Shown here piece after piece: positions 1-64,000 of a stretch of 64,000 nt of DNA. The stretch is from Acetohalobium arabaticum DSM 5501 (GTDB taxonomy: Bacteria; Bacillota; Halanaerobiia; Halobacteroidales; Acetohalobiaceae), in the NCBI RefSeq assembly GCF_000144695.1, contig NC_014378.1, positions 1,553,833 through 1,617,832 on the forward strand, given 5' to 3'. Positions within the stretch are counted from its first letter, which is position 1, and each line of letters starts with the position of its first letter. The position numbers and the translations under genes are program-made. The notes beneath the pieces are model-generated. The model saw only the letters and a list, made by a program, of their open reading frames with translations. It was not told the origin of the DNA and did not search any database.

Positions 1-194
1 ATGAGATCTAAATTCTTCGGCTTGCCATCCAAGGCTCCATCCAAATCAACAATATGAAGCCTGGTAGCCCCTTTAGCAGCCCATAATTCAGCCATCTCCA
101 GCGGTTGACCATAGACTGTCTTCTGGTCAAAGTCTCCTTTATAGAGCCGGACACATTCTCCATCTTTAATATCTATTGCCGGAATAACCTCCAT
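1..194 (-). CDS. hisA: Phosphoribosylformimino-AICAR ribotide isomerase HisA, N-terminal part
   Basis: HisA opens the ring of ProFAR to PRFAR in histidine synthesis. Only about the first 64 codons are here; the gene runs off the left edge. The translation begins [20 protein letters not shown] and continues with [11 protein letters not shown], the first two beta strands of the HisA barrel with the catalytic Asp in PAIDI. Its ATG overlaps the hisH stop by one base (TAATG), so translation is coupled. It is the last gene seen of the operon hisZ-G-D-B-H-A; hisF and hisI would be expected beyond the edge. Confidence 0.93.
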
Positions 195-802
195 TATATC
201 AACTCCCCAAAGTTTTTCAAGATCTTAAGTCCCTGCTTACTGCTCTTCTCTGGATGGTACTGAACAGCATAAACATTATCCTGTTGAATACTGGAGACAA
301 ACTCCATTCCATACTCAGTAGTAGTGGCAATTACTGACTCATCTTCCGGTACTACATAATAGGAATGAACAAAGTACTGAAAGAAACCTGATTCCAGATC
401 CTTAAATAGTTCTGTCTCCTTTTCCAATTCAAGCTGATTCCAGCCCATGTGGGGAATCTTTTTATCCAACTCAGCAGGAAATTTGACTACTTTACCCGGA
501 ATAATATCCAGCCCTTTCTGCTGGCCCCATTCTTCACTAGTCGAAAAGAGCAAATGAAGGCCCAGGCAGATACCTAAAAAAGGCATTCCCTGCTCAATTA
601 CATCATTGATTACTCCAATCAGTCCAGCCTCTCTTAGATTATCCATAGCATCACCAAAGGCACCGACTCCCGGCAGTACTACACCATCAGCCTTCGCTAT
701 CTCTGCTGGATCAGAAGTTATTTCAGCAGCAAATCCCATCTTTTCAAATCCCTTTTGAACGCTGCGTAAATTTCCCATGCCGTAATCTATAATCCTGATC
801 AT
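194..802 (-). CDS. hisH: Imidazole glycerol phosphate synthase, glutamine amidotransferase subunit HisH
   Basis: HisH hydrolyses glutamine and passes ammonia to HisF, which makes imidazole glycerol phosphate and AICAR. The 202-residue protein has normal family length. It shows the class I amidotransferase triad: the nucleophile Cys in [12 protein letters not shown], and His and Glu in VQYHPEKSS near the C-terminus. The oxyanion loop [13 protein letters not shown] is intact. It lies 20 bases after hisB and overlaps hisA by one base, inside the his operon. Confidence 0.97.
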
Positions 803-822
803 TATTAACTACTACCTCCCTG

Positions 823-1410
823 CTACTCTAGCTTATCTTTGGTAGACATAACTCCAGTAATTCGCTTATCCTCTTCTACTGCTTCACATAAAGCACGGCC
901 AAAGGCCTTAAAGGCTGCTTCGATAATATGATGCGTATTCTCTCCAGCCAGCTGGCGGAGATGGAGATTCAGACCACCATTCTGGACTACAGCTCGCATA
1001 AACTCTACTACTAACTCGGTATCAAACTCGCCTACTCTGTCCCGTTTCAATTCCAATCCATAGGCTAGATAGGATCTACCGCTTAAATCCAGTGAAACTG
1101 AAACTAAAGCCTCATCCATAGGTACATATTCAGTTCCATACCTCTTAATTCCTGCTTTATCTCCTATCGATTTATTAATAGCCCGTCCTAAACAGATACC
1201 TATATCCTCTACTGTATGATGAGCATCAATCTCCAAATCGCCATCTGCTGTAAGCTCAAGATTGAATAGGCCATGTTTACTAAACAGCTCCAGCATATGA
1301 TCTAAAAAAGGAACTCCTGTATCTACTTTGCTGCTGCCGTCTCCATCCAGATTTAACCTAAGTTCAATCTCAGTTTCTGATGTCCGGCGTTTAATCTCGG
1401 CTTCTCTCAT
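823..1410 (-). CDS. hisB: Imidazoleglycerol-phosphate dehydratase HisB
   Basis: HisB removes water from imidazole glycerol phosphate. At 195 residues it is the single-function form without the phosphatase domain found in enterobacteria. Metal-binding histidine clusters are visible: PFLDHMLELFSKHG, DAHHTVEDIG and GENTHHIIEAAFKAFG. The ATG follows an AGGAAGG-type ribosome site. It follows hisD by 20 bases. No hisC aminotransferase lies between hisD and hisB, where many Firmicutes carry it, so that step must be encoded elsewhere. Confidence 0.97.
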   Translation of the reverse strand: MREAEIKRRTSETEIELRLNLDGDGSSKVDTGVPFLDHMLELFSKHGLFNLELTADGDLEIDAHHTVEDIGICLGRAINKSIGDKAGIKRYGTEYVPMDEALVSVSLDLSGRSYLAYGLELKRDRVGEFDTELVVEFMRAVVQNGGLNLHLRQLAGENTHHIIEAAFKAFGRALCEAVEEDKRITGVMSTKDKLE

Positions 1411-1430
1411 TTAAATCTTCCTTTCCTTAC

Positions 1431-2726
1431 TTAATCTTCAAACCTAACTCTAACTGAATTAGCATGGGCATCCAGTCCTTCCACTTCAGCTAACTTGATA
1501 GCTTTATCCTTTACTTTGGCCAGTCCTTCCTTCGAATAAGACAGAATACTGGACTTTTTAATAAAGTCATCCAGATTTAAAGAAGAATAGAAGCGGGCTG
1601 AGCCTCCTGTCGGTAGAACATGGTTCGGTCCAGCTATGTAATCACCGAGCGGTTCAGCCGTATTGTGGCCTAAAAAGATTGCTCCGGCATTTTTGAGCTT
1701 ACCTACTAATTCAAAAGGCTTATCAACAGCAACCTCCAAATGCTCAGGAGCAAAGCGGTTAGTAATCTCTATTGCCTCAGTTAGATCATCAGTTAAAATA
1801 ATTGCTCCGTAATCCTCAAGAGCCTGAGTAGCTATCTCCTGGCGCGACAATTCAGCCAGCTGCTTTTTAAGCTCGACCTGTACAGCTTCTGCTAACTCTT
1901 TCGAATCAGTTACCAAGACTGATGAAGCCATAGGATCATGTTCAGCCTGGGATAGCAGATCAGCCGCCACATGCTTAGGAACTGCTGTATTATCAGCTAA
2001 GACCAGTACTTCACTAGGTCCAGCCAACATATCGATATCCACATATCCGTAGGCTAACTTCTTGGCCAGAGTAACATAGATATTCCCCGGTCCTACTATC
2101 TTATCTACTTTAGGTACTGCTTCAGTTCCAAAAGCTATTGCACCTACTGCCTGGGCTCCGCCTACCTTATAAATTTTATCTATATCTATCTTATCAGCTG
2201 CTACCAAAGTATAGGGATTCATCTCACCTGATTCATCCGGCGGCGATACCATAATTACCTCATCTACCTCTGCAACCTTGGCCGGAATTCCATTCATCAA
2301 AACCGAAGAAGGATAAGCAGCTGTTCCACCCGGCACATAAAGCCCTACACTCTCTAAAGGCCGAATCACCTGGCCTAAGACTACTCCATCATCATCAACA
2401 TTCATCCAGCTTTCTCTCTTCTGGCGCCTGTGAAAATCCTCAATATTCTCGATTGCTGTCTCCAAAGCAGCCAGAAATTCATCATCCACCTGTTTGTAGG
2501 CAGCCTTAATCTCCTCTTCAGTTACTAACATCTCTTCCGGACTAAATTCCACACCATCAAATTTAGCAGTATACTTCAATACCGCTTCATCACCATTGGC
2601 CTGAATATCATTCAATACCTCTTCTACCGTTTCCATCTTCTCGGGATCATCAAAAGAAGAGCGAGTTAAGATATCCTCCAGCTTATCATCTACCTCTGCT
2701 TCATTAGTATTAATTAATTTGATCAT
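1431..2726 (-). CDS. hisD: Histidinol dehydrogenase HisD
   Basis: HisD oxidises histidinol to histidine in two NAD-dependent steps using zinc. The 431-residue length is typical. Conserved segments include the glycine-rich KIVGPGNIYVTLAKK, the zinc and catalytic region LLSQAEHDPMASS, NRFAPEHLEV and the late GPNHVLPTGGSARF. The start codon lies inside the end of hisG (17-base overlap), so the two are translationally linked. Confidence 0.97.
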   Translation of the reverse strand: MIKLINTNEAEVDDKLEDILTRSSFDDPEKMETVEEVLNDIQANGDEAVLKYTAKFDGVEFSPEEMLVTEEEIKAAYKQVDDEFLAALETAIENIEDFHRRQKRESWMNVDDDGVVLGQVIRPLESVGLYVPGGTAAYPSSVLMNGIPAKVAEVDEVIMVSPPDESGEMNPYTLVAADKIDIDKIYKVGGAQAVGAIAFGTEAVPKVDKIVGPGNIYVTLAKKLAYGYVDIDMLAGPSEVLVLADNTAVPKHVAADLLSQAEHDPMASSVLVTDSKELAEAVQVELKKQLAELSRQEIATQALEDYGAIILTDDLTEAIEITNRFAPEHLEVAVDKPFELVGKLKNAGAIFLGHNTAEPLGDYIAGPNHVLPTGGSARFYSSLNLDDFIKKSSILSYSKEGLAKVKDKAIKLAEVEGLDAHANSVRVRFED

Positions 2727-3366
2727 CTTTACTATTCAAACTCCTTTCTATTCTTTGAACTATATTCTTGATTTCACCATAATGTGTTTTGTAACTAACG
2801 CGATTTATTATTAATCGGGCTGACGACTTAGCTACTTCAGCAATTTCAACTAAGTTATTCTTCCGCAGAGTCGTTCCTGTTGAAGTTATATCGACTATCA
2901 TTTCTGCTAAATCCACTGCTGGTGCCATTTCAATCGATCCATTGAGCTTAATTGTTTCTACCTGAATACCATGTTGATTAAAGAATCTCTCAGCAGTTTG
3001 GGGATACTTAGTAGCTACTCTAGCCTTAGCCGGCAGCTCTTCTAATGTAGTAATCCCTAAATCTTTCGGCACTGCTACTACTAACCTACAGCAACCTAAC
3101 CCTAAATCAACTACTTCACAGACCTTCTTGCCGGATTCTAACAACACATCCTTACCGGAAACACCGATATCAGCTGCTCCATACTCAACATAAGTCGGTA
3201 CATCTACTGCCTTAGATAAGATAAATTCAAAATCACCATTCTGTCCGGATAATATTAACTTTCTCGAATCATCATCCAAATCCTTGTTAACTACTCCTGC
3301 CTCCTGCAAAATATCCACTACAGGATCAAACAGTCTCCCTTTGGGCAGTGCAATCTTGAGTGGCAT
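2710..3366 (-). CDS. hisG: ATP phosphoribosyltransferase catalytic subunit HisG, short form
   Basis: HisG joins ATP and PRPP in the first, feedback-controlled step of histidine synthesis. The protein begins MPLKIALPKGRLFDP and has the PRPP loop MIVDITSTGTTLRKN. At 218 residues it lacks the C-terminal regulatory domain of long HisG, which agrees with the hisZ gene just upstream. I choose the ATG at 3366 because an AGGAGGTG site sits six bases before it; the in-frame GTG and ATG further out lie in or against that site. Confidence 0.95.
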   Translation of the reverse strand: MPLKIALPKGRLFDPVVDILQEAGVVNKDLDDDSRKLILSGQNGDFEFILSKAVDVPTYVEYGAADIGVSGKDVLLESGKKVCEVVDLGLGCCRLVVAVPKDLGITTLEELPAKARVATKYPQTAERFFNQHGIQVETIKLNGSIEMAPAVDLAEMIVDITSTGTTLRKNNLVEIAEVAKSSARLIINRVSYKTHYGEIKNIVQRIERSLNSKDDQIN

Positions 3367-3384
3367 AACCATCACCTCCTAATT

Positions 3385-4647
3385 TTATTTTAATCTAATC
3401 ACTTCTTGGCCACATAAAGTATCAAGTTCATAATCTCTATCTTTAATTAATTCTTTAGAACCAAGATAAACCAACCGACTCCAATCACTTTTAGATGCAT
3501 AGTCTATACTACTAGCCAAATCACGGTCAATTATCTCTAATGCTACTTTTTTATCATCTGCTCGTAAATCTTTAGCTAAATTAATTGCTGCTTCCTTCTT
3601 ATCTTCCTCATACAGCAAGAAGATCCTCTCTTCTTCAATCGGAAGCTCAACTCCCTGATTCTCCAGTGCTATCAATAATCTATCAATTCCGACTGCAAAG
3701 CCTGTAGCCGGACTTGCAGCTCCAAACTGTTCCAGCAGATTATCATACCTACCACCGCCACAGATAGTAAATCCTAAATCCTGTGTATAACCTTCAAAGA
3801 CCATTCCTGTATAGTAATTAAAACCACGGATAATATTTAAATCAAGATTAATACAGTCTGCCACACCTAAAAGTTCTAAGTTTTTATAGATCTTTTCCAG
3901 ATTATCCAAAGCTGACTTTGACTGCTGATTATCCACTAATTCTCTAGCCCGATCTATAATCTCTCTACCTCCTCTTAAATCAGGCAGAGTTAACAGAGCC
4001 TTCCTCTGTCTAGCAGTTAAATCAGTTTCTTTTACCAACCTCTCTAAACCTACAAAATCCTTTTGGTTCAGTTTACTTCGAATCTTTTTCTTCATTTCTG
4101 TAGTTAAATCTGCTTCTTCCATTAAGCCTATAAAGTAATCAATCTGACCAATATCCAGTGAAAAGTTCTTTAAACCCACCTGCTGTAATACCTCTACAGC
4201 AATAGCTGCAATCTCAGCATCAGCTAACTGTTCTTTGGCTCCGATTAATTCTATTCCAGCTTGATAAAACTCACGCTGCCTGCCTGCTTGTGGAGCTTCA
4301 TACTTGAACACATTGGCCTGATAAGAAAGTCGGAGCGGACGCGGTGCTTCTTTTAATCTATTTGCTACTAACCTAGCGATAGGAGCTGTCATTTCCGGAC
4401 GCAGAGCTAAAATATGGCCCTTTCGATCAAATAATTTATACATCTTCTGCTGCAGTTCTGAACCGGTTCCGATTGATAAGGCAGCAAAGAACTCAATTGC
4501 TGGAGTTATAACTTCTTCATAACCCCATCTAGCAAAGATAGAATCAATCTCTCTTTCTAAATACTTCTTCTTTTTTGCTTCCTCCGGCAGATAATCCTTA
4601 GTACCATCGGGGGTCTGCATCTTAGTAAAATTCAATTCACTTTCCAT
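3385..4647 (-). CDS. hisZ: ATP phosphoribosyltransferase regulatory subunit HisZ
   Basis: HisZ is a histidyl-tRNA synthetase paralogue that forms a hetero-octamer with short HisG and carries the histidine feedback site. The 420-residue protein starts with the synthetase-like segment PDGTKDYLPEEA and has motif 2-like LRPEMTAPIARLVANR and the late GGGRYDNLLEQFG. It lacks the C-terminal anticodon-binding part expected of a true HisRS with an intact active site, and its position as first gene of the his operon favours HisZ. The ATG has an AGAGGTGG site. Confidence 0.92.
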   Translation of the reverse strand: MESELNFTKMQTPDGTKDYLPEEAKKKKYLEREIDSIFARWGYEEVITPAIEFFAALSIGTGSELQQKMYKLFDRKGHILALRPEMTAPIARLVANRLKEAPRPLRLSYQANVFKYEAPQAGRQREFYQAGIELIGAKEQLADAEIAAIAVEVLQQVGLKNFSLDIGQIDYFIGLMEEADLTTEMKKKIRSKLNQKDFVGLERLVKETDLTARQRKALLTLPDLRGGREIIDRARELVDNQQSKSALDNLEKIYKNLELLGVADCINLDLNIIRGFNYYTGMVFEGYTQDLGFTICGGGRYDNLLEQFGAASPATGFAVGIDRLLIALENQGVELPIEEERIFLLYEEDKKEAAINLAKDLRADDKKVALEIIDRDLASSIDYASKSDWSRLVYLGSKELIKDRDYELDTLCGQEVIRLK

Positions 4648-4695
4648 TCTACCACCTCTTTATTATTTTAATACAGTAAAGTATTAACTTATTAA

Positions 4696-4724
4696 AATAT
4701 AACATACTAATTTTTAAATGTCAA
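4696..4724 (-). promoter_or_regulatory. Sigma-A promoter of the his operon
   Basis: Read on the minus strand, a perfect -35 TTGACA (4719-4724) is followed after exactly 17 bases by TATATT (4696-4701), preceded by TG one base upstream, an extended -10. It stands about 50 bases before hisZ and is the only strong promoter seen for hisZ-G-D-B-H-A. No T-box or attenuator is visible in the short leader. Confidence 0.85.
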
Positions 4725-4737
4725 TATAAATATAGAA

Positions 4738-4767
4738 AATCCTAACACCCCAATTAGTGTTAGGATT
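4738..4767 (-). terminator. Intrinsic hairpin after the sleB-like gene
   Basis: An 11-base-pair perfect stem (AATCCTAACAC with GTGTTAGGATT) lies just past the stop of the SleB-like gene and before the his promoter. On the minus strand it is followed by a TTTTCTATATTT tract. Confidence 0.75.
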
Positions 4768-4776
4768 GTTAATCAT

Positions 4777-5370
4777 TTATTCAGCAAAGACATGGTTTCC
4801 GATCTCAACGGTAGTTTCTCGAGTAGATAACCACCATAAAGTACGGGCTTTATCAGGATTATAAAAGTAAAGGGCATCTTTAGAAGGATCCCGCCCACTT
4901 AATGCTTCCTTGGCAGCTCGATAGGCTGTCTTATTTGGATTCAGATTAATCTGACCATTTTCTACTGAAGTGAACTGGCCTTCCTGATAGACAACTTCCT
5001 GAATTGTATCCGGAAATTGACTGCTTCTTACTCGATTTAATACTACCGCCCCTACGGCTACCTGGCCTCGATATGGTTCCCCTCGGGCTTCAGCATGGAT
5101 TATCCGTGCTAACAGTCCTTGGTTTGAATCAGATATATTCTCTGCATTTACATCTTCTTCTAATGCTTCTCTAACTACAGTGAATAATAAAATTAAAGCT
5201 AATCCCTTCGAAATATCATCACTACTAACTTTAATATCAAGTCCAGAAGCATGAGCAACATTATCCTGACATAGTGGTAATAATACTGTTATGTAAGAAA
5301 TTAATAGAGTAAATATTAACGTTAAGGCTACCACTTTTAAGCTAAATCCTGTCTTGTTTGTCATCAACAT
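4777..5370 (-). CDS. SleB-type cell wall hydrolase (spore cortex-lytic family)
   Basis: The 197-residue protein has an N-terminal membrane segment or signal (residues about 10-35, VVALTLIFTLLISYITVLL). The rest, from about residue 82, is the Hydrolase_2 domain of SleB and CwlJ lytic enzymes: LLARIIHAEARGEPYRGQVAVGAV, the catalytic Glu in HAEARGE, then NRVRSSQFP and the late YFYNPDKA. Family members cut peptidoglycan, often spore cortex during germination. There is no separate peptidoglycan-binding repeat, as in CwlJ. Two start codons are possible; the ATG at 5364 has the better spacing from GAGGAG. It follows ndk by 21 bases. Confidence 0.85.
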   Translation of the reverse strand: MLMTNKTGFSLKVVALTLIFTLLISYITVLLPLCQDNVAHASGLDIKVSSDDISKGLALILLFTVVREALEEDVNAENISDSNQGLLARIIHAEARGEPYRGQVAVGAVVLNRVRSSQFPDTIQEVVYQEGQFTSVENGQINLNPNKTAYRAAKEALSGRDPSKDALYFYNPDKARTLWWLSTRETTVEIGNHVFAE

Positions 5371-5391
5371 CTACTCCTCTATAACATTTAT

Positions 5392-5805
5392 TTAGATGAT
5401 TTCATCTTCACTAAAGAATAAATCTATCTCACGTTCAGCACTCTCAGGCGAATCTGAACCATGCACTACATTCCTATCGATACTTAAAGCATAATCGCCT
5501 CGAATACTTCCTGGAGTAGATTCAGCAGGATCTGTTTGACCCATCATCCTTCTGACAATTTTAATGGCACCTGGACCTTCAACTACCATAGCTACCACTG
5601 GTCCGGAAGTAATAAATTCTTTTAAATCAGAAAAGAAAGGCTTGTCTATATGTTCTGCATAATGCTTTTTAGCTAATCTATTTGAAATCTGCATCATCTT
5701 CATTGCTTTAATTTCTAAGCCTTTCTTCTCAATCCTAGAAATTATCTCTCCTACTAAATTACGCCTAGTACCATCTGGTTTGATCATGAAGAATGTCTGT
5801 TCCAC
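5392..5805 (-). CDS. ndk: Nucleoside diphosphate kinase
   Basis: Ndk moves the gamma phosphate between nucleoside triphosphates and diphosphates through a phosphohistidine. At 137 residues it has standard length. It shows the start [13 protein letters not shown], the ATP site [20 protein letters not shown], and the phosphorylated His in [13 protein letters not shown]. It sits between the SLH protein and the SleB-like hydrolase, all on one strand with short gaps, so it may be on the exbB-led transcript. Confidence 0.97.
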
Positions 5806-5833
5806 AACAATTCCTCCTAAATTAATTTATAAT

Positions 5834-6502
5834 TTAACTCCCAGCTGCTAATACTAATAATAATAATCCTCCGCCGACTAACATTTGATTCTTTGATTTA
5901 GACTTTAATTCCTCATTCTCATCTTTAGTTTCACTGAGTTCATCTTCTAAAACAGAAACCCGATTTCTCAAATTGCGGTTCTTACTCTCTAAAGTTGTTA
6001 ATCTTGATTTAAGACTATGTTGGGTTGCTTCATATTCCTCAATATCTGTAATTATCTTATCAACTTCTTTTCTTACTGCCATCAATTCTTCTTTAGTCTT
6101 AATTCTATCCTCTTCGGCTACCTTATCTTGTTTGGCAAGCTTATCCAGTTTTTTATCAAAGATATCTGTCTTTTTATTTATCTCTACTAATTCAGATCTA
6201 AACTCTGTAGAAAGCTCTCGTAATGTAGCAGCATCTTCTTTGGAACCCTTTACCTGTCCCTGATCAATAGTCGCCAAAATTTCAGCTACAACTTTGGCCA
6301 ATTGGTATCTAGTCACTTCTTCCTGTCCGTTAAAAGTATTATCTTCATGTAAAGACATAAATCCTCTATCTACTAATTCCTTAACACTTTGATAGGCCCA
6401 GTGGTCCTTTGGAACATCTTCAATCTTCTCCTGTCCAAAGACAGGTAAAGTAAATACTAACAACAGACTTACTATTAAGCCGATACTAACTATCTTCTTC
6501 AT
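5834..6502 (-). CDS. SLH-domain coiled-coil envelope protein
   Basis: The 222-residue protein starts with a signal peptide (residues 1-23, ending PVFGQ) and one S-layer homology domain (about 27-85: IEDVPKDHWAYQSVKELVDRG, then EEVTRYQLAKVVAEIL). About 90 residues of charged heptad sequence follow, and the C-terminus is hydrophobic (MLVGGGLLLLVLAAGS). In diderm Firmicutes, SLH plus coiled coil is the periplasmic part of outer-membrane tethers of the OmpM type. Here the barrel is missing and a single hydrophobic end takes its place, so a tether role is inference. Confidence 0.8.
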   Translation of the reverse strand: MKKIVSIGLIVSLLLVFTLPVFGQEKIEDVPKDHWAYQSVKELVDRGFMSLHEDNTFNGQEEVTRYQLAKVVAEILATIDQGQVKGSKEDAATLRELSTEFRSELVEINKKTDIFDKKLDKLAKQDKVAEEDRIKTKEELMAVRKEVDKIITDIEEYEATQHSLKSRLTTLESKNRNLRNRVSVLEDELSETKDENEELKSKSKNQMLVGGGLLLLVLAAGS

Positions 6503-6534
6503 TATTCTTCCCCCTTTAACTTGGTTTAGTTATA

Positions 6535-8520
6535 TTAATTATCAATTATAAAGCTAAGTCTTTCCTGATCATAATTTATTTCTTGGCCTGATTCATCAGT
6601 AATTAATAAATCTTTAAAGCTAATATTAGCAGACCCTGACCTCTTCACCTTAAAATAGAGGATCCCTACCGTATCGGATAATACATCTTCTTCCTTTCTA
6701 GTATTACCCGTTAAAGAAATAGTTCCTTTATTTCTATTGAGGTCTTGTTCCCAACTAAGCAGTTCATTATTCTGAACAAATAATGTTCCTCGTGAAGCAT
6801 AGATCAGATCTAACCTATTCTGGTTATACTTTAATTCAGCAGCTACTTTATAAAGCTTTTCAATATTGGCTACTTTAAACCGGACCTTTAGATAATCTCC
6901 TACTTTTATATCCTGATTATCAGTCTGTAGATAGGCTGCTGGTTCCAATTTAGGAACATGTAGAAACTCCATCCCGGATTCATTTTCAGTATTAATCGCC
7001 TCCATCTCTACAGCATAAGGTAGTTCTCCCTCCATACCGACTGATTCCACCATCCACGGAACATCTACTTCTTCCTCAGGCTCTAAATAGCCTAAATACT
7101 TAATCTTTTTCTCTCCATCTGCCAGCTTCAATCCAGGCGGTAGAATAATAGATACCGTCGGATCATAAGCAGTAGAAGCTCCTCTGTTGGCTACTTTAGC
7201 AGTTACCTCAAAAGGATTAGGCTCTAACATTCTATTCTCAAGCTCCAATTTTTTAGGTCCTGAAAGTGATAATTTCAGTTTAGGAGGCCCAATTACTGTA
7301 ACTGACCGGCTGACTGAATTATCATCAGTATTCTCAGCTGTAACATCAACACTATATTCTAACTCCTGCTTGGCTTCTTCTTTAGGTTCTACCTGCCAGA
7401 CCACCTGGCTTGTAGATCCCGGTTTAAGATTTCCGAGAGATTTTTCTTTAGCTTCATCACCGGCCAAAGTTAATCCCTCTGGTAGATTAAGTTCTGTTGC
7501 TACTTCTTTAGCCTCAATCTCAGCTGTGTTCTGAATATAAGCAACCACTGGAAAAGACTTATTCTGTTTATCCAGCACTACCTCAGCTGGTGAACTAACT
7601 CCCAATGATAATAAACCGGGTACAGTAGTAATTCCGCCTAAACCATAATTAGTAACATAGGTTGTACTCTCACCAGGAGGTAAAGATTTAGGCTCCCAGA
7701 AAAGAGCCAAGGCACTATCCAATTGGAACTCACCTTTTCGCATGAATTCTTCACCAGGATTATAATCAAAACTCCAGACCCCATCAGCCAGACTACCCCA
7801 GTCAGCAACATAGAGTTTATCAGGAGCAGTTACCTGATTCCCTTTAACAGTACCCTGGGCTATAACCTGCGCATCATCTAATTTATCAAAAGCCTGCCAG
7901 AAAATCGGCAGCTTATCCTTAGTATACATTTTATCTGTCTTTAGAGCATTAGAACCGATTCGAAAAGGGGCCCCATCATTATTTCCTAACATAGTATCAA
8001 GCATAATTCTAAGTCCTATTTTATGTAATTTATCACCGCTATTTTTTACCTTATATTTAATCTGTGCAGTATCAGGCAGACCAGTAGTATTACTTTTAAC
8101 AAAGCTCAAACTCTGAATTACAGTTATATCGCCGTATTTATAAACAGTCTCAATTGCTCCCTGTTCAGTTATATACGGAGCCTTAACCTGCTTACCATAC
8201 TTACCTAACTTACCGGCCCGTTTATCAGTTTTGCCTCCAAACACATAGTTGGTATCATCAACTTTAATTGTAGTATATGACGTCCATGGCTTCGGTCTAC
8301 CATAAATTAGCGGTTTCCCGTCATCATTATCATGCATTGGATCACCGCCGGTTACATCAACAGCAAAACGACTAGCATTCTTCTGATCCTGATTGACAAC
8401 TATTGAAATATAATCATTCTTAATCTGTAAGTTTCCATGCTCATCTACAGCTGCTAAAGCATTGGCACTCAATAATATAAAACTGATTATTACTATTATT
8501 ACCATCAATCTGGATTTCAT
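6535..8520 (-). CDS. Secreted multidomain protein with cohesin-like C-terminus
   Basis: The 661-residue protein has a signal peptide (1-23, ending ALA). Residues about 30-300 form an unassigned domain rich in aromatic and glycine residues. About 310-530 hold two CARDB/DUF11-like beta domains (SPAEVVLDKQNKSFPV, LPEGLTLAGDEAK, then LPPGLKLADGEKKIKYLG). The last 125 residues resemble a cohesin fold (IKVGDYLKVRFKVANI, FKVKRSGSANISF). Cohesins bind dockerins, but no dockerin is recognisable in this window. It lies between tonB and the SLH gene, so a part in envelope assembly or substrate binding is plausible. No catalytic motif is seen. Confidence 0.7.
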   Translation of the reverse strand: MKSRLMVIIVIISFILLSANALAAVDEHGNLQIKNDYISIVVNQDQKNASRFAVDVTGGDPMHDNDDGKPLIYGRPKPWTSYTTIKVDDTNYVFGGKTDKRAGKLGKYGKQVKAPYITEQGAIETVYKYGDITVIQSLSFVKSNTTGLPDTAQIKYKVKNSGDKLHKIGLRIMLDTMLGNNDGAPFRIGSNALKTDKMYTKDKLPIFWQAFDKLDDAQVIAQGTVKGNQVTAPDKLYVADWGSLADGVWSFDYNPGEEFMRKGEFQLDSALALFWEPKSLPPGESTTYVTNYGLGGITTVPGLLSLGVSSPAEVVLDKQNKSFPVVAYIQNTAEIEAKEVATELNLPEGLTLAGDEAKEKSLGNLKPGSTSQVVWQVEPKEEAKQELEYSVDVTAENTDDNSVSRSVTVIGPPKLKLSLSGPKKLELENRMLEPNPFEVTAKVANRGASTAYDPTVSIILPPGLKLADGEKKIKYLGYLEPEEEVDVPWMVESVGMEGELPYAVEMEAINTENESGMEFLHVPKLEPAAYLQTDNQDIKVGDYLKVRFKVANIEKLYKVAAELKYNQNRLDLIYASRGTLFVQNNELLSWEQDLNRNKGTISLTGNTRKEEDVLSDTVGILYFKVKRSGSANISFKDLLITDESGQEINYDQERLSFIIDN

Positions 8521-8549
8521 ACATCACTCACCTCTCAACAGCCGAAATA

Positions 8550-9677
8550 TTATAAGTCAAGCCGGTTAAATTTAATCTCTACCTCCCCCGAAGTAAAGAC
8601 AACATCTAAGAAGATTACATAACTACTGCCAGCTGTATCAAACTCCCAGCCTCGCTGAACAGTTAACTTAGCTACTCCATCCAAATTACTATCACCAGAA
8701 GATTCAAGAATTATAACATTCTTGACTTCTCCTGTAGCTTCGACCTCAACTTTGAGTGCAACCCTGCCCTCTACCCCTTGATTAACAGCATTCTTAGGAT
8801 AAACAGGCATTTTCTTTTTAGCTACCATCATCTGCGGCGTCTTCTCTTTAGGCTGCTCTTGGCCTTCAGTTTCTTCTGCTCCACTCTTCTGTTGCTCACC
8901 ATCTGAAGCAGCTGCCTTATCCTTATCCTGTGAATCTTTTTCCGCTTCAGCAGTTTTATCTTTACTTTTCTCAGTTTCCTTATTCCCTTCAGATTTTTCA
9001 TTTTCAGATTTACTATCTTCAGTCTTATCTTCTTTGACTTCTACAGTTTCTTCTCCTTGTTTGCTGTCTAAAACATCAGAAGCAGCTTCAGGAGTCGAAT
9101 CATCCTCAAGCTTACCTGCATCCTCAGAATTAGATGCTGTCTTTTCTTGACTCTCCTCAGCCTTTTCCGGTTCTTTCGGTTCTACTTCTTCTGGCTCTAC
9201 TTCTTTCTTATTCGGCTCTTCTGGTTCTACTTCTTCAGGTTTAGTTTCTTCAGATTCTATTTCTTCTGATTTTTGTTCTTCTGGCTCCTGCTGTTCTGGC
9301 TCTTCTGATACAGTATCAGTTTCTTCTTTTGAGCCTTTATTTATATTCTCTTTTGATTCATTATTTCCTTTTGATTCATTATTTCCTTTTGATTCATTAT
9401 CTTCTTTTGGCTCATCTTCATTATTTCTTTTATCTTTTTTCTCATCTTCGTTCTTATTATCTTCCTGATCCTCTACTTCATCCTTAGGTTCTTCCTTTTC
9501 TACTCCTTCTACTCTATTGACTGTATTAGAATCTGATTTATCCAAGTCACTGAATTCAATTACCCCTTGCTGCCTTAAGGGATAGGTCTTAAAAGCAGGC
9601 TTTGCTTCGTAAAAATTAGGAGACAAAGAAAGAATCAATATATGGAGCAAGAGTGAGATTAAAATATATCGTTTCAT
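8550..9677 (-). CDS. tonB: TonB-like energy transducer
   Basis: The protein has one N-terminal membrane segment (MKRYILISLLLHILILSLS), a very long acidic and proline-rich spacer (residues about 55-275, runs of EPEE, EEPK, SKGNNE), and a C-terminal TonB domain (KKKMPVYPKNAVNQGVEGRV, then VILESSGDSNLDGVAKLTV). TonB carries energy from ExbB/ExbD to outer-membrane receptors. The spacer would be long enough to cross a thick periplasm. I choose the ATG at 9677: the upstream GTG lies inside the AAGGTGG ribosome site. It directly follows exbD. No TonB-dependent receptor is in the window. Confidence 0.9.
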   Translation of the reverse strand: MKRYILISLLLHILILSLSPNFYEAKPAFKTYPLRQQGVIEFSDLDKSDSNTVNRVEGVEKEEPKDEVEDQEDNKNEDEKKDKRNNEDEPKEDNESKGNNESKGNNESKENINKGSKEETDTVSEEPEQQEPEEQKSEEIESEETKPEEVEPEEPNKKEVEPEEVEPKEPEKAEESQEKTASNSEDAGKLEDDSTPEAASDVLDSKQGEETVEVKEDKTEDSKSENEKSEGNKETEKSKDKTAEAEKDSQDKDKAAASDGEQQKSGAEETEGQEQPKEKTPQMMVAKKKMPVYPKNAVNQGVEGRVALKVEVEATGEVKNVIILESSGDSNLDGVAKLTVQRGWEFDTAGSSYVIFLDVVFTSGEVEIKFNRLDL

Positions 9678-9701
9678 TAAACCAACCACCTTAAGTCATA
9701 A

Positions 9702-10112
9702 TTATTTCTGGTCAACTTTATTATCAGCTGCTAAAGCCAGTTTAGAAGCGCCAACCTGGCGGGCTATATCCATTACTTCCACTACTTCATCATAGGCTAC
9801 TGCTCTATCAGCTTTAATAATAACTACCGCTTTAGGATTCTGCTCAATTACAGTAGCTACCTCATTCTTTAAATCAGTCTTAGTCAACAGCTGATCATCT
9901 ACATATATCTGACCATTAGCCGATACATTGACCATCAATTGCTCCTGCTTTTGTTCAGTGACAGTTTCAGCCTGGGGTAAGTCTATATCCAGACCGGCTG
10001 GAGTAGTTCGAAAGGTAGTAAATAACATAAAAAAGACTAACAAGAAAAATAACACATCAATCATAGGTAGGATCTTAATTTTGGTTCTGGATTTATTGTT
10101 TCTTTGAAACAT
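9702..10112 (-). CDS. exbD: Biopolymer transport protein ExbD
   Basis: ExbD/TolR family proteins couple the proton gradient to TonB or TolA. The 136-residue protein has the single membrane helix with the essential Asp (ILPMIDVLFFLLVFFMLF) and a periplasmic domain (IYVDDQLLTKTDLKNEV, VVIIKADRAVAYDEVVEVMD). The ATG at 10112 fits the AGAGGTG site; the GTG nine bases upstream is part of that site. Its start overlaps the end of exbB by 20 bases. Confidence 0.93.
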   Translation of the reverse strand: MFQRNNKSRTKIKILPMIDVLFFLLVFFMLFTTFRTTPAGLDIDLPQAETVTEQKQEQLMVNVSANGQIYVDDQLLTKTDLKNEVATVIEQNPKAVVIIKADRAVAYDEVVEVMDIARQVGASKLALAADNKVDQK

Positions 10113-10758
10113 AACTCTCACCTCTAGCTGTTGAGCTAGAGCAATTGCTGCTTGGATCCTCTGCTAACATCTCTATTAGCCTAGTTGACCACTGCTGCAT
10201 CTCAGTCATCTTGGCTTCTACTTTACTATCCAGATATGTATAGAATAACATAGTAGGAATTGCAACTATTAAACCGATGGCCGTACTGATTAAAGCCTCA
10301 GCAATACCGGAACTTAAAGCACTAGGAGCAGCCATTCCCTGGGCTCCAGCTAAAATATCAAAACTTTTTATAATTCCAATTACTGTTCCTAATAACCCCA
10401 ACAGTGGTGATACTGAAGCAATAAAATCAAGCACTCGCAGCCTCTTTTCCATTACCCTGATTTCATGCTGACCGCGGGCCTGAATAAATTCTTTCACTGT
10501 CTGCCGGTCATGTCTATATTTCTCTAGGCCGGCTAGAACCATAGCTGCAATCGGACCATTTGTCTTTTCGGCTTCTTTCTTTGCCTTTGATAGCTTACCA
10601 TCTGAAAGCAGTAGCTTAACCCGCTTTACTAATCTAAAATCATTGTTATTTATACTCCGAAAATAAAAATATCTTTCAAGAATGATGGCAACACTTAAAA
10701 TCGAACAGATTAATAAGGGTATAATAGTTGGACCGCCTTTAAATACAAAATTTAGCAT
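10093..10758 (-). CDS. exbB: ExbB/TolQ-family proton channel protein
   Basis: The 221-residue protein has three membrane helices in the MotA/TolQ/ExbB order: one at residues 10-30 (TIIPLLICSILSVAIILERYF), a long cytoplasmic loop, then FIASVSPLLGLLGTVIGIIKSF and IAEALISTAIGLIVAIPTMLFY. The last pair carries the conserved GLLGTVIG and TAIGLIVAIP motifs lining the channel. It is the first gene of exbB-exbD-tonB and probably drives the genes down to ndk and the hydrolase. Confidence 0.93.
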   Translation of the reverse strand: MLNFVFKGGPTIIPLLICSILSVAIILERYFYFRSINNNDFRLVKRVKLLLSDGKLSKAKKEAEKTNGPIAAMVLAGLEKYRHDRQTVKEFIQARGQHEIRVMEKRLRVLDFIASVSPLLGLLGTVIGIIKSFDILAGAQGMAAPSALSSGIAEALISTAIGLIVAIPTMLFYTYLDSKVEAKMTEMQQWSTRLIEMLAEDPSSNCSSSTARGESYVSKKQ

Positions 10759-10842
10759 CTCAAATCCTCCTCAGCAGAATACAATTTGGTTTCTATCTTC
10801 CATCTACTTCTAAATTTTCGACATTCGAATAGTTAATTCCTG

Positions 10843-10885
10843 CAAAAAATAAAAAATCACCTCTAATCCCCACTGGAAATTAGAG
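10843..10885 (-). terminator. Intrinsic terminator of the PHP gene
   Basis: Minus-strand stem of 11 pairs (CTCTAATTTCC with GGGGATTAGAG, two G-T pairs, loop AGT; 10861-10885) followed by GATTTTTTATTTTTT. It overlaps the stop codon of the PHP gene and separates it from exbB. Confidence 0.85.
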
Positions 10886-11746
10886 ATAATTAAAATTCTG
10901 ATTTAAACTAGAGCAGGCTAATCCTGAACCGCCCTCTCTTTGATTCTGTTTTAAGTCCCTTACAACTTTATCCGGCACCTCAACACTTCCGAGTAAAACA
11001 TTATCCTTATAGGCCCCATGACAGTCAGAACCACCGGTTATAACCAAATCATATTTCTGAGCTAAATGCTTATAATGTCTAACATCAGACTGGCTATGTT
11101 CAGAATGGTATACTTCAATCCCTACCAGACCATCAGTAATAAATTCAGAAATTAATTCATCCCGTTCAAGTAAAGCCGGATGGGCTAAAACCGGAATACC
11201 GCCTGCTGCTTTAATCAATTCAATAGCCCTTCTAGGAGTAAGTTTATATCTACTTACGTAACTAGAACAGCCTTTACCAATATATTCATCAAAGGCTTCA
11301 CTAATCTGATAAACATAGCCGCGCTCAACAATGGCTTGAGCCAGATGAACCCGACTTAAATTATTATCACCAGCTAGTTGACAGACATAATCAAAATCAA
11401 TCTCTATTCCTCGGTCTCCTAATTTCTTTATCATCTTCTCAATGCGGTCATATCTAGCAGTCCGTAATTTTTTCAATTCATTCTGTAAAGCTAGATTATT
11501 ATCATCAATATAATACCCTAAAATATGAATTTCAAGATCAAATAGTTCAGTATTTAATTCAATTCCAGAAATAACTTCTAAATCCTTATCAAATGCTTCA
11601 GCTTTAGCTTCTGGTATTCCACCAACTGTATCATGATCAGTAATAGCAATCACGTCTAGTCCCAGCTGAACCGCTTTGTTCACTACCTCACTAGGAGTAA
11701 AACTACCATCAGAAGCAGTAGTATGGAGATGTAAATCTACTGTCAT
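10880..11746 (-). CDS. PHP-domain phosphoesterase
   Basis: The 288-residue protein has the four PHP metal motifs: DLHLHTTASDGSFTPSE at the start, DVIAITDHDTVGG, GIELN, and the late VITGGSDCHG. It matches the YciV/RNase AM-type branch, whose members act on nucleoside 3',5'-bisphosphates or RNA 5' ends. No polymerase or HisK context is present, so histidinol phosphatase is possible but less likely. The substrate is not settled by sequence. It stands alone between spmB and exbB with its own terminator. Confidence 0.85.
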   Translation of the reverse strand: MTVDLHLHTTASDGSFTPSEVVNKAVQLGLDVIAITDHDTVGGIPEAKAEAFDKDLEVISGIELNTELFDLEIHILGYYIDDNNLALQNELKKLRTARYDRIEKMIKKLGDRGIEIDFDYVCQLAGDNNLSRVHLAQAIVERGYVYQISEAFDEYIGKGCSSYVSRYKLTPRRAIELIKAAGGIPVLAHPALLERDELISEFITDGLVGIEVYHSEHSQSDVRHYKHLAQKYDLVITGGSDCHGAYKDNVLLGSVEVPDKVVRDLKQNQREGGSGLACSSLNQNFNYL

Positions 11747-11834
11747 CTTAATTCATCCTCCATTTTCTTAAATTCTTTACTATTTACCACCATTCATTAT
11801 TATAACTGTTATTCTAGAAGATAGCAAACAGTTT

Positions 11835-12365
11835 TTAAAATACTAACTTAGTAATATAAATTGCAGCTAAAAAACCTGCTAAATCAGCTATTAGACCAGC
11901 AATAATAGCATATCTGGTATTCTTAATACCCACTGCTCCAAAATAGACCGCCACAACATAAAAAGTCGTTTCTGTACTCCCTTGAATCGTAGAAGCTAAC
12001 CGACCGATAAATGAATCAGGACCGTGCTGTTGGATTAACTCTGTTACTATTCCTAAAGATCCTGTTCCTGAGAGTGGGCGTACTAATCCTAACGTCACTA
12101 TCTCCCGTGGAACTCCAAGTAAATTTAATAACGGTTGAAGCAGGTCCAATAATATCTCTAAAGCTCCAGAAGCTCTAAAGATACTGATTGCCATTAACAT
12201 AGCCACTAAATAAGGAATAATCTTAATTACAGTATTAAACCCCTCTACTGCCCCTTCAGTAAAGACTTCATAAACTTCAACTCCCTTATAATAGGCGTAA
12301 CCGACTATAACTAAGATTATAATCGGAATTGCCCATTCCGATAAACACTTTAAAAAATCAATCAT
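11835..12365 (-). CDS. spmB: Spore maturation protein B
   Basis: SpmB is a membrane protein of the nucleoside-recognition (Gate) family that acts with SpmA in spore core dehydration. The 176-residue protein has four to five hydrophobic helices, with the family segments IPYLVAMLMAISIFRASGA, VRPLSGTGSLGIVTELI and STIQGSTETTFYVVAVYFGAVG. It follows spmA by 22 bases in the usual spmA-spmB order. Confidence 0.94.
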   Translation of the reverse strand: MIDFLKCLSEWAIPIIILVIVGYAYYKGVEVYEVFTEGAVEGFNTVIKIIPYLVAMLMAISIFRASGALEILLDLLQPLLNLLGVPREIVTLGLVRPLSGTGSLGIVTELIQQHGPDSFIGRLASTIQGSTETTFYVVAVYFGAVGIKNTRYAIIAGLIADLAGFLAAIYITKLVF

Positions 12366-12387
12366 TTCTTCTCAACCTTTCTTTATT

Positions 12388-12966
12388 TCACAGCCAGATA
12401 CGGCGCAGAATTCTATCAGCTATGATTCCTACAATAGTAGAACAGGTAGTAGCAAAGATAGTAGTACCTACTATCTCCAATGGTGCACTAGAACCAGCAG
12501 CAGTTCTTAAACTAATAATCGTAGCCGGAATTAAAGTTACACTAGAAGTATTAACTACTAAGAAAGTACACATTGTATCTGTAGCAGTATCCGGTTTATT
12601 ATTTAAATCCTGCAACCGCTGCATTGCTTTAATACCTAACGGAGTAGCTGAGTTGCCTAAACCCAACATGTTAGCACTTATATTAAGCATAATTGCTCCT
12701 AAAGCAGGATGATTAGCTGGTAATTTTGGAAACAGGCGTTGGGTTATCGGTCTAATAATTTTAGCCAACAGATCAACAAAATTGGATTCTTCAGCTAATT
12801 TCATAATACCTAACCATAAAGACATCGGACCAACTAATTTAATTAACATCATAACCCCTTCTTCTGTTGTCTGCAAAACTGCTTTAGAAACCTGATCTAA
12901 ATTACCAGTCATCATACCTGTAATTACTCCTAAAATAATAAGACCAAACCAGATATGGTTTATCAC
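12388..12966 (-). CDS. spmA: Spore maturation protein A
   Basis: SpmA pairs with SpmB in spore maturation. The 192-residue membrane protein shows the Gate-family motifs GPMSLWLGIMKLAEESNFVD, MLNISANMLGLGNSATPLGI and CTFLVVNTSSVTLIPATI. It is first of the spmAB pair. A sigma-E-like promoter stands just upstream, in line with mother-cell expression known for this pair in Bacillus. Confidence 0.94.
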   Translation of the reverse strand: MINHIWFGLIILGVITGMMTGNLDQVSKAVLQTTEEGVMMLIKLVGPMSLWLGIMKLAEESNFVDLLAKIIRPITQRLFPKLPANHPALGAIMLNISANMLGLGNSATPLGIKAMQRLQDLNNKPDTATDTMCTFLVVNTSSVTLIPATIISLRTAAGSSAPLEIVGTTIFATTCSTIVGIIADRILRRIWL

Positions 12967-12991
12967 CGCAGCTTACCTCCTTCTCTAATAA

Positions 12992-13021
12992 ATCATATGC
13001 TCTCAAACGAAAGGTATATGC
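12992..13021 (-). promoter_or_regulatory. Candidate sigma-E promoter of spmAB
   Basis: On the minus strand GCATATA (-35, 13015-13021) is followed after 15 bases by CATATGAT (-10, 12992-12999). This resembles the sigma-E pattern (kmATATT, 14-15 bases, CATACAnT), with six of eight -10 bases matching. It lies between the spoVS terminator and spmA. Sigma-G cannot be excluded by eye. Confidence 0.5.
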
Positions 13022-13057
13022 ATAAAAAAATACCTACCTATTAATTAATAGGTAGGT
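13022..13057 (-). terminator. Intrinsic terminator of spoVS
   Basis: A perfect minus-strand stem, ACCTACCTATT pairing with AATAGGTAGGT, is followed by ATTTTTTTATG. It ends the spoVS transcript before spmAB. Confidence 0.9.
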
Positions 13058-13089
13058 GAAAATTCAGAATTAATTCTTTTAAAAACAAT

Positions 13090-13350
13090 TTATCTCGGTT
13101 CTACAATTAATTTGATGGCTGTTCGTTCTTCGCCATCAATTTCAATATCCGTAAAAGCAGGAATACAGATCAGATCAAGTCCACTCGGAGCCACAAATCC
13201 TCTTGCAATTGCTACTGCTTTAATTCCTTGATTAATTGCTCCAGCTCCTATAGCCTGAAGTTCTGCTGCTCCTCTCTCTCGCAAAACTCCAGCTAATGCA
13301 CCAGCTACTGAATTTGGACTAGAATCAGATGATACCTTTAGTACTTCCAT
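13090..13350 (-). CDS. spoVS: Stage V sporulation protein S
   Basis: SpoVS is a small nucleic-acid-binding protein (Alba-like fold) needed for normal sporulation. The 86-residue protein MEVLKVSSDSSPNSVAGALA is nearly identical to the family pattern along its length, including IGAGAINQGIKAVAIARGFV and DLICIPAFTDIEIDGEERTA. The rny-ymdB-spoVS order is widespread in spore formers. A GGTGCAGGAATT motif lies in its upstream region. Confidence 0.97.
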   Translation of the reverse strand: MEVLKVSSDSSPNSVAGALAGVLRERGAAELQAIGAGAINQGIKAVAIARGFVAPSGLDLICIPAFTDIEIDGEERTAIKLIVEPR

Positions 13351-13496
13351 GTTAAATACCTCCTCTTTTAGTTAAATTTACCTTTTATTGGTTACTATAA
13401 TATTACTTAAAGATTTAGAAAAAAATTCCTGCACCTTTTAAAAAATTCATATTCTTCTAAACTTAATTATCAAAAAGAGGAGGCAATAGAAGCCGA

Positions 13497-14279
13497 TTAT
13501 TGGTTTAAATGAACCTCTCTAACTCTTGTAATTGACTCAGCCAATCCGGTTTCCAGATCAAGCTCCACAATAACACCGGTTAATTGTGTATCACCAGTAG
13601 CCACTGAAAATCTCTGCGGAAGCTGTGTAGTTAATTTTTTTAAGGGTTCTTCTTCCTTCATACCAAGAATAGACTCTACTCCACCGGTTAATCCTAAATC
13701 AGTTATGTAAGCTGTTCCCTCCGATAACACTTTTTCATCAGCTGTCTGTACATGAGTATGAGTTCCTAAAACTGCAGCTACCTCTCCATCAAAGTATCTA
13801 CCTAGACCTATCTTTTCCGCTGTTGCTTCAGCATGAAAATCAACTATAGTAAAATCTGCCTCTATATCAGGCAGTAACTCTTCTAAACTGCGAAAAGGAC
13901 AGTCCACATTATCCATAAAGATTCTCCCCAGCAGATTAACTACTCCAATCTTAATTCCTGATTCCACTTCATAGACTCCATATCCACGCCCAGGAGTTCC
14001 AGGAGGATAATTATAAGGCCTAATTAAATTAGAATCATCATCAATAAAATCAAAAATTTCCTTATTATCCCAGGTATGATTCCCCATAGTCAGCACATCG
14101 ATTCCATATCCATAAAGCTCTTCAGCTACTTTGTTAGTAATTCCAAAACCGCCAGCAGCATTCTCACCATTAGCAATTACAAAATCTATCTCTTCTTCTT
14201 CTTTAATTGCAGGCATTAATTCCCTTACTGCTCTTCGACCGGCTCTACCTACTATATCTCCAATGAATAATAATTTCAT
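13497..14279 (-). CDS. ymdB: YmdB-family metallophosphodiesterase
   Basis: The YmdB family hydrolyses cyclic nucleotides in vitro and affects biofilm and late-growth gene expression in Bacillus. The 260-residue protein carries the metal motifs GDIVGRAGRRAV, ANGENAAGGFGI, TMGNHTWDNKE, VDFHAEATAEKI and VLGTHTHVQTADE. It lies between rny and spoVS on the same strand. Confidence 0.95.
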   Translation of the reverse strand: MKLLFIGDIVGRAGRRAVRELMPAIKEEEEIDFVIANGENAAGGFGITNKVAEELYGYGIDVLTMGNHTWDNKEIFDFIDDDSNLIRPYNYPPGTPGRGYGVYEVESGIKIGVVNLLGRIFMDNVDCPFRSLEELLPDIEADFTIVDFHAEATAEKIGLGRYFDGEVAAVLGTHTHVQTADEKVLSEGTAYITDLGLTGGVESILGMKEEEPLKKLTTQLPQRFSVATGDTQLTGVIVELDLETGLAESITRVREVHLNQ

Positions 14280-14370
14280 TATTCCTCTCCTTTCTATTTA
14301 TATATTATAAACAGATTTAGACCACTTAATTATACGATTCTATAAAATATTACAAAAGCCTGAACCCATT

Positions 14371-14406
14371 AAAAAACCGCTCCAATTATTAATAATTGGA
14401 GCGGTT
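14371..14406 (-). terminator. Intrinsic terminator of rny
   Basis: The stem AACCGCTCCAATTAT with ATAATTGGAGCGGTT (14375-14406) is followed on the minus strand by TTTTAATGG. It sits a few bases past the rny stop, so ymdB probably needs its own promoter or read-through. Confidence 0.88.
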
Positions 14407-14413
14407 GACTGAA

Positions 14414-15955
14414 TTAATTTGCATATTCTACTTCTCTAGTTTCACGTACAACTGTTACCTTAATCTGCCCCGGATACTCCAACTCTTGTTCAACCTGTTT
14501 AGAAACATCATAAGCCAATTTAGATGCTTTATTATCAGAAATTTTATCCGGTTCTACCATAATCCTTACTTCTCGTCCAGCCTGAATAGCATAAGCTGTC
14601 TCTACTCCATCAAAAGAATCAGCCAGATTCTCTAAGTTTTCCAGACGCTTAATATAGGACTCTAATGTCTCTCTTCTAGCTCCTGGTCTAGCTGCTGATA
14701 CTGCATCTGCAGCTGCTACCAGGACAGCTTCAACCGATTCTGCCTCTATATCACCGTGGTGAGCAGAAATAGCATGAATAACCTCTGGTGATTCACCAAA
14801 CTTTTCAGCTAAATCCGCTCCAATCTTAACATGCGGTCCTTCCATATCACGGTCAACAGCCTTACCTAAATCATGTAACAGACCAGCCCGCTTAGCTAAC
14901 TTAGCATCTACTCCTAACTCAGCTGCCATAACTTCAGCCAAATGAGCAACTTCAATTGAGTGCTGTAATACATTCTGTCCATAACTTGTACGATACTTTA
15001 ACCTACCTAATAGCTTAATAACCTCATTATCAAGCCCGTGAACTCCAGTATCAAACGTAGCCTGTTCGCCTTCTTCATAGATCCGTGAATCTATTTCTTC
15101 TTCTGCTTTTTCCACCATCTCTTCAATTCTTGCCGGATGGATTCTGCCATCAGCAATCAGTTTTTCTAATGCAATTCTTGCAATTTCCCGCCGGATCGGA
15201 TCAAATCCTGACAGAATAACTGCTTCTGGAGTATCATCGATGATCAAATCAATTCCTGTCAAGTTCTCTAAAGCCCGGATATTACGTCCTTCTCGACCGA
15301 TAATTCTACCTTTCATTTCATCATTAGGCAGCGAAACAACTGATACTGTTGTTTCTGCTACATGATCGGCAGCACAGCGCTGTATTGCTGTAGAAATAAC
15401 CTCTCTAGCCCGTTTATCAGCTTCTTCCCGAGCCTGACTTTCTATCTCCTTAATCATTCGAGCCGATTCATGTTCAACCTCATCTTCAACCCGCTGCAGT
15501 AGAAGATCTTTGGCTTCTTCAGTTGTTAAACCTGACAGCTCTTCTAATTCTTTAACATGCTTCTCATGCAACTTATCAATCTCTTTTTTCTTCTCTCGAA
15601 TTTCTTTTTCTTTTCTATTTAACTCTTCTTCTCTCTGCTCTACATTCTCCATTTTATTTTCCAAAGTTTCTTCTTTCTTAACTAAACGCTTTTCTAGGCG
15701 CTGTAATTCATTACGCCGTTCTCGACATTCATTCTCAACGTCCTCTTTTATTTCATGGGCTTTTTCTTTAGCCTCCAATAGAATTTCACGTTTTTTGGAA
15801 TCTGCTTCACGCTCAGCATCATCTACAATCTGTTCTGCTCTTTTTTCAGCAGATTCTATCTTACTTTCAGCAATATAGCGTCTGACTAAGTATCCTACTC
15901 CGACGCCAATTACTAAACTTATTACAATATAAATTAACATGATTGACATACTCAT
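14414..15955 (-). CDS. rny: Ribonuclease Y
   Basis: RNase Y is the membrane-bound endonuclease that starts much of mRNA decay in Firmicutes. The 513-residue protein has an N-terminal membrane helix ([19 protein letters not shown]), a long coiled coil (about 30-190), a KH domain ([20 protein letters not shown]) and an HD domain with [11 protein letters not shown] and the metal pair in LLHDLGKA, plus SAHHGD. All domains are intact and the length is normal. Confidence 0.97.
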
Positions 15956-16042
15956 TCACCTCCATATTAAGTTGTCAATTTTATTAAAATTAATTATTTT
16001 TCATGACGTAGAGAAATGTAGAGAAAAAAATACCCTGCATAC

Positions 16043-16071
16043 ATTGTATCTCTTTACCTAACCTATGTCAA
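16043..16071 (-). promoter_or_regulatory. Sigma-A promoter of rny
   Basis: Minus strand: TTGACA (16066-16071), 17 bases, TACAAT (16043-16048). It stands right after the end of the SbcC-like operon and about 90 bases before rny. Confidence 0.8.
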
Positions 16072-16074
16072 GCT

Positions 16075-16731
16075 TTAAAATTCTGTAGTTACCTCACTTA
16101 CCCCTTCTATCAGCTCTACTCGGAAAGATTTATCACCGATTTGACTAAGATGGCTTTTATGAGTAACAATAATTACCTGCCGTGAAAAATGCTGATTCAC
16201 ATACTTCAAAAACTGGGCTACATTACTGATATATTCTTCACTAACATGTTTAGCCGGTTCATCCAACACCAACGGCCCAGCTACCTTAGGACGATATGAT
16301 TCTAAAATTGCTATTCTTAAAGCCAAGGATACAACATCAACTATTCCTCCGCCTCTAGCCATCTGTGGATTATTCTTTAATTTTCGATCCTGATATTCAG
16401 AAACAACATAAAACTCGGCTGACGGTCGTCCCCGTTTTTCTTCAATCTCTATTTCAAAGCTAAACTCTGCTCCAAAGATATACTGCAGAGCCTTAGTAAC
16501 TAAATTCTCTATCTGTTGTTTAGCCTGTCTGCGGGCATATTCTGCTGTTTCCTGTAACAGAATCCGCGTTTCTTCAAAGATGTCTACCTTGTCTTCTAAC
16601 TTCTCTATTCTTGTTTGGCGCTCCTGCTTTTCATCTACAAGCTGGTCATACTGGCCTTTACGCAGATTATATTCTTCTTTCTTCTTATCTATATCCTTCT
16701 CTAAATTATTAATTATTCCTTCCACCTGCAT
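16075..16731 (-). CDS. SbcC/Rad50-like ATPase, C-terminal lobe (separate polypeptide)
   Basis: The 218-residue protein starts with about 75 residues of coiled coil and continues as the C-terminal half of an SMC/Rad50 ATPase head: a signature-like ARGGGIVDVVSLALRIAIL, Walker B GPLVLDEPAKHVS and the switch segment VIIVTHKSHLSQIGD. It has no Walker A of its own, so it must work with the Walker A protein encoded two genes upstream. It ends the sbcD-like operon, 11 bases after the small coiled-coil gene. Seen: the motifs. Inferred: that it pairs with the 485-residue protein. Confidence 0.82.
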   Translation of the reverse strand: MQVEGIINNLEKDIDKKKEEYNLRKGQYDQLVDEKQERQTRIEKLEDKVDIFEETRILLQETAEYARRQAKQQIENLVTKALQYIFGAEFSFEIEIEEKRGRPSAEFYVVSEYQDRKLKNNPQMARGGGIVDVVSLALRIAILESYRPKVAGPLVLDEPAKHVSEEYISNVAQFLKYVNQHFSRQVIIVTHKSHLSQIGDKSFRVELIEGVSEVTTEF

Positions 16732-16742
16732 ACTACCGCTCC

Positions 16743-16991
16743 TTACTCATTGAGAATATCCTGCGGAAGTAACTCTTTAGCTTCAGCAATCAATTCCTGA
16801 AGTTTATCTTCTAATTCTTCAATCTCATCATCTAATTCCTCCGGCTCTACTCCGCATTTATCCAATTTATCCATTAATTTTTGGCGTTGTTTCTTTAATT
16901 CTTCCATCCGGGCCTCATATTTATATCTCTTATTTTTAGCCTGGTCTAAATCAGACTTTAACTTCTTAATCTCTTCAGCAAAGTCACTCAC
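16743..16991 (-). CDS. Small coiled-coil protein in the split SbcC operon
   Basis: This 82-residue protein is almost wholly charged heptad sequence (ASP/GLU/LYS rich, e.g. MSDFAEEIKKLKSDLDQAKN and EELDDEIEELEDKLQELI) with one cysteine. It overlaps the upstream 485-residue ATPase gene by eight bases and precedes the C-lobe gene by 11, so all three are translated together. Its position matches the descending coiled coil of an SbcC protein just after the zinc hook. On its own it has no recognisable family. Confidence 0.7.
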   Translation of the reverse strand: MSDFAEEIKKLKSDLDQAKNKRYKYEARMEELKKQRQKLMDKLDKCGVEPEELDDEIEELEDKLQELIAEAKELLPQDILNE

Positions 16992-18441
16992 TTTCGACTC
17001 CTCCTACGGAATAATTATCAATTATCTGTTCTAAAGTATCAGTTTCAATCCGGTTAAAACAGACAGGACATCTATTTAACTCCCGTAATTTTGCTTTATA
17101 GTCTTCTAATCGTGATTCTAACCTCTGATTTACTTCTGTTATGCATTTTTGGCCTGTATGCAAGTTTTTTTGATTCTCTTCCTGTTCTTCTTTAAGCTCC
17201 TTTAACTTATCTAACCGCTCTTTAACCTCTCCAATCTGTGAAATCAGCTGTTGGCTCTTCTCTATTTTAGGCAGCTTCGATAAGGCTTTCTGCTTCTTAC
17301 TTAATTCCTTATCTACTTCTATTAAATCCTGCTTAATATCATTAAGAGTAGATAAATCTTCCTTAAGCTTCAAAACCTGAGTTAAAGCCTCCTCAGCCTG
17401 TTCTAATTTATCAGTCTGTTCTAAAATCTTCTTACTAGCCTCTAATTCTGCAGTTGACTTCTGTAACTTCTGTTGTAATTCAATTAACTTCTCTCTCTTC
17501 TGAAGAAACTGGACTGACTGCTGATAATTCTTTTCTATCTTATCTAGTTTACTTAACTTCTTAAGAAGCTTATCTGCTTTCTTTAACGCTGCAGTTAGCT
17601 GCTGCCAGTCTTGCTGTAATTCCTCTAAATTAATTCTTTCTTTATTATATTTATCAATCTGTTGATAGAGAGATTCTACTTTTTTTAAATGGGCTAATTT
17701 ATTTAATACTTTATTTAATTCCCGTTCTTCTTCAGTTAAATCATCCCGTTGTTCCTTTAAACTCTGATATTCCTGTAATTTAGCATATACTTCTTTAATT
17801 TCACTTAATAATTTACTTTCTTTATTAATTTCTTCTTTCAATTGGGGTAGATCCTGATAATCAAGCAGCTTTTCATTTATTCTCTCTACTTCGGATGTCT
17901 CCTGCTTCATGCTGTCCTTAGTCCGGCGCAGATCCCGGGCTATATCTTTAATAGCAGCATCTATTACATGAACTCCGGTTAATTGACCGATAGCTTTGGC
18001 CTTTGTAGAACCGCTATCATTCAATAAGAAAGGGCCGATTAATTGGTAGTCCAGATTCAAAGTAGTTTCTAAATCATTATCCAAAGCTACTTTAGCCATC
18101 TGATGTAAATCCTTCACTTCTGCTGGTACTTTAGTTCCAAATCCGGTATAAATCTCCTGACTACCATCAGGTTCAACAACTAAGTATCTATTTTCTTTTT
18201 TAGAACGTTCCCGTATCACCCGATAGCCGTTAGTCAACAGAATACCTACTCGGCACCGCCTGGCTCCTACTCTGATAAAATCATCGCCTAATGGTTCATT
18301 ATACAGAACCCAGCGCAGTGCCCTGATGACAGCAGTTTTACCGCTGTCGGAAGGACCAGTAATTAAATTTAACCCATCAGCTAATTTTAAGACTGTATCC
18401 TTATGTGACTGAAAGTTCTCAATTCTGATCTCTTCAATCAC
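16984..18441 (-). CDS. SbcC/Rad50-like ATPase, N-terminal lobe with zinc hook
   Basis: The 485-residue protein begins like Rad50/RecN heads: MIEEIRIENFQSHKDTVLKL then Walker A GPSDSGKTAVIRAL. From about residue 170 to 445 it is coiled coil, and near the end it has a zinc-hook motif CPVC (RELNRCPVCFNRIE), after which it stops. Signature and Walker B are absent and occur in the 218-residue product downstream. It follows the SbcD-like nuclease gene by 25 bases. The complex probably trims or bridges DNA ends; that role is inferred from the family. Confidence 0.85.
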   Translation of the reverse strand: MIEEIRIENFQSHKDTVLKLADGLNLITGPSDSGKTAVIRALRWVLYNEPLGDDFIRVGARRCRVGILLTNGYRVIRERSKKENRYLVVEPDGSQEIYTGFGTKVPAEVKDLHQMAKVALDNDLETTLNLDYQLIGPFLLNDSGSTKAKAIGQLTGVHVIDAAIKDIARDLRRTKDSMKQETSEVERINEKLLDYQDLPQLKEEINKESKLLSEIKEVYAKLQEYQSLKEQRDDLTEEERELNKVLNKLAHLKKVESLYQQIDKYNKERINLEELQQDWQQLTAALKKADKLLKKLSKLDKIEKNYQQSVQFLQKREKLIELQQKLQKSTAELEASKKILEQTDKLEQAEEALTQVLKLKEDLSTLNDIKQDLIEVDKELSKKQKALSKLPKIEKSQQLISQIGEVKERLDKLKELKEEQEENQKNLHTGQKCITEVNQRLESRLEDYKAKLRELNRCPVCFNRIETDTLEQIIDNYSVGGVESE

Positions 18442-18466
18442 CTAAACTCTTCACCTCAGCTTCCAT

Positions 18467-19444
18467 TTATGCCAAGTCTTCCTCAGCTTTAGCAATTCTA
18501 TCCCGTGCTTCTTTTTTAACTTCCATTTTCAAATCCTTATTATCAGCTAACTCATCTAAAATTTCTTTTACTTCTAAGAAATTAAATTTTCCTGCTCCTT
18601 TAATACTTTGAGTAAAATCAGCCAACTTCTGGTTTCGATACTCATTTAATTCTATCTGACTGCGGTCTAACACTTCTTCTCCTGACTTAGCTGTATCCAA
18701 TTGGTGTAACCTAATGTCCATCCCCTCAGAGGTCAATTCAACCACTGCTACCTGAGGAATTCGATTTAATTCACTGGGATAGGCCCCCACCCGGACTATA
18801 CTACCGGGATTTAAACAATATTGCTGGTCAGCCATTTCTTCAATCCCAAATCCGGTATGGTAATGACCAGTAATGGTAATATCTGCTTCTGTAGCCCGAA
18901 TATCATCAATTAAAGTATAATCTATATCTATTCCCAGCGGCTGTGGCAGTAAAAAGCCGTGGACTAAATTAACTGCATAATCAACATCAGGCCTCTTCTC
19001 CAATAGATACTTATCAGGCTCATCACTACTATCCAAATCATAGTAATAAGGAGAGCCCTGCAGCTGAAGTCTTATTCCATCAGATTCAATTATTCTTTCT
19101 TCTCCAAAATTTAAGACTTCTACAATACCGGAAGCATCCAACAAACCAAGCATAGTTCGAGGCAAAGTAGTTGGATTATGGCCGTAAAGATCATGATTAC
19201 CGGCCACAATATAGATCGGCACTTCAAAATCACGCAGAAGCTGAATAAAATCACTGACTACTGAGGGAGCAGTATCCGGCCGGTCAAACAAATCTCCTCC
19301 ATGCAGAATAAAATCAACTTCTTTCTGTTTAACTATCTCTTTAATCTCTAATAATTTTTCTTTTAGAGCAGCAGAAAAATCATCTATTCTATTCTGAGGA
19401 GTAGTTCCGCGAATATGAGTATCAGTTAAAACCAGTATCTTCAA
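18467..19444 (-). CDS. sbcD: SbcD/Mre11-like exonuclease
   Basis: The 325-residue protein carries the Mre11-type phosphoesterase motifs: LVLTDTHIRG, LHGGDLFDRPDT, VAGNHDLYGHN, NLVHGF and TGHYHTGFG. It is shorter than Bacillus SbcD because the C-terminal cap is small. Its partner would be the three-gene SbcC-like ATPase that follows. It lies next to recA but is separated from it by a terminator. Confidence 0.87.
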   Translation of the reverse strand: MKILVLTDTHIRGTTPQNRIDDFSAALKEKLLEIKEIVKQKEVDFILHGGDLFDRPDTAPSVVSDFIQLLRDFEVPIYIVAGNHDLYGHNPTTLPRTMLGLLDASGIVEVLNFGEERIIESDGIRLQLQGSPYYYDLDSSDEPDKYLLEKRPDVDYAVNLVHGFLLPQPLGIDIDYTLIDDIRATEADITITGHYHTGFGIEEMADQQYCLNPGSIVRVGAYPSELNRIPQVAVVELTSEGMDIRLHQLDTAKSGEEVLDRSQIELNEYRNQKLADFTQSIKGAGKFNFLEVKEILDELADNKDLKMEVKKEARDRIAKAEEDLA

Positions 19445-19517
19445 CTACGTTACCTCCTTTTAATACTCCTTAATTTTAATTCTCGATAAGCAATTACAAC
19501 CCCTGCTTTAATTAATT

Positions 19518-19556
19518 AAAAAAGAACTTTCCACCATATATGGCTTCAAGTTCTTT
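19518..19556 (-). terminator. Intrinsic terminator of recA
   Basis: Minus strand stem AAAGAACTT with AAGTTCTTT (19521-19556), with an inner CCATATATGG palindrome, followed by TTTTTTAATT. Confidence 0.85.
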
Positions 19557-19574
19557 TTGGAGTTATTCCAAATC

Positions 19575-20624
19575 TTATTCTTCTTTCTCTTCAGTTTCAT
19601 TTTCTGTATCTTCAGCTTCTACCTCTTCTTGATCAATCATGCCTAATTCCTGCTTTACTTTCTTTTCAATTTCAGCTAATAACTCTGGATTCTCTTCTAA
19701 AGCCTCTTTAGAATTAGCTCGCCCTTGGCCTAAAGTCACATCATCACCATAAGAGTACCAAGCACCAGAACGTTCTACAATATCATGATCAACAGCCATA
19801 TCCAAAATACAGCCTGTCTTGGATATACCTGTACCATACATAATATCAAATTCTGCTGTCTTAAATGGTGGAGCTACCTTATTTTTAACTACTTTTACCC
19901 TAGTCTTATTCCCTAGGAATTCATCACCATCTTTGATAGCCTTTCTCCGCCTGATATCTAACCGTACGGAAGAATAAAACTTCAAGGCTCGTCCACCCGG
20001 CGTCGTTTCTGGATTACCAAACCTGACGCCGACTTTCTCACGAATCTGATTAATAAAGATACAGGTAGTCTTTGATTTACTGATAGTACCTGATAACTTC
20101 CGCATAGCCTGAGACATTAAGCGGGCTTGAAGTCCAACATGTGAATCTCCCATTTCTCCTTCAATCTCAGCTTCAGGTACTAAAGCTGCAACTGAGTCCA
20201 CTACTACAATATCAATTGCTCCACTGCGAACTAAGGATTCACAGATTTCTAATGCTTCCTCACCAGTATTAGGCTGTGAAATTAATAATTCATCTATATC
20301 TACCCCCAGATTCTTAGCATACTTAGGATCTAAAGCATGTTCAGCATCAATAAAAGCAGCAACACCATCCATCTTCTGTGTTTCAGCAATCATATGCAGA
20401 GCTACTGTCGTTTTACCGGAAGCTTCAGGCCCAAAGACCTCAACTATTCTGCCGCGAGGAATCCCCCCTACGCCCAGAGCTACATCTAATGATAAAGCAC
20501 CTGTAGGAATTGCTTCTACATCCAACGTATTTGCTTCTCCCAACCGCATAATCGAACCTTTACCATGTTCTTTTTCGATCTGTTTTAAAGTCCGTTTTAA
20601 AGCCTCCTCTTTCTCTTCTTTCAT
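19575..20624 (-). CDS. recA: Recombinase RecA
   Basis: RecA forms the filament that searches for homology and triggers LexA cleavage. The 349-residue protein has Walker [10 protein letters not shown], Walker [13 protein letters not shown], the L2 loop region [20 protein letters not shown] and an acidic tail. I start at the ATG at 20624, nine bases after AAGGAG; the TTG three codons upstream touches that site. It is a single gene with its own SOS promoter and terminator. Confidence 0.98.
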
Positions 20625-20699
20625 TATTATCAACTCCTTAATTTAAAGTTCAATCGATTTTTAATTTCCATAAGCAATTTAAAGCAACATATCGTACAT

Positions 20700-20728
20700 A
20701 TTATAGAACAAATGTTCTTGAATTACAA
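20700..20728 (-). promoter_or_regulatory. recA promoter with LexA (SOS) box in the spacer
   Basis: Minus strand: TTGTAA (20723-20728), 17 bases, TATAAT (20700-20705). The spacer contains GAACATTTGTTC (20706-20717), a perfect match to the Gram-positive LexA box GAAC-N4-GTTC. Bound LexA would block polymerase directly. The leader to recA is about 70 bases. Confidence 0.9.
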
Positions 20729-20825
20729 TACAAAGATAGAAGAATATTAATTAAATTTCATTCTATATGTAACTTCCATAATCAATCTATTTTTCCTTGT
20801 TCTTGAAAAAAATATTACTCTTTAA

Positions 20826-22112
20826 TTATTCTTCAATTAGAGGAAAGGTTAATGATCCCTGAGGCATCAAAGTTACTGTCTCCACGCCATTTAAAATTTC
20901 TTCTGCCTTCTGATAGGCTTCCTTAGGAGTCTGGGCTGGAATCATTCCTGCATTTTCTATTACTTCATCAGCTAAATCACTAATTAAAATAACATTTGCT
21001 TTAGAAGCTATACTTACTGCTCGCAAAGCTACAAAACCAGCTATAGTGAAGTCCTCTTTTAAGGCCTCTCGTAAATTATCAACTCCAGAATAATCAAACC
21101 ACTTCATAAAATTATCAGGTCCTCCGCCGTCAGAACATTTACTACATAAAATAATTACTCCATCATCTCTGACAGCATATCCAGCATTATTAAGTCCTTT
21201 AACAGACTGATATAACTGAATATCTTTAGGATATCCACCACAACTAGAGATTACTAAATCACTTTTTGTTTCAACCGGAATTCCAAAGGCCTGCTCAACC
21301 ATCTTACAGCCTCTTTTAAAAGCTTTATTTAAATCTCCAGCTACCATAGCTAAGTACTCTTTATTGTCATTAACCACTACATTGATCATAAAGTCTGGAT
21401 TAACTTTTTCTGCTATTTCAAACATATCTTCTGCTACTGGATTCCCGTCTAATACTCCAGTCTTAACCTGCGGATTGACCCCAGAAGAATCGATATCCTT
21501 TAAAGCCAAAGAATGATTCTGCTGAATACTATCGTAACCACAGATACCAGGCATAATACTCTTGCGCCCACCACCAAAGCCTGCTAAGAGATGATAAACA
21601 ATCCCTCCGGTCAAAATGATCCGATCTGCTTCATAGACAGTTCTGTTGACAGCAATTTCAGTTCCTCGGCTACTTTCGCCTAAGTAAACCAGATCTTCAG
21701 CTGTGGCATCATGATTTTCAACTTTAACTCTATTATAAACTTCTGACCCTACCACCACTTCATCTTCCTCAGCAGTATGGGATCGGTGTGTCCCGGTAGA
21801 AATAACTATAGTAATATCCTCATCAGGAACTCCAATTTGATTCAATTCATCCACTAAAACAGGAAGATAACGGTCTGTTTTATAAGCTGAACGGGTAATA
21901 TCACTAACAATTATTACTACCGTCTCCCCTTGAGAAACAATATCTTTTAATGGCGGTGAACCAATAGGATCATTCAAAATACTTCTAAATTCTGCTTCAT
22001 AATCTTCAATTACAGATATTTTGTTGGGCTTAATTGATTGCATTTCAATTTCATCTGGAAATTGAAATGTTAACTTCTCTTCTCCGTATGGTAAATTATA
22101 ACTCTTTATCAT
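20826..22112 (-). CDS. larA: LarA-family nickel-dependent racemase
   Basis: LarA racemises lactate, and relatives act on other 2-hydroxy acids, using a nickel-pincer cofactor. The 428-residue protein shows STGTHRSHTAEEDE and VENHDATAEDL (histidines of the active site), GGIVYHLLAGFGGGRKSIMPG and QQNHSLAL. The cofactor genes larB, larC and larE are not in the window, so activity depends on genes elsewhere. Substrate could be another hydroxy acid. It sits alone upstream of recA. Confidence 0.85.
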   Translation of the reverse strand: MIKSYNLPYGEEKLTFQFPDEIEMQSIKPNKISVIEDYEAEFRSILNDPIGSPPLKDIVSQGETVVIIVSDITRSAYKTDRYLPVLVDELNQIGVPDEDITIVISTGTHRSHTAEEDEVVVGSEVYNRVKVENHDATAEDLVYLGESSRGTEIAVNRTVYEADRIILTGGIVYHLLAGFGGGRKSIMPGICGYDSIQQNHSLALKDIDSSGVNPQVKTGVLDGNPVAEDMFEIAEKVNPDFMINVVVNDNKEYLAMVAGDLNKAFKRGCKMVEQAFGIPVETKSDLVISSCGGYPKDIQLYQSVKGLNNAGYAVRDDGVIILCSKCSDGGGPDNFMKWFDYSGVDNLREALKEDFTIAGFVALRAVSIASKANVILISDLADEVIENAGMIPAQTPKEAYQKAEEILNGVETVTLMPQGSLTFPLIEE

Positions 22113-22244
22113 ACTTTCCCTCCTAGTTCCTCTACTACAATTTATTGTAGCAAGGTTATTAATTAATTCATCCTTTAATCAAAGCTACCCGGGGAGGCAG
22201 AGTAATCTATAGCGGCTGGGCTAAGAGATATGGTAAGACTATAA

Positions 22245-23642
22245 TTATTCTGAACTGGTCTGCTCTTGTTGGGGGCCAATTCCTTTTCTTTCTAAAATAA
22301 ACCCGCTTGTTCGGCTGTAGATTTTAATTATATCAACAGCTTCTAAAGCTACCTCAGGCTGAGGATTGCTAAAATGGAGTAAAGCAACTGTATAAGGAAT
22401 CTCTTTTTTGCTCTGCAGTCCTCGAATTCCGGCTGCTCCAGTAGTTCCAGCATCAATAATAGTCGTTCCCTGTTGTTGTTTTACTTCAAATTGATGGTCA
22501 TGGCCGTGTAATAAAACCGGAACTCTTCCTACAAAGCCTGAGGCTATTAAAAAATTATGGGTTGCCAATAAATCAGGTTCTGCCGGCTGTTCTGTAACTA
22601 ATTCTTCTAACTTCTGTTGATAAATACTTACCATTTCTGATTCAGGCGGCTTAATCTCTTTAGTAACTGCTGCCGGATCACCAATCCCAGCAATAGTGAG
22701 TCCGGATACCGTAACTGTATCTTCATCTAGAATAATCACATTATCAAATTCAGCCATCTTTTCAACAATTGTAGGGGAATCATGATTGCCAGGAACAAAG
22801 ACATAAGGTAAATCCAACTTTTCAATCCTCTCGAATAACTTTGCCTCTACTGGGGTTCCATAATCACTGATATCACCAGAATCTATAATTAAATCTACTT
22901 CAAAGCTTTTAACAGCTTTCTCTATAAAGTCCAAGGCTACCGGATTATTATGAATATCACTAACATGTAGCACCTTAGTTCCACCTTCTACCTCTCCTAA
23001 ACCACGCAGAGCCTCTACTTCATTAAACAGATTGGATATATTACTTGTTATTACTTCCATCTCTGTCCCCAATTTATCAATATTATTCAGTCCTTCTTCA
23101 ATTAAACTAATCATCCAGGGAGCTGCCGACAACATTCCCTGATAATTAGGGTCACTTAACCGATCAACATCATAAGTAAAATAAAGACCGGTAAATAAAA
23201 CTGAAAGAAGAATAAGCCCTACCAAACCACCGGCAAATAATCTAATCCAGTCCCTTGACCCCAGAATGATAACTCCCACTACTCCTCCCCCAAAAGCAAT
23301 TAAAAGTGTTCGAAGGATAAACAGCTGGATAATCTCACTTGCCTTTACCTTAATCCCGGCTATAAACTCCTCTTTATCACTAATATTATTCAGCAGCTTT
23401 TCTAACCGGTCAGGATTTATATTCAATACATCTATCTTTAGCGATAAAGGAATAAAATGGGTATCAGCAATTAATTTTCCTACAGGAGGAAAGTTAATCT
23501 CTGTTACTGTATCAGCAGAAATTTTAGTCTCTATTTCAACTTCAAAGGCACTTAATCTATAAATAGTACTACTCATTAAATTAACTGCAACTACTGTTGT
23601 TAAGATAGCAATTAAGATCAGAATGATTATCTCCTGTTTCAT
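22245..23642 (-). CDS. Membrane-anchored metallophosphoesterase
   Basis: The 465-residue protein has an N-terminal helix (EIIILILIAILTTVVAVNLM), a roughly 65-residue loop, and two more helices (LLIAFGGGVVGVIILGS and LFAGGLVGLILLSVLFTGLYF). A calcineurin-like domain follows from about residue 225: LHVSDIHNNPVAL, IDSGDISDYG, VPGNHDSP, ATHNF and LLHGHDHQFEV. All metal motifs are present. The catalytic part probably faces outside or the periplasm. No substrate can be read from the sequence. The gene follows cinA by 24 bases. Confidence 0.82.
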   Translation of the reverse strand: MKQEIIILILIAILTTVVAVNLMSSTIYRLSAFEVEIETKISADTVTEINFPPVGKLIADTHFIPLSLKIDVLNINPDRLEKLLNNISDKEEFIAGIKVKASEIIQLFILRTLLIAFGGGVVGVIILGSRDWIRLFAGGLVGLILLSVLFTGLYFTYDVDRLSDPNYQGMLSAAPWMISLIEEGLNNIDKLGTEMEVITSNISNLFNEVEALRGLGEVEGGTKVLHVSDIHNNPVALDFIEKAVKSFEVDLIIDSGDISDYGTPVEAKLFERIEKLDLPYVFVPGNHDSPTIVEKMAEFDNVIILDEDTVTVSGLTIAGIGDPAAVTKEIKPPESEMVSIYQQKLEELVTEQPAEPDLLATHNFLIASGFVGRVPVLLHGHDHQFEVKQQQGTTIIDAGTTGAAGIRGLQSKKEIPYTVALLHFSNPQPEVALEAVDIIKIYSRTSGFILERKGIGPQQEQTSSE

Positions 23643-23666
23643 CTAAATACCACCTATCAATTCTAT

Positions 23667-24917
23667 TTATAGAACAATACTGCCTTCCAAATATCTTCTT
23701 AACTTATCTAAAGTATATTGGGAAGTAAGATACTTAATCTGTTTTCTACTTCCGTGGAATTTAAACTTAAAGCTTCCGACCTTTTTATCATCAGCCAGTC
23801 CCATGTAGACCAATCCCACCGGCTTCTCTTCACTGCCTCCAGTAGGACCGGCAATTCCAGTAACTGCTATGCCTAAATCTGTATCGGCCAATTCTTTAAC
23901 ACCTTCAGCCATCTCACAGGCAGTTTCTCTACTGACAGCACCATATTCTGATAGCGTTTCCTCCTTAACTTGAACTAAATCTTTTTTGGCTTGATTACTA
24001 TAGACTACAACTCCCTGCTTAAAGTAATCAGAACTTCCGGATACATTAGTAATCCTATGGCCTATTAATCCTCCAGTACAAGATTCAGCTACTGCTAAAG
24101 TTAGTACTTCTTCTCTCAACCTATCTCCAACTACTTTCTCCATAGTTTCATCATCAATACCGAATATATCATCGCCTAACCTTTCTCTTAATTCAGCTTC
24201 AACTTGATTAATTAAGTTATCTGCCATCTTTTGATTGCCAGCTTTAGCTGTCAAACGAAGATGAACTTCAGCTTTATCAGACAAAAGAGCAACTGTCGGA
24301 TTAGTCTGCGAATCCAGAATATCCTTAATCTCTGTTTCTAGTGAGGATTCACCATAGCCGCAGACTCTCAAAACTTTAGATTTAATCAGCTCTTTACTAC
24401 CTGCTTTATCATGTAAATAAGGAATTACTTTTTTATTCATCATCTGCTTCATCTCCGGCGGAACTCCCGGCATAGAAATCACGGTCTTTCCATTACGTTC
24501 AATAATGATTCCCGGCGCAGTTCCCCGAGAATTGATAATAGGCTCTGCTCCAGCAGGCAAGTAAGCTTGACTGAGATTATTAACAGTCATTTCCCGTTCT
24601 AATTCGGCAAAGAATCCTCTAATCTGTTCTTCCAATTTCTCATCTTTAATCAAATCAACTCCCATAACTTCAGCAACTGCTTCTCTAGTCAGATCATCAT
24701 CGGTAGGCCCTAATCCACCAGTGGTAATCACTATATCTGAATGTTCTAAACTCCTTTTTAATACCTTCTGTAACCGCTCTTGATTATCTCCTACTGTCAT
24801 CTGATAATATAGATCAATACCTAAATCAGCCAGCTTTTCAGCAATATAGGCAGAATTGGCATCAACAATCTGGCCTAATAATAATTCAGTTCCAATTGAG
24901 ACTATTTCTGCTCTCAT
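23667..24917 (-). CDS. cinA: CinA-family nicotinamide-nucleotide amidase
   Basis: The 416-residue protein has both CinA domains. The first is molybdopterin-binding-like (SIGTELLLGQIVDANS, ITTGGLGPTDDDLTREAV). The second is the C-terminal NMN deamidase domain (AVAESCTGGLIGHRITNVSG, then GIAGPTGGSEEKPVGLVY) with its catalytic Ser and Lys region. It salvages deamidated pyridine nucleotides. In many Firmicutes cinA sits near recA; here larA and a phosphoesterase lie between. Confidence 0.94.
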   Translation of the reverse strand: MRAEIVSIGTELLLGQIVDANSAYIAEKLADLGIDLYYQMTVGDNQERLQKVLKRSLEHSDIVITTGGLGPTDDDLTREAVAEVMGVDLIKDEKLEEQIRGFFAELEREMTVNNLSQAYLPAGAEPIINSRGTAPGIIIERNGKTVISMPGVPPEMKQMMNKKVIPYLHDKAGSKELIKSKVLRVCGYGESSLETEIKDILDSQTNPTVALLSDKAEVHLRLTAKAGNQKMADNLINQVEAELRERLGDDIFGIDDETMEKVVGDRLREEVLTLAVAESCTGGLIGHRITNVSGSSDYFKQGVVVYSNQAKKDLVQVKEETLSEYGAVSRETACEMAEGVKELADTDLGIAVTGIAGPTGGSEEKPVGLVYMGLADDKKVGSFKFKFHGSRKQIKYLTSQYTLDKLRRYLEGSIVL

Positions 24918-25010
24918 CCTATCCCTCCCAGATTCATAATCATCATAACTATCATATCATAGATAAACGATATTTAACAGTCATTTAACCTCGATTTAAA
25001 CCGAAATAGA

Positions 25011-25039
25011 TTGACTATATATTACTGGATTGATATAAT
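25011..25039 (+). promoter_or_regulatory. Sigma-A promoter of the DUF3786 gene
   Basis: TTGACT (25011-25016), 17 bases, TATAAT (25034-25039). The transcript would start almost at the ribosome site, giving a very short leader. Confidence 0.82.
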
Positions 25040-25059
25040 TAGCTAGGAGGTGAAATTAA

Positions 25060-25689
25060 TTGTCTTTATCCGATAATCAGACTGATTCTGCAGGATATAA
25101 ACAGGCCATTGAGAAAGCTACTGAAAGATTAGCCCGAACTGAACCAGAGGATATCGTCCATAAAACCGGAGTTGAATTCAGAAATAAAGAGAATGAGTTT
25201 GTTCTTACTGCCTTTAATCAAAGATACTATATTAAATACCCCACAGGAGAAATAGATGATTCTGAAGCCGAATTGCCAGTAACTACTGGTCTAAAAATAA
25301 TTATACTACACTTTTTACTCACTGGAAATGACTGGCCGTTAGGAAATGAATTAATTTCCTTTAGAGAATTACCAGATGGAACTCCTTATAAAGATGCTTT
25401 TCAGCGGGAAGCAGTTAAACCAATAATAGATAGCTTCTGTCATAAACCACAGAAACTGAAGAAAGCCGCCCAGAAATTAGGTGCTGAATTTACCGACAGA
25501 AGTGATTTAGGATTTACTATCAATACCCTACCCACTATTCCTCTTACTTATCTTATCTGGTTAGGTGATAAGGAGCTTAATGGAGGAGCAAATATCCTCT
25601 TTGATTCTTCAATCATGACCAAACTCCATACAGAAGATATAGCATTTCTAGGCGAATATACTACAAAACTATTGCTAAGGTTTAGTTAA
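25060..25689 (+). CDS. DUF3786 protein
   Basis: The 209-residue soluble protein matches the DUF3786 family by eye: LKIIILHFLLTGNDWPLGNELISFRELPDG, ending with LTYLIWLGDKELNGGANILFDSSI and HTEDIAFLGEYTTKLL. Members occur in anaerobes, often near corrinoid or C1-metabolism genes, and their function is unknown. Start is TTG, seven bases after AGGAGGTG. It is divergent from cinA with its own promoter. Confidence 0.78.
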   Translation: MSLSDNQTDSAGYKQAIEKATERLARTEPEDIVHKTGVEFRNKENEFVLTAFNQRYYIKYPTGEIDDSEAELPVTTGLKIIILHFLLTGNDWPLGNELISFRELPDGTPYKDAFQREAVKPIIDSFCHKPQKLKKAAQKLGAEFTDRSDLGFTINTLPTIPLTYLIWLGDKELNGGANILFDSSIMTKLHTEDIAFLGEYTTKLLLRFS

Positions 25690-25782
25690 TTCATGAACCA
25701 ACATGACTAATTTATAAAACTTTTTAAAACGGCTCATATAATTTCTTTATATATTTGATCATGCTTCAAACCTTAACATAAT

Positions 25783-25811
25783 AAAAAAGCATACCCTTTA
25801 CTCAGGTATGC
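25783..25811 (-). terminator. Intrinsic terminator after fabH
   Basis: Minus strand stem GCATACC with GGTATGC (loop about nine bases) followed by TTTTTTATT. It lies 80 bases beyond the fabH stop. Confidence 0.75.
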
Positions 25812-25893
25812 CACTTAATTAAAAATATATTAAAATTAAGTTAATAAGAAGTATATCTGATTAAAATAGATATGTCACTTAGTCAAGAAGAAC

Positions 25894-26889
25894 TTAATAA
25901 GACCATTCAATAACATTTGCTCCCCAGGTTAATCCGGCCCCAAAACCAACAAAGAGGATCTTATCTCCTTTATCTATTTTATCAGCCTGTACGGCTTCAG
26001 CCAAAGCAATCGGAATTGAGGCTGCAGAAGTATTTCCGTACTTATCAAGATTAATAAAGACCTCCTGTTCATTTAAGTTCAACCGTTTAGCAGCAGCATC
26101 TATAATTCGAATATTGGCCTGATGGGGAATGAAAAAATCAATATCTTCAGCAGTCAAACCTAGTTCTTTTAACACCTGTAGTGCTGCTTTAGCTACAATT
26201 CTAACTGCAAATTTAAAGACAGCATTTCCGTCCATCTCTAAATAATGGAGATCATTTTCAATAGTCTTTTGTGAAACCGGCCTCTTTGAACCTCCTGCCG
26301 GCATCTTTAATAGATCACTATCTGAACCATCAGCTCCTAAGATACTACCTAAAATCCCGCCTGACTCTACTGGCTGAACTACGGCTGCTCCTGCCCCATC
26401 GCCAAATAGAATACAAGTATTTCTATTATTCCAATCAAGAATCTTCGAGATTGTTTCTGCTCCTATAACTAATATATTATCATAGGCTCTGCTAGCTATA
26501 AACTGACTGGCTACTGATAATCCATAAGCAAAGCCTGAACAAGCAGCTTCCAGATCAAAGGCAGCAGCTTCTGTAGCATTTAGTCTATCCTGTAGAAGAC
26601 AGGCTGTAGCTGGAAAGAGCATATCCGGAGTCATAGTCGCTACTAAGATTAAATCTAAATCTTCAGCATCCAATTCAGCATCAGATAAAGCCTTCTTAGC
26701 TGCTTTAAAAGCTAAATCTGATGTAGCCTCATTATCATCTGCAATTCTTCTCTCTTCAATTCCTGTTCTACTTTTAATCCACTTATCGCTGGTTTCAAGC
26801 ATTTCCTCCAAATCATAGTTGGTTAAGATATTTTTGGGTACATAATAGCCTACTCCAGTAATTCCTGCTTTTCTTACCTTCTTAGTCAT
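25894..26889 (-). CDS. fabH: Beta-ketoacyl-ACP synthase III
   Basis: FabH joins acetyl-CoA or a branched acyl-CoA to malonyl-ACP to start fatty acid synthesis. The 331-residue protein shows the catalytic Cys in EAACSGFAYGL, His in FIPHQANIRIID and Asn in KYGNTSAASIPIA. It is not with other fab genes here, so it may be an extra copy. Confidence 0.94.
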   Translation of the reverse strand: MTKKVRKAGITGVGYYVPKNILTNYDLEEMLETSDKWIKSRTGIEERRIADDNEATSDLAFKAAKKALSDAELDAEDLDLILVATMTPDMLFPATACLLQDRLNATEAAAFDLEAACSGFAYGLSVASQFIASRAYDNILVIGAETISKILDWNNRNTCILFGDGAGAAVVQPVESGGILGSILGADGSDSDLLKMPAGGSKRPVSQKTIENDLHYLEMDGNAVFKFAVRIVAKAALQVLKELGLTAEDIDFFIPHQANIRIIDAAAKRLNLNEQEVFINLDKYGNTSAASIPIALAEAVQADKIDKGDKILFVGFGAGLTWGANVIEWSY

Positions 26890-26975
26890 TAATTCTCTCC
26901 CCCATTAACACCTCGACTTTTTTATAGTATTAGTCTAATCATAACATTTATATACAATATTGTTAATAAAGTAAG

Positions 26976-27003
26976 ACGGCCAAATCATGCATAATTTGGC
27001 CGT
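26976..27003 (-). terminator. Hairpin after the chemoreceptor gene
   Basis: A 10-pair stem (ACGGCCAAAT with ATTTGGCCGT) lies just past the chemoreceptor stop. The minus-strand T tract is weak (CTTACTTTATT), so some read-through to fabH is possible. Confidence 0.65.
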
Positions 27004-27014
27004 TCTTTTAAGCT

Positions 27015-28967
27015 TTATTCAATTTCAAAGCGGTCTACTAATTCTTTTAATTCTCCTGCCATCTGGGATAACTGCTGAGCTAAAGTAGACATCTCCTGTG
27101 TAGCCTCTGCCTGTTCTTCGGAAGTTTTAGAAATCTCATGGCTACCGTCAGCCAAACTCTGTCCTGTCTCAGCTACTGTCTGAATCTGAGCAGTAATATT
27201 TTGAATCTTATCGGCAATTTCCTGAAAAGCCTCTCCAGTTTGGTTCACCATTTCTGCCCCTGCTTCAATTTGATCACTATTCTCCTGAATAGTAGTTACA
27301 GTCTGACCAGTCTGGGAAGTTAATTCCTCAATTATATTCTTAATATTTTCTACCGATTTTTGTGTTTCCTCTGCCAATTCTCTTATTTCCTCTGCAACAA
27401 CAGCAAATCCGTGTCCAGCTTCCCCTGCTCTAGCAGCTTCAATTGCTGCATTCAAGGCTAATAAATTTGTCTGATCAGATATATCAGAAATCACATCAAT
27501 GATATTTTCAATCTTTAAAGAATAAGAATTTAGTTCTTCAATTGCCTGTTGTGACTTTGAAGAAGTCTGGAGTATCTCTTCCATTTTCTGCTGGGTATCC
27601 TTCATATCTTCTAATCCATTCTGGGCTAAATCACTAATCTCATCAGCCGATCGGGCCATATCCTGGGCATTTGTACTTAACTGATCAACACTGGAAGTAA
27701 ATTCTTCCGTTAAAGCCGTAGCTTCTTCTACTGCAGCTGCTGTTTGTTGGCTGCTAGCAGACAGCTCTTCACTGGTAGATAGAGTTTCGGCTGCTGTCTT
27801 TTCTGTTGTCTGAATAATATTCCGTAAATCATTAATCATAGTATTAAAACTATCGCTTAATCTGCCAATCTCATCTTCTCCTTGATAGTCTGAATAAACA
27901 GACAGATTACCTTCAGCCGCCTCTTCCATTAAACCAACAAGATTGAGAATTGGAGTTGTAATCTTGTTAGCTGCAAAATACATGGCAGTTATTACTAATA
28001 AGATTAGGCCGACAGCAATAATAATATTCTTATATCCTACACTTGAGACAAAGCCCATAGCCTCTTTTTTATTATGAACAGTAATTACAGCCCAATTATC
28101 AGAGTCACCTTTTAATTCAATAGGATAGTAAGCACTGATTACTCCTTCTCCTTCATTATTAGCATATTCTGCAACACCTGATCTACCGTTTAACGCTTCA
28201 TTAGTTATTTCCTTTAGTTTCTCAGGAACCTCTATTTTACGCAGCTCTGTCTTCTGATTTCCTTCTTCATCTAATACCACATTACCATTACTGTCTTTAA
28301 CCAACACCTTTTTGGTCATCTTTCGATAATTATAAAGCTGAGAAACCTGCTTTTTATTCGGATGAGCAATTACAACTCCTTGACCATCAATTATGTAGGC
28401 ATGGCTTCCCTTTCCGAGGCTAAGTTCCTCTACTAGTTTTTGTAAATGATCCAGTTTGAGATCAGCACCAAAAATCCCTTGTAAACCTCTCTGGTCATAA
28501 ATCGGCATAATTATTGAAGTAACAGGAATATTATCCTTTAAGGTAAAATAGGATTTGCTGATAAATGGATCCTTAGTTTCCATGATCTTCTTAAACCACC
28601 AGCGGCCCGACCTGTTACCTAATGTTCCGCTGCTTCTTGCAGTCTGCATTCCGGTAGTATCCTGAATATAGAATAATTTAAAGTAAGGATTCTGCTCAAT
28701 CGTCTCTTTTAATACAGCTTCCTGTTTGCTGCCTTCAAAGCTTATAATATCAGAATTCTTTGTTAGCCGCTCTGATATTTTATAAGCTTTATTCATAAAT
28801 TCCTCTACATTATTGGAGATACTGTGGGCTAATGTTAAGTTCTCCTCTTTAACTCTACTTTCAAACCCAGAAGAAATAAAGTAATAATTCATTAAATTAG
28901 AAACAATAAAAGGAATTAAGATAAGTACTAAAGTAATTAAAATCAATTTTTTCTTAATTGAGTTCAT
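27015..28967 (-). CDS. Methyl-accepting chemotaxis protein with Cache sensor
   Basis: The 650-residue receptor has an N-terminal helix ([20 protein letters not shown]), an extracellular double-Cache region (about 35-310, with the [12 protein letters not shown] and [15 protein letters not shown] segments), a second helix ([17 protein letters not shown]), HAMP (about 345-395) and a signalling domain whose tip reads [15 protein letters not shown]. Start at the ATG at 28967 is favoured by the AAAGGTGGTG site. Ligand unknown. No che genes are nearby. Confidence 0.93.
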
Positions 28968-29263
28968 TAAAGCCACCACCTTTTTATAACTACACAATGC
29001 AAATTTTATTCCATAACTCCAAGGATAGAATACTGGATATTAGTGATGACTTCTGGATTACTCTAACAGTAATTACACTTCTTATTTGTAGTTTTATCCT
29101 TTTACTATAAAATCAATCCATCTATTGGTTATTCTTCATTCCTAAACTATAAAATTATTAAGATTTATACAAATCGTAATAATAGGTTATTACTGCTAAA
29201 TAATCATATATTAAACACCTAATTAACCCATTGATCACTTCCGATATTTTAAACCTTAATTAT
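28968..29263. other. Non-coding gap upstream of the chemoreceptor
   Basis: This AT-rich gap must hold the chemoreceptor promoter and the end of the moaD-like transcript. I see no clear hairpin with a T tract, no riboswitch, and no confident promoter pair. Confidence 0.5.
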
Positions 29264-29554
29264 TTAACCACCAACTAATCTTGGAGGTGAAAATGAAATA
29301 GTATCTCCTGATTTTAAAACTAATTCTAACTCCTTTACCTTTTTAAGACGCTTATCATTAAGAATAATCCAACTTACCGAATCTAAACTTCCTTCTTTAG
29401 TAAATAAACGTTTTTTAAAACCAATACCATACCTATCACTTAATCTAGTAATCAAATCTTTTACTGTTGCACCTGACTTTAACTTTATCTCTTCTTGCTG
29501 AATAAAATCAGTTTCTAAACAGAAGGTAGCAAAATACTTAACCTGTACTTGCAC
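29264..29554 (-). CDS. MoaD/ThiS-like sulfur carrier protein, AOR-linked
   Basis: The 96-residue beta-grasp protein ends in the diglycine needed for thiocarboxylate transfer (GDTISFSPPRLVGG). MoaD-type proteins give sulfur to the molybdopterin that holds tungsten in AOR. It overlaps the AOR gene by 17 bases, so it is probably dedicated to that enzyme. Confidence 0.85.
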   Translation of the reverse strand: MQVQVKYFATFCLETDFIQQEEIKLKSGATVKDLITRLSDRYGIGFKKRLFTKEGSLDSVSWIILNDKRLKKVKELELVLKSGDTISFSPPRLVGG

Positions 29555-31451
29555 TCTTCTTAACCTCCCAGTTAAGATTTAGTTCTTCTAACTTCTGCTT
29601 TTTGGGAATTCCATTAGCTAGATCCCAACCCCGCAGACTGTAATACTCATCCAACATAGAGTTGAATTTAGCAGAAGAAAGTCCTTCTCCTGCAGATGGT
29701 CCAGTAGCTATTGTCTCTTCAAGCATCCGTTTAGGAGGCATATCATCTTCGCGGCTAAGGCCTTCTCGAATATTGAATAACCGCTCTAAATTCCAAATTC
29801 GCTCACCAATCTTCTGTAATCTATCTTCATCAAATTCCACTCCAGTAGCAGCAGATACTAACTGAGCAAAATGTTTAGGTCGCAGCGGTTTTAAAGCAAT
29901 CCCCTCTAATTTACAGAGACCTAACGAATCAACAACACAGTGCCACTCCTCATGCCAGGCAATCAACCGCGGTTTAGTCTCATACTGAGTCCAGTATTCA
30001 TCTTCTACTTCAATACCTAATTCTTCTTGGATAGCTTCTTTATAAACATCATGTGCTATCTCATATAAGGGCAGTGACTTTAAGTGGTCCCCCCCGCGAG
30101 AAGCAACTGCAAAACCTAAAGCCATCCCTTTAGTTCCGCGGACATCGACTGCCGGATACTCCATACCTTTACTGTGGACCACATATTCTTCAGCTGAATT
30201 ACCTATCTCTTGCGCTGCTTTAAATGCTCCTTTAGCTAAAAGATCACCAAATCCTTTCCTGTGAGCAATCATCTTTACTAATTCTATAAGTTCCTGATGA
30301 TTACCCCATTCTAATTCTAATCCTCCTGTATCTTCAGAAGTAATGATATCTCTTTGATATAGTTCCATAGCCCAGCTGATTACACTACCTGTTGATATAG
30401 TATCCAAGCCTAATTGATTTGCTAAAGTATTAGCCTTTAAAACAGAAGGTAGATTCTCATTGCCACACTTAGTACCCATAGCACTAATTGTCTCATACTC
30501 AGGCCCTTCTCCTACTGTTCCTTCATACTCCCCCTCATCAACTTTGTAATATCGGCTACAGCTGACTGGACAATTGAAACATCCTTTATGCTTAGTAGCA
30601 TACTTCTCTAATATCTTTTCACCACTTAATTTATCGGCTCCAGAAAAAGTAGACTCTTGAAAGTTCTTCGTAGGTAAGAAACCTAATTCCTGAGCTAACC
30701 TGGTAATAGCAGTAGTCCCAAAAGTATTAGCTACTTCATATAATGGATCATCCATAATATCCTCCTGACTTTCTACTGCTATATCTAAAAATTCTTTTGG
30801 CTCTGCCACCTTTATCTCTTTAGAACCATAGACAGCAATTGCTTTTAAATTCTTAGACCCCATTACTGCTCCCATTCCTGTTCTACCAGCAGCTCGGTTG
30901 TGATTACAAATAATTGCTGCATAATTTACCAAATTCTCGCCAGCAGGACCGATTGAAGCTACCTGAATAGTATTATTACCCAACTTTTCCTGTAAGTATT
31001 CTTCTGTAGCCCAAGTCGTTTTCCCCCATACTTTACTAGCATCTCTCAATTCTACCTGCTCATCATTAATCCATAAATATACTGGCTGGTCTGCTTTACC
31101 AGTAATAACAATATGATCATAGCCTGCATACTTTAATTCCGGTCCCCAGTGGCCTCCACAGTTGGAATCACCAAACAAACCGGTCAACGGTGCTTTTGAA
31201 GTTACAGTAAATCGTCCAGAACAGGGGGCCAAAGTCCCACCTAGAGGGCCTACTCCAAAAATCAAGTAATTCTCTGGATCCAACGGATCAACCTCTGGCC
31301 CGACATTATCATATAATATCTTTGCATTGATCCCCGATTGGCCTAGATATTTTCTACATAAATCCTCGGATAATTCCTCCTTATACACTTCTTTTTCTGT
31401 TAAATCAACCCATAGGACTCTACCCTGCCAGCCGTCTAATTGATTATTCAC
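29538..31451 (-). CDS. Tungsten-type aldehyde:ferredoxin oxidoreductase 1
   Basis: AOR-family enzymes interconvert aldehydes and carboxylic acids with ferredoxin. The 637-residue protein has the N-terminal domain (GVGPLGGTLAPCSGRFTVTS, pterin binding), GRTGMGAVMGSKNLKAI, the iron-sulfur ligands CFNCPVSCSR and the distant Cys in DSLGLCKLEG. It lies between a ferredoxin gene and a moaD-like gene, with overlaps on both sides. A cobalamin riboswitch precedes the operon. The aldehyde used cannot be told from sequence. Confidence 0.92.
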   Translation of the reverse strand: MNNQLDGWQGRVLWVDLTEKEVYKEELSEDLCRKYLGQSGINAKILYDNVGPEVDPLDPENYLIFGVGPLGGTLAPCSGRFTVTSKAPLTGLFGDSNCGGHWGPELKYAGYDHIVITGKADQPVYLWINDEQVELRDASKVWGKTTWATEEYLQEKLGNNTIQVASIGPAGENLVNYAAIICNHNRAAGRTGMGAVMGSKNLKAIAVYGSKEIKVAEPKEFLDIAVESQEDIMDDPLYEVANTFGTTAITRLAQELGFLPTKNFQESTFSGADKLSGEKILEKYATKHKGCFNCPVSCSRYYKVDEGEYEGTVGEGPEYETISAMGTKCGNENLPSVLKANTLANQLGLDTISTGSVISWAMELYQRDIITSEDTGGLELEWGNHQELIELVKMIAHRKGFGDLLAKGAFKAAQEIGNSAEEYVVHSKGMEYPAVDVRGTKGMALGFAVASRGGDHLKSLPLYEIAHDVYKEAIQEELGIEVEDEYWTQYETKPRLIAWHEEWHCVVDSLGLCKLEGIALKPLRPKHFAQLVSAATGVEFDEDRLQKIGERIWNLERLFNIREGLSREDDMPPKRMLEETIATGPSAGEGLSSAKFNSMLDEYYSLRGWDLANGIPKKQKLEELNLNWEVKKSASTG

Positions 31452-31737
31452 TGCTATCTACCTCCTCTACTAATTCTAAAGCTCCAAATAAACATGCTTC
31501 TACACAGCGAGGAACCCTCTTTTCTGAATCTTCAAAAGGAGTCTTACCGCAGAATTCTTCTTCACACTGTTGATTAATCATCGGACGGTCTTTGGCTCCT
31601 TTCTCCAGTTTGTGAATCTTGATTCCTGCTTTCCGCGGGTTAACTCCACCTTCCTTCCCCCAGGAACAAGCTAATGCACAGCGCCTGCAGCCTCTACACT
31701 GCTCTGAATTAATACGTATTTCAATTGCTTTTCCCAT
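31444..31737 (-). CDS. Ferredoxin-like iron-sulfur protein, AOR 1 partner
   Basis: The 97-residue protein has one clear 4Fe-4S start motif CRGCRRCALACSW and further cysteines (QQCEEEFCGKTPF, RCVEACLFGALELV) that could complete two to three clusters. It is the likely electron acceptor of the AOR just downstream (8-base overlap). The ATG at 31737 has an AAGGAGGT site seven bases away; reading further upstream would run into the terminator hairpin. Confidence 0.85.
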   Translation of the reverse strand: MGKAIEIRINSEQCRGCRRCALACSWGKEGGVNPRKAGIKIHKLEKGAKDRPMINQQCEEEFCGKTPFEDSEKRVPRCVEACLFGALELVEEVDSSE

Positions 31738-31755
31738 CTTTTTAACCTCCTTATC

Positions 31756-31797
31756 AAAATATAAAAAGTCCTCGGCCATTGCTGGCCGAGGACTTTT
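31756..31797 (-). terminator. Riboswitch-linked intrinsic terminator
   Basis: A 14-pair perfect stem (AAAAGTCCTCGGCC with GGCCGAGGACTTTT, loop of six) followed by TATATTTT stands between the cobalamin riboswitch and the ferredoxin ribosome site. This is the expected expression platform: transcription stops before ferredoxin-AOR-moaD unless prevented. Confidence 0.93.
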
Positions 31798-31834
31798 CCA
31801 TCATCCTCTAGCTTCCAGATACTAGAAAGCCGAT

Positions 31835-31999
31835 AAGTTAGGCAGGTCTCCTGACTGATGGCTGGATTAACCACCAGCTGTCTTCCCTATTTTTTAGAAA
31901 AAATAGGTGGCAGCTGGTTCTAAAATACCAATCACAGTGACGGGATCGTTCAGGACTTACACCTGATTCCCTATTCTCCTCAACTAAGGCACCTAACTT
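31835..31999 (-). promoter_or_regulatory. Cobalamin riboswitch
   Basis: Read on the minus strand, the leader has the class hallmarks: GGTGTAAGTCCTGAACGATC, then CCCGTCACTGTG, and the B12 box GTCAGGAGACCTGCC. An outer helix pairs AAGTTAGG (31992-31999) with CCTAACTT (31835-31842), and a long AT-rich arm lies in the middle. It binds adenosyl- or hydroxocobalamin in known cases and usually turns genes off. The genes controlled here are ferredoxin, AOR and moaD, not B12 synthesis or transport. Confidence 0.9.
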
Positions 32000-32070
32000 A
32001 CTTGGTATTTAAATTTTAAAAGTAAACATTACTTTTAACCAATCTCTTTCATAGATTTTCTTTCACTATC

Positions 32071-32099
32071 ATTATATAACAATTTTCATCAAAAAGCAA
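32071..32099 (-). promoter_or_regulatory. Promoter of the riboswitch-AOR transcript
   Basis: Minus strand: TTGCTT (32094-32099), 17 bases, TATAAT (32071-32076). It is about 70 bases upstream of the riboswitch outer helix. Confidence 0.65.
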
Positions 32100-32175
32100 G
32101 AGGATTAATTTTTCAAACATATACTGAATAGTTTATGATAATAATAAGAACAAATATCAAGAAAGGAACCTAACA

Positions 32176-33195
32176 GTGAAAACTAAATTAATCTCTATTC
32201 TGTTATTAATATGCTGTTTGTTCTTTAATTTAACCGGATGCCACGATAATCAAAATAATAGTAATTCAAAAATCAAACAGGAAGATTCACCTATTATAAC
32301 TGCAGTTTCTGATTATAATTACTCACAGATGAGAAAACAGATGAATCAATTAGAAGATAAATATGAAAGTATAAAAGTTTCAACTATTGGAAAGTCGCTA
32401 GCTAAACGCAATCTATATCTTCTGACTTTAGGCAGTGGAAAGAAGAAGATTGGGGTGATTGGAGGTGTTCATGGTCGGGAAGGAATTACTTCTTTATTAA
32501 CGCTCAAATTAGCCGAAGACTATGCTAAACATCTCAAACAGAGCCAAGAAATAGAAGGTTATAATTTAGAAGAGTTACTAGATAAGGTAACCTTCTGCTT
32601 TATACCTATGTTAAATCCTGACGGCATAGAGATAGCAACTCACGGCATTAAAAATGAAGTTAAAGACAGAAATTTCTATCTTAAAGCTAATGAAGGAAGC
32701 TCAGGTTTCAAACGCTGGAAGGCCAATGGACGGGGAGTAGATCTCAATAAGCAGTTTCCTGCTGATTGGAATCAAGTCAAATCAAAGAACAGCCCTCATT
32801 TTAAAAGCTATAAAGGTCCCAAGCCAGAAAGCGAACCGGAAAGCCAGGCTCTAGCAGATTTAACACGATCTAAAAAATTTGAAGCAGTAGTTGCTTTCCA
32901 TAACAGTGGTAATATTATCTACTGGTACTACAACCAAAAAGGTGAAGAATATAACCGTGACTATAAATTAGGCAAACTGCTCAGTAAAGAGACCGGTTAT
33001 AAATTAGTTGCACCAGAAGAAAGCAGCACAGCAGCTGCTGGTTATAAAGATTGGTTTATTAAAGAATTTAAGCTGCCTGGATTTACTATTGAAATAGGTG
33101 AAGGTAAAACCAAACAGCCGCTTCCTTCTGATAAGCTGGGTAAATACTTTAAAGAAAACAGAACTACTTTATTAGAACTAGCCCAAAATATTTAA
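32176..33195 (+). CDS. M14-family zinc carboxypeptidase lipoprotein
   Basis: The 339-residue protein starts with a lipoprotein signal (lipobox LTGC at about residue 22). It shows the M14 zinc motif HGREG (His and Glu), a further His in AVVAFHNSGN and the catalytic Glu in FTIEIGEGK. Relatives cut gamma-D-glutamyl-diaminopimelate bonds or C-terminal residues of peptides. Start is GTG after AAAGGA. It is divergent from the riboswitch transcript. A remnant of a phosphodiesterase gene and a mobile element follow it. Confidence 0.85.
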   Translation: MKTKLISILLLICCLFFNLTGCHDNQNNSNSKIKQEDSPIITAVSDYNYSQMRKQMNQLEDKYESIKVSTIGKSLAKRNLYLLTLGSGKKKIGVIGGVHGREGITSLLTLKLAEDYAKHLKQSQEIEGYNLEELLDKVTFCFIPMLNPDGIEIATHGIKNEVKDRNFYLKANEGSSGFKRWKANGRGVDLNKQFPADWNQVKSKNSPHFKSYKGPKPESEPESQALADLTRSKKFEAVVAFHNSGNIIYWYYNQKGEEYNRDYKLGKLLSKETGYKLVAPEESSTAAAGYKDWFIKEFKLPGFTIEIGEGKTKQPLPSDKLGKYFKENRTTLLELAQNI

Positions 33196-33403
33196 CCTCT
33201 GCTTACTTAAAGCCGCTGTGGATAATCACTGATAATGCCATCAATCCCCATCTGCTTCAATCTTTCTATTTGTGCACTATCATTGATTGTCCAGGTATTA
33301 ATCATTAAACCTTTAGCCTTAGCATCATCTATCAATTCCGGCTATCCGCTTTAGGACAAAAAGTAAAGAACCCACCCTTATTTATATGGGTGATGAATTT
33401 ACT

Positions 33404-33445
33404 AACCTATTCTTTGATTCAATATTAAAGAATAGGTTATTTTTT
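33404..33445 (+). terminator. Strong hairpin with T tract in the element's left end
   Basis: A 12-pair perfect stem (AACCTATTCTTT with AAAGAATAGGTT) followed by ATTTTTT. It would stop transcription entering the element from the carboxypeptidase gene. Confidence 0.85.
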
Positions 33446-33490
33446 ACTTGTTTTTTAAACCATGTGTAATTGCTTTAAATTTTGATATGC

Positions 33491-33519
33491 TTGATATTAA
33501 AAGTAATATATGATATACT
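33491..33519 (+). promoter_or_regulatory. Promoter of the tnpA stub and tnpB
   Basis: TTGATA (33491-33496), 17 bases, TATACT (33514-33519) with TG at the extended position. Confidence 0.75.
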
Positions 33520-33540
33520 ATATGTGAGAGGTGATAACAA

Positions 33541-33615
33541 TTGAGCAACCAAAATAATTTAATTCATGCCAGAACATGTGTTTATAATGTTGGCTATCAT
33601 AAGGAGGTGAACTAA
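33541..33615 (+). pseudogene. TnpA (Y1 transposase) N-terminal stub, 24 codons
   Basis: A TTG start follows GAGAGGTG by seven bases and gives MSNQNNLIHARTCVYNVGYH followed by KEVN and a stop. IS200 TnpA proteins begin with this kind of segment (TCVYNxxYH), then continue for about 110 more residues with the HUH motif and Tyr, which are absent. The stub's last codons contain the AAGGAGGTG site of tnpB, and its TAA is followed at once by the tnpB TTG. It now probably acts as a coupling leader peptide. Confidence 0.75.
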
Positions 33616-34917
33616 TTGAAGCTAGCTAAGTATTTTATCCATAAACCTAATCAAACCCAACAAGTTGTATTAGGTTGTTTAGCCTATGCTAGTGCCAGAT
33701 TATATAATATCGGCAATTATCAACGTAAAAATTGGTCTAAAGATAGTGATGAAGATTATCCTGATTGGTATAAACAAAAAAAGCAATTAAAAACTAACTT
33801 TTGGTATAAAAACTTACCCTCCCAGACAGCACAGGAAACACTTAAAATTTTAGCTGATAATTGGGATAGCTTTTATCAAAGTATGGAGGATTATCAAGAT
33901 AATCCTGATAAATATAACGGTAAACCTAATTCACCTAACTATAAACCCAAAGATAGTAAGTTTAACTTTCGTTATCTCAATAATGGCTTTAAAATTATTG
34001 ATGGTAAGTTAAGATTATCTATTCCTAAACAATTAAAAGAGTATCTGAAAAAAGAATACTCTATTACCAATAAATTTTTATGGATAAGAGTGCCTAATGA
34101 GCTGTTATCCAGTAATAGAGATATCCTTAACTCAACTACTAGAATTGAGTTTAAGCCTTTAAGTGATGATACTTATAAGGTAATCTTAACTTATAAAGTA
34201 GATACTCCTACTATTAAAGAAGATAACGGTAATTATTTAAGTATTGATCTAGGCATTAATAATCTAATGACTTGCTACAGCAATCAAAATCAAGAAAGCT
34301 TTATTATTGATGGCGGACAGTATTTAGCTATTAATCGTTACTTCGATAAAAAGATTAAACATTATCAATCAATTTTGAATGGTCAAGGTAAAAAGACTTC
34401 TAAACGTATTCAGAACCTATATAAAAAACGACGCAAACAATTATTTCACCTAATTCATAGTGCAACTAAAAAAGTAGTTAATTACTGTGTTGAAAATAAT
34501 ATATCTAGAGTAATCGTTGGTGATATTAAAAATATTCGTGATAATGCTGACCTAGGTAAACAGACTAATCAAAAGCTCCATAAACTACCCTTTGATATTA
34601 TCTATCACCAGCTAGAGTATAAACTTAATTTACAGGGGATTACTTTAATCAAGAAGAGTGAAAAATATACCAGCCAATGCAGTCCTTATAGTAAAAAAGT
34701 AACTAAGAAATATGCTGATAAGTCTAATCGTATTAAACGAGGCTTATATGTAGATAAAGATAACAATCAAGCTTTTAATGCCGACAGCATAGGTGCATTT
34801 AATATCTTACGCAAATACTTACAGCAGCGACGTAAAGGGCCAGATATTACTTTGCAGGTTAAAGGTTTATCAAATCCGGTTAAATATAACTGGAATAATC
34901 ATCAATTTGCAGCTTAA
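33616..34917 (+). CDS. tnpB: TnpB-like RNA-guided nuclease, variant active site
   Basis: TnpB is the ancestor of Cas12 and cuts DNA matched by an RNA from the element's right end. The 433-residue protein has the N-terminal helical domain and RuvC pieces: RuvC-I Asp in YLSIDLGINNLMTC and RuvC-III Asp in NADSIGAFNILRK. At the usual RuvC-II place it reads VIVGDIKNIRDN, with Gly where Glu is expected. A Glu further on (KKSEKYTSQCSPYS) may replace it. The usual four-cysteine zinc finger is missing; only one Cys remains there. Start is TTG. Whether it still cuts is open. Confidence 0.85.
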   Translation: MKLAKYFIHKPNQTQQVVLGCLAYASARLYNIGNYQRKNWSKDSDEDYPDWYKQKKQLKTNFWYKNLPSQTAQETLKILADNWDSFYQSMEDYQDNPDKYNGKPNSPNYKPKDSKFNFRYLNNGFKIIDGKLRLSIPKQLKEYLKKEYSITNKFLWIRVPNELLSSNRDILNSTTRIEFKPLSDDTYKVILTYKVDTPTIKEDNGNYLSIDLGINNLMTCYSNQNQESFIIDGGQYLAINRYFDKKIKHYQSILNGQGKKTSKRIQNLYKKRRKQLFHLIHSATKKVVNYCVENNISRVIVGDIKNIRDNADLGKQTNQKLHKLPFDIIYHQLEYKLNLQGITLIKKSEKYTSQCSPYSKKVTKKYADKSNRIKRGLYVDKDNNQAFNADSIGAFNILRKYLQQRRKGPDITLQVKGLSNPVKYNWNNHQFAA

Positions 34918-35057
34918 AAGTACCTCCAAGTCCAGTATTAACTGGATAGGAGTAGTGGCGTTGGACACGCCGAATGGGTAACTTGCTTGATGTTACGGAT
35001 AACTCCCATAAAAGCAGGCGACCATGAAGCTCGGTATTTCAATGCCGAGTAGTTCAC
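34918..35057 (+). ncRNA. Right-end guide RNA (omega/reRNA) scaffold
   Basis: The stretch after tnpB has the layout of TnpB guide RNAs: a GTGGCGTTGGACACGCC hairpin (34955-34972), a second folded part, and the end hairpin closing at 35049 before AGTTCAC. The guide would be the flanking bases from 35058 on (ATAGCTGTACATCCAATTCT), which are the N-terminal GDPD remnant. The 5' end probably overlaps tnpB and cannot be set by eye. Confidence 0.65.
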
Positions 35058-35201
35058 ATAGCTGTACATCCAATTCTACCATATCCAAATCTAACTCCAC
35101 TGCTTTCTTAAAAGCAGCTGCTGTATTCTCCGGAGCTAATCCCGCAGTACCGCGATGGCCTATCTTTAACATAAGTTTATTAACGCTATTTATATAGAAT
35201 T

Positions 35202-36599
35202 TTAGATAAATAGATTAGTTAGCAATACTATCAACGGAATAACTATAACTGTCTTTTCTAAAAAGATAATTGCTAAATCTTTAAAAGTAACAGGGATATC
35301 AGAAGTAACTAATAGAGTTCCTACTTCTGTCATATAAATAATCTGTACTAATGACAATACCCCAATAATAAAACGCGTCTTAAGCGATGAAATACTAGAA
35401 GCTAAAATTGCTGGAATAAACATATCAGCAAAACCTACAATAGTGGCCGGAGCTGCTTTGAAAGCTTCAGGAACGCCTAAGAACTGTAGATAATAACCAA
35501 AGGGCAGTGATAACCAATCAAAAATCGGTGTAAAAGTAGCAATTATTAACGCTATTGTTCCCCAGGCCATTACTAGTGGTGATAGAGTAAATATAATATT
35601 TAAGAAAGTTTTAGCACCTTGAGAAAGAATTTCTGTTAAGCCTCCAGCTCCCTCAGCCCTTTGAATACCTTTCCGCAAAGCCCATTCTGATTTTTTCATT
35701 CCTTCTGGTTCTTCTTCATCAATCTGTTTTCCGGTATCTGAATGGTATGTATCCGGTAGAGTACTTAACGGCGGAATCCGAGACATAATCATTACGCTAA
35801 CCATTCCAGTAATGACTACTGTAGCATAGAAGGGAATAAATAGAGCATCAACTTCCAATAATGCTGCAACTACCAAACAGAACGGCAGCGATACAGCAGA
35901 AAAACAGGTACCTATAGTAGCAGCTTCTCGTCCTGTATAAAAACCTGAGTTATACTGCTTTCTTGTCAATACTACTCCAACATCACAATTACCAACCCAA
36001 GAAGTAACTAAATCAATTGCTGCTCGTCCAGGTAGAGTAAATAAAGGCTTAACAAAACTTCTAACTACTGTACCAGTATAATCCATAGCGCCAAACTCCA
36101 TTAAAAGCGGCATCAAAAATGATGCTGAAAAGAACCAGGTAACTAGAGAAGAAATTAAGGACATCATTGTTCCGCCAGTATCACTGGAGTAAATATATTT
36201 TACTCCCACTTTGTTCAATACTAATATAGCAAAGATAGCTCCTAACACTCTAAAAACTAAATAGAGTTTCTTAGTATAAAATAATTTATTTAATAGAGCA
36301 TTATTTATAATAAATTTAGGCTTAAATAATGTTGTTAATGTTGAAACAACTGCAGAAAAAGTAATTAAAACAGTAACTACTATTGGTAAATATGCTTCAC
36401 CTACAGCAGCTAACCATTCAGAAATTACTCCTACTGGAGTACTGATGGCTCCATCATATGGTACTGGACATAAGAACATAAAGATTCCAATTAAAGAAGG
36501 TATTAAGAATTTTAGTACTTTAGGTGTAGTTATTTCAATCTCTTCAGGATCTGTTTCAACCTGATTATGAATTAATTCTGCTTCTAGATTACTCTCCAT
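35202..36599 (-). CDS. YjiH-like membrane protein (nucleoside recognition domains)
   Basis: The 465-residue protein has about ten hydrophobic helices and two Gate-type segments ([39 protein letters not shown]), as in the YjiH family. Members are proposed transporters; the substrate is unknown. Its start overlaps the end of the alcohol dehydrogenase gene by 11 bases, and an aminotransferase lies upstream, so it may carry an amino acid or its breakdown product. Confidence 0.8.
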
Positions 36600-37686
36600 A
36601 CTCTTCTTCCCCCTTATTGATCATTTCTAACCTTTTAATTGCCTCATAAAAATCATCTTCAGTAACTTGGTAAGGCATATCAATCATATCTTCACCAGCT
36701 ACTGCTTCTTTTAATATTGATTCTAGGTCTTTTCTATTCACTTCAAGTTTAAAGTGGTCCAATGAAACTGGAAGTCCTACTTGGTCAAAGAAGTGATAAA
36801 GCTTATTGAATTCATTCTCTCTTTCATCTATTATTAACTGGACTAAGAGACCATAAGCTACCAATTCACCATGTAGGAACTCCTCCTCTAACCTTTCAAT
36901 TAAAGTTAAACCATAACATAATGAATGGGCACAAGCACCATTATACTTCTCTTTTACCAACATAGATACCAAACCAGTGGTAATAATATTATTAAGGACA
37001 ACCTGTTTTAAAGCAAAGGAAACATCATTCTCCCTACAGTCTTTTAAGGCCTGAAAACCATACTCCACTAATGGTTCAACACACATAGTACTCATCTCTT
37101 TACCCAGAGCCGAAGCATGAGCAAGTTCATCTGGTCTGGACTTTATTTCTACTTCATAATGTTTGGCTACTGTATCCCCAATTCCCCCACGTAAATATTT
37201 AGCTGGAGCATTAGCAATTACTTTAGTATCAATAAAGATATGTACTGGCGGCTTAGTTAAATGAAAGAATGAATCGAAATCTCCCTTAGCTGTATAAAGA
37301 ATAGACAGCGGAGTAGTAGCAGCACAGGTAGCAGCAATTGTTGGTACAGTAAAGATAGGTAAATCAGCCTTTTCAGCTGCTCCCTTCGCTGTATCAAGAG
37401 CCTTCCCTCCACCAACACCAATAATTAAATCAGCTTCAGTTTCTACAGCCTTCTTTCTTTTTAATTCAATATTATGTAAAGTACATTCACCACCATACCA
37501 TATAAAATCAATAATTTCTAGGTCATTGGTCTTTAAAGTATTTTTAATCTCTTCTTCAGTTTTAGATAAAGCAGTCTTACCACCAATAACTAAAACCTTT
37601 TCTCCATACTTACTACATAGCTTTCCTAACTTCTCTATTGCTCCATTTTCGATGGTGTAATTAGGAAACCCAACTGTTGAACTCAT
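36589..37686 (-). CDS. Iron-containing alcohol dehydrogenase, glycerol dehydrogenase-like
   Basis: The 365-residue protein follows the Fe-ADH/GldA plan: the NAD site IGVGGGKALDTAKGAAEKA, then TVPTIAATCAATTPLSILY and metal histidines in CAHSLCYGL and EFLHGELVAYG. GldA-like proteins oxidise glycerol or other polyols or aldehydes. The ATG at 37686 is preferred because the one six bases upstream is only two bases from AAGGAG. It sits between aminotransferase and YjiH-like genes. Confidence 0.85.
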   Translation of the reverse strand: MSSTVGFPNYTIENGAIEKLGKLCSKYGEKVLVIGGKTALSKTEEEIKNTLKTNDLEIIDFIWYGGECTLHNIELKRKKAVETEADLIIGVGGGKALDTAKGAAEKADLPIFTVPTIAATCAATTPLSILYTAKGDFDSFFHLTKPPVHIFIDTKVIANAPAKYLRGGIGDTVAKHYEVEIKSRPDELAHASALGKEMSTMCVEPLVEYGFQALKDCRENDVSFALKQVVLNNIITTGLVSMLVKEKYNGACAHSLCYGLTLIERLEEEFLHGELVAYGLLVQLIIDERENEFNKLYHFFDQVGLPVSLDHFKLEVNRKDLESILKEAVAGEDMIDMPYQVTEDDFYEAIKRLEMINKGEEEYGE

Positions 37687-37720
37687 TACCATTTCTCCTT
37701 TCTATACTACTCTCTTTCTA

Positions 37721-38884
37721 TTACTGATTAAAAATCTTCATCTCTGCTAAACGGTCAAAAGCTGACTTTAATTTATCCTTATCCACTGTACAGGCTATTC
37801 GAATATATCCTTCACCACACTCACCAAAAGCAGTACCAGGAATCGCTAACACTCTAGCTTCTTCCAACATCTTTTTACTTACTTCAGCAGAACTTAGACC
37901 GGTATCCTTAATATTAACAAAGAGATAGAAAGTAGCTTCTGGAGGTAATACTGACATATTGGATATAGTCTTAATTCGTTGATAAGCATAATTAACTCTT
38001 TTTTTATACTCATCGACCATAAGCGGCTGGATTTCCTTATGCAGCCGCAGCGCATGAAGTGCTGCTCGCTGTGAAATCGAAGGTGCTGCATAACAGATAC
38101 CCTCATTAACCCGCTGCATAGAATCAATTACAAAATCAGGTGCAATTACATAGCCTACCCGCCAACCGGTCATAGCATAATCCTTCGAAAAACTAGCAAC
38201 TGTAATTGTCCGATCCTGCAGTCTATCTCTAGTGGCCAATGGAACAAAATCATGTTTAAAACTCAAAGCACCATAGACTTCATCAGCAAAAATAATTAAA
38301 TCCTCTTCTATAACAACCTCTTCTAAATCTGTCAAGACTTCCTCACTAAAACAGACTCCAGTAGGATTATTAGGCGTATTGATAATAACTGCTTTTGTCT
38401 TATCAGTGACTAAGGCCTGTAAAGATTCAGCATTAATCTGAAAGCCCTCATCCTCTGTAGTTTCTAAAATTACCGGCTTACCTCCGGCTAATCTAATCTG
38501 CTCTAAATATGGTGTAAAGTAAGGGGCTGGAACAATCACTTCATCGCCTTCATCTAGAATCGATTCCAAGGCTAAAAACATACCATGACAGGCCCCTACT
38601 GTTACCATCACCTGTGATAAATCCACTTCATAACCAAATTCTTTTTGATTATATTTAATAATCTCCCGACGTAATTCAGGATCTCCTACGGCCGCAGTAT
38701 ATCTCGTATATCCCTCTTGAGCATCCTGAAACGCAGCTTCAGTTACTTGACTATTAGTCGGATAATCAGGATCTCCTAAACTAAGATTAATAATATCATC
38801 ATACTGCTGTGCTAAAGCTCCTATCTCAGCAATTATTGTCTGCTCTTGGTCTAAATATTCTTCTGCTAAAACTTCTCTCTTCAT
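37721..38884 (-). CDS. Pyridoxal-phosphate aminotransferase, class I/II
   Basis: The 387-residue enzyme has the fold type I landmarks: NLSLGDPDYPTN, IINTPNNPTGVCFS, IIFADEVYG, the PLP lysine in ASFSKDYAMTGWRVGY and the C-terminal Arg in GYIRIACTVDK. It resembles PatA/AspB-like enzymes; the exact amino acid is not clear. It is the first gene of a three-gene operon with the alcohol dehydrogenase and YjiH-like protein. Confidence 0.88.
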   Translation of the reverse strand: MKREVLAEEYLDQEQTIIAEIGALAQQYDDIINLSLGDPDYPTNSQVTEAAFQDAQEGYTRYTAAVGDPELRREIIKYNQKEFGYEVDLSQVMVTVGACHGMFLALESILDEGDEVIVPAPYFTPYLEQIRLAGGKPVILETTEDEGFQINAESLQALVTDKTKAVIINTPNNPTGVCFSEEVLTDLEEVVIEEDLIIFADEVYGALSFKHDFVPLATRDRLQDRTITVASFSKDYAMTGWRVGYVIAPDFVIDSMQRVNEGICYAAPSISQRAALHALRLHKEIQPLMVDEYKKRVNYAYQRIKTISNMSVLPPEATFYLFVNIKDTGLSSAEVSKKMLEEARVLAIPGTAFGECGEGYIRIACTVDKDKLKSAFDRLAEMKIFNQ

Positions 38885-38959
38885 TCTGGCACCTCTTCCT
38901 ATAAAATTATCTATTATTACCTAGATAACTATTCATTACTTTAAATTACTACTTGAATT

Positions 38960-38988
38960 ATTATAAACAATAATATATAATATTGCAA
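38960..38988 (-). promoter_or_regulatory. Promoter of the aminotransferase operon
   Basis: Minus strand: TTGCAA (38983-38988), 17 bases, TATAAT (38960-38965), about 75 bases before the aminotransferase start. Confidence 0.7.
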
Positions 38989-39051
38989 ACATTAGTTGTG
39001 ATTCTTGATTTTCTGACTATTGATTAAGTTGTAAAATGAATTTTCAGATTA

Positions 39052-39420
39052 CTAATATCCTGCTTCAAAATCAACTAAATTCTTTAGAGGCTTTCCTTCG
39101 CTATATCGGCATAAATTTTCTTTAAAGATAGTCAGCCAGCGTTCAGAATTAGTCGGTGAGCTGTGAGCAATATGCGGCGTCAAAATTACATTCTCCATCT
39201 CCCAGAGCGGATTATCCTCCGGCAGCGGTTCCGGAGTAGTTACATCCAGTATAGATTCTCTATCTTCTCTACCTGCTCTACCTCTATCCATCCAAAAATA
39301 ACTTCAGCTTCCTGTAACATTTTAGTAGAAACCTTATCATATTCAACTGTCTTTATTGAAGCTTCTGGTGCTATATTATGTAATTAAGCAATTTCCTTTT
39401 CATTGAATCTAAAGTACTCA
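39052..39420 (-). pseudogene. D-2-hydroxyacid dehydrogenase remnant with lost middle
   Basis: The left part reads LDVTTPEPLPEDNPLWEMEN and VILTPHIAHSSPTNSERW, the C-terminal end of D-isomer hydroxyacid dehydrogenases with the catalytic His. The right part, in another frame, reads LHNIAPEASIKTVEYDKVST and AEVIFGW, the N-terminal end, with an in-frame stop just upstream. About 200 central residues, including the nucleotide-binding domain, are absent. The gene is dead. Confidence 0.8.
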
Positions 39421-39538
39421 TTAAACATTCCTTCTTTTTAATATTTAACCTAAAATTAACATCAAAATTAAAATAGAATTTATGATTAAAATTCTCCTGA
39501 ATTACACATCTTAATCATGAAAAGGAGGCGATATTAAA

Positions 39539-39964
39539 ATGCAGCTTAAAAATATAATGACTAGTGATGTATCAACTATTGATACCAATTCTACCGTTCA
39601 GGATGCAGCTAAAATCATGAATGATTTAGACGTTGGAATTGTACCTGTCTGCAGCGGCCAAAAACCTGTTGGAGTAGTTACTGACCGGGATATTGTACTT
39701 CGAAATACTGCCCAAGGCGGCGATATTAATACACCAATAGAGCAGGTTATGTCTGACGATCCAGTCTACGGAACCCCAGATATGTCCCCCCAGGAAGCTG
39801 CCCAGTTAATGTCTGAAAAACAGATTAGACGGCTGCCGATAGTAGAAAATGATAATATTGTCGGTATTATCTCCTTAGGAGACCTATCTACAGAATCTAG
39901 AACTGATATGGAAGCCGGTAAGGCCTTATCAACTATTTCAACTCCTAGCCGTCCCGAAAAATAA
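39539..39964 (+). CDS. CBS-domain pair protein
   Basis: The 141-residue protein is two CBS domains (MQLKNIMTSDVSTIDTNSTV, then GVVTDRDIVLRNTA; PIEQVMSDDPVYGTPDMSPQ, then NIVGIISLGDLS). Such pairs bind adenine nucleotides and act as sensors. The ATG follows AAAGGAGGCGAT. Single gene with its own terminator. Confidence 0.9.
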   Translation: MQLKNIMTSDVSTIDTNSTVQDAAKIMNDLDVGIVPVCSGQKPVGVVTDRDIVLRNTAQGGDINTPIEQVMSDDPVYGTPDMSPQEAAQLMSEKQIRRLPIVENDNIVGIISLGDLSTESRTDMEAGKALSTISTPSRPEK

Positions 39965-39976
39965 CAGCTATCTACT

Positions 39977-40008
39977 AAAGTCCCTACTTGTTAAGTAGGG
40001 ACTTTTAA
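39977..40008 (+). terminator. Intrinsic terminator of the CBS gene
   Basis: Stem AAAGTCCCTACTT with AAGTAGGGACTTT, loop of three, then TTAATTT. Confidence 0.9.
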
Positions 40009-40057
40009 TTTATTAAATCACTATTTACATTGATAGAATACCCAATATTATTATAAT

Positions 40058-40092
40058 GAGGAATAGAAGCAAATTTCCTTCTACAATTCCTC
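40058..40092 (-). terminator. Possible terminator of pdxST
   Basis: Two stacked stems (GAGGAAT with ATTCCTC, inner AGAAG with CTTCT) just past the pdxT stop. The following T tract is weak, so function is uncertain. Confidence 0.45.
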
Positions 40093-40100
40093 GTAGATTG

Positions 40101-40679
40101 CTATCTAGCATTAACCTTATTTATAAAATATTGGTGAAAGTTTGAATCAGTAGTTAACTCAGGATGAAAGGAAGTAGCTAAAAAGTTCTTCTCTTCTACG
40201 GCTACAATATTCTCATCAATTCTTGCTAAGACCTTTACTTCAGACCCTACTTCCGTCACATAAGGAGCACGGATAAAAACCAATGGCAGACTCTCTTCAG
40301 CCACAGCTGGAACTTCAACTTCAGTTCGAAAACTGGCTAACTGATTGCCATAGCCATTCCGTTTAACTGTAATATTCATTAATCCTAGATGATTCTTACC
40401 ACTGCCTAAAATCTCTTTAGCCAGCAGAATCATTCCTGCACAGGTACCCCAGATAGGAAGACCAGCTTTACCTAATTCAATTAATTTCTCTTTCAATCCA
40501 AAAATCTCAATTAATCTACCTATTGTTGTGCTCTCACCGCCTGGAATAATCAATCCATCCAATTTTGTTAATTCACTCTGTTTTTTGACTGGAGAGGCTT
40601 CAACCTCAGGTAGAGATTCTAACAATGATAAATGCTCCTCTACTCCGCCCTGTAGTGCCAGGACTCCTACTTTAACCAC
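40101..40679 (-). CDS. pdxT: Pyridoxal 5'-phosphate synthase glutaminase subunit PdxT
   Basis: PdxT supplies ammonia from glutamine to PdxS. The 192-residue protein shows ALQGGVEEHL, the nucleophile Cys in IWGTCAGMILLA, and the His/Glu pair in ATSFHPELTTD. It follows pdxS by two bases. Confidence 0.97.
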   Translation of the reverse strand: MVKVGVLALQGGVEEHLSLLESLPEVEASPVKKQSELTKLDGLIIPGGESTTIGRLIEIFGLKEKLIELGKAGLPIWGTCAGMILLAKEILGSGKNHLGLMNITVKRNGYGNQLASFRTEVEVPAVAEESLPLVFIRAPYVTEVGSEVKVLARIDENIVAVEEKNFLATSFHPELTTDSNFHQYFINKVNAR

Positions 40680-40681
40680 TG

Positions 40682-41563
40682 TTACCAGCCTCGCTGGGCC
40701 AGTTTTTCATCATCCGATAAGGTATCAACATTAATACCAACCATAGCTTCGCCTAGATTTTCTGATACTTCAGCTACTACTTCCGGGTCATCGTAGTGGG
40801 CTACAGCTTCAACAATGGCCCGCCCCCGTTTGCTGGGATCTCCTGATTTGAAGATACCTGAACCGACAAAAACACCGTCACAGCCTAACTGCATCATCAT
40901 TGCTGCATCAGCCGGAGTTGCCACACCGCCCGCTGCAAAATTAATCACCGGCAGTTTACCATTCTCAGCAACATACTTAACCAGTTCAAATGGAGCTTTT
41001 AATTCTTTAGCTGCTGTCATTAATTCTTCACTGTCTTTAGTAGTTAATTCTTTAATCTGTGCTTTAATTTTGCGCATATGGCGCACTGCCTCTACTACAT
41101 TACCGGTACCTGCCTCTCCCTTGGTCCTAATCATACTGGCTCCTTCGCCGACTCTCCGCAATGCTTCGCCTAAATCAGTTGCACCACAGACGAAAGGAAC
41201 ATCAAACTTAGTCTTATCAATGTGATTATCTTCATCAGCCGGGGTTAGAACTTCACTCTCGTCTATGTAATCTACACCTATTTCCTCTAATATCTGAGCT
41301 TCTACAAAGTGACCGATCCGTGCTTTAGCCATTACCGGAATAGTAACTGCTTCAATGATCTCTTTAACCATTGCCGGATCTGAAGCCCGAGCTACACCGC
41401 CGTCCTGCCGAATATCAGCCGGTACTCTCTCTAAAGCCATGACTGCTACTGCTCCTGCTTCTTCAGCAATCTCTGCCTCCTTAGAATTAGTAACATCCAT
41501 AATTACGCCGCCTTTTAGCATCTGAGCTAAATTCTTATTCAATTCATACCTTTCCTCTTCCAT
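40682..41563 (-). CDS. pdxS: Pyridoxal 5'-phosphate synthase subunit PdxS
   Basis: PdxS builds PLP from ribose 5-phosphate, glyceraldehyde 3-phosphate and ammonia. The 293-residue barrel shows [44 protein letters not shown] and [20 protein letters not shown]. It is transcribed away from the pdxR-type regulator. Confidence 0.98.
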
Positions 41564-41611
41564 TTCTCTTCATCTCCTTTACAGTAGTTTTAAAATCAAG
41601 TATAATAATTG

Positions 41612-41696
41612 TATGGGTATAATTGGCCCAATCACTGCTTTGTACCCATAATTCATTATATATTATTAAATATTGTACTGTCAATAGGGATACAAT
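41612..41696. promoter_or_regulatory. pdxS promoter with candidate PdxR binding sites
   Basis: Minus strand sigma-A promoter: TTGACA (41679-41684), 18 bases, TATAAT (41655-41660). An inverted repeat ATTGTA-N13-TACAAT (41672-41696) covers the -35. A second pair, TATGGGTA (41612-41619) and TACCCATA (41643-41650), lies downstream of the -10. The four half sites share a TTGTA/GGGTA-like core, as expected for a MocR regulator bound between divergent genes. Confidence 0.7.
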
Positions 41697-41759
41697 ATTA
41701 ATTCCAGAAAATAATGAACCGTTACAATTATAAGAATATCAGCTAAGGGAGGAAACAAT

Positions 41760-43232
41760 ATGATTGCAAGTATAGAATTGAAGAAATCAGCTTCAAAACA
41801 TCTCTATCTCCAGCTTTACAGTCAGCTTAGGGAATTAATCTTAAAAGGAGAACTAGAAGCAGATACCAAATTGCCACCGATTCGTAAGTTTTCTAAAAAA
41901 CTAAGCGTCAATAATATTACGATTGTAAATGCCTATAATCTCCTAGAAGAAGAAGATTTAGTCTATAAAAAAGTCGGTAGTGGAACCTTCGTAGCTCCAT
42001 TAACCAATCAGCATAAAGAAGAACAGAATAATTATCTCGATGAACAAGTCTATATTGATGAAGATACTAAGTTTACTGAACAGCAGGAGAAAATGATTAA
42101 TTTTGCTACTGGAGCCCCAACACCTGACCTGTTTCCTATTGCTCCCTTTAAACGTTTAGTCAATAAAGTCTTAGACCGAGACGGCGGCTATGCCTTCGGT
42201 TATCAGAAAAGCCAGGGCTACCTTGAATTACGTAAAACAATCAGTAGTTATATCACTAATTACAATATCAAAGCTGATATTGATGAAATCCAGATCATAT
42301 CTGGTGCTCAACAGGGAATCGATATTTTAGCTAAAACATTTCTTGATTATGGCGATACTGTCTTTGTAGAACGTCCAACTTATCCTGGGGCTATCTCCGT
42401 CTTTAACTCTCGAAAAGCTAATATTGTGGAAATCCCGATTACTTCTGAAGGAATAGATACTGCTGTATTAGAAGAAAAGCTAGCCGAATATAATCCAGAA
42501 TTTCTATATTTAATGCCTAATTTTCAGAATCCAACAGGATACAGCTATTCTAAAACCACTAAAGAAAGAATTATTGAATTAGCTAATGAATATAGCCTTC
42601 TTATCATTGAAGATGACTGTCTTGGTGATTTAAATTATACTTCCAAAGATAATAAATCCCTGAAGTCACTAGATCAAAACCAACGGATAATCTATATTAA
42701 AAGCTTTTCTAAAGTATTTATGCCTGGCTTACGGCTAGCTTTTCTGCTGATTCCTAACCGTTATTTTGAAGACATCCTTATTTCCAAGTATATCTCAGAT
42801 ATCTTTACGGATGGATTAGTCCAACGAGTATTGGACCTTTACTTTAAAGAAGAAATGTGGGAAGAACAGATTACCACTTTAAAAGATACCTACTCTCAAC
42901 GCTACCAGACAATGTGTAATGCTCTACAAGAATATCTACCGCAAAAAGTAGAATTTACTATTCCCCAGGGCGGTCTTAACTTCTGGCTTGAATTACCAGC
43001 AGAATTAACGGATAAGAAATTACAACAGCAAGCACTGAAGAAAGATATCAATTTAGCTCCCGGTTCTGTCTTCTATGCTGCTGCTCCGCCTGATAATAGA
43101 ATCAGATTAAGCATTGCAGCAGCTTCCCAAAAAGAAATTAGGCGGGGAATTAAAAAATTGGCCAGTATCATAAAAGATCAATTAGAAAATAACGGTTATC
43201 AGCTGAATAATTCATTTTTACCGTTAGTTTAA
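41760..43232 (+). CDS. pdxR: MocR-family regulator of PLP synthesis (PdxR-like)
   Basis: The 490-residue protein joins an N-terminal GntR helix-turn-helix (KHLYLQLYSQLRELILKGEL, then LPPIRKFSKKLSVNNITIVNAYNLLE) to an aminotransferase-like domain (NFATGAPTPDLFPI, MPNFQNPTGYSYS, IIEDDCLGDLNY, PLP lysine in IKSFSKVFMPGLRLAF). It is divergent from pdxST, so it probably activates or represses those genes according to PLP level. Confidence 0.9.
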   Translation: MIASIELKKSASKHLYLQLYSQLRELILKGELEADTKLPPIRKFSKKLSVNNITIVNAYNLLEEEDLVYKKVGSGTFVAPLTNQHKEEQNNYLDEQVYIDEDTKFTEQQEKMINFATGAPTPDLFPIAPFKRLVNKVLDRDGGYAFGYQKSQGYLELRKTISSYITNYNIKADIDEIQIISGAQQGIDILAKTFLDYGDTVFVERPTYPGAISVFNSRKANIVEIPITSEGIDTAVLEEKLAEYNPEFLYLMPNFQNPTGYSYSKTTKERIIELANEYSLLIIEDDCLGDLNYTSKDNKSLKSLDQNQRIIYIKSFSKVFMPGLRLAFLLIPNRYFEDILISKYISDIFTDGLVQRVLDLYFKEEMWEEQITTLKDTYSQRYQTMCNALQEYLPQKVEFTIPQGGLNFWLELPAELTDKKLQQQALKKDINLAPGSVFYAAAPPDNRIRLSIAAASQKEIRRGIKKLASIIKDQLENNGYQLNNSFLPLV

Positions 43233-43236
43233 GAAA

Positions 43237-43268
43237 CTGATTAGACTCTCAATTGAGAGTCTAATCAG
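43237..43268. terminator. Shared hairpin between convergent genes
   Basis: A perfect palindrome (CTGATTAGACTCTC around AATT) lies between pdxR and the convergent small gene and overlaps the latter's stop codon. T tracts are weak on both sides. Confidence 0.6.
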
Positions 43269-43785
43269 CCTTCAATATTGGATGTATCCAGTAGCCAGCT
43301 ACAGTGTTGGATAGGTCATAAGCTGTTAAGCTATTCCAATTCACGGTAACTGCCTCTTCTTTAGTCATCACAAGTGCTAATACCTTTCTCAGTTTTCTCT
43401 CTCCTCTACTGTCTGGTAATTCTAAATACCAATTTAAAACTACCTTCTTTATATCCTCCCTATCTATAAAAAACTTTTTTAATATCTTGATGCTAGATTG
43501 ATTTATCTTTCGCTGCGTCTTCTTCTCGGAATAGCTCTCATTGGCATGAAGTTTTAATAATAACATATCACTATTTACTTTATAGCTAAGCAGAGTATCA
43601 GAACCAAAATCAATTATTCCTCCTGTTGTTTCTTTAATAAGATAGGGAATATAATCATCTAGTTTCATTTTCGCTGGATTAGTATTCCCAGCCTTTCTAT
43701 TATTAATTACTCCACTAAAGTAAATTCCCACTAAAACTAAGAGTATTAATACTGCCGCTATTAATTTCTTTTCCAACTGCTGCAT
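43261..43785 (-). CDS. Membrane-anchored protein of unknown function
   Basis: I do not recognise this 174-residue protein. It has one N-terminal helix (LIAAVLILLVLVGIYFSGV) and a soluble domain of about 140 residues with mixed charged and aromatic sequence (DFGSDTLLSYKVNSDMLLLK; VVLNWYLELPDSRGERKLRK). The second half could be an extracytoplasmic small fold. It is a single gene convergent with pdxR. Confidence 0.7.
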   Translation of the reverse strand: MQQLEKKLIAAVLILLVLVGIYFSGVINNRKAGNTNPAKMKLDDYIPYLIKETTGGIIDFGSDTLLSYKVNSDMLLLKLHANESYSEKKTQRKINQSSIKILKKFFIDREDIKKVVLNWYLELPDSRGERKLRKVLALVMTKEEAVTVNWNSLTAYDLSNTVAGYWIHPILKAD

Positions 43786-43911
43786 TATTGACTCAGCTCC
43801 TTTATTATTCCTAGAACAGAATGTAGAATTAAATTGATATATTGTGTCACTCTACAATGTTTCCGTATATACCCTTTATTTGTAATTTTCTATCATAATC
43901 GGTATAATCTC
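43786..43911. other. Upstream region of the 174-residue protein gene
   Basis: This stretch should hold that gene's promoter. I see AT-rich sequence but no convincing -35/-10 pair. The structured repeat begins at its right end. Confidence 0.4.
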
Positions 43912-44376
43912 ATTCATGATATTGCGGGAATAATCAATATGTATCCGCCGCTTGCCGTTCGTTCGACATCCTGTCTCACTCACTGTCAAAAACTGGCCCT
44001 CCATCGTCCGTGATTCCGGGCCAGTTTTAAGAGTCGCTCTGGACACATATTGACTATTGATAATAAAATATATTGCTGTGATTATCACCAATGAGAGTTA
44101 TTGAAAGCATATATTGACTATTTATGGTATTACAGAACAGAAATTTCATTGGTTTGGGTTTTAACGCTTTCCCTCAGATAATTTTGCACAATTTAGTTGA
44201 TATCTTGCAAAAAGCGACTTTAAAGCAGTCCCACAAGAGAGAATAGTTAACATATAAAGCGGAATCTTTAAATCATAATACTAAGATTTATTTACTGCTA
44301 AGTGACTAGGACTGATTTCTGGAGCGTTTGCAAGATATCAACTCTAAACTGCAACAATATATCAATATTATTTAGA
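43912..44376. repeat. Structured non-coding repeat, copy 1
   Basis: About 465 bases, homologous to copy 2 at 63038-63400. Shared parts in order: TTCATGATATTGC, AATAnTCAATAT, TGTGATTATCACCAATGAGA, CATATATTGACTATT, CAGAAATTTCATTG, CAGATAATTTTGCA, then a closed 147-base unit whose ends pair perfectly over 16 bases (44196-44211 with 44327-44342), and AAACTGCAACA. Inside, CAGTCC pairs with GGACTG. Relative to copy 2 there are about 125 extra bases (43941-44066). Strand is not known. Confidence 0.85.
43989..44028. repeat. Hairpin in the extra segment of copy 1
   Basis: An 11-pair stem (AAAACTGGCCC with GGGCCAGTTTT, loop of 18). It occurs only in copy 1 and is GC-richer than its surroundings. Confidence 0.75.
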
Positions 44377-44433
44377 TGCTTCTCTATTTTAACAAAGAAT
44401 TAACATCAGTTTAATAGATTATTTATATTTTAC

Positions 44434-44442
44434 TGCTATAAT
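44434..44442 (+). promoter_or_regulatory. Extended -10 promoter of the candidate small RNA
   Basis: TGCTATAAT, an extended -10 with a perfect hexamer. The -35 is poor (ATAGAT at 17 bases), as tolerated with an extended -10. Confidence 0.65.
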
Positions 44443-44448
44443 ATACTC

Positions 44449-44615
44449 AACAGTTGGAGCAGGGACTACTACAGCCTTGACTCCAACCTAGCTCCCTCTT
44501 TTGAAAATAATAGAAGTTAACTGCTTCTGTATACCATACATCTAATTTGATTGTCACAAAAACTTCCCTTAAGGACCTCCTATTTTAAGCAGCCCTTCCC
44601 CTGGGCTGCTTTTTT
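44449..44615 (+). ncRNA. Candidate small RNA of about 165 bases
   Basis: Between the promoter and a strong terminator (AAGCAGCCC with GGGCTGCTT, then five Ts, 44587-44615) no open frame with a ribosome site is seen. Near the 5' end a 12-pair hairpin forms (GTTGGAG with CTCCAAC, continued by CAGGG with CCTTG past one bulged A; about 44453-44487). A smaller AGAAG/CTTCT hairpin follows. C-rich single strands (CTCCCTC, GGACCTCC) could pair with ribosome sites. No known RNA family is recognised. Confidence 0.6.
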
Positions 44616-44682
44616 CATATCTTACAGAATAAATATTGTAACAACAACAGATTAAAGATCCCAATTTCAAAACCATACCTAA

Positions 44683-45450
44683 TTACTTCTGCCAAGCATT
44701 AACCAATGAAGAAATCCCCTGAATAATAAAGATTCCAGCAACCCAGTAATAGACAAAACGGGGATACAGTAGAATTAAAATACCTACACAGACATAGGCT
44801 ATTCCTGTAAATATCAAACTAGCTCGCTCCGTCTTATTCAGCTCTTTACTCACATTATCAACCACCTTTATGAAATCAGAATGGACTAATAGAGTATTCC
44901 AAGTAACAGAATCAGGTCTAGACTTTAAAATATTATTCCTGACCTCATACCAAAAATCCGGAAAGAAAATAATATTTAGAAATATTCCAACTAAAAATAG
45001 ACTCAGCAGATAAGTTAAACTGGAATAATAATGGCCCCAGGTCAATAATAAGCCTATCTCATCCATCAATAATCCTAATCCCGAACCATACATCAAAGCC
45101 AAATGTCTATTAGTAAACTTTGTAGAACCTACTATTGAAAGCCAACCTGCTAAGCTAATTAATAGAATTCCAAAGTAAAAATGATGAATATGATGTCCAA
45201 ATAAGATTATATTCCGGCCAATATAGAAATCAATCTCCAAAGTTCCGCCTTGTTTTGCTATTTCAGCAAATGTACTCTCAGCTGCGCCGGCTATCAAAAC
45301 CATTAGCCTAATACTTAAAAAAGATAATAAATAAGAAATAGTAATTAAAAAAGGAATGCCTTCATTATCTTTAGACTCTATAGTACCACCCCTTTCATCT
45401 GGCTCAACTTTACAGATGACCACTAGCTGGATCACGAAACTCCGTTTCAT
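44683..45450 (-). CDS. Polytopic membrane protein of unknown function
   Basis: I do not recognise the family. The protein has about seven helices, with a histidine-rich segment GHHIHHFYFGILLISLAGWL and a late pair LIFTGIAYVCVGILILLYP and FVYYWVAGIFIIQGISSLV. The HHIHHF motif suggests a metal or heme ligand, which is inference. The start is uncertain: the ATG at 45450 lies 41 bases inside the radical SAM gene, while a good AAAGGGGTGG site stands further in, followed only by ATA. The real start may be an unusual codon near 45380. Confidence 0.65.
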   Translation of the reverse strand: MKRSFVIQLVVICKVEPDERGGTIESKDNEGIPFLITISYLLSFLSIRLMVLIAGAAESTFAEIAKQGGTLEIDFYIGRNIILFGHHIHHFYFGILLISLAGWLSIVGSTKFTNRHLALMYGSGLGLLMDEIGLLLTWGHYYSSLTYLLSLFLVGIFLNIIFFPDFWYEVRNNILKSRPDSVTWNTLLVHSDFIKVVDNVSKELNKTERASLIFTGIAYVCVGILILLYPRFVYYWVAGIFIIQGISSLVNAWQK

Positions 45451-46285
45451 TTATTTCTAAAGCACGATTAATCTCCTGTATCATTTGATTCTTATCTTCA
45501 GGTAGCTTACCGCTTACATCCCAGTAATTAGAAATATGGTCGCTCAGTAACTGACTGCTAATATCTTTGAAATTCTGAATCAACATTTTAGTCTCCTGTA
45601 AAGCCTGATGAGGACTAAGTAAATTAAGCTCTCCTGTTTTATACTGTTGATACATAGGTGTTCCAGACAGCGGTATAAAGGTTCTCAGCCTAATAAAGTC
45701 AGGATCTATCTGATTAAGTGCTCGGGCGCTATTGATAGCATGCTTCTGGGATAATTCAGTTCCGCCTACTCCTACCATATAGTATTCACTCAATTCTATA
45801 TCAGCAGCTTTAACCATTCTTCCTGCTTCAACTATTTCTTCAAAGGTTACTCCTTTATTAATCATCTCTAATACCTCATTATCACCAGACTCCATTCCCG
45901 AGTGAATCCGTGTCAACCCGGCTGACTGCAGTCGACGAAGTTCAGCTAAAGACTTTAAAGCAATAAAGTAGGCTGAACCATAAGTAGTTACCCTTTCTAA
46001 ATCAGGAAAGACTTCATAAGCATACTCTAATACTTCTATTAACTGGTCAGTCTTCATCAGAATACTATTTCCATCAGCCAGAAATAGTCTACGAGCATTA
46101 ACTCCATAATGATTTTTAGCTTCATCCAAATCTTCTTTAATCTCTTCTATTGGGCGTATCTTAAACTTCTTTTCCTTATACATATTACAAAAATTACACT
46201 GATTATGAGGACAGCCTACTGTAGATTGGATAATTACACTACTGGCTTCACTGGGCGGTCGATAGACTTTACCTTCATATCTCAT
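45410..46285 (-). CDS. Radical SAM protein with spaced cluster motif
   Basis: The 291-residue protein binds a 4Fe-4S cluster through CPHNQCNFC, a CX4CX2C spacing rather than CX3CX2C. SAM-barrel parts follow (LFLADGNSILMKTDQLIEVL, GLTRIHSGMESGDNEVL, YYMVGVGG). Related coproporphyrinogen-like and YgiQ-like proteins have this N-terminus. The reaction is unknown. It precedes and overlaps the membrane protein gene. Confidence 0.82.
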   Translation of the reverse strand: MRYEGKVYRPPSEASSVIIQSTVGCPHNQCNFCNMYKEKKFKIRPIEEIKEDLDEAKNHYGVNARRLFLADGNSILMKTDQLIEVLEYAYEVFPDLERVTTYGSAYFIALKSLAELRRLQSAGLTRIHSGMESGDNEVLEMINKGVTFEEIVEAGRMVKAADIELSEYYMVGVGGTELSQKHAINSARALNQIDPDFIRLRTFIPLSGTPMYQQYKTGELNLLSPHQALQETKMLIQNFKDISSQLLSDHISNYWDVSGKLPEDKNQMIQEINRALEINETEFRDPASGHL

Positions 46286-46337
46286 ATAGTATTCCTCCTA
46301 GTATAAACATTAATCAATTAAAATTACAATTGCTTTG

Positions 46338-47240
46338 TTATGGGGTGAAAATCTTTATCTCTTGAAAATGAACACAGGCTTCTATGGGCAGCAAAGGGCC
46401 CTCTTCTCCATCAATATCAACTCTAAAATCATCTATACTATCATCTAATAATTCTACTTTTATATAATCACTTTTACAGTGGATTATATTCTCATCCTGA
46501 ATATGACTCCCCTGCAAAATCTTGACTAAAAGGGCCGGTAGCTTATTAAAAGATACATTTTTGACAGCTATTAAATCAAGTAAACCATCATCAATTTTAG
46601 CAGCTTTACCTAAATTATTAAATCCTCCAGCACTACTGCCGTTAAAGATTAAAAAAAGCAGAACTTCTTCTTTAATCACAGTTTCACAAGTTGTTATTTC
46701 CAAAGGTACAGCCTCAAAGGTTGATATTTCTGTAAGACCGTTTAAGTAATAAGCCAGCTTTCCAAAAGCATTTTTAAATCTTCTATCTGTCTGATGGGCC
46801 ACATTAGCAAAAAGACCGCCGGCACAGACATTTATAAAAAATTTCTCTCTATCTCCCTTAATTTCACCTAAGTCTACCGCTTTAATATTGTCTTTAGCTA
46901 TCACATCAAGGGCTCCATCTAAATTATAAGGGATAGTTAAATGAACAGCAAGATCATTTGAAGTTCCAGCCGGTATTATTCCTAAAGGCATATCTAGATT
47001 ATACCGTTTCATTAAATTTATCACTTTATTGATTGTACCATCTCCGCCTGCTGTAATAACACCATCATAATTCAACTTTTCAATATCAAAAAAGGCTTTT
47101 GTAAGCTCCTGATTTTTTTCGGTTCTATATAGGCTAACTAGATAACCTAATGACTGTAATCGCTGGATACAGTAATCAAGAGATTCAGTAAAGTCTTCAT
47201 TTCCTGAAACTGGATTATAAATTAACTTTAGTAATTTCAA
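46338..47240 (-). CDS. Diacylglycerol/lipid kinase family protein
   Basis: The 300-residue protein has the DAGK catalytic fold: LIYNPVSGNEDF, GGDGTINKVINLM, PLGIIPAGTSNDLAVHL and a late KIDDGLLDLIAVKNVSF. Members such as DgkB, YegS and BmrU phosphorylate diacylglycerol or related lipids. Single gene of the minus-strand series. Confidence 0.88.
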   Translation of the reverse strand: MKLLKLIYNPVSGNEDFTESLDYCIQRLQSLGYLVSLYRTEKNQELTKAFFDIEKLNYDGVITAGGDGTINKVINLMKRYNLDMPLGIIPAGTSNDLAVHLTIPYNLDGALDVIAKDNIKAVDLGEIKGDREKFFINVCAGGLFANVAHQTDRRFKNAFGKLAYYLNGLTEISTFEAVPLEITTCETVIKEEVLLFLIFNGSSAGGFNNLGKAAKIDDGLLDLIAVKNVSFNKLPALLVKILQGSHIQDENIIHCKSDYIKVELLDDSIDDFRVDIDGEEGPLLPIEACVHFQEIKIFTP

Positions 47241-47280
47241 CTTATAAATTCACCCTCACTTTTTTACCTTTATATCAATC

Positions 47281-48099
47281 TTAATTTAATTTCTCCAGCT
47301 TATATCTAGCCACTTTCGGAGTAGATAGAAACTCCCAACTGCCTTTTACACCAGCTTTTAATGCTCCCAACTCAAAATGCAGCATAGCTATTCCGCAGTC
47401 TAATTCCTTAGGTATATCATACTTATCTTTAGTATTATCTAAAGACAGAAGCACACTATCTTTATCATAATTAAACCGCCAGGGCTGACGGTTAACAGCC
47501 GACGGGGCAACTCTAGCTGCTTTAAGCCCCTGCTTCACCCAGCCTGGCCAGTTATCTTCATTATAGCCAGCAGCAATTTCTGATAGTGATTTTCTCTGAT
47601 GAGACTTAGCCATCCACCCCATCACCTTTTCCTCAAATGATTTGCTCTCTTTAGTATAACCCAGCGGCGTTACTGCAAACACCTTCTCCTTCTCTGCTAA
47701 ATCAATCTGTTTAGCAGCTACTTCTGGTTTAAAGAAACCACCAATCCAACAAGTAGATAATCCAAGTAAGGTAGCCTCCAAGACTAATCCTTCACCTAAA
47801 TAGCCTACCTTGGCCTCTACATTGGGAGTAGTAGTATCACCTATAAAAACAATATAACTTGAAGTCCCTTTCACACTCCCGTAAGAACCAATTACTCCAG
47901 AAAAAACTTCATCAGCCGAATCTTTCACTAACTTACCTCTTACTCCTGAAAAAGGACGAAACCCAACACAGCATCTTTCCATTCTAGTTATTTTTTCCTC
48001 TTCAATCGGCCTATCAATAAAGCGGCGCCTAGATTTCCTTACCTTTACTGCTTCTAACCATTCATCTACTGGTAACTTCATAGCTATCAATCCTATCAT
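47281..48099 (-). CDS. Nitroreductase-family flavoprotein
   Basis: The 272-residue protein has two nitroreductase-like halves: VRKSRRRFIDRPIEEEKI at the start, LGLSTCWIGGFFKPEVA, then APSAVNRQPWRFNYDKDSV near the end. This layout belongs to the TM1586-like nitroreductase group that binds FMN. Its substrate is unknown. It precedes the lipid kinase gene by 40 bases. Confidence 0.82.
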   Translation of the reverse strand: MIGLIAMKLPVDEWLEAVKVRKSRRRFIDRPIEEEKITRMERCCVGFRPFSGVRGKLVKDSADEVFSGVIGSYGSVKGTSSYIVFIGDTTTPNVEAKVGYLGEGLVLEATLLGLSTCWIGGFFKPEVAAKQIDLAEKEKVFAVTPLGYTKESKSFEEKVMGWMAKSHQRKSLSEIAAGYNEDNWPGWVKQGLKAARVAPSAVNRQPWRFNYDKDSVLLSLDNTKDKYDIPKELDCGIAMLHFELGALKAGVKGSWEFLSTPKVARYKLEKLN

Positions 48100-48118
48100 T
48101 TAGAATTTATATTAAGAA

Positions 48119-49582
48119 TTAAGTTCCTATCTCTACTACTTCTACATCAATCCCCTGATTCTCAAACTCAGGTAGAATATCCTGTTTCTTCCCTACAATC
48201 ACTGTCAAAAATCTATTAGGATAGGTATATTCTGCAAAGACCTTCTGAGCTGTGGCAGCATCCAAATTATTATACTCCTGAATATATTCATTCATATAAT
48301 TCGGCTTTCTATCTCTGATCTCAGCATTATAGATTACTTTATTCAAAATGCTTAACTTTGAATTATAGACCTTGGGAAACAAAGCGTTATATCGATTTAT
48401 AATCTTAAATAATTCATCTTCACTTATTTTATTCTTCCCTCTTTTAATAGACAGCATTTCTTTTTTAATTGCTGCTATAGTTTCATCACTCTTAGCCGGC
48501 TTGACTTCCGTAGTAATATAATAATCACCGCCTAACTCATAATAATTATCCCGGGAATAAACGCTGTAGACATACCCCTTCTCACTGCGCAGATTCTCCA
48601 TCAGCCTGCTGCCGAAGCGGCCGCTGCCGTAAACACGGTTAGCCATCTCAAAAGGAATTTTATCTTCAAAACTATTACTGAAGAAGTTATATCCCATCTT
48701 AATTGTAGCCTGTGTTGCATCAGGTTTATTGATTAAAATCACCTTATTATGATCATCTTTATTCTCCTTAATTTCCGGCTGCCTAATTCTAGTTTCTCTT
48801 TTCGACCAATCACTAAACTGTTCTCTTACTAGCTTCTCCATTTGACTTAGATCAATATCACCAATAATCCCCAATACAATATTATTAGGAGCTACATTCC
48901 GACGGTGAAATTTCTGTAGACTGGATGGAGTTATATTATCTAAAGCCTTCATCTTCAAATTCAGATCACTACTAAAAGAATAAGGATGATCTTCATATAG
49001 ATTCCGATAAAAGTACATATCCAGTAATGAATCTTCTTCTGTTTTAGCTTGGGCTAAACTTCGTTTTTTCTCCTGCTTAATTCGTTTAAAGTACTCAGCA
49101 TCAAACTTAGGATACCGTAATATATCAGCAGTTAAAGATATAAGTGCTTCTTTATCTGTGCTCAAGGCATTACCGGAAAACTTAAAGTAATCCTTATTAA
49201 CACCAAAATTAAAACCAATACCATGTAATTCCTTATAACGTAAAAAATCCTGTTCAGATAACTCTTTAGTTCCAGTATTCATCATTTCAAACATAAAACC
49301 AGAAATTCCAGCTATATCTTTCTTCTCCTGCCGCCTCCCTCCTTTAATATAACCGGTCAGCTCAACAATCGGCAGTTCATCATTCTTAACTAAATAAATA
49401 ATCATTCCATTCTCCAGCTCTACTCTTTTATAATCAGGAATATCTATTTTGGGAATCTTATTTTTATTCTTAGCTAACTCCTTAAATAACTCCTGGTCAA
49501 AATCAACTCCAGCATAAGAAGTCTGTACTGCCACCAGCGATATAATTACAACTAACATTAAAACCAGAGTAATCTTTTTCAT
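48119..49582 (-). CDS. M16-family peptidase, inactive partner subunit
   Basis: The 487-residue protein has a signal peptide (ending TSYAG) and both M16 halves, but the zinc motif place reads GISGFMFEMMNTGT instead of HxxEH. The C-terminal Arg/Tyr pair that holds substrate is kept (SRLMENLRSEKGYVYSVYS). In two-subunit M16 proteases one chain has the zinc motif and the other this pair, so it probably pairs with the gene 24 bases upstream. Confidence 0.88.
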   Translation of the reverse strand: MKKITLVLMLVVIISLVAVQTSYAGVDFDQELFKELAKNKNKIPKIDIPDYKRVELENGMIIYLVKNDELPIVELTGYIKGGRRQEKKDIAGISGFMFEMMNTGTKELSEQDFLRYKELHGIGFNFGVNKDYFKFSGNALSTDKEALISLTADILRYPKFDAEYFKRIKQEKKRSLAQAKTEEDSLLDMYFYRNLYEDHPYSFSSDLNLKMKALDNITPSSLQKFHRRNVAPNNIVLGIIGDIDLSQMEKLVREQFSDWSKRETRIRQPEIKENKDDHNKVILINKPDATQATIKMGYNFFSNSFEDKIPFEMANRVYGSGRFGSRLMENLRSEKGYVYSVYSRDNYYELGGDYYITTEVKPAKSDETIAAIKKEMLSIKRGKNKISEDELFKIINRYNALFPKVYNSKLSILNKVIYNAEIRDRKPNYMNEYIQEYNNLDAATAQKVFAEYTYPNRFLTVIVGKKQDILPEFENQGIDVEVVEIGT

Positions 49583-49606
49583 CGCACATCACCACTCTCC
49601 TCTCAA

Positions 49607-50965
49607 TTAATCCTCTTTATCTTTTTGAGGCATGACATATCCGACTGTTCGATTATCCTCTGTAAAGTACTTCTCGGCCACTCGAATTATGTCTTCCTTA
49701 GTTAGATTCTTCCACCGCTTAATTTCTGTTTGATAAAACTCAGGCTTGCCGTAACGAATAACATTCTGGGCTACTGTTCGAGCAGTAGAAGAAATATTCT
49801 TCTGTTTAAATATTCTCTCTTTCAATACTGCCTTTTTTACTATTCTTAATTCTTCATCAGTAATACCTTCCTCGATTAATCTATGTAATTCCTGATCAAT
49901 CCCCTCCTTGACCCGGTCCATCATCTCCTCCGACATAGGCATAACATAAACCAAAACATGTCCCGGCCGGCGAATAGCAAGCGGAAAACCGCCCGCTTGA
50001 ATAATTATACGCTGTTTCTGTTTTAACTCTGTCTTTACCCGGGAAGTTGCATTATTAATCCAGATATTAAGCAGCGCTTCAATTGGAACAATATCAGGAT
50101 GGTTGCCTTCAGGAATCTTATACATCATACCTACCATCGGCAATTCAGTCATTTTTTCTAATTTAATAAACTTCTCCTCAGTCTGCTTAGGCTCCTTCAT
50201 CTTTAAACGCTCAATCTGTTGGGGGTGATAATCTCCATAATACTCTTTAGCTAACCTATAGACTTCTTGGGCATTAACATCACCGGAAACTACCATTACA
50301 GCATTATTCGGAGCATAATATTTTGTATAGTAATTCTGCATATCCTCGGCAGTTATATTACTAAGACTCTCCATCTGCCCAATAATCTGATGCTGAAGGG
50401 GAGATTTCGTAAAGGCTTTAGCCTGTATCTCCTCTAAAGCTGAACTATAGACATTATTTTCTAGCCTCATACGCCGCTCTTGCTTAACAACCTTACGTTC
50501 CCGCTTAAATTCCTTCGGATTAATTCTTAGATTCCTCATTCGATCTGCTTCAATAGCCATAGCCAGCTCCAGTTTAGCCGATGGAATTTCTTCATAATAC
50601 ATTGTATAATCATAATAAGTTCCAGCATTATTTGTACCGCCAACTGACTTTATTAATTGATGAATCTGATCCTTCTTTAATGTATCAGTCCCTAAAAACA
50701 TCACATGTTCCAATAGATGTGATATTCCAGCTACTTCTTCCGATTCATCAATAGAACCAACTTTATACCAGAGAGAAAAATTAGCTAATGGAACCTGATG
50801 ATCCTCAAAAACATAGATCTGCAGACCATTCTCCAGCTTAAAATGAGAATAATCAACCTCTGGTATAAATAATTTCTGATTACTATTACTTTCTGCCAAA
50901 GCTGTACTAACAAAACAGCTAATTATCAATAAAGAAATTAATAAAAGCCTTACTATTCTCTTCAT
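49607..50965 (-). CDS. M16-family zinc peptidase, catalytic subunit
   Basis: The 452-residue protein has a signal peptide (ending STALA) and the inverted zinc motif HLLEH (AGISHLLEHVMFLGT) with the downstream Glu in IPSAKLELAMAIEADRMRNL. It would act outside the inner membrane on peptides. With the downstream zinc-less protein it forms a likely two-chain protease. Confidence 0.92.
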   Translation of the reverse strand: MKRIVRLLLISLLIISCFVSTALAESNSNQKLFIPEVDYSHFKLENGLQIYVFEDHQVPLANFSLWYKVGSIDESEEVAGISHLLEHVMFLGTDTLKKDQIHQLIKSVGGTNNAGTYYDYTMYYEEIPSAKLELAMAIEADRMRNLRINPKEFKRERKVVKQERRMRLENNVYSSALEEIQAKAFTKSPLQHQIIGQMESLSNITAEDMQNYYTKYYAPNNAVMVVSGDVNAQEVYRLAKEYYGDYHPQQIERLKMKEPKQTEEKFIKLEKMTELPMVGMMYKIPEGNHPDIVPIEALLNIWINNATSRVKTELKQKQRIIIQAGGFPLAIRRPGHVLVYVMPMSEEMMDRVKEGIDQELHRLIEEGITDEELRIVKKAVLKERIFKQKNISSTARTVAQNVIRYGKPEFYQTEIKRWKNLTKEDIIRVAEKYFTEDNRTVGYVMPQKDKED

Positions 50966-50993
50966 TCTCCAAATTCACTTCCTTTCTTTTACC

Positions 50994-51618
50994 TTAAAAT
51001 AATTCTTTTACTTTCTTTTCTGCTTTTTCCTTAGTTCGTTCTTTGATTCTAGATTTATCCCACTTAAGTGTAGGAGCTGAAATATCTCCTATTAAATCAA
51101 AATCCAACTGCACCTGATCATTCTCAGTAACATAAAATAACTCCTTATGAGGCAAGTTTATTTCTCTTGATCGATCTTTAGATAATAAATAACTTAATTC
51201 ATAATCTAAACTTATAATTTGCTTCTCCAGACTCATTCTTCGCTAACTGAATAATAGGCTTAACTAATTTAACCTCTTCGATCTTTATCTCTCTCTGTAG
51301 CAGAGGTAATAAAGCTATATCTACAGTAAATTCATCGACTTGAGCTAAATACTTTTCATTAAATCCTTGATCATTGGCAATCTTTACTTCATCAACCCGA
51401 ATTCCAACTCCTCGCCAGAACTTAAGATTAATATCTTTCACTTCAATATTACGATTCAAAGCCGCTTCTAATTTCGGTATAACTAACTTTTTTAATCTAT
51501 TACTATCGAAATAACTCTTTAAGTATGTAAGTCCACCACCTACTACTAAGACCCCAATTAATATTAAGATAATAAAAACCTGTTTAAAACTGAATTTTCT
51601 CTTTTTTTCTGGCTGCAT
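50994..51618 (-). pseudogene. AsmA-like protein gene, ends only
   Basis: The 51618-51199 part gives an N-terminal membrane helix (VFIILILIGVLVVGGGLTYL) and the AsmA start domain (KLEAALNRNIEVKDINLKFW, then KLVKPIIQLAKNESGEANYK). The 51236-50994 part in another frame gives an AsmA-type C-terminus (LDFDLIGDISAPTLKWDKSR). Family proteins usually have 500 or more residues; here the centre is lost and the frames do not join. The two parts overlap by 38 bases in different frames. Confidence 0.7.
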
Positions 51619-51663
51619 AATACTCCTCCTATTCTTCTGCTAATTCATTATATCATATATTGC

Positions 51664-51755
51664 TAAAAAATTACATCACAAAGCCAACTTTCATAATAAT
51701 AAAAGCGACATATCCCTGTAGGGACATGCCGCTTTTATTACTCTATCCGACAGTA
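51664..51755. repeat. Direct repeat L: diverged MoaD gene tail plus terminator
   Basis: About 92 bases match 58046-58140, same orientation, with roughly four of five bases equal. It includes a minus-strand terminator (AAAAGCG... with ...CGCTTTT, about 51701-51737) and, to its right, the remnant of a MoaD-type gene end (GTTACTGTCGGATAG against GTTGCTGGCGGATAG of the intact gene). It marks the left border of the SPOCS cassette. Confidence 0.75.
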
Positions 51756-51928
51756 ACATGGGGTGAGGAAGACTATTTCAAAAAATCTAGATGAGATTAT
51801 CAACTCTAAGATGGAACGGGAGTTCAATTTAATTCAAAATATTATACAGATTTACTTTTATGTAAAACTTTTTAAAAGGTTTATAAAATATTTCGCAGTA
51901 AAATTGTAGTTATTTATAATAAATATTT
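51756..51928. other. Non-coding stretch left of the SPOCS cassette
   Basis: AT-rich sequence. Its first 20 bases still look like decayed MoaD coding sequence with a small insertion. Nothing else is recognised. Confidence 0.4.
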
Positions 51929-51963
51929 TGTGTCGGTTGTTATAAACTACCACAACCGACACA
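51929..51963 (-). terminator. Intrinsic terminator of the leftward SPOCS gene
   Basis: A 12-pair stem (TGTGTCGGTTGT with ACAACCGACACA) followed on the minus strand by AAAATATTTATT. The tract is only moderately T-rich. Confidence 0.75.
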
Positions 51964-51986
51964 TTTGTTTTATATACATTCTTTAA

Positions 51987-52457
51987 TTAATCCATACATT
52001 TTGGAATTGCACAAACAAAAATAACTACACATTCATTAATTTTTCTGGGATTCACAATTGTAGTTGAAACATCTTCAATAAAAACCTTAATCTTTTTTAC
52101 TTTAAAGGAATCAGGTAATTTCAAAAATTGACAGAAAGAAGTTTGGAAGTGAGCTGCATGGACAGATTGTTCTGGATTGTCTGCTACATATAAAATTTTC
52201 TTATTAATTTTACCTTGGAAAATTACTTTTAATCCTTCTATTGTATTTATAGTTTTAAATTTAAATACATCTGCATTTATTAAAATTTTGGCTAATTGTT
52301 CAATATCTGGTTTTTCCTCAGGAACTTTCAATTTTAACTCTTTAACAAATTCTTTTTTTGGTAACTTGCAGTATTTTTTAATATCCTCTGGTTCATATAA
52401 ACCCTGTAATTCCACTAAATCATCGTTAAAATCAAATTCATTTTTTATGAAAATCAC
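51987..52457 (-). CDS. SPOCS (DUF3794) protein, type B, divergent
   Basis: The 156-residue protein is one SPOCS domain: LKVPEEKPDIEQLAKI, then ILYVADNPEQSVHAAHFQTS and a final VVIFVCAIPKCMD. SPOCS domains occur in SipL and in spore coat proteins of clostridia, where they bind coat partners. It belongs with the short type (VHAAHF). It is transcribed away from the six other SPOCS genes and has a sigma-K-like promoter. Confidence 0.82.
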   Translation of the reverse strand: MIFIKNEFDFNDDLVELQGLYEPEDIKKYCKLPKKEFVKELKLKVPEEKPDIEQLAKILINADVFKFKTINTIEGLKVIFQGKINKKILYVADNPEQSVHAAHFQTSFCQFLKLPDSFKVKKIKVFIEDVSTTIVNPRKINECVVIFVCAIPKCMD

Positions 52458-52491
52458 CTCCCCGCCTTTATAAGTAATCTATTTCATGGTA

Positions 52492-52519
52492 TATATTATG
52501 TTAATTTACTTAAAGATGT
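52492..52519 (-). promoter_or_regulatory. Candidate sigma-K promoter, leftward
   Basis: Minus strand: AC (52518-52519), 17 bases, CATAATATA (52492-52500), an exact match to AC-N16/17-CATAnnnTA. It lies about 35 bases before the leftward SPOCS gene. Confidence 0.6.
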
Positions 52520-52608
52520 TATATGGGATCATCTAAATTTGATAATTTCTTTTTTAAAACCATATTTAATAGTAGATTTATTATATAATATTAATTTTCT
52601 GAAAAATG

Positions 52609-52640
52609 CAAAAAAAGAGACAGAATATTTCTTCTGTCTC
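52609..52640 (-). terminator. Hairpin with T tract between the divergent promoters
   Basis: Stem GAGACAGAA with TTCTGTCTC (52617-52640), followed on the minus strand by seven Ts. It lies upstream of both divergent genes, so it would stop antisense or outside transcription. Confidence 0.6.
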
Positions 52641-52746
52641 AGAAAAAGTATTTAAAACAAACTCCTCTTTTATATTATTAGTTGACTTCTAAGATTGTTA
52701 CAAATAGTTTAGATATTATATAATATCTAAATTTTTTCAAATTGTA

Positions 52747-52774
52747 ACATTCTTCCTAAGCCATCCATATTATA
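52747..52774 (+). promoter_or_regulatory. Candidate sigma-K promoter, rightward SPOCS operon
   Basis: AC (52747-52748), 17 bases, CATATTATA (52766-52774), again AC-N17-CATAnnnTA. The ribosome site AAGGAGG of the first SPOCS gene follows at about 52790. Confidence 0.6.
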
Positions 52775-52803
52775 AAACAAATATAAATTAAGGAGGTTAA
52801 AAA

Positions 52804-53289
52804 ATGGGTGCAATACAGAATCCCGACGTTGTTCAACTTTGTCCCGCTTTTCCTGACAGAGAAGCTTTATATTTCAAGGAAATATTCGTATCCGATACTT
52901 TTAAGATTCCGGAAGAAAAACCAGACAAAGAACAGATTGTGAATGTTAATACCAGTGTAGACTTAGTAGATGTCCAGACAATAGAAGTCGAACTCCCCGA
53001 TGGGGAAACCGGTGAAAAGGTTTTTACAGCCGGTAACATCTACCTTGATGTCCAATATTCCTCAACCAGGGAAACACAAACAGTTCACTTTGTTCGTTAC
53101 CAACTACCATTTCAGACTTATATTGTTACAGACTGCGGAGACCTAATTACTGAAGGAGAACTGCCTGATGATTATGTCGTCCACGTCTGTATTGAAAAGA
53201 TGCTGGAAGAACAAATTGATGAAAGAACTATTAACTTTGAACTATTACTGCTGGTATGGGTTGAAGATGCAACCCCCCCTGTCCAGTAA
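52804..53289 (+). CDS. SPOCS (DUF3794) protein, type A
   Basis: The 161-residue protein is a single SPOCS domain: FKIPEEKPDKEQIVNVNTSV, KVFTAGNIYLDVQYSSTRETQTVHFVRYQLPF split over the core, and the end EQIDERTINFELLLLVW. It has no signal peptide, as usual for coat proteins assembled from the mother cell. It leads six rightward genes with strong AGGAGG sites. Confidence 0.83.
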   Translation: MGAIQNPDVVQLCPAFPDREALYFKEIFVSDTFKIPEEKPDKEQIVNVNTSVDLVDVQTIEVELPDGETGEKVFTAGNIYLDVQYSSTRETQTVHFVRYQLPFQTYIVTDCGDLITEGELPDDYVVHVCIEKMLEEQIDERTINFELLLLVWVEDATPPVQ

Positions 53290-53316
53290 AAATATTAATT
53301 GAAAGGAGGATAAAAA

Positions 53317-54141
53317 GTGAATAAATTAACCGAAAAAAGCCTGGCACAAGAACAGTGTCCAGAAGAAGATGTGCTTATTAATAGCTTTACTGAAGTAATT
53401 GTCTGTGAAGAATTAGAAATACCACCACAAAAACCACCTAAGGAACACATTGCTGATACCAGTGTAACCCCAATTGTTGATGATATTGAAGTGATTGAAG
53501 TTGATCTGGGAGACCAGGAAGAACCAAGGAAAAAGGTTGTAGCATCAGGTAATCTAAATATTGGTATAGAATATTCTGCCCTTGAAGATGAACAGCAAAT
53601 ACACTTTGCACACTTTGGTGTTCCATTTCAGGGGATAATAGGATTAAGACCCTGTATATCAGATCCTCAAGTAGATGGATTTAATAGAGGATTGTTACCA
53701 GCCTGTTTTGACCTGGATGATTTTAATCTTAATGCATGTGTTGAGCACAAACAGTTCCACCAGATAACTGAAAGAAAAATTAAAGTTGTAATAGTTGTTC
53801 TCCTGTGGCTTGAACCAAAATTTGAATTGAACTTCACTCAACCGGCAGAAGATGGAACCGAAATTTCTAATGATGCAGATTTCACCCTTGAAGCAGAAGT
53901 AGTTGATGGGATACCCCTCAGTGAAGGTCAGTTTGAATGGGCACCGGTAACCGATCCCGATGATACAACTACAATTTGTACGGATGCTGATCCTGATGGT
54001 ACTATTTCCTGTGATTGGTTAGTAGGTGATTTACCTGCCGCTGATACCGAAGTAATAATAACAGCGACAGCAATACCAGAATGTTATTCCTATTTAGAAA
54101 TTCAGGATACAGTAACAGCTACAATTGTCGCAGCACCATAA
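53317..54141 (+). CDS. SPOCS (DUF3794) protein, type A, with Ig-like C-terminal domain
   Basis: Residues about 15-165 are a SPOCS domain (LEIPPQKPPKEHIADTSVTP, HFAHFGVPFQGIIGL, ITERKIKVVIVVLLW). The last 100 residues are an Ig/cadherin-like beta domain (LNFTQPAEDGTEISNDADFT, then VIITATAIPECYSYLEIQDT). The added domain could stand out from a surface. It follows the first gene by 27 bases. Confidence 0.8.
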   Translation: MNKLTEKSLAQEQCPEEDVLINSFTEVIVCEELEIPPQKPPKEHIADTSVTPIVDDIEVIEVDLGDQEEPRKKVVASGNLNIGIEYSALEDEQQIHFAHFGVPFQGIIGLRPCISDPQVDGFNRGLLPACFDLDDFNLNACVEHKQFHQITERKIKVVIVVLLWLEPKFELNFTQPAEDGTEISNDADFTLEAEVVDGIPLSEGQFEWAPVTDPDDTTTICTDADPDGTISCDWLVGDLPAADTEVIITATAIPECYSYLEIQDTVTATIVAAP

Positions 54142-54205
54142 CTTTGAAAAGTAATTTAGGAATTTAATCAACAGGAAAAAATTAATTAAAAGGAGGGAAA
54201 GATAT

Positions 54206-54625
54206 ATGCTGACTTTTACCGGTATTTTTGATCAGGTTCCCATAGATAGTAAGCTTGTGATTCCACCCCAGAAACCTGAAATGGAATATATTCTGGATAC
54301 TAAAGTGAATGTAATAATTAATAAGGATGAGGTTATAGATACCCCCCTGCTGGTTCCTGAAGCAGAAGATGAAGTTCAACTTCGAAAAGTTGTTGTTAGT
54401 GGTATAGTTGAAATTAAAATAGTTTATTCGGCTCTTGTTCCAGACCAGAAGGTTCATGCTGCTCATTTCAATGTACCATTCTGTGAATTAATTGAATGGC
54501 CGGATGGACCACCGCAGGGAACCCCGATTGAAGTAGATCCTGTAATTGAAAAAGAAGTATTTATGAAGGAAGATGAACGCAGGATTTTTAAATCATTACT
54601 AATTCGACTTGATATCTATAGGTAA
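54206..54625 (+). CDS. SPOCS (DUF3794) protein, type B
   Basis: The 139-residue protein is a short SPOCS domain: MLTFTGIFDQVPIDSKLVIP, PPQKPEMEYILDTK, VVVSGIVEIKIVYSA and QKVHAAHFNVPFCELIEWPD. The start after AAAGGAGGGAAAGATAT is clear. It shares the MLTF start and WPxGP segment with the gene at 55189. Confidence 0.82.
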   Translation: MLTFTGIFDQVPIDSKLVIPPQKPEMEYILDTKVNVIINKDEVIDTPLLVPEAEDEVQLRKVVVSGIVEIKIVYSALVPDQKVHAAHFNVPFCELIEWPDGPPQGTPIEVDPVIEKEVFMKEDERRIFKSLLIRLDIYR

Positions 54626-54640
54626 AAAATAATTGTATTT

Positions 54641-54683
54641 TATATTCTTCAGGCCCTCCATGATGGAGGGCCTGAAGAATATA
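54641..54683 (+). repeat. Perfect 20-pair hairpin between SPOCS genes
   Basis: Both arms (54641-54660 and 54664-54683) pair without mismatch around a three-base loop (TGA). No T tract follows on the plus strand, and the next ribosome site comes seven bases later. It probably marks RNA processing, stability or partial termination between the two halves of the operon. Confidence 0.85.
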
Positions 54684-54704
54684 TGAAAAAGGAGGTTGAA
54701 TGGT

Positions 54705-55175
54705 TTGCCAAAAAAGTGTTTTGGAGATAATGTGGGGGATGAAATGTGTCCTGGAGAAGGAGACGTAATAAGTTTTCATATTCAGACTACTTTAAGCGGT
54801 TTACTTGATATACCCCTTCAAAAACCACCAAAGGAAGAAATTTTTGATAGCACCCATGAAATAGATATAACCAAACTCAAATCAATAACTGTGGCCAGAC
54901 CACAGGGAAAAAAGGTGCTGGTAACCGGTACCTTTATGGCCGGAATTGAATATTTAGCTAAAACCGAAGAACAGACGGTACACTTTTTTCATTCCGATAT
55001 CCCATTTCAGGTTCTTATAAAAGATAATGATGGTACAATGCTAGACTTAGATTTTGATTTAAATGAATATATTGCCCATGTATGTGTGGAACACGAAGAA
55101 TATCAGCAGGTAGATGAAAGAACTATTGCCTATGAAGTAGTTTTATTAATCTGGCTGCAGAGAAAAGATAACTAA
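54705..55175 (+). CDS. SPOCS (DUF3794) protein, type A
   Basis: The SPOCS domain shows LDIPLQKPPKEEIFDSTHEI, KVLVTGTFMAGIEYLAKTEE, QTVHFFHSDIPFQVLI and the end EHEEYQQVDERTIAYEVVLL. I prefer TTG at 54705 (nine bases from GGAGG); the TTG at 54696 lies against that site. The N-terminus has CFGDNVGDEMCPGEG, cysteines that could form bonds, as in the gene at 53317 (QEQCPEED). Confidence 0.8.
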   Translation: MPKKCFGDNVGDEMCPGEGDVISFHIQTTLSGLLDIPLQKPPKEEIFDSTHEIDITKLKSITVARPQGKKVLVTGTFMAGIEYLAKTEEQTVHFFHSDIPFQVLIKDNDGTMLDLDFDLNEYIAHVCVEHEEYQQVDERTIAYEVVLLIWLQRKDN

Positions 55176-55188
55176 AAAGGAGGGAGTT

Positions 55189-55641
55189 TTGTTGTTAACA
55201 TTTATGGATATGGCCGGGGATCCGGAAGTGTTTGACGAATTAGTTATTAATCATAACCTGACCATACCAGAGGAAAAACCGGTAATGGAAAAACTCCTCG
55301 GTTATAAAATAAAGTATAAAATCAAAAAAGCAGCGGTTATTGCTACACCTCTGGTTGAAAATGGTCTTCCGGTAAGAAAGGTTATAATCAAGGGGGACGC
55401 TAAAATTACAATTAAGTATGTTGCGGATGTACCTGACCAGCAGGTACACGGAGCTCACTTTAAAGCACCATTTTCCAAACTGATTATGTGGCCCGGGGGA
55501 CCAGCTCCAGAAACACCGCTGTGTGTGGAGGTTCTGGAAGAACATGTTCAGATTCATATGTTGGACAGTAAACATTTGTCAAAAGTAATTGTTATTCAGC
55601 TCAATGTAAGTGTTAATAAAAAAGGAGGTGACAAAGACTAA
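55189..55641 (+). CDS. SPOCS (DUF3794) protein, type B
   Basis: The 150-residue protein mirrors the gene at 54206: MLLTFMDMAGDPEVFDELVI, TIPEEKPVMEKLLGYK, KVIIKGDAKITIKYVADVPD and QVHGAHFKAPFSKLIMWPGG. Start is one of two tandem TTG codons. Its stop overlaps the ATG of the 773-residue protein by one base. Confidence 0.82.
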   Translation: MLLTFMDMAGDPEVFDELVINHNLTIPEEKPVMEKLLGYKIKYKIKKAAVIATPLVENGLPVRKVIIKGDAKITIKYVADVPDQQVHGAHFKAPFSKLIMWPGGPAPETPLCVEVLEEHVQIHMLDSKHLSKVIVIQLNVSVNKKGGDKD

Positions 55642-57962
55642 TGGCAGTAATAGGTGGTATTGATTTAGGAAATTTAACTGATTATCTATTATTTTTTGCT
55701 GATGCCAATGAGGATGCTAACTGGCAGGGAGCCTCTAAAGGTTTTGCTGGTGATGTTGCAGTTGACGGAATTCAGGCTAACGAACGTACTTCAGGTTTTG
55801 TACCCTATGCGGGAACTATTACTACTAATGATCTTACACTTGACGCCTGGCAGGATATTGTTGATGATAACCCCTTGCAGGCAACAGGTGTAACCGGCCA
55901 GGTAGCTCTTATTAATGATTTAGAAACAGACCTCATTAATGCTTTTCAGCAGATAAATGCCCTTTCTACTAACTTACCCCCAGGGGTAACAGCTCCAGTA
56001 TCCTCGACTGATTTAAATGGAGTAGATACTACCAATGGAACGGCAGAAACCTTTGTTATCGATATTGTTGATGGACTCAGTTTTTCCAGTAAAATATTTA
56101 TCACCGGGGATCCAGAAGATGTTTTCATCCTACGCTGGGATGAAGATCCGGGAACTCCCGGTTATCAGGGGCAGGTAAAACCACAGAGTGGAGGAGCAAT
56201 TGTTCCCCAGGGTGGATTGGAGCCCGGTAATTTCATTAATGTGGCTGGAGATATTAATGCATCAGGTGGTGGCACTACCCCAGCAGCACCCTATCCCCAG
56301 GGTCCTCGTCTGGATGATGGTCAGGGGGCACTGATAAACGGTGGTGATGACTTTGATGGTGGCGGCTTTTTTACTGGTTATTGGCTGACAACAGGTTCAC
56401 CTACTGATTCAGGACCGGGTGGGCTGCTTATTGGAGATACTTCATCACTCAGCAACGGTATCTTTGTCGGCGGTTGGTATACACTGACAACTAAATTCAG
56501 CATGACGTCCGGTACCAGTGGTGTCTATGTCTCACCAAATCCCGCAACACTGGGAGAACCTTCAGTTGATGTTGAGAAATTTGTCTCACCTGATGGTGGA
56601 ACAACATTTTTCGATGCCGATACACCTCCGGGGCCAAATATAGTAATGGGGACAGATCCGGAATACAGGATTGTGGTAACAAATACAGGTAATGAAACAT
56701 TAACCAATATAACTCTCACTGATGATGTTTTAGGTGCTTTTGCTACTCCGGCCAGCCTGGCTCCAGGAGATTCTTTTGAAGTGACTGCTACTGGCACCTG
56801 GGCAGAAGGACTCAATACAAATACAGCCACTGTTACAGCAGATGGTGACACAGTAACAGGACTTACAGACAGTGACCCGGCTAATTATACGGGGGTAACT
56901 GCTTCAATTGATGTAGAAAAATTAGTCTCAGCTGATGGTGGAATGACATTTGTAGACGCAGATACTCCACCCGGACCGGATATAGTGACGGGTACAGACC
57001 CAGTATTTAAATATGTAGTAACCAATAATGGTACAGAAATCCTTACTGATATTTCCTTGATAGACAGTAAACTCGGCCCTATTACTATTCCTACAACTAC
57101 TTTAAATCCCGGAGAATCTTTTGAAGTAACTGCCGCTGGCACCTGGGCTGAAGGTCAGCAGACCAATACAGCTACAGCCACAGGTACATTCGATAGTACA
57201 ATTGTAGAAGACACCGATCCTGCAAATTACTTTGGGGCTGCAAATGCAGCTATAGATATTGAGAAACTGGTTTCAGGTGATGGGGGATTAACCTTTTTCG
57301 ATGCCGATACACCTACCGGACCATTAATAAATGAAGATACTGATCCGCAGTTTAAGTTTATTGTTACCAATACAGGTGATGCTCCTTTAACTGATATTAC
57401 TGTTACTGATACAGTATTGGGTTTTATAACCACCATTCCCAGCTTGAATCCTGGTGATTCAGATGAGACAATAGTGATTGGTACCTGGGCAGGGGGACAA
57501 CAAACAAATACTGCAACAGCTGAGGGCACATTTAATGATCAAACCCTTACAGATACAGATCCAGCTAACTACTTCGGTATCCCGGAATGTTTTTCACAGT
57601 TATTGATAGACGGTGATCTTGAAATTCCGGAACCAAAACCCGATATTGCAAAAATAGTTGATTTTAATGTAAAATCAAAGGTTAATGATATTGATATTTT
57701 TGATACAGTAGATGGAACCAAGATTATTGTTGGTGGATTTGTTAAAATAGGAATAACTTATGTAGCAGACAATGAACAGCAAACAGAACATTTTGCTCAT
57801 TTCAGAGTTCCGTTCAGTGCTACCCTGGTCTGCCCGGAAATACCCCTGGATGCCAAATTGGAGCCGATTATAGTTATTGAACATGAACAGCACCATATAA
57901 TAGACGAAAGAACAATCAGCAAAGACATTGTAATGCTTGTGGGAGTAATAGAAAACTGCTGA
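55641..57962 (+). CDS. Large adhesin-like protein ending in a SPOCS domain
   Basis: The 773-residue protein has three parts. Residues 1-295 resemble choice-of-anchor or ice-binding-type beta-helix surface proteins (LGNLTDYLLFFADANEDANW; SKGFAGDVAVDG). Residues about 300-640 are three DUF11-like repeats of about 112 residues, each with VEKxVSxDGG, DADTPxGP and NTATxxGT. Residues about 650-773 are a SPOCS domain (LEIPEPKPDIAKIVDF, HFAHFRVPFSATLV, IIDERTISKDIVML). It has no signal peptide or sorting motif, so the SPOCS domain probably anchors it on the spore surface. AGGAGGTG precedes the ATG. Confidence 0.82.
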   Translation: MAVIGGIDLGNLTDYLLFFADANEDANWQGASKGFAGDVAVDGIQANERTSGFVPYAGTITTNDLTLDAWQDIVDDNPLQATGVTGQVALINDLETDLINAFQQINALSTNLPPGVTAPVSSTDLNGVDTTNGTAETFVIDIVDGLSFSSKIFITGDPEDVFILRWDEDPGTPGYQGQVKPQSGGAIVPQGGLEPGNFINVAGDINASGGGTTPAAPYPQGPRLDDGQGALINGGDDFDGGGFFTGYWLTTGSPTDSGPGGLLIGDTSSLSNGIFVGGWYTLTTKFSMTSGTSGVYVSPNPATLGEPSVDVEKFVSPDGGTTFFDADTPPGPNIVMGTDPEYRIVVTNTGNETLTNITLTDDVLGAFATPASLAPGDSFEVTATGTWAEGLNTNTATVTADGDTVTGLTDSDPANYTGVTASIDVEKLVSADGGMTFVDADTPPGPDIVTGTDPVFKYVVTNNGTEILTDISLIDSKLGPITIPTTTLNPGESFEVTAAGTWAEGQQTNTATATGTFDSTIVEDTDPANYFGAANAAIDIEKLVSGDGGLTFFDADTPTGPLINEDTDPQFKFIVTNTGDAPLTDITVTDTVLGFITTIPSLNPGDSDETIVIGTWAGGQQTNTATAEGTFNDQTLTDTDPANYFGIPECFSQLLIDGDLEIPEPKPDIAKIVDFNVKSKVNDIDIFDTVDGTKIIVGGFVKIGITYVADNEQQTEHFAHFRVPFSATLVCPEIPLDAKLEPIIVIEHEQHHIIDERTISKDIVMLVGVIENC

Positions 57963-58045
57963 TGAATGATATATTTCTGATTACTTCCGCTGAGAGATGG
58001 TTAGACTATTGTTGGATGCTAAATATACTGTTTAAATAATTAAGG

Positions 58046-58140
58046 TAAAAAATTACATTACAAAGCTAAATTTTATAATAAAAATAGCGGTATATCCCAG
58101 TTGAGGATATACCGCTACTATTACACTATCCGCCAGCAAC
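58046..58140. repeat. Direct repeat R: MoaD gene tail plus terminator
   Basis: Right-hand partner of 51664-51755. It holds the intact terminator and the last codons of the moaD-like gene. Together the pair encloses the SPOCS cassette. Confidence 0.75.
58085..58117 (-). terminator. Intrinsic terminator of the second AOR operon
   Basis: A 13-pair stem (TAGCGGTATATCC with GGATATACCGCTA) followed on the minus strand by TTTTTATTAT. Confidence 0.9.
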
Positions 58141-58392
58141 GCGCGGAAAGATAGTTACTACATCTTTAGTTTTTAGTTCAGTCTCTAAACCATCTAAATA
58201 AAGTATATTTCTACCATTAACTAGAATAGTCAAGCTCTCTCTAACTTCCTTATCATCCAGTAACTTATTCTCCATAGCTGAGCCGTATTCAGCAATTAGT
58301 TCATCTATAACTTGGTTTATATTAGACGCTTCTAAGCATACTTCCTTACAGTCTGTTATATCACGTAAAGTAGCCAACAGCTTAACCTTCAT
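58126..58392 (-). CDS. MoaD/ThiS-like sulfur carrier protein, second AOR operon
   Basis: The 88-residue beta-grasp protein ends TIFPRVAGG with the diglycine. It follows the AOR gene by 20 bases and probably sulfurates the pterin of that enzyme. Confidence 0.86.
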   Translation of the reverse strand: MKVKLLATLRDITDCKEVCLEASNINQVIDELIAEYGSAMENKLLDDKEVRESLTILVNGRNILYLDGLETELKTKDVVTIFPRVAGG

Positions 58393-58412
58393 TACAATCC
58401 CCTTTTAACTAT

Positions 58413-60212
58413 TTATAGGCCTAAAGCTTCTTTTTTCTCTTCTTTAATTTCACCTTCAGGCGTCCAGCCGCGTAGTTCATAATATTCTGCTAACATAGTA
58501 TCCAGTTCGACTACTCTACCTTCTGCTGCTCCTTTAGGTGCAGGTTCCTCTAATAACCGCTTAGCCAGCTTATCCTCATCGGGACCTATACCGGCTTCTA
58601 AATTAAACTGACGTTCTAGATTCCAGATGCGCTCACCAGCTTCCATCATCTCTTCTTGAGTATACTCAGCACCAGTGACTGCTTCTAGTAGCTTATAGAT
58701 ATCTTCGCCGCCGAGAGCAAAAGTGGTAAAGAGACAGATACCACTGGAATCAACTACTGCTGTTAAGTCCTGAAAAGTCTTAGTCAGTTCTGCCTTTCCT
58801 TCTACAGTAAGCGGATCAACGGGTTCAGGAATTCCCAATACCTCTGGCGAAGTAAGGTATCCACGCACATGGCAGCCGCCGCGGTTAGAGGTAGCATACT
58901 CCAGTCCCATTCCCTGAGAACCACGCGGATCATAGGCAGGATACTCCTGTTTCTTGCTGGACATAGAATACTCCGGATGGCCGTAGCTATCGGCTACCCG
59001 CTTAGATCCTTCGGCTAGCTTAGCACCTATTCCTTCTTTCTTACCAGTCAGTTTCACTGCCTCTATCATAGCCTCAGCATTACCAAACTCCAAATCTAAA
59101 TCTATCTCATCACTGTCGATAATACCTTCCTCATACATCTCCATAGCACAGGCAATAGTGGTTCCCATCGTGATAGTATCCAGTCCTAATTCGTTACAGA
59201 TATAGTTGGCTTTAGTAATTGCCTCTAAATCATCAATGCCGCAGTCCGGTCCAAAAGCCCAGATTGTTTCATACTCCGGACCTTCGCCAAAGCCTTCATA
59301 CTTATCACTGGAGAGGGCAGTAACTCTACCACAGCCGATCGGACAGCCAGCACAGGCCTTATTCTTAACCAACAATTCATCGGCTAACTTCTCCCCACTG
59401 ACCTTCTCTGCTCTATCGAATACATTCTCTTGAAAGTTCTCTGCCGGTAGATTACCATGTTCATTGACGATATTTACTAATACTGGAGTTCCTAAAGCCG
59501 GCAGTCCTTCATTGGTTACTCCAGATTCTTCTATCTTAGTTAAGCAGTCTCTTAATACTTCTTTAAATTCATCTCTATCAGCAGGTTTAATTCCCTGGCT
59601 GCCGCGGACCATTACTGCTTTAATCTTCTTAGAGCCCATTACTGCTCCTACTCCAGAACGACCTGCAGCCCGTTCACGATCATTCATAATACAGGCAAAC
59701 TTAACCTGCTGTTCACCGGCTGGACCGATAGCTGAAATCTTAAAACCGTCTCCATATTCTTCCCGCAGCTGATTATCAGTTTCTAGAGTCGTTAAGCCCC
59801 ATAGATCTTCTGCCGGCTTAATCTCAACTTCGCCATCATCAATCAGAATATATACCGGTCTATCAGCTTCACCTTCAAAGATGACCACATCATAACCGGC
59901 ATACTTAATTTCAGATGGAAAATAACCGCCTGAATTAGAAGCAGCAATTGTACCGGTTAATGGCGATTTAGTAACCACATTATAGCGGCTAGCCGAAACA
60001 GCAGCCGTTCCTGTAAGAGGACCAGTAGCAAAGATAAGTTTATTATCAGCACTTAAAGGATCTACTTCAGGGGCTACTTCATCACAGAATAGCTTAGTAC
60101 CTAATCCACGGGCACCAATATAATCTTTAGCTAGCTCTTCATCCAACTCTTCTACTGTTGCTTCCTCTGTAGAAAGATCAATCCGTAAAATCTGTCCCAT
60201 CCATCCTGCCAT
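58413..60212 (-). CDS. Tungsten-type aldehyde:ferredoxin oxidoreductase 2
   Basis: The 599-residue enzyme shows ATGPLTGTAAVSASRYNVVT (pterin), GRSGVGAVMGSKKIKAVMVR, the cluster ligands CAGCPIGCGR and the late Cys in DSSGICLFT. It is a paralogue of the enzyme at 29538 and has its own ferredoxin and MoaD-like genes, but no riboswitch is seen upstream. Its substrate is not known. Confidence 0.92.
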   Translation of the reverse strand: MAGWMGQILRIDLSTEEATVEELDEELAKDYIGARGLGTKLFCDEVAPEVDPLSADNKLIFATGPLTGTAAVSASRYNVVTKSPLTGTIAASNSGGYFPSEIKYAGYDVVIFEGEADRPVYILIDDGEVEIKPAEDLWGLTTLETDNQLREEYGDGFKISAIGPAGEQQVKFACIMNDRERAAGRSGVGAVMGSKKIKAVMVRGSQGIKPADRDEFKEVLRDCLTKIEESGVTNEGLPALGTPVLVNIVNEHGNLPAENFQENVFDRAEKVSGEKLADELLVKNKACAGCPIGCGRVTALSSDKYEGFGEGPEYETIWAFGPDCGIDDLEAITKANYICNELGLDTITMGTTIACAMEMYEEGIIDSDEIDLDLEFGNAEAMIEAVKLTGKKEGIGAKLAEGSKRVADSYGHPEYSMSSKKQEYPAYDPRGSQGMGLEYATSNRGGCHVRGYLTSPEVLGIPEPVDPLTVEGKAELTKTFQDLTAVVDSSGICLFTTFALGGEDIYKLLEAVTGAEYTQEEMMEAGERIWNLERQFNLEAGIGPDEDKLAKRLLEEPAPKGAAEGRVVELDTMLAEYYELRGWTPEGEIKEEKKEALGL

Positions 60213-60698
60213 CTATATCGCCTCCTCAATTAAATTATTTAACCGTTTAGCTAACTTTTTTTTGCGGTCCAATAAGACTTCATCCGGACGTCCATACTCT
60301 AAAGCACCTGTTGGACAGAATTCTACACATTCCGGTTCACCACCACAGAGGTCACACTTACTGTTATGAGCTGAAGTTTCAGTCTCTGCAGTACTGATAA
60401 TACCAATCGGACAGACCATCATGCACATGTTACAGCCAATACATTTATCATGATCAATCACTACTGCTCCTGTCTCTTCTATTTTATTAATGGCTCCAGT
60501 TGGACAGGCTTCCTGACAGCTTGGGTCTTCACAATGAAGACAGGTAATAGGAATTGTATCTATCTCTTCAGGAAAGTTAATCATTGTAATCCTAGCTAGA
60601 CTGGGATTAAATTCGCTCTCATGTTCTAGAGAACACATTAGTTCACAAGTCCTACAGCCAATACACTTCTCTGGATTAATTAATAGAGTCTTTTTCAC
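60213..60698 (-). CDS. Four-cluster-type ferredoxin, AOR 2 partner
   Basis: The 161-residue protein resembles HycB/DmsB electron-transfer subunits. Cysteine groups are CIGCRTCELMC, CLHCEDPSCQEACP, CIGCNMCMMVCP and CDLCGGEPECVEFCP, enough for four 4Fe-4S clusters. Start is the GTG at 60698, preceded by GGAGGG; the longer reading has no ribosome site. It adjoins the AOR gene directly. Confidence 0.9.
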   Translation of the reverse strand: MKKTLLINPEKCIGCRTCELMCSLEHESEFNPSLARITMINFPEEIDTIPITCLHCEDPSCQEACPTGAINKIEETGAVVIDHDKCIGCNMCMMVCPIGIISTAETETSAHNSKCDLCGGEPECVEFCPTGALEYGRPDEVLLDRKKKLAKRLNNLIEEAI

Positions 60699-60822
60699 TA
60701 TAATCCCTCCAATTTTAATTTTAGCCCTAATCAACTAAAAGATTCTATTATATACATTCTTGACCAGGATTGAATAACCTTCCGACAACGTTATGTCAAT
60801 TAAAACATAAAATATTAGCCAT

Positions 60823-60858
60823 AAAAAAAGAACAGATGTCATTTTTGACATCTGTTCT
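60823..60858 (-). terminator. Intrinsic terminator of the FtsH-like gene
   Basis: Stem AGAACAGATGTC with GACATCTGTTCT followed on the minus strand by seven Ts. Confidence 0.92.
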
Positions 60859-60868
60859 AAACAAGTTC

Positions 60869-62350
60869 TTATTTAATTTGTAACTTTTTTCGAAATTCCT
60901 CTCCAGTAATACTCTCTTCTTCCAGCAATCTTGCTACCACTTCCAAAATCAAATCTTGTTTACTACTTATCCATTGGTTTACCCGCTCTTCTTCAGCAGT
61001 AATAATCTTATTAATCTCCTCCTGAACCTTATTCGGAGCTAAATGATCCTTGCTAACTACTCCAAGGTCAGACATACCAGCAAAGATTATCTTTTTAGCT
61101 AATTCAGTTGCTTTTTCAAAGTCATTTGCTGCTCCTGTACTACGGTTACCCAGAATTATTTCCTCTGCAATAGCACCAGCTATACAGATAGCAATCTGTC
61201 CTTTTAGATAATTCAACGTCTGTAGGTAATGATCATCTTCAGGATTATGGCGTACATACCCTAAAGCCTTTCCACGCGAAGTTATATTAATTGTAGATAC
61301 TGAACCAGGTTTAACAAACTCTGCTACTAAAGCATGGCCGGTTTCATGATAGGCTATCCGCTCTAATTCTTCCTGCCGCGGCCGCCGATTTAATTTCTCA
61401 CCCATCATTACTTTATCAATTGCCTCTTTAAAATGGCTAGACTTGATCTCCTTTGAATTAGCACGCATAGCCATAATTGCCGCTTCATTGGCCAAACTTT
61501 CAAGATGGGCCCCGGAAAACCTGAATGTCTCCTTTGCTATTTGCTCTAAATCCACATCCTCAGCTAATGGTTTATCACGCGTATGGATTTCTAATATCTT
61601 ATGTCTTCCATCTTTATCCGGCAGATCTACTTTAACAATTCGATCAAATCGCCCCGGACGTAAAATTGCTTTGTCCAGAATATCAATTCTATTTGTTGCA
61701 CCAATAACTAAAATATTTATCTCATCATCTATCGACATTCCATCCAGCTCAACTAACAGCTGATTTAAAGTCTGATCATATTCTAAATGGCTTGAATTCT
61801 GTCCCCGTTTACCGCCTAAAATTTCAATCTCATCAATAAAGATCACAGCATTAGTCTTATTCTTTTTATGGGCTGAATCCTTTGCCTTCTCAAATAATTC
61901 CCTAACTCTTTTAGCCCCTACTCCGGCATACATCTCTACAAATTCACTACCAGAAGTTGAAATAAAGACTGAATCTATATGTCGAGCAACCGCTTTAGCC
62001 ATCAAGGTCTTTCCCGTTCCCGGCGGTCCGCTGAGCATAATTCCCTTTAGCGGTCTAATCCCCAGACTTTTTACCTTATTTATATCACGGACGAATTCTA
62101 AAGCTTCAAGCAGCTCATTCTTAGCAGTTTCTTGTCCGCCAATATCTTCAAAAGTAACATCAGAAAAGCTTTCTTCAGCTCCCTGGTGGGTATTAAAGCT
62201 CTTTTTAGTACCTAATCCCTGATTTTTAAAAATATTAAAGAGAAAATATCCAATCCCTACTAAGATTAAAGCTGGAAATAAATTAATTCCGCGAAAAGCT
62301 AAAAAGATAACTACTGCTATACCAACTCCTAGACTTATCTCTTTAACCAC
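60869..62350 (-). CDS. FtsH-like AAA+ metalloprotease without extracytoplasmic domain
   Basis: FtsH proteins unfold and cut membrane and soluble proteins. The 494-residue product has Walker A GPPGTGKT, Walker B VIFIDEIE, the second-region GRFDRIVKVDLP, the zinc motif HETGHAL and the third ligand Asp in TGAANDFEKA. It has only a short helical hairpin at the N-terminus (residues about 5-42) and lacks the usual outer domain of about 70 residues. The GTG at 62350 follows GGAGGTGG. Its start overlaps the upstream membrane protein gene by eight bases. Confidence 0.9.
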   Translation of the reverse strand: MVKEISLGVGIAVVIFLAFRGINLFPALILVGIGYFLFNIFKNQGLGTKKSFNTHQGAEESFSDVTFEDIGGQETAKNELLEALEFVRDINKVKSLGIRPLKGIMLSGPPGTGKTLMAKAVARHIDSVFISTSGSEFVEMYAGVGAKRVRELFEKAKDSAHKKNKTNAVIFIDEIEILGGKRGQNSSHLEYDQTLNQLLVELDGMSIDDEINILVIGATNRIDILDKAILRPGRFDRIVKVDLPDKDGRHKILEIHTRDKPLAEDVDLEQIAKETFRFSGAHLESLANEAAIMAMRANSKEIKSSHFKEAIDKVMMGEKLNRRPRQEELERIAYHETGHALVAEFVKPGSVSTINITSRGKALGYVRHNPEDDHYLQTLNYLKGQIAICIAGAIAEEIILGNRSTGAANDFEKATELAKKIIFAGMSDLGVVSKDHLAPNKVQEEINKIITAEEERVNQWISSKQDLILEVVARLLEEESITGEEFRKKLQIK

Positions 62351-62894
62351 TACTTCCACCTCCCTGCAAAGCACCTGCAGGATAACTTCGTTTAATCACT
62401 TTATAATATTCATCTCCACCAACACCTAATTTTAGATAAATATTACTTTCATCTACACTAACTTCTGCTGAATCTAATTTTAATCTATCCTTAAGTTCAC
62501 CTAATTTATTACCTAAGTCAGTAAATCGACCAGTAATAATCGATTCATAAACTGATAGATGAATCTTCTGGTAAGCTGTCATTAATTTCTCATTATCTGA
62601 ATTTTCTAACTTTATAATGTAATTACCTCTTCCTAGGGAACTGTTTAATAAAGAATCCAATTCTTGATATAGATTCTGTAGGTTTCCGACCTGATTTAAA
62701 GTTATGCTGACCTCTCTTGTTTCATTTAAATTATTTATCTCTATCTTCTCTACTTCTTTAATGGCTAAAAGTTCTTCTCTTAACAAGTCTTCTGTCCGAT
62801 AATTCTGAATATAATAATTCCCTCCAAAGAAGATAACTAAAGAAATAATCAATCCAACCGCTACTAACTCCAGACGAACTCCCTTAAACTCCAT
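62343..62894 (-). CDS. Single-span membrane protein coupled to FtsH-like protease
   Basis: I do not recognise the family. The 183-residue protein has one N-terminal helix (LELVAVGLIISLVIFFGGNY) and an outer domain of about 150 residues, ending in a glycine/serine tail. The tail's codons contain the GGAGGTGG site for the FtsH-like gene, so both are made together. It could supply the outer domain the protease lacks; this is inference. Confidence 0.75.
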   Translation of the reverse strand: MEFKGVRLELVAVGLIISLVIFFGGNYYIQNYRTEDLLREELLAIKEVEKIEINNLNETREVSITLNQVGNLQNLYQELDSLLNSSLGRGNYIIKLENSDNEKLMTAYQKIHLSVYESIITGRFTDLGNKLGELKDRLKLDSAEVSVDESNIYLKLGVGGDEYYKVIKRSYPAGALQGGGSSG

Positions 62895-63037
62895 TATTTT
62901 CCCCCTTCCACCTACAACTTGAACATTTACTAACTTATATCGACATAAGTATTATAACACAGCCGGCTCCAGGTAACAACTGTTAGAAAAATGTAAATAA
63001 TGGAATAGAGGAGCGCATCTCCGCTTCTTTTCGCTCG
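62895..63037. other. Non-coding region upstream of the FtsH-like operon
   Basis: It should contain the operon promoter. I see a small GGAG/CTCC hairpin near 63011-63023 next to the structured repeat, and no convincing promoter pair. Confidence 0.4.
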
Positions 63038-63400
63038 TTCATGATATTGCAGGAATAGTCAATATATTATTGTGATTATCACCAATGAGAGTTGTTGTAA
63101 GCATATATTGACTATTCTGGGTTATTTCGGAGAGAAAAAAGTATCTGAAAAGGAAAAACTTTCTAGACTGAACAGAGCAGAAATTTCATTGAGTTGGTTT
63201 TAAACACGCCCTTCAGATAATTTTGCATAATTATTGTTGATATATTTCAAAAAGCAACTTAAAGCAGCCCCAAATACAAAGAGTATTAATATACAAAGTA
63301 GAAGTTTTAAGTTATAGCTCTAAGTATAATTTATTGCTAATTGATAAGGGCTGATTTTGGCAGCGTTTGAAATATATCAACTCCAAACTGCAACATTACA
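63038..63400. repeat. Structured non-coding repeat, copy 2
   Basis: About 363 bases, homologous to 43912-44376. It has a first hairpin with perfect 14-base arms (63054-63067 with 63103-63116) and a second closed unit with perfect 16-base arms (63236-63251 with 63366-63381). Inside the second unit CAGCCC pairs with GGGCTG. Where arms differ from copy 1 both strands change together. Its right end almost touches the pgpA stop codon. Confidence 0.85.
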
Positions 63401-63405
63401 TCAAT

Positions 63406-63849
63406 TTAAAGAAAGTTAAGTACTAATCTCAACAATACATTAGCCATTAGTCCTGCCAAAATATCATCCAGCATAATTCCTATCCCGCCGTGAAACTGCT
63501 GTAAGTTTTTGATGGGAGGCGGCTTAAGTATATCAAAGATGCGGAAAAGAATAAAAGCTGGAATAAAGTTATCTACTCCTAAACCGAAGACCGCTATAAA
63601 AAAGCCGGCCCATTCATCAATCACTATCTGAGCAGCATCTTTAACACCATATAATTCTTCTGCCCACTGCGAAATTAGTGTTCCGGCTATCACAAAGAAT
63701 AATATAAAAGCAAAATTTATCGTATATTTCTGTAGCCAGATAAAAGCAAACACTAAAGCTGCTATCGTACCAACAGTTCCTGGAGCTATAGGGCTTAAAC
63801 CACTGTAGAATCCAGTAGCCAACAGCTTAATTATTCTTTTCTTCAGCAT
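63406..63849 (-). CDS. pgpA: Phosphatidylglycerophosphatase A
   Basis: PgpA removes phosphate from phosphatidylglycerophosphate to make phosphatidylglycerol. The 147-residue membrane protein shows LATGFYSGLSPIAPGTVGTI, IVIDEWAGFFIAVFG, FILFRIFDILKPPPI and GGIGIMLDDILAGLMAN with the conserved acidic pairs. Start is the ATG at 63849, seven bases after AAGGGG. It overlaps the pgsA end by 23 bases, so the two steps of phosphatidylglycerol synthesis are coupled. Confidence 0.93.
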   Translation of the reverse strand: MLKKRIIKLLATGFYSGLSPIAPGTVGTIAALVFAFIWLQKYTINFAFILFFVIAGTLISQWAEELYGVKDAAQIVIDEWAGFFIAVFGLGVDNFIPAFILFRIFDILKPPPIKNLQQFHGGIGIMLDDILAGLMANVLLRLVLNFL

Positions 63850-64000
63850 CGTTATTCCCCTTAACATTAGGCATAATCACTTTTCTACCTTTCCAGAGAT
63901 AATCAAGCCCTGAAATGACAGTTAGCAACACAGCCAACCAGAGTAATACAAGGCTATACGGAAGATTAATGATGATAGCTATAATAGCAATAATCTGTAA
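63827..64000 (-). CDS. pgsA: Phosphatidylglycerophosphate synthase PgsA, C-terminal part
   Basis: Only the last 57 codons are present. They read through two hydrophobic stretches (LQIIAIIAIIINLPYSLVLL and WLAVLLTVISGLDYLW) and end in a polar tail, matching the C-terminal helices of CDP-alcohol phosphatidyltransferases. With pgpA right after it, PgsA is the natural assignment. The catalytic motif lies outside the window. Confidence 0.82.
   Translation of the reverse strand, partial: LQIIAIIAIIINLPYSLVLLWLAVLLTVISGLDYLWKGRKVIMPNVKGNNDAEEKNN

Follow-up and report, generated by a model that had tools for sequence, protein, structure and literature searches.

An ordered cassette of SPOCS-domain genes in Acetohalobium arabaticum probably encodes a horizontally transferable spore-surface assembly

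Seven SPOCS (PF12673) domains lie side by side at positions 51987-57962 of the window, the 64,000-nucleotide stretch of the Acetohalobium arabaticum genome analyzed here (Table 1). An earlier note on this DNA had described six such domains in a rightward series and one divergent, and Pfam and genome scans located exactly this arrangement: gene G is encoded on the minus strand, and genes A to F form one rightward unit (52804-57962) on the plus strand. All seven open reading frames are intact. In the protein scan, six of the seven products passed the PF12673 cut-off of 23.6 bits; the product of gene A scored 21.5 bits there and reached 24.3 bits when the genome was scanned. The whole genome contains 16 PF12673 domains, comprising the seven of the cassette, eight at 74.8-82.3 kb, which are spread over a 435-aa protein, a 429-aa protein and SipL, and one at 1217 kb. 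The genome scan detected no PF12673 domain in any of 14 well-known control genomes, and the clustering of SPOCS domains in A. arabaticum is far above chance expectation.

Table 1. Features of the SPOCS cassette and its borders, in window coordinates
Feature	Position	Strand	Evidence
Flanking direct repeat, left copy	51648..51757	.	81% identity to 58046-58140
Gene G, divergent single-SPOCS protein, 156 aa, GTG start	51987..52457	-	PF12673 E 6e-9
Sigma-K-type promoter match for gene G, AACA N16 CATAATATA, 35 nt from G start	52492..52520	-	
Sigma-K-type promoter match for A-F unit, AACA N16 CATATTATA, 30 nt from A start	52746..52774	+	
Gene A, single-SPOCS protein, 161 aa	52804..53289	+	PF12673; 56-61% identity to class A of Desulfotomaculum/Desulfoscipio
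Gene B, SPOCS plus ~110-aa C-terminal extension, 274 aa	53317..54141	+	PF12673 E 1.6e-6; 54-59% to class B
Gene C, single-SPOCS protein, 139 aa	54206..54625	+	PF12673 E 2e-11; 67-71% to class C
RNA hairpin between C and D, 20-bp stem	54641..54683	+	-35 kcal/mol for the gap
Gene D, single-SPOCS protein, 159 aa	54696..55175	+	PF12673 E 4e-5; 67-70% to class D
Gene E, single-SPOCS protein, 150 aa	55189..55641	+	PF12673 E 4e-8; 70-74% to class E
Gene F, adhesin-like protein, 773 aa	55641..57962	+	Three DUF7507/DUF11-type repeats and C-terminal SPOCS
Flanking direct repeat, right copy	58032..58140	.	Spans the 3' end and terminator region of the adjacent MoaD/ThiS-like ORF

Each cassette protein carries one SPOCS domain and no LysM domain, so none has the layout of SipL, with its three SPOCS domains and C-terminal LysM. 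As the earlier note had stated, signal peptides are absent: when the most hydrophobic 12-mer within the first 45 residues was scored by its mean Kyte-Doolittle value, the seven proteins reached at most 1.85, compared with 3.05-3.51 for two exported neighbours. An in-frame TTG at 54705 is better spaced from the GGAGG motif and may be the true start of gene D. Hairpins also occur in the C-D gap of two other loci (L068 and L059), with unrelated sequences; an Rfam scan of the cassette gave no match.

The fusion of a DUF11-repeat adhesin to a SPOCS domain, proposed earlier, is real. Gene F encodes an N-terminal domain of ~310 aa (55641-56597), a repeat region (about 56560-57600; DUF7507 E 2.6e-18 over three stretches, and TIGR01451 at 26.1 bits against a cut-off of 24) and a C-terminal SPOCS domain (57579-57959). 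This last domain shares 63% identity with its counterpart in a Desulfotomaculum protein of 1459 aa whose body is different; between loci, the adhesin body is exchanged and the SPOCS tail stays. Because relatives of the N-terminal domain are lacking, its AlphaFold2 model reached a pLDDT of only 28. The Ig fusion that had been suggested for gene B, by comparison, was not supported: its C-terminal extension gave no Pfam match even at E 10 and could not be usefully matched to the Ig-like tails that SPOCS proteins of Halanaerobacter carry, and we therefore rejected the Ig assignment. The extension is missing from the 170-173-aa orthologues.

Genes A to F represent distinct orthologue classes, and the order A-B-C-(A-B-C)-D-E-F is kept in Desulfotomaculum and Desulfoscipio. 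Identities between members of the same class were 54-74%, as against 20-45% between classes, and in the tree gene A fell within the class A clade with a support of 99. Gene G fell into a clade, likewise supported at 99, that also holds divergent SPOCS genes from the second locus of this genome, from genomes G006 and G008 and from Halanaerobacter. The cassette is an ordered set that is conserved and apparently transferable. Its distribution is patchy, its conservation between distant orders is unusually high, it is missing at the corresponding site of a congener, and it is flanked by direct repeats of 95-100 bp; taken together, these features suggest that it probably moves as a unit. The right repeat copy contains a terminator-like hairpin on the minus strand. 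The AOR operon to the right of the cassette is part of the same difference from the congener, and no functional link between the two was seen.

When might these genes be expressed? A perfect match to the sigma-K consensus precedes both divergent units. In shuffled versions of the intergenic region, such a match arose by chance with a frequency of 0.14% for gene G and 0.25% for the A-F unit, and the two together were found in none of 20,000 shuffles. Sigma-K matches are also enriched before the cassette genes of related loci (p 0.03 for SPOCS genes; p 0.009 when collagen-like genes are added). Repeats of the DUF11 and Ig types occur in vegetative surface proteins too, which favours reading the locus as an adhesin system of vegetative cells, on their surface or secreted, unconnected with sporulation, as does the fact that two metagenome-assembled genomes (MAGs) with SPOCS clusters gave no SpoIVA match. 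One of these MAGs, however, is only 0.8 Mb; spoIVA is present in 19 of the 21 cassette-bearing genomes, SPOCS is found in 0 of the 14 controls, and the absence of signal peptides and the presence of sigma-K promoter matches also speak against a vegetative system, which we consider hardly credible.

Sporulation of A. arabaticum itself has been recorded as 'unknown; not observed' (PMC3035264), and a few sporulation genes are reported to be missing (PMC3533761). Both reports would fit a decaying relic, that is, genes without present function in an organism that no longer sporulates. This explanation is quite improbable, given that all seven reading frames are undamaged, both promoter matches are perfect and identity to distant orthologues remains at 54-74%, and that sigK, spoIVA and a separate sipL (three SPOCS domains plus LysM), encoded outside the cassette, are all intact in the genome.

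The biochemically defined locus for the ribbon-like spore appendages of Clostridium taeniosporum has the order CRD1-HYPO1-HYPO2-HYPO3-CRD2-P29a-GP85-P29b-CL2 (PMC5749712); P29a, P29b and GP85 are proven appendage components, and the CRD and HYPO proteins are not among them. When sequences of Clostridium weizhouense were set against this published locus, a nine-gene locus was found that agrees with it in order and nearly in length. SPOCS domains are present in the C. weizhouense counterparts of CRD1, CRD2, HYPO2 and HYPO3, and the locus combines SPOCS singles with DUF11-SPOCS fusions. The A. arabaticum cassette resembles this type of locus in that single-SPOCS proteins stand beside a DUF11-repeat protein with a C-terminal SPOCS domain, as seen in the C. 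weizhouense copy, and in its putative late mother-cell promoters, represented here by the sigma-K consensus matches. It differs in lacking both the collagen-like GP85 and CL2 and the DUF11-only, SPOCS-less P29a and P29b (both kinds are present in C. weizhouense), in its greater number of SPOCS singles, which belong to other classes, and in the added N-terminal domain of its adhesin.

Every SPOCS protein studied is a coat morphogenetic factor (PMC10659427, PMC6436350, PMC10867305), and the domain acts in SpoVID as a protein-binding domain (PMC10867305); among the open-access papers found on SPOCS or DUF3794, none was seen to tie the domain to appendages. The SPOCS singles might accordingly be extra coat-morphogenetic adaptors, like added SipL, SpoVID or CotE domains, on the inner or outer coat, with F a large coat protein and no appendage formed; multi-SPOCS proteins do adjoin SipL in the A. 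arabaticum genome. We judge this rather unlikely, because the C. weizhouense locus resembles an appendage locus, because SPOCS genes regularly occur together with genes for collagen-like or large repeat proteins, which are typical of fibres that point outward (collagen-like genes adjoin them in C. aestuarii, Tepidibacter, Bacillus NTK074B and others), and because the distribution is patchy and transferable rather than core-conserved. SipL of Clostridioides difficile, which has three DUF3794/SPOCS domains and a LysM domain (PMC6436350), shares the SPOCS domain with the cassette; unlike the patchy cassette, however, it belongs to the core genes of nearly all Clostridium.

The F-ENA fibres with their F-Anchor work in broadly the same way. 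In them, a small domain assembles and a large stalk protein, which is collagen-like or, in Clostridium aceticum, carries DUF11 repeats, docks through a copy of that domain (PMC11952670); the domain, however, is DUF4183 rather than SPOCS, and there is one main subunit as against five or six distinct ones in the cassette. Neither DUF4183 nor the DUF3992 of S-type ENA fibres was found in any of the seven proteins by the Pfam scan. The cysteine-rich exosporium proteins CdeC, CsxA and CsA likewise form an outer layer of the spore that is assembled from the mother-cell side, as would be expected of the cassette products, but contain about 8% cysteine, compared with 1-8 cysteines per cassette protein of 139-773 residues, and belong to different families.

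The lines of evidence together make a good case for a candidate spore-surface system, and the sigma-K matches, the co-occurrence with SpoIVA and the C. weizhouense appendage-type locus support the earlier suggestion of a dedicated spore-surface assembly, possibly an appendage. We consider that the locus is probably a horizontally transferable cassette for a heteromeric SPOCS assembly that is made by the mother cell and anchors an outward adhesin; we infer its expression under sigma-K, its location on the spore, the binding of SPOCS to SPOCS and its shape, whether fibre, ribbon or layer. Late in sporulation, sigma-K in the mother cell would drive the synthesis of six small SPOCS proteins (A-E and G) and the large adhesin F, which would assemble onto the forespore coat from the mother-cell cytoplasm; this route would explain why the proteins carry no signal peptide. 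The unit of assembly and docking would be the SPOCS domain, which appears to be an all-beta module with very long strands: the AlphaFold2 model of the gene C product (pLDDT 93.7, pTM 0.82) has six. Foldseek and VIA-align searches with this confident model returned no confident PDB relative, and the SPOCS profile gave a chance match only against solved structures, none of which backs SPOCS polymerisation; weak alpha-crystallin-like matches (Z about 4) were set aside. Proteins A to E may join in a set combination to form a base or stalk, into which F would be inserted through its own C-terminal SPOCS domain, so that its N-terminal domain and repeats would point outward. Other species have collagen-like, Ig-repeat or DUF11-repeat proteins in place of this putatively projecting part. 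F-ENA and F-Anchor offer a precedent for docking by way of a shared domain (PMC11952670).

More broadly, SPOCS might serve generally as the assembly domain of spore appendages among anaerobic Bacillota, with modular, horizontally exchanged cassettes of conserved base subunits and a swappable projecting protein bearing a SPOCS plug constituting a class of fibres or layers apart from the ENA types, of which the C. taeniosporum ribbons would be one instance; we regard the odds on this proposal as even. So far, SPOCS has been described only in a small number of coat morphogenetic proteins. If our interpretation is correct, the domain would be what stays constant in cassettes that are large, ordered and transferable and that occur in several Bacillota groups, offering a molecular basis for clostridial spore appendages, and the anchoring of the C. 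taeniosporum ribbons would become testable through two small genes. A. arabaticum would then be predicted to make, or to have made recently, decorated spores.

In the window, a scan with the SPOCS profile PF12673 (DUF3794) recovered seven domains lying side by side, six in a rightward unit (A-F) and one divergent (G), as the earlier note had described. None of the seven proteins has a signal-peptide-like start, again as that note stated, unlike the two adjoining M16 peptidases. The adhesin fusion was confirmed in F, in which an N-terminal domain of ~310 residues, with no match in Pfam or NCBIfam, is followed by three DUF7507/DUF11-type repeats and a C-terminal SPOCS domain; the proposed Ig fusion was not upheld, as the C-terminal extension of B could not be confirmed as Ig-like.

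Coordinates of the cassette, its surroundings and related loci (window positions, or positions within the L-numbered locus)
Feature	Position	Remarks
ftsH to M16 peptidase gap	50994-60868	9.9 kb
Left direct repeat	51648-51757	95-100 bp, 81% identical to right copy
G	51987	divergent from A-F
A	starts 52804	rightward
B	starts 53317	rightward
C	starts 54206	rightward
Hairpin	54641-54683	C-D gap
D	starts 54696	rightward
E	starts 55189	rightward
F	starts 55641	rightward, 773 aa
Right direct repeat	58032-58140
Second spore-morphogenesis cluster	L042 3708-14598	G000:C1:71.7-82.6 kb
Paralogous adhesin locus	L079 3372-6688	G000:C1:1219-1223 kb
Paralogous adhesin locus	L080 4413-8831
Paralogous adhesin locus	L045 7962-10246
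C. weizhouense locus	L071 4338-13609

Is the cassette part of sporulation? The published entry on sporulation for A. arabaticum Z-7288T (DSM 5501; order Halanaerobiales) reads "unknown; not observed" (PMC3035264). The genome of this organism (2,469,596 bp, one contig) carries an intact sigK, SpoIVA, and a SipL composed of a LysM domain and three SPOCS domains. The sigma-K consensus of the C. taeniosporum authors, [AC]AC[AC] N16 CATA N3 TA, is matched without mismatch 30 nt upstream of A and 35 nt upstream of G; among 20,000 dinucleotide shuffles of this 346-bp intergenic region, it arose in 0.25% (+) and 0.14% (-), never on both strands. The whole window holds six matches against 0.9 expected, four of them outside that region. 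In related loci, matches precede 10 of 64 SPOCS genes and 12 of 186 others (p 0.03; p 0.009 with collagen-like genes added), a modest enrichment in which the "other" set includes some spore genes. Of the 21 genomes bearing such clusters, 19 encode SpoIVA and the remaining two are MAGs (one of 0.8 Mb); because 65 of 68 Clostridium genomes have it regardless, this co-occurrence is a consistency check rather than a specific link. In several Halanaerobiales (G003:C35, G008, G010, G012), sigK matches fall into two pieces (model positions ~2-72 and 67-227), suggesting interruption by skin-like elements. The second spore-morphogenesis cluster of A. arabaticum encodes SipL, two CryBP1-family proteins, proteins with three and two SPOCS domains, and a GvpL/GvpF-like protein; in G008 (L045), too, CryBP1 is found close to SipL.

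Among 84,980 species genomes scanned, related clusters occur in Halanaerobacter, Desulfotomaculum, Desulfoscipio, Clostridium, Tepidibacter, Romboutsia, Acetivibrio, a Bacillus, Oscillospiraceae and further groups. The gene order is A-B-C-A-B-C-D-E-F in Desulfotomaculum UBA7919 and A-B-C, an extra 307-aa gene, then A-B-C-D-E in Desulfoscipio; HGW-Firmicutes-12 has A-B-C. In a 74-domain tree, built by a quick method on few alignment columns, each window domain (A to G) groups with its counterparts in a clade with SH-aLRT support of 95-99. Because these clades are supported, and identity is 54-74% within matching classes against 20-45% between classes, A-E are distinct parts under constraint, not interchangeable copies, and this favours a heteromeric assembly.

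How might the cassette have arrived? When A. arabaticum is compared with the Desulfotomaculum/Desulfoscipio pair, identity is 67-74% for classes C, D and E, above that of SpoIVA (58.5% against Desulfotomaculum). Within the Desulfotomaculum class, only 2 of 113 genomes have a class C gene at ~70%, and 3 of 68 Clostridium genomes carry clusters broadly of this kind. In a congener, 238 bp separate ftsH from the M16 peptidase gene; an AsmA-like fragment and an aldehyde ferredoxin oxidoreductase-type operon share the window's wider gap with the cassette. Loss in the congener may instead explain this difference, a reading that concerns the site itself. Considering the high identity, the patchy distribution, the site difference and the flanking direct repeats together, we read the whole cassette as probably acquired horizontally. 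No integrase was seen. Since the 3′ end and terminator region of a MoaD/ThiS-like ORF overlap the right repeat, the left copy may have arisen by duplication of a gene end.

The projecting part seems to be swappable. Desulfotomaculum F (1459 aa) has a different body, of Ig and DUF11 repeats, and a SPOCS tail 63% identical to that of window F; Halanaerobacter F has the N-terminal domain in common with window F but carries six Big_7 repeats. SPOCS tails also end an SdrD_B/GEVED/DUF11 body in the congener and a 2437-aa body in C. weizhouense. The SPOCS genes of C. aestuarii, Tepidibacter, Lutibacter sp. B2 and Bacillus NTK074B instead have a collagen-like protein as their neighbour. Clostridial clusters L053, L054, L055 and L056 contain a conserved companion of 127-133 aa ("MGARL.K..F.P..NE.IEA"), and L053, L055 and L056 a glycosyltransferase-like gene, which possibly serves glycosylation of the collagen-like protein. 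At the paralogous adhesin locus, which lacks SPOCS tails, the final DUF7507 repeat is truncated, and a small overlapping upstream gene for a helical "LLESIALEETALAHILNAEGEKIQ" protein ends in the apparent missing half, suggesting completion in trans, resembling donor-strand docking.

The class C protein is confidently modelled as all-beta, with six strands of 13-24 residues (pLDDT 93.7, pTM 0.82), and no confident relative was found in the PDB. In SpoVID, SPOCS domains are known to bind other coat proteins (PMC10867305). The closest mechanistic analogue is F-ENA, in which the domain of the fibre subunit recurs in an anchor whose stalk is of collagen or DUF11 type (PMC11952670). If the cassette works likewise, A-E would assemble together, with F docking through its own SPOCS tail. 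A strong RNA hairpin occupies the C-D gap in the window, immediately 5′ of the D ribosome-binding site, and in Desulfotomaculum UBA7919 and Desulfoscipio, at the same position with unrelated sequence. We hypothesize that it may set the A-B-C to D-E-F ratio, which fits the duplicated A-B-C block of other genomes.

The ribbon-appendage locus of C. taeniosporum reads CRD1-HYPO1-HYPO2-HYPO3-CRD2-P29a-GP85-P29b-CL2, with collagen proteins GP85 and CL2, DUF11 repeats in four of nine proteins, and HYPO2 and HYPO3 similar to CRD C-termini (CRD1 564 aa, HYPO2 158, HYPO3 160, CRD2 413, P29a and P29b 269 each; PMC5749712). C. weizhouense has all nine genes in identical order (556, 161, 158, 160, 413, 269, 289 [collagen], 268 and 486 [collagen] aa). 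Its identities resemble the published values for CRD1-CRD2 (33.4% over 398 residues; published 36.6% over 399), P29a-CRD1 (23%; 22%), P29a-CRD2 (27%; 29%) and HYPO2-HYPO3 (31% over 148; 34% over 140), P29a-P29b being out of line (48%; 87%). In this species our own profile identified SPOCS domains in HYPO2, in HYPO3 and at the C-terminal ends of CRD1 and CRD2 (6e-46, 7e-39, 1e-21 and 8e-44); with Pfam, HYPO2 and CRD2 exceeded the cut-off, HYPO3 fell under it and the CRD1 counterpart had no match. The biochemically proven appendage components are P29a, P29b and GP85; we infer a role for the SPOCS parts.

Membership of the cassette in the SipL, ENA or cysteine-rich exosporium families was rejected. 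The spore-surface function that the earlier note proposed is well supported by genomic context, and it is plausible that the cassette encodes an appendage. Because it has its core architecture in common with the C. taeniosporum-type locus but lacks the collagen-like and P29 parts, we class it as a variant of such a locus.
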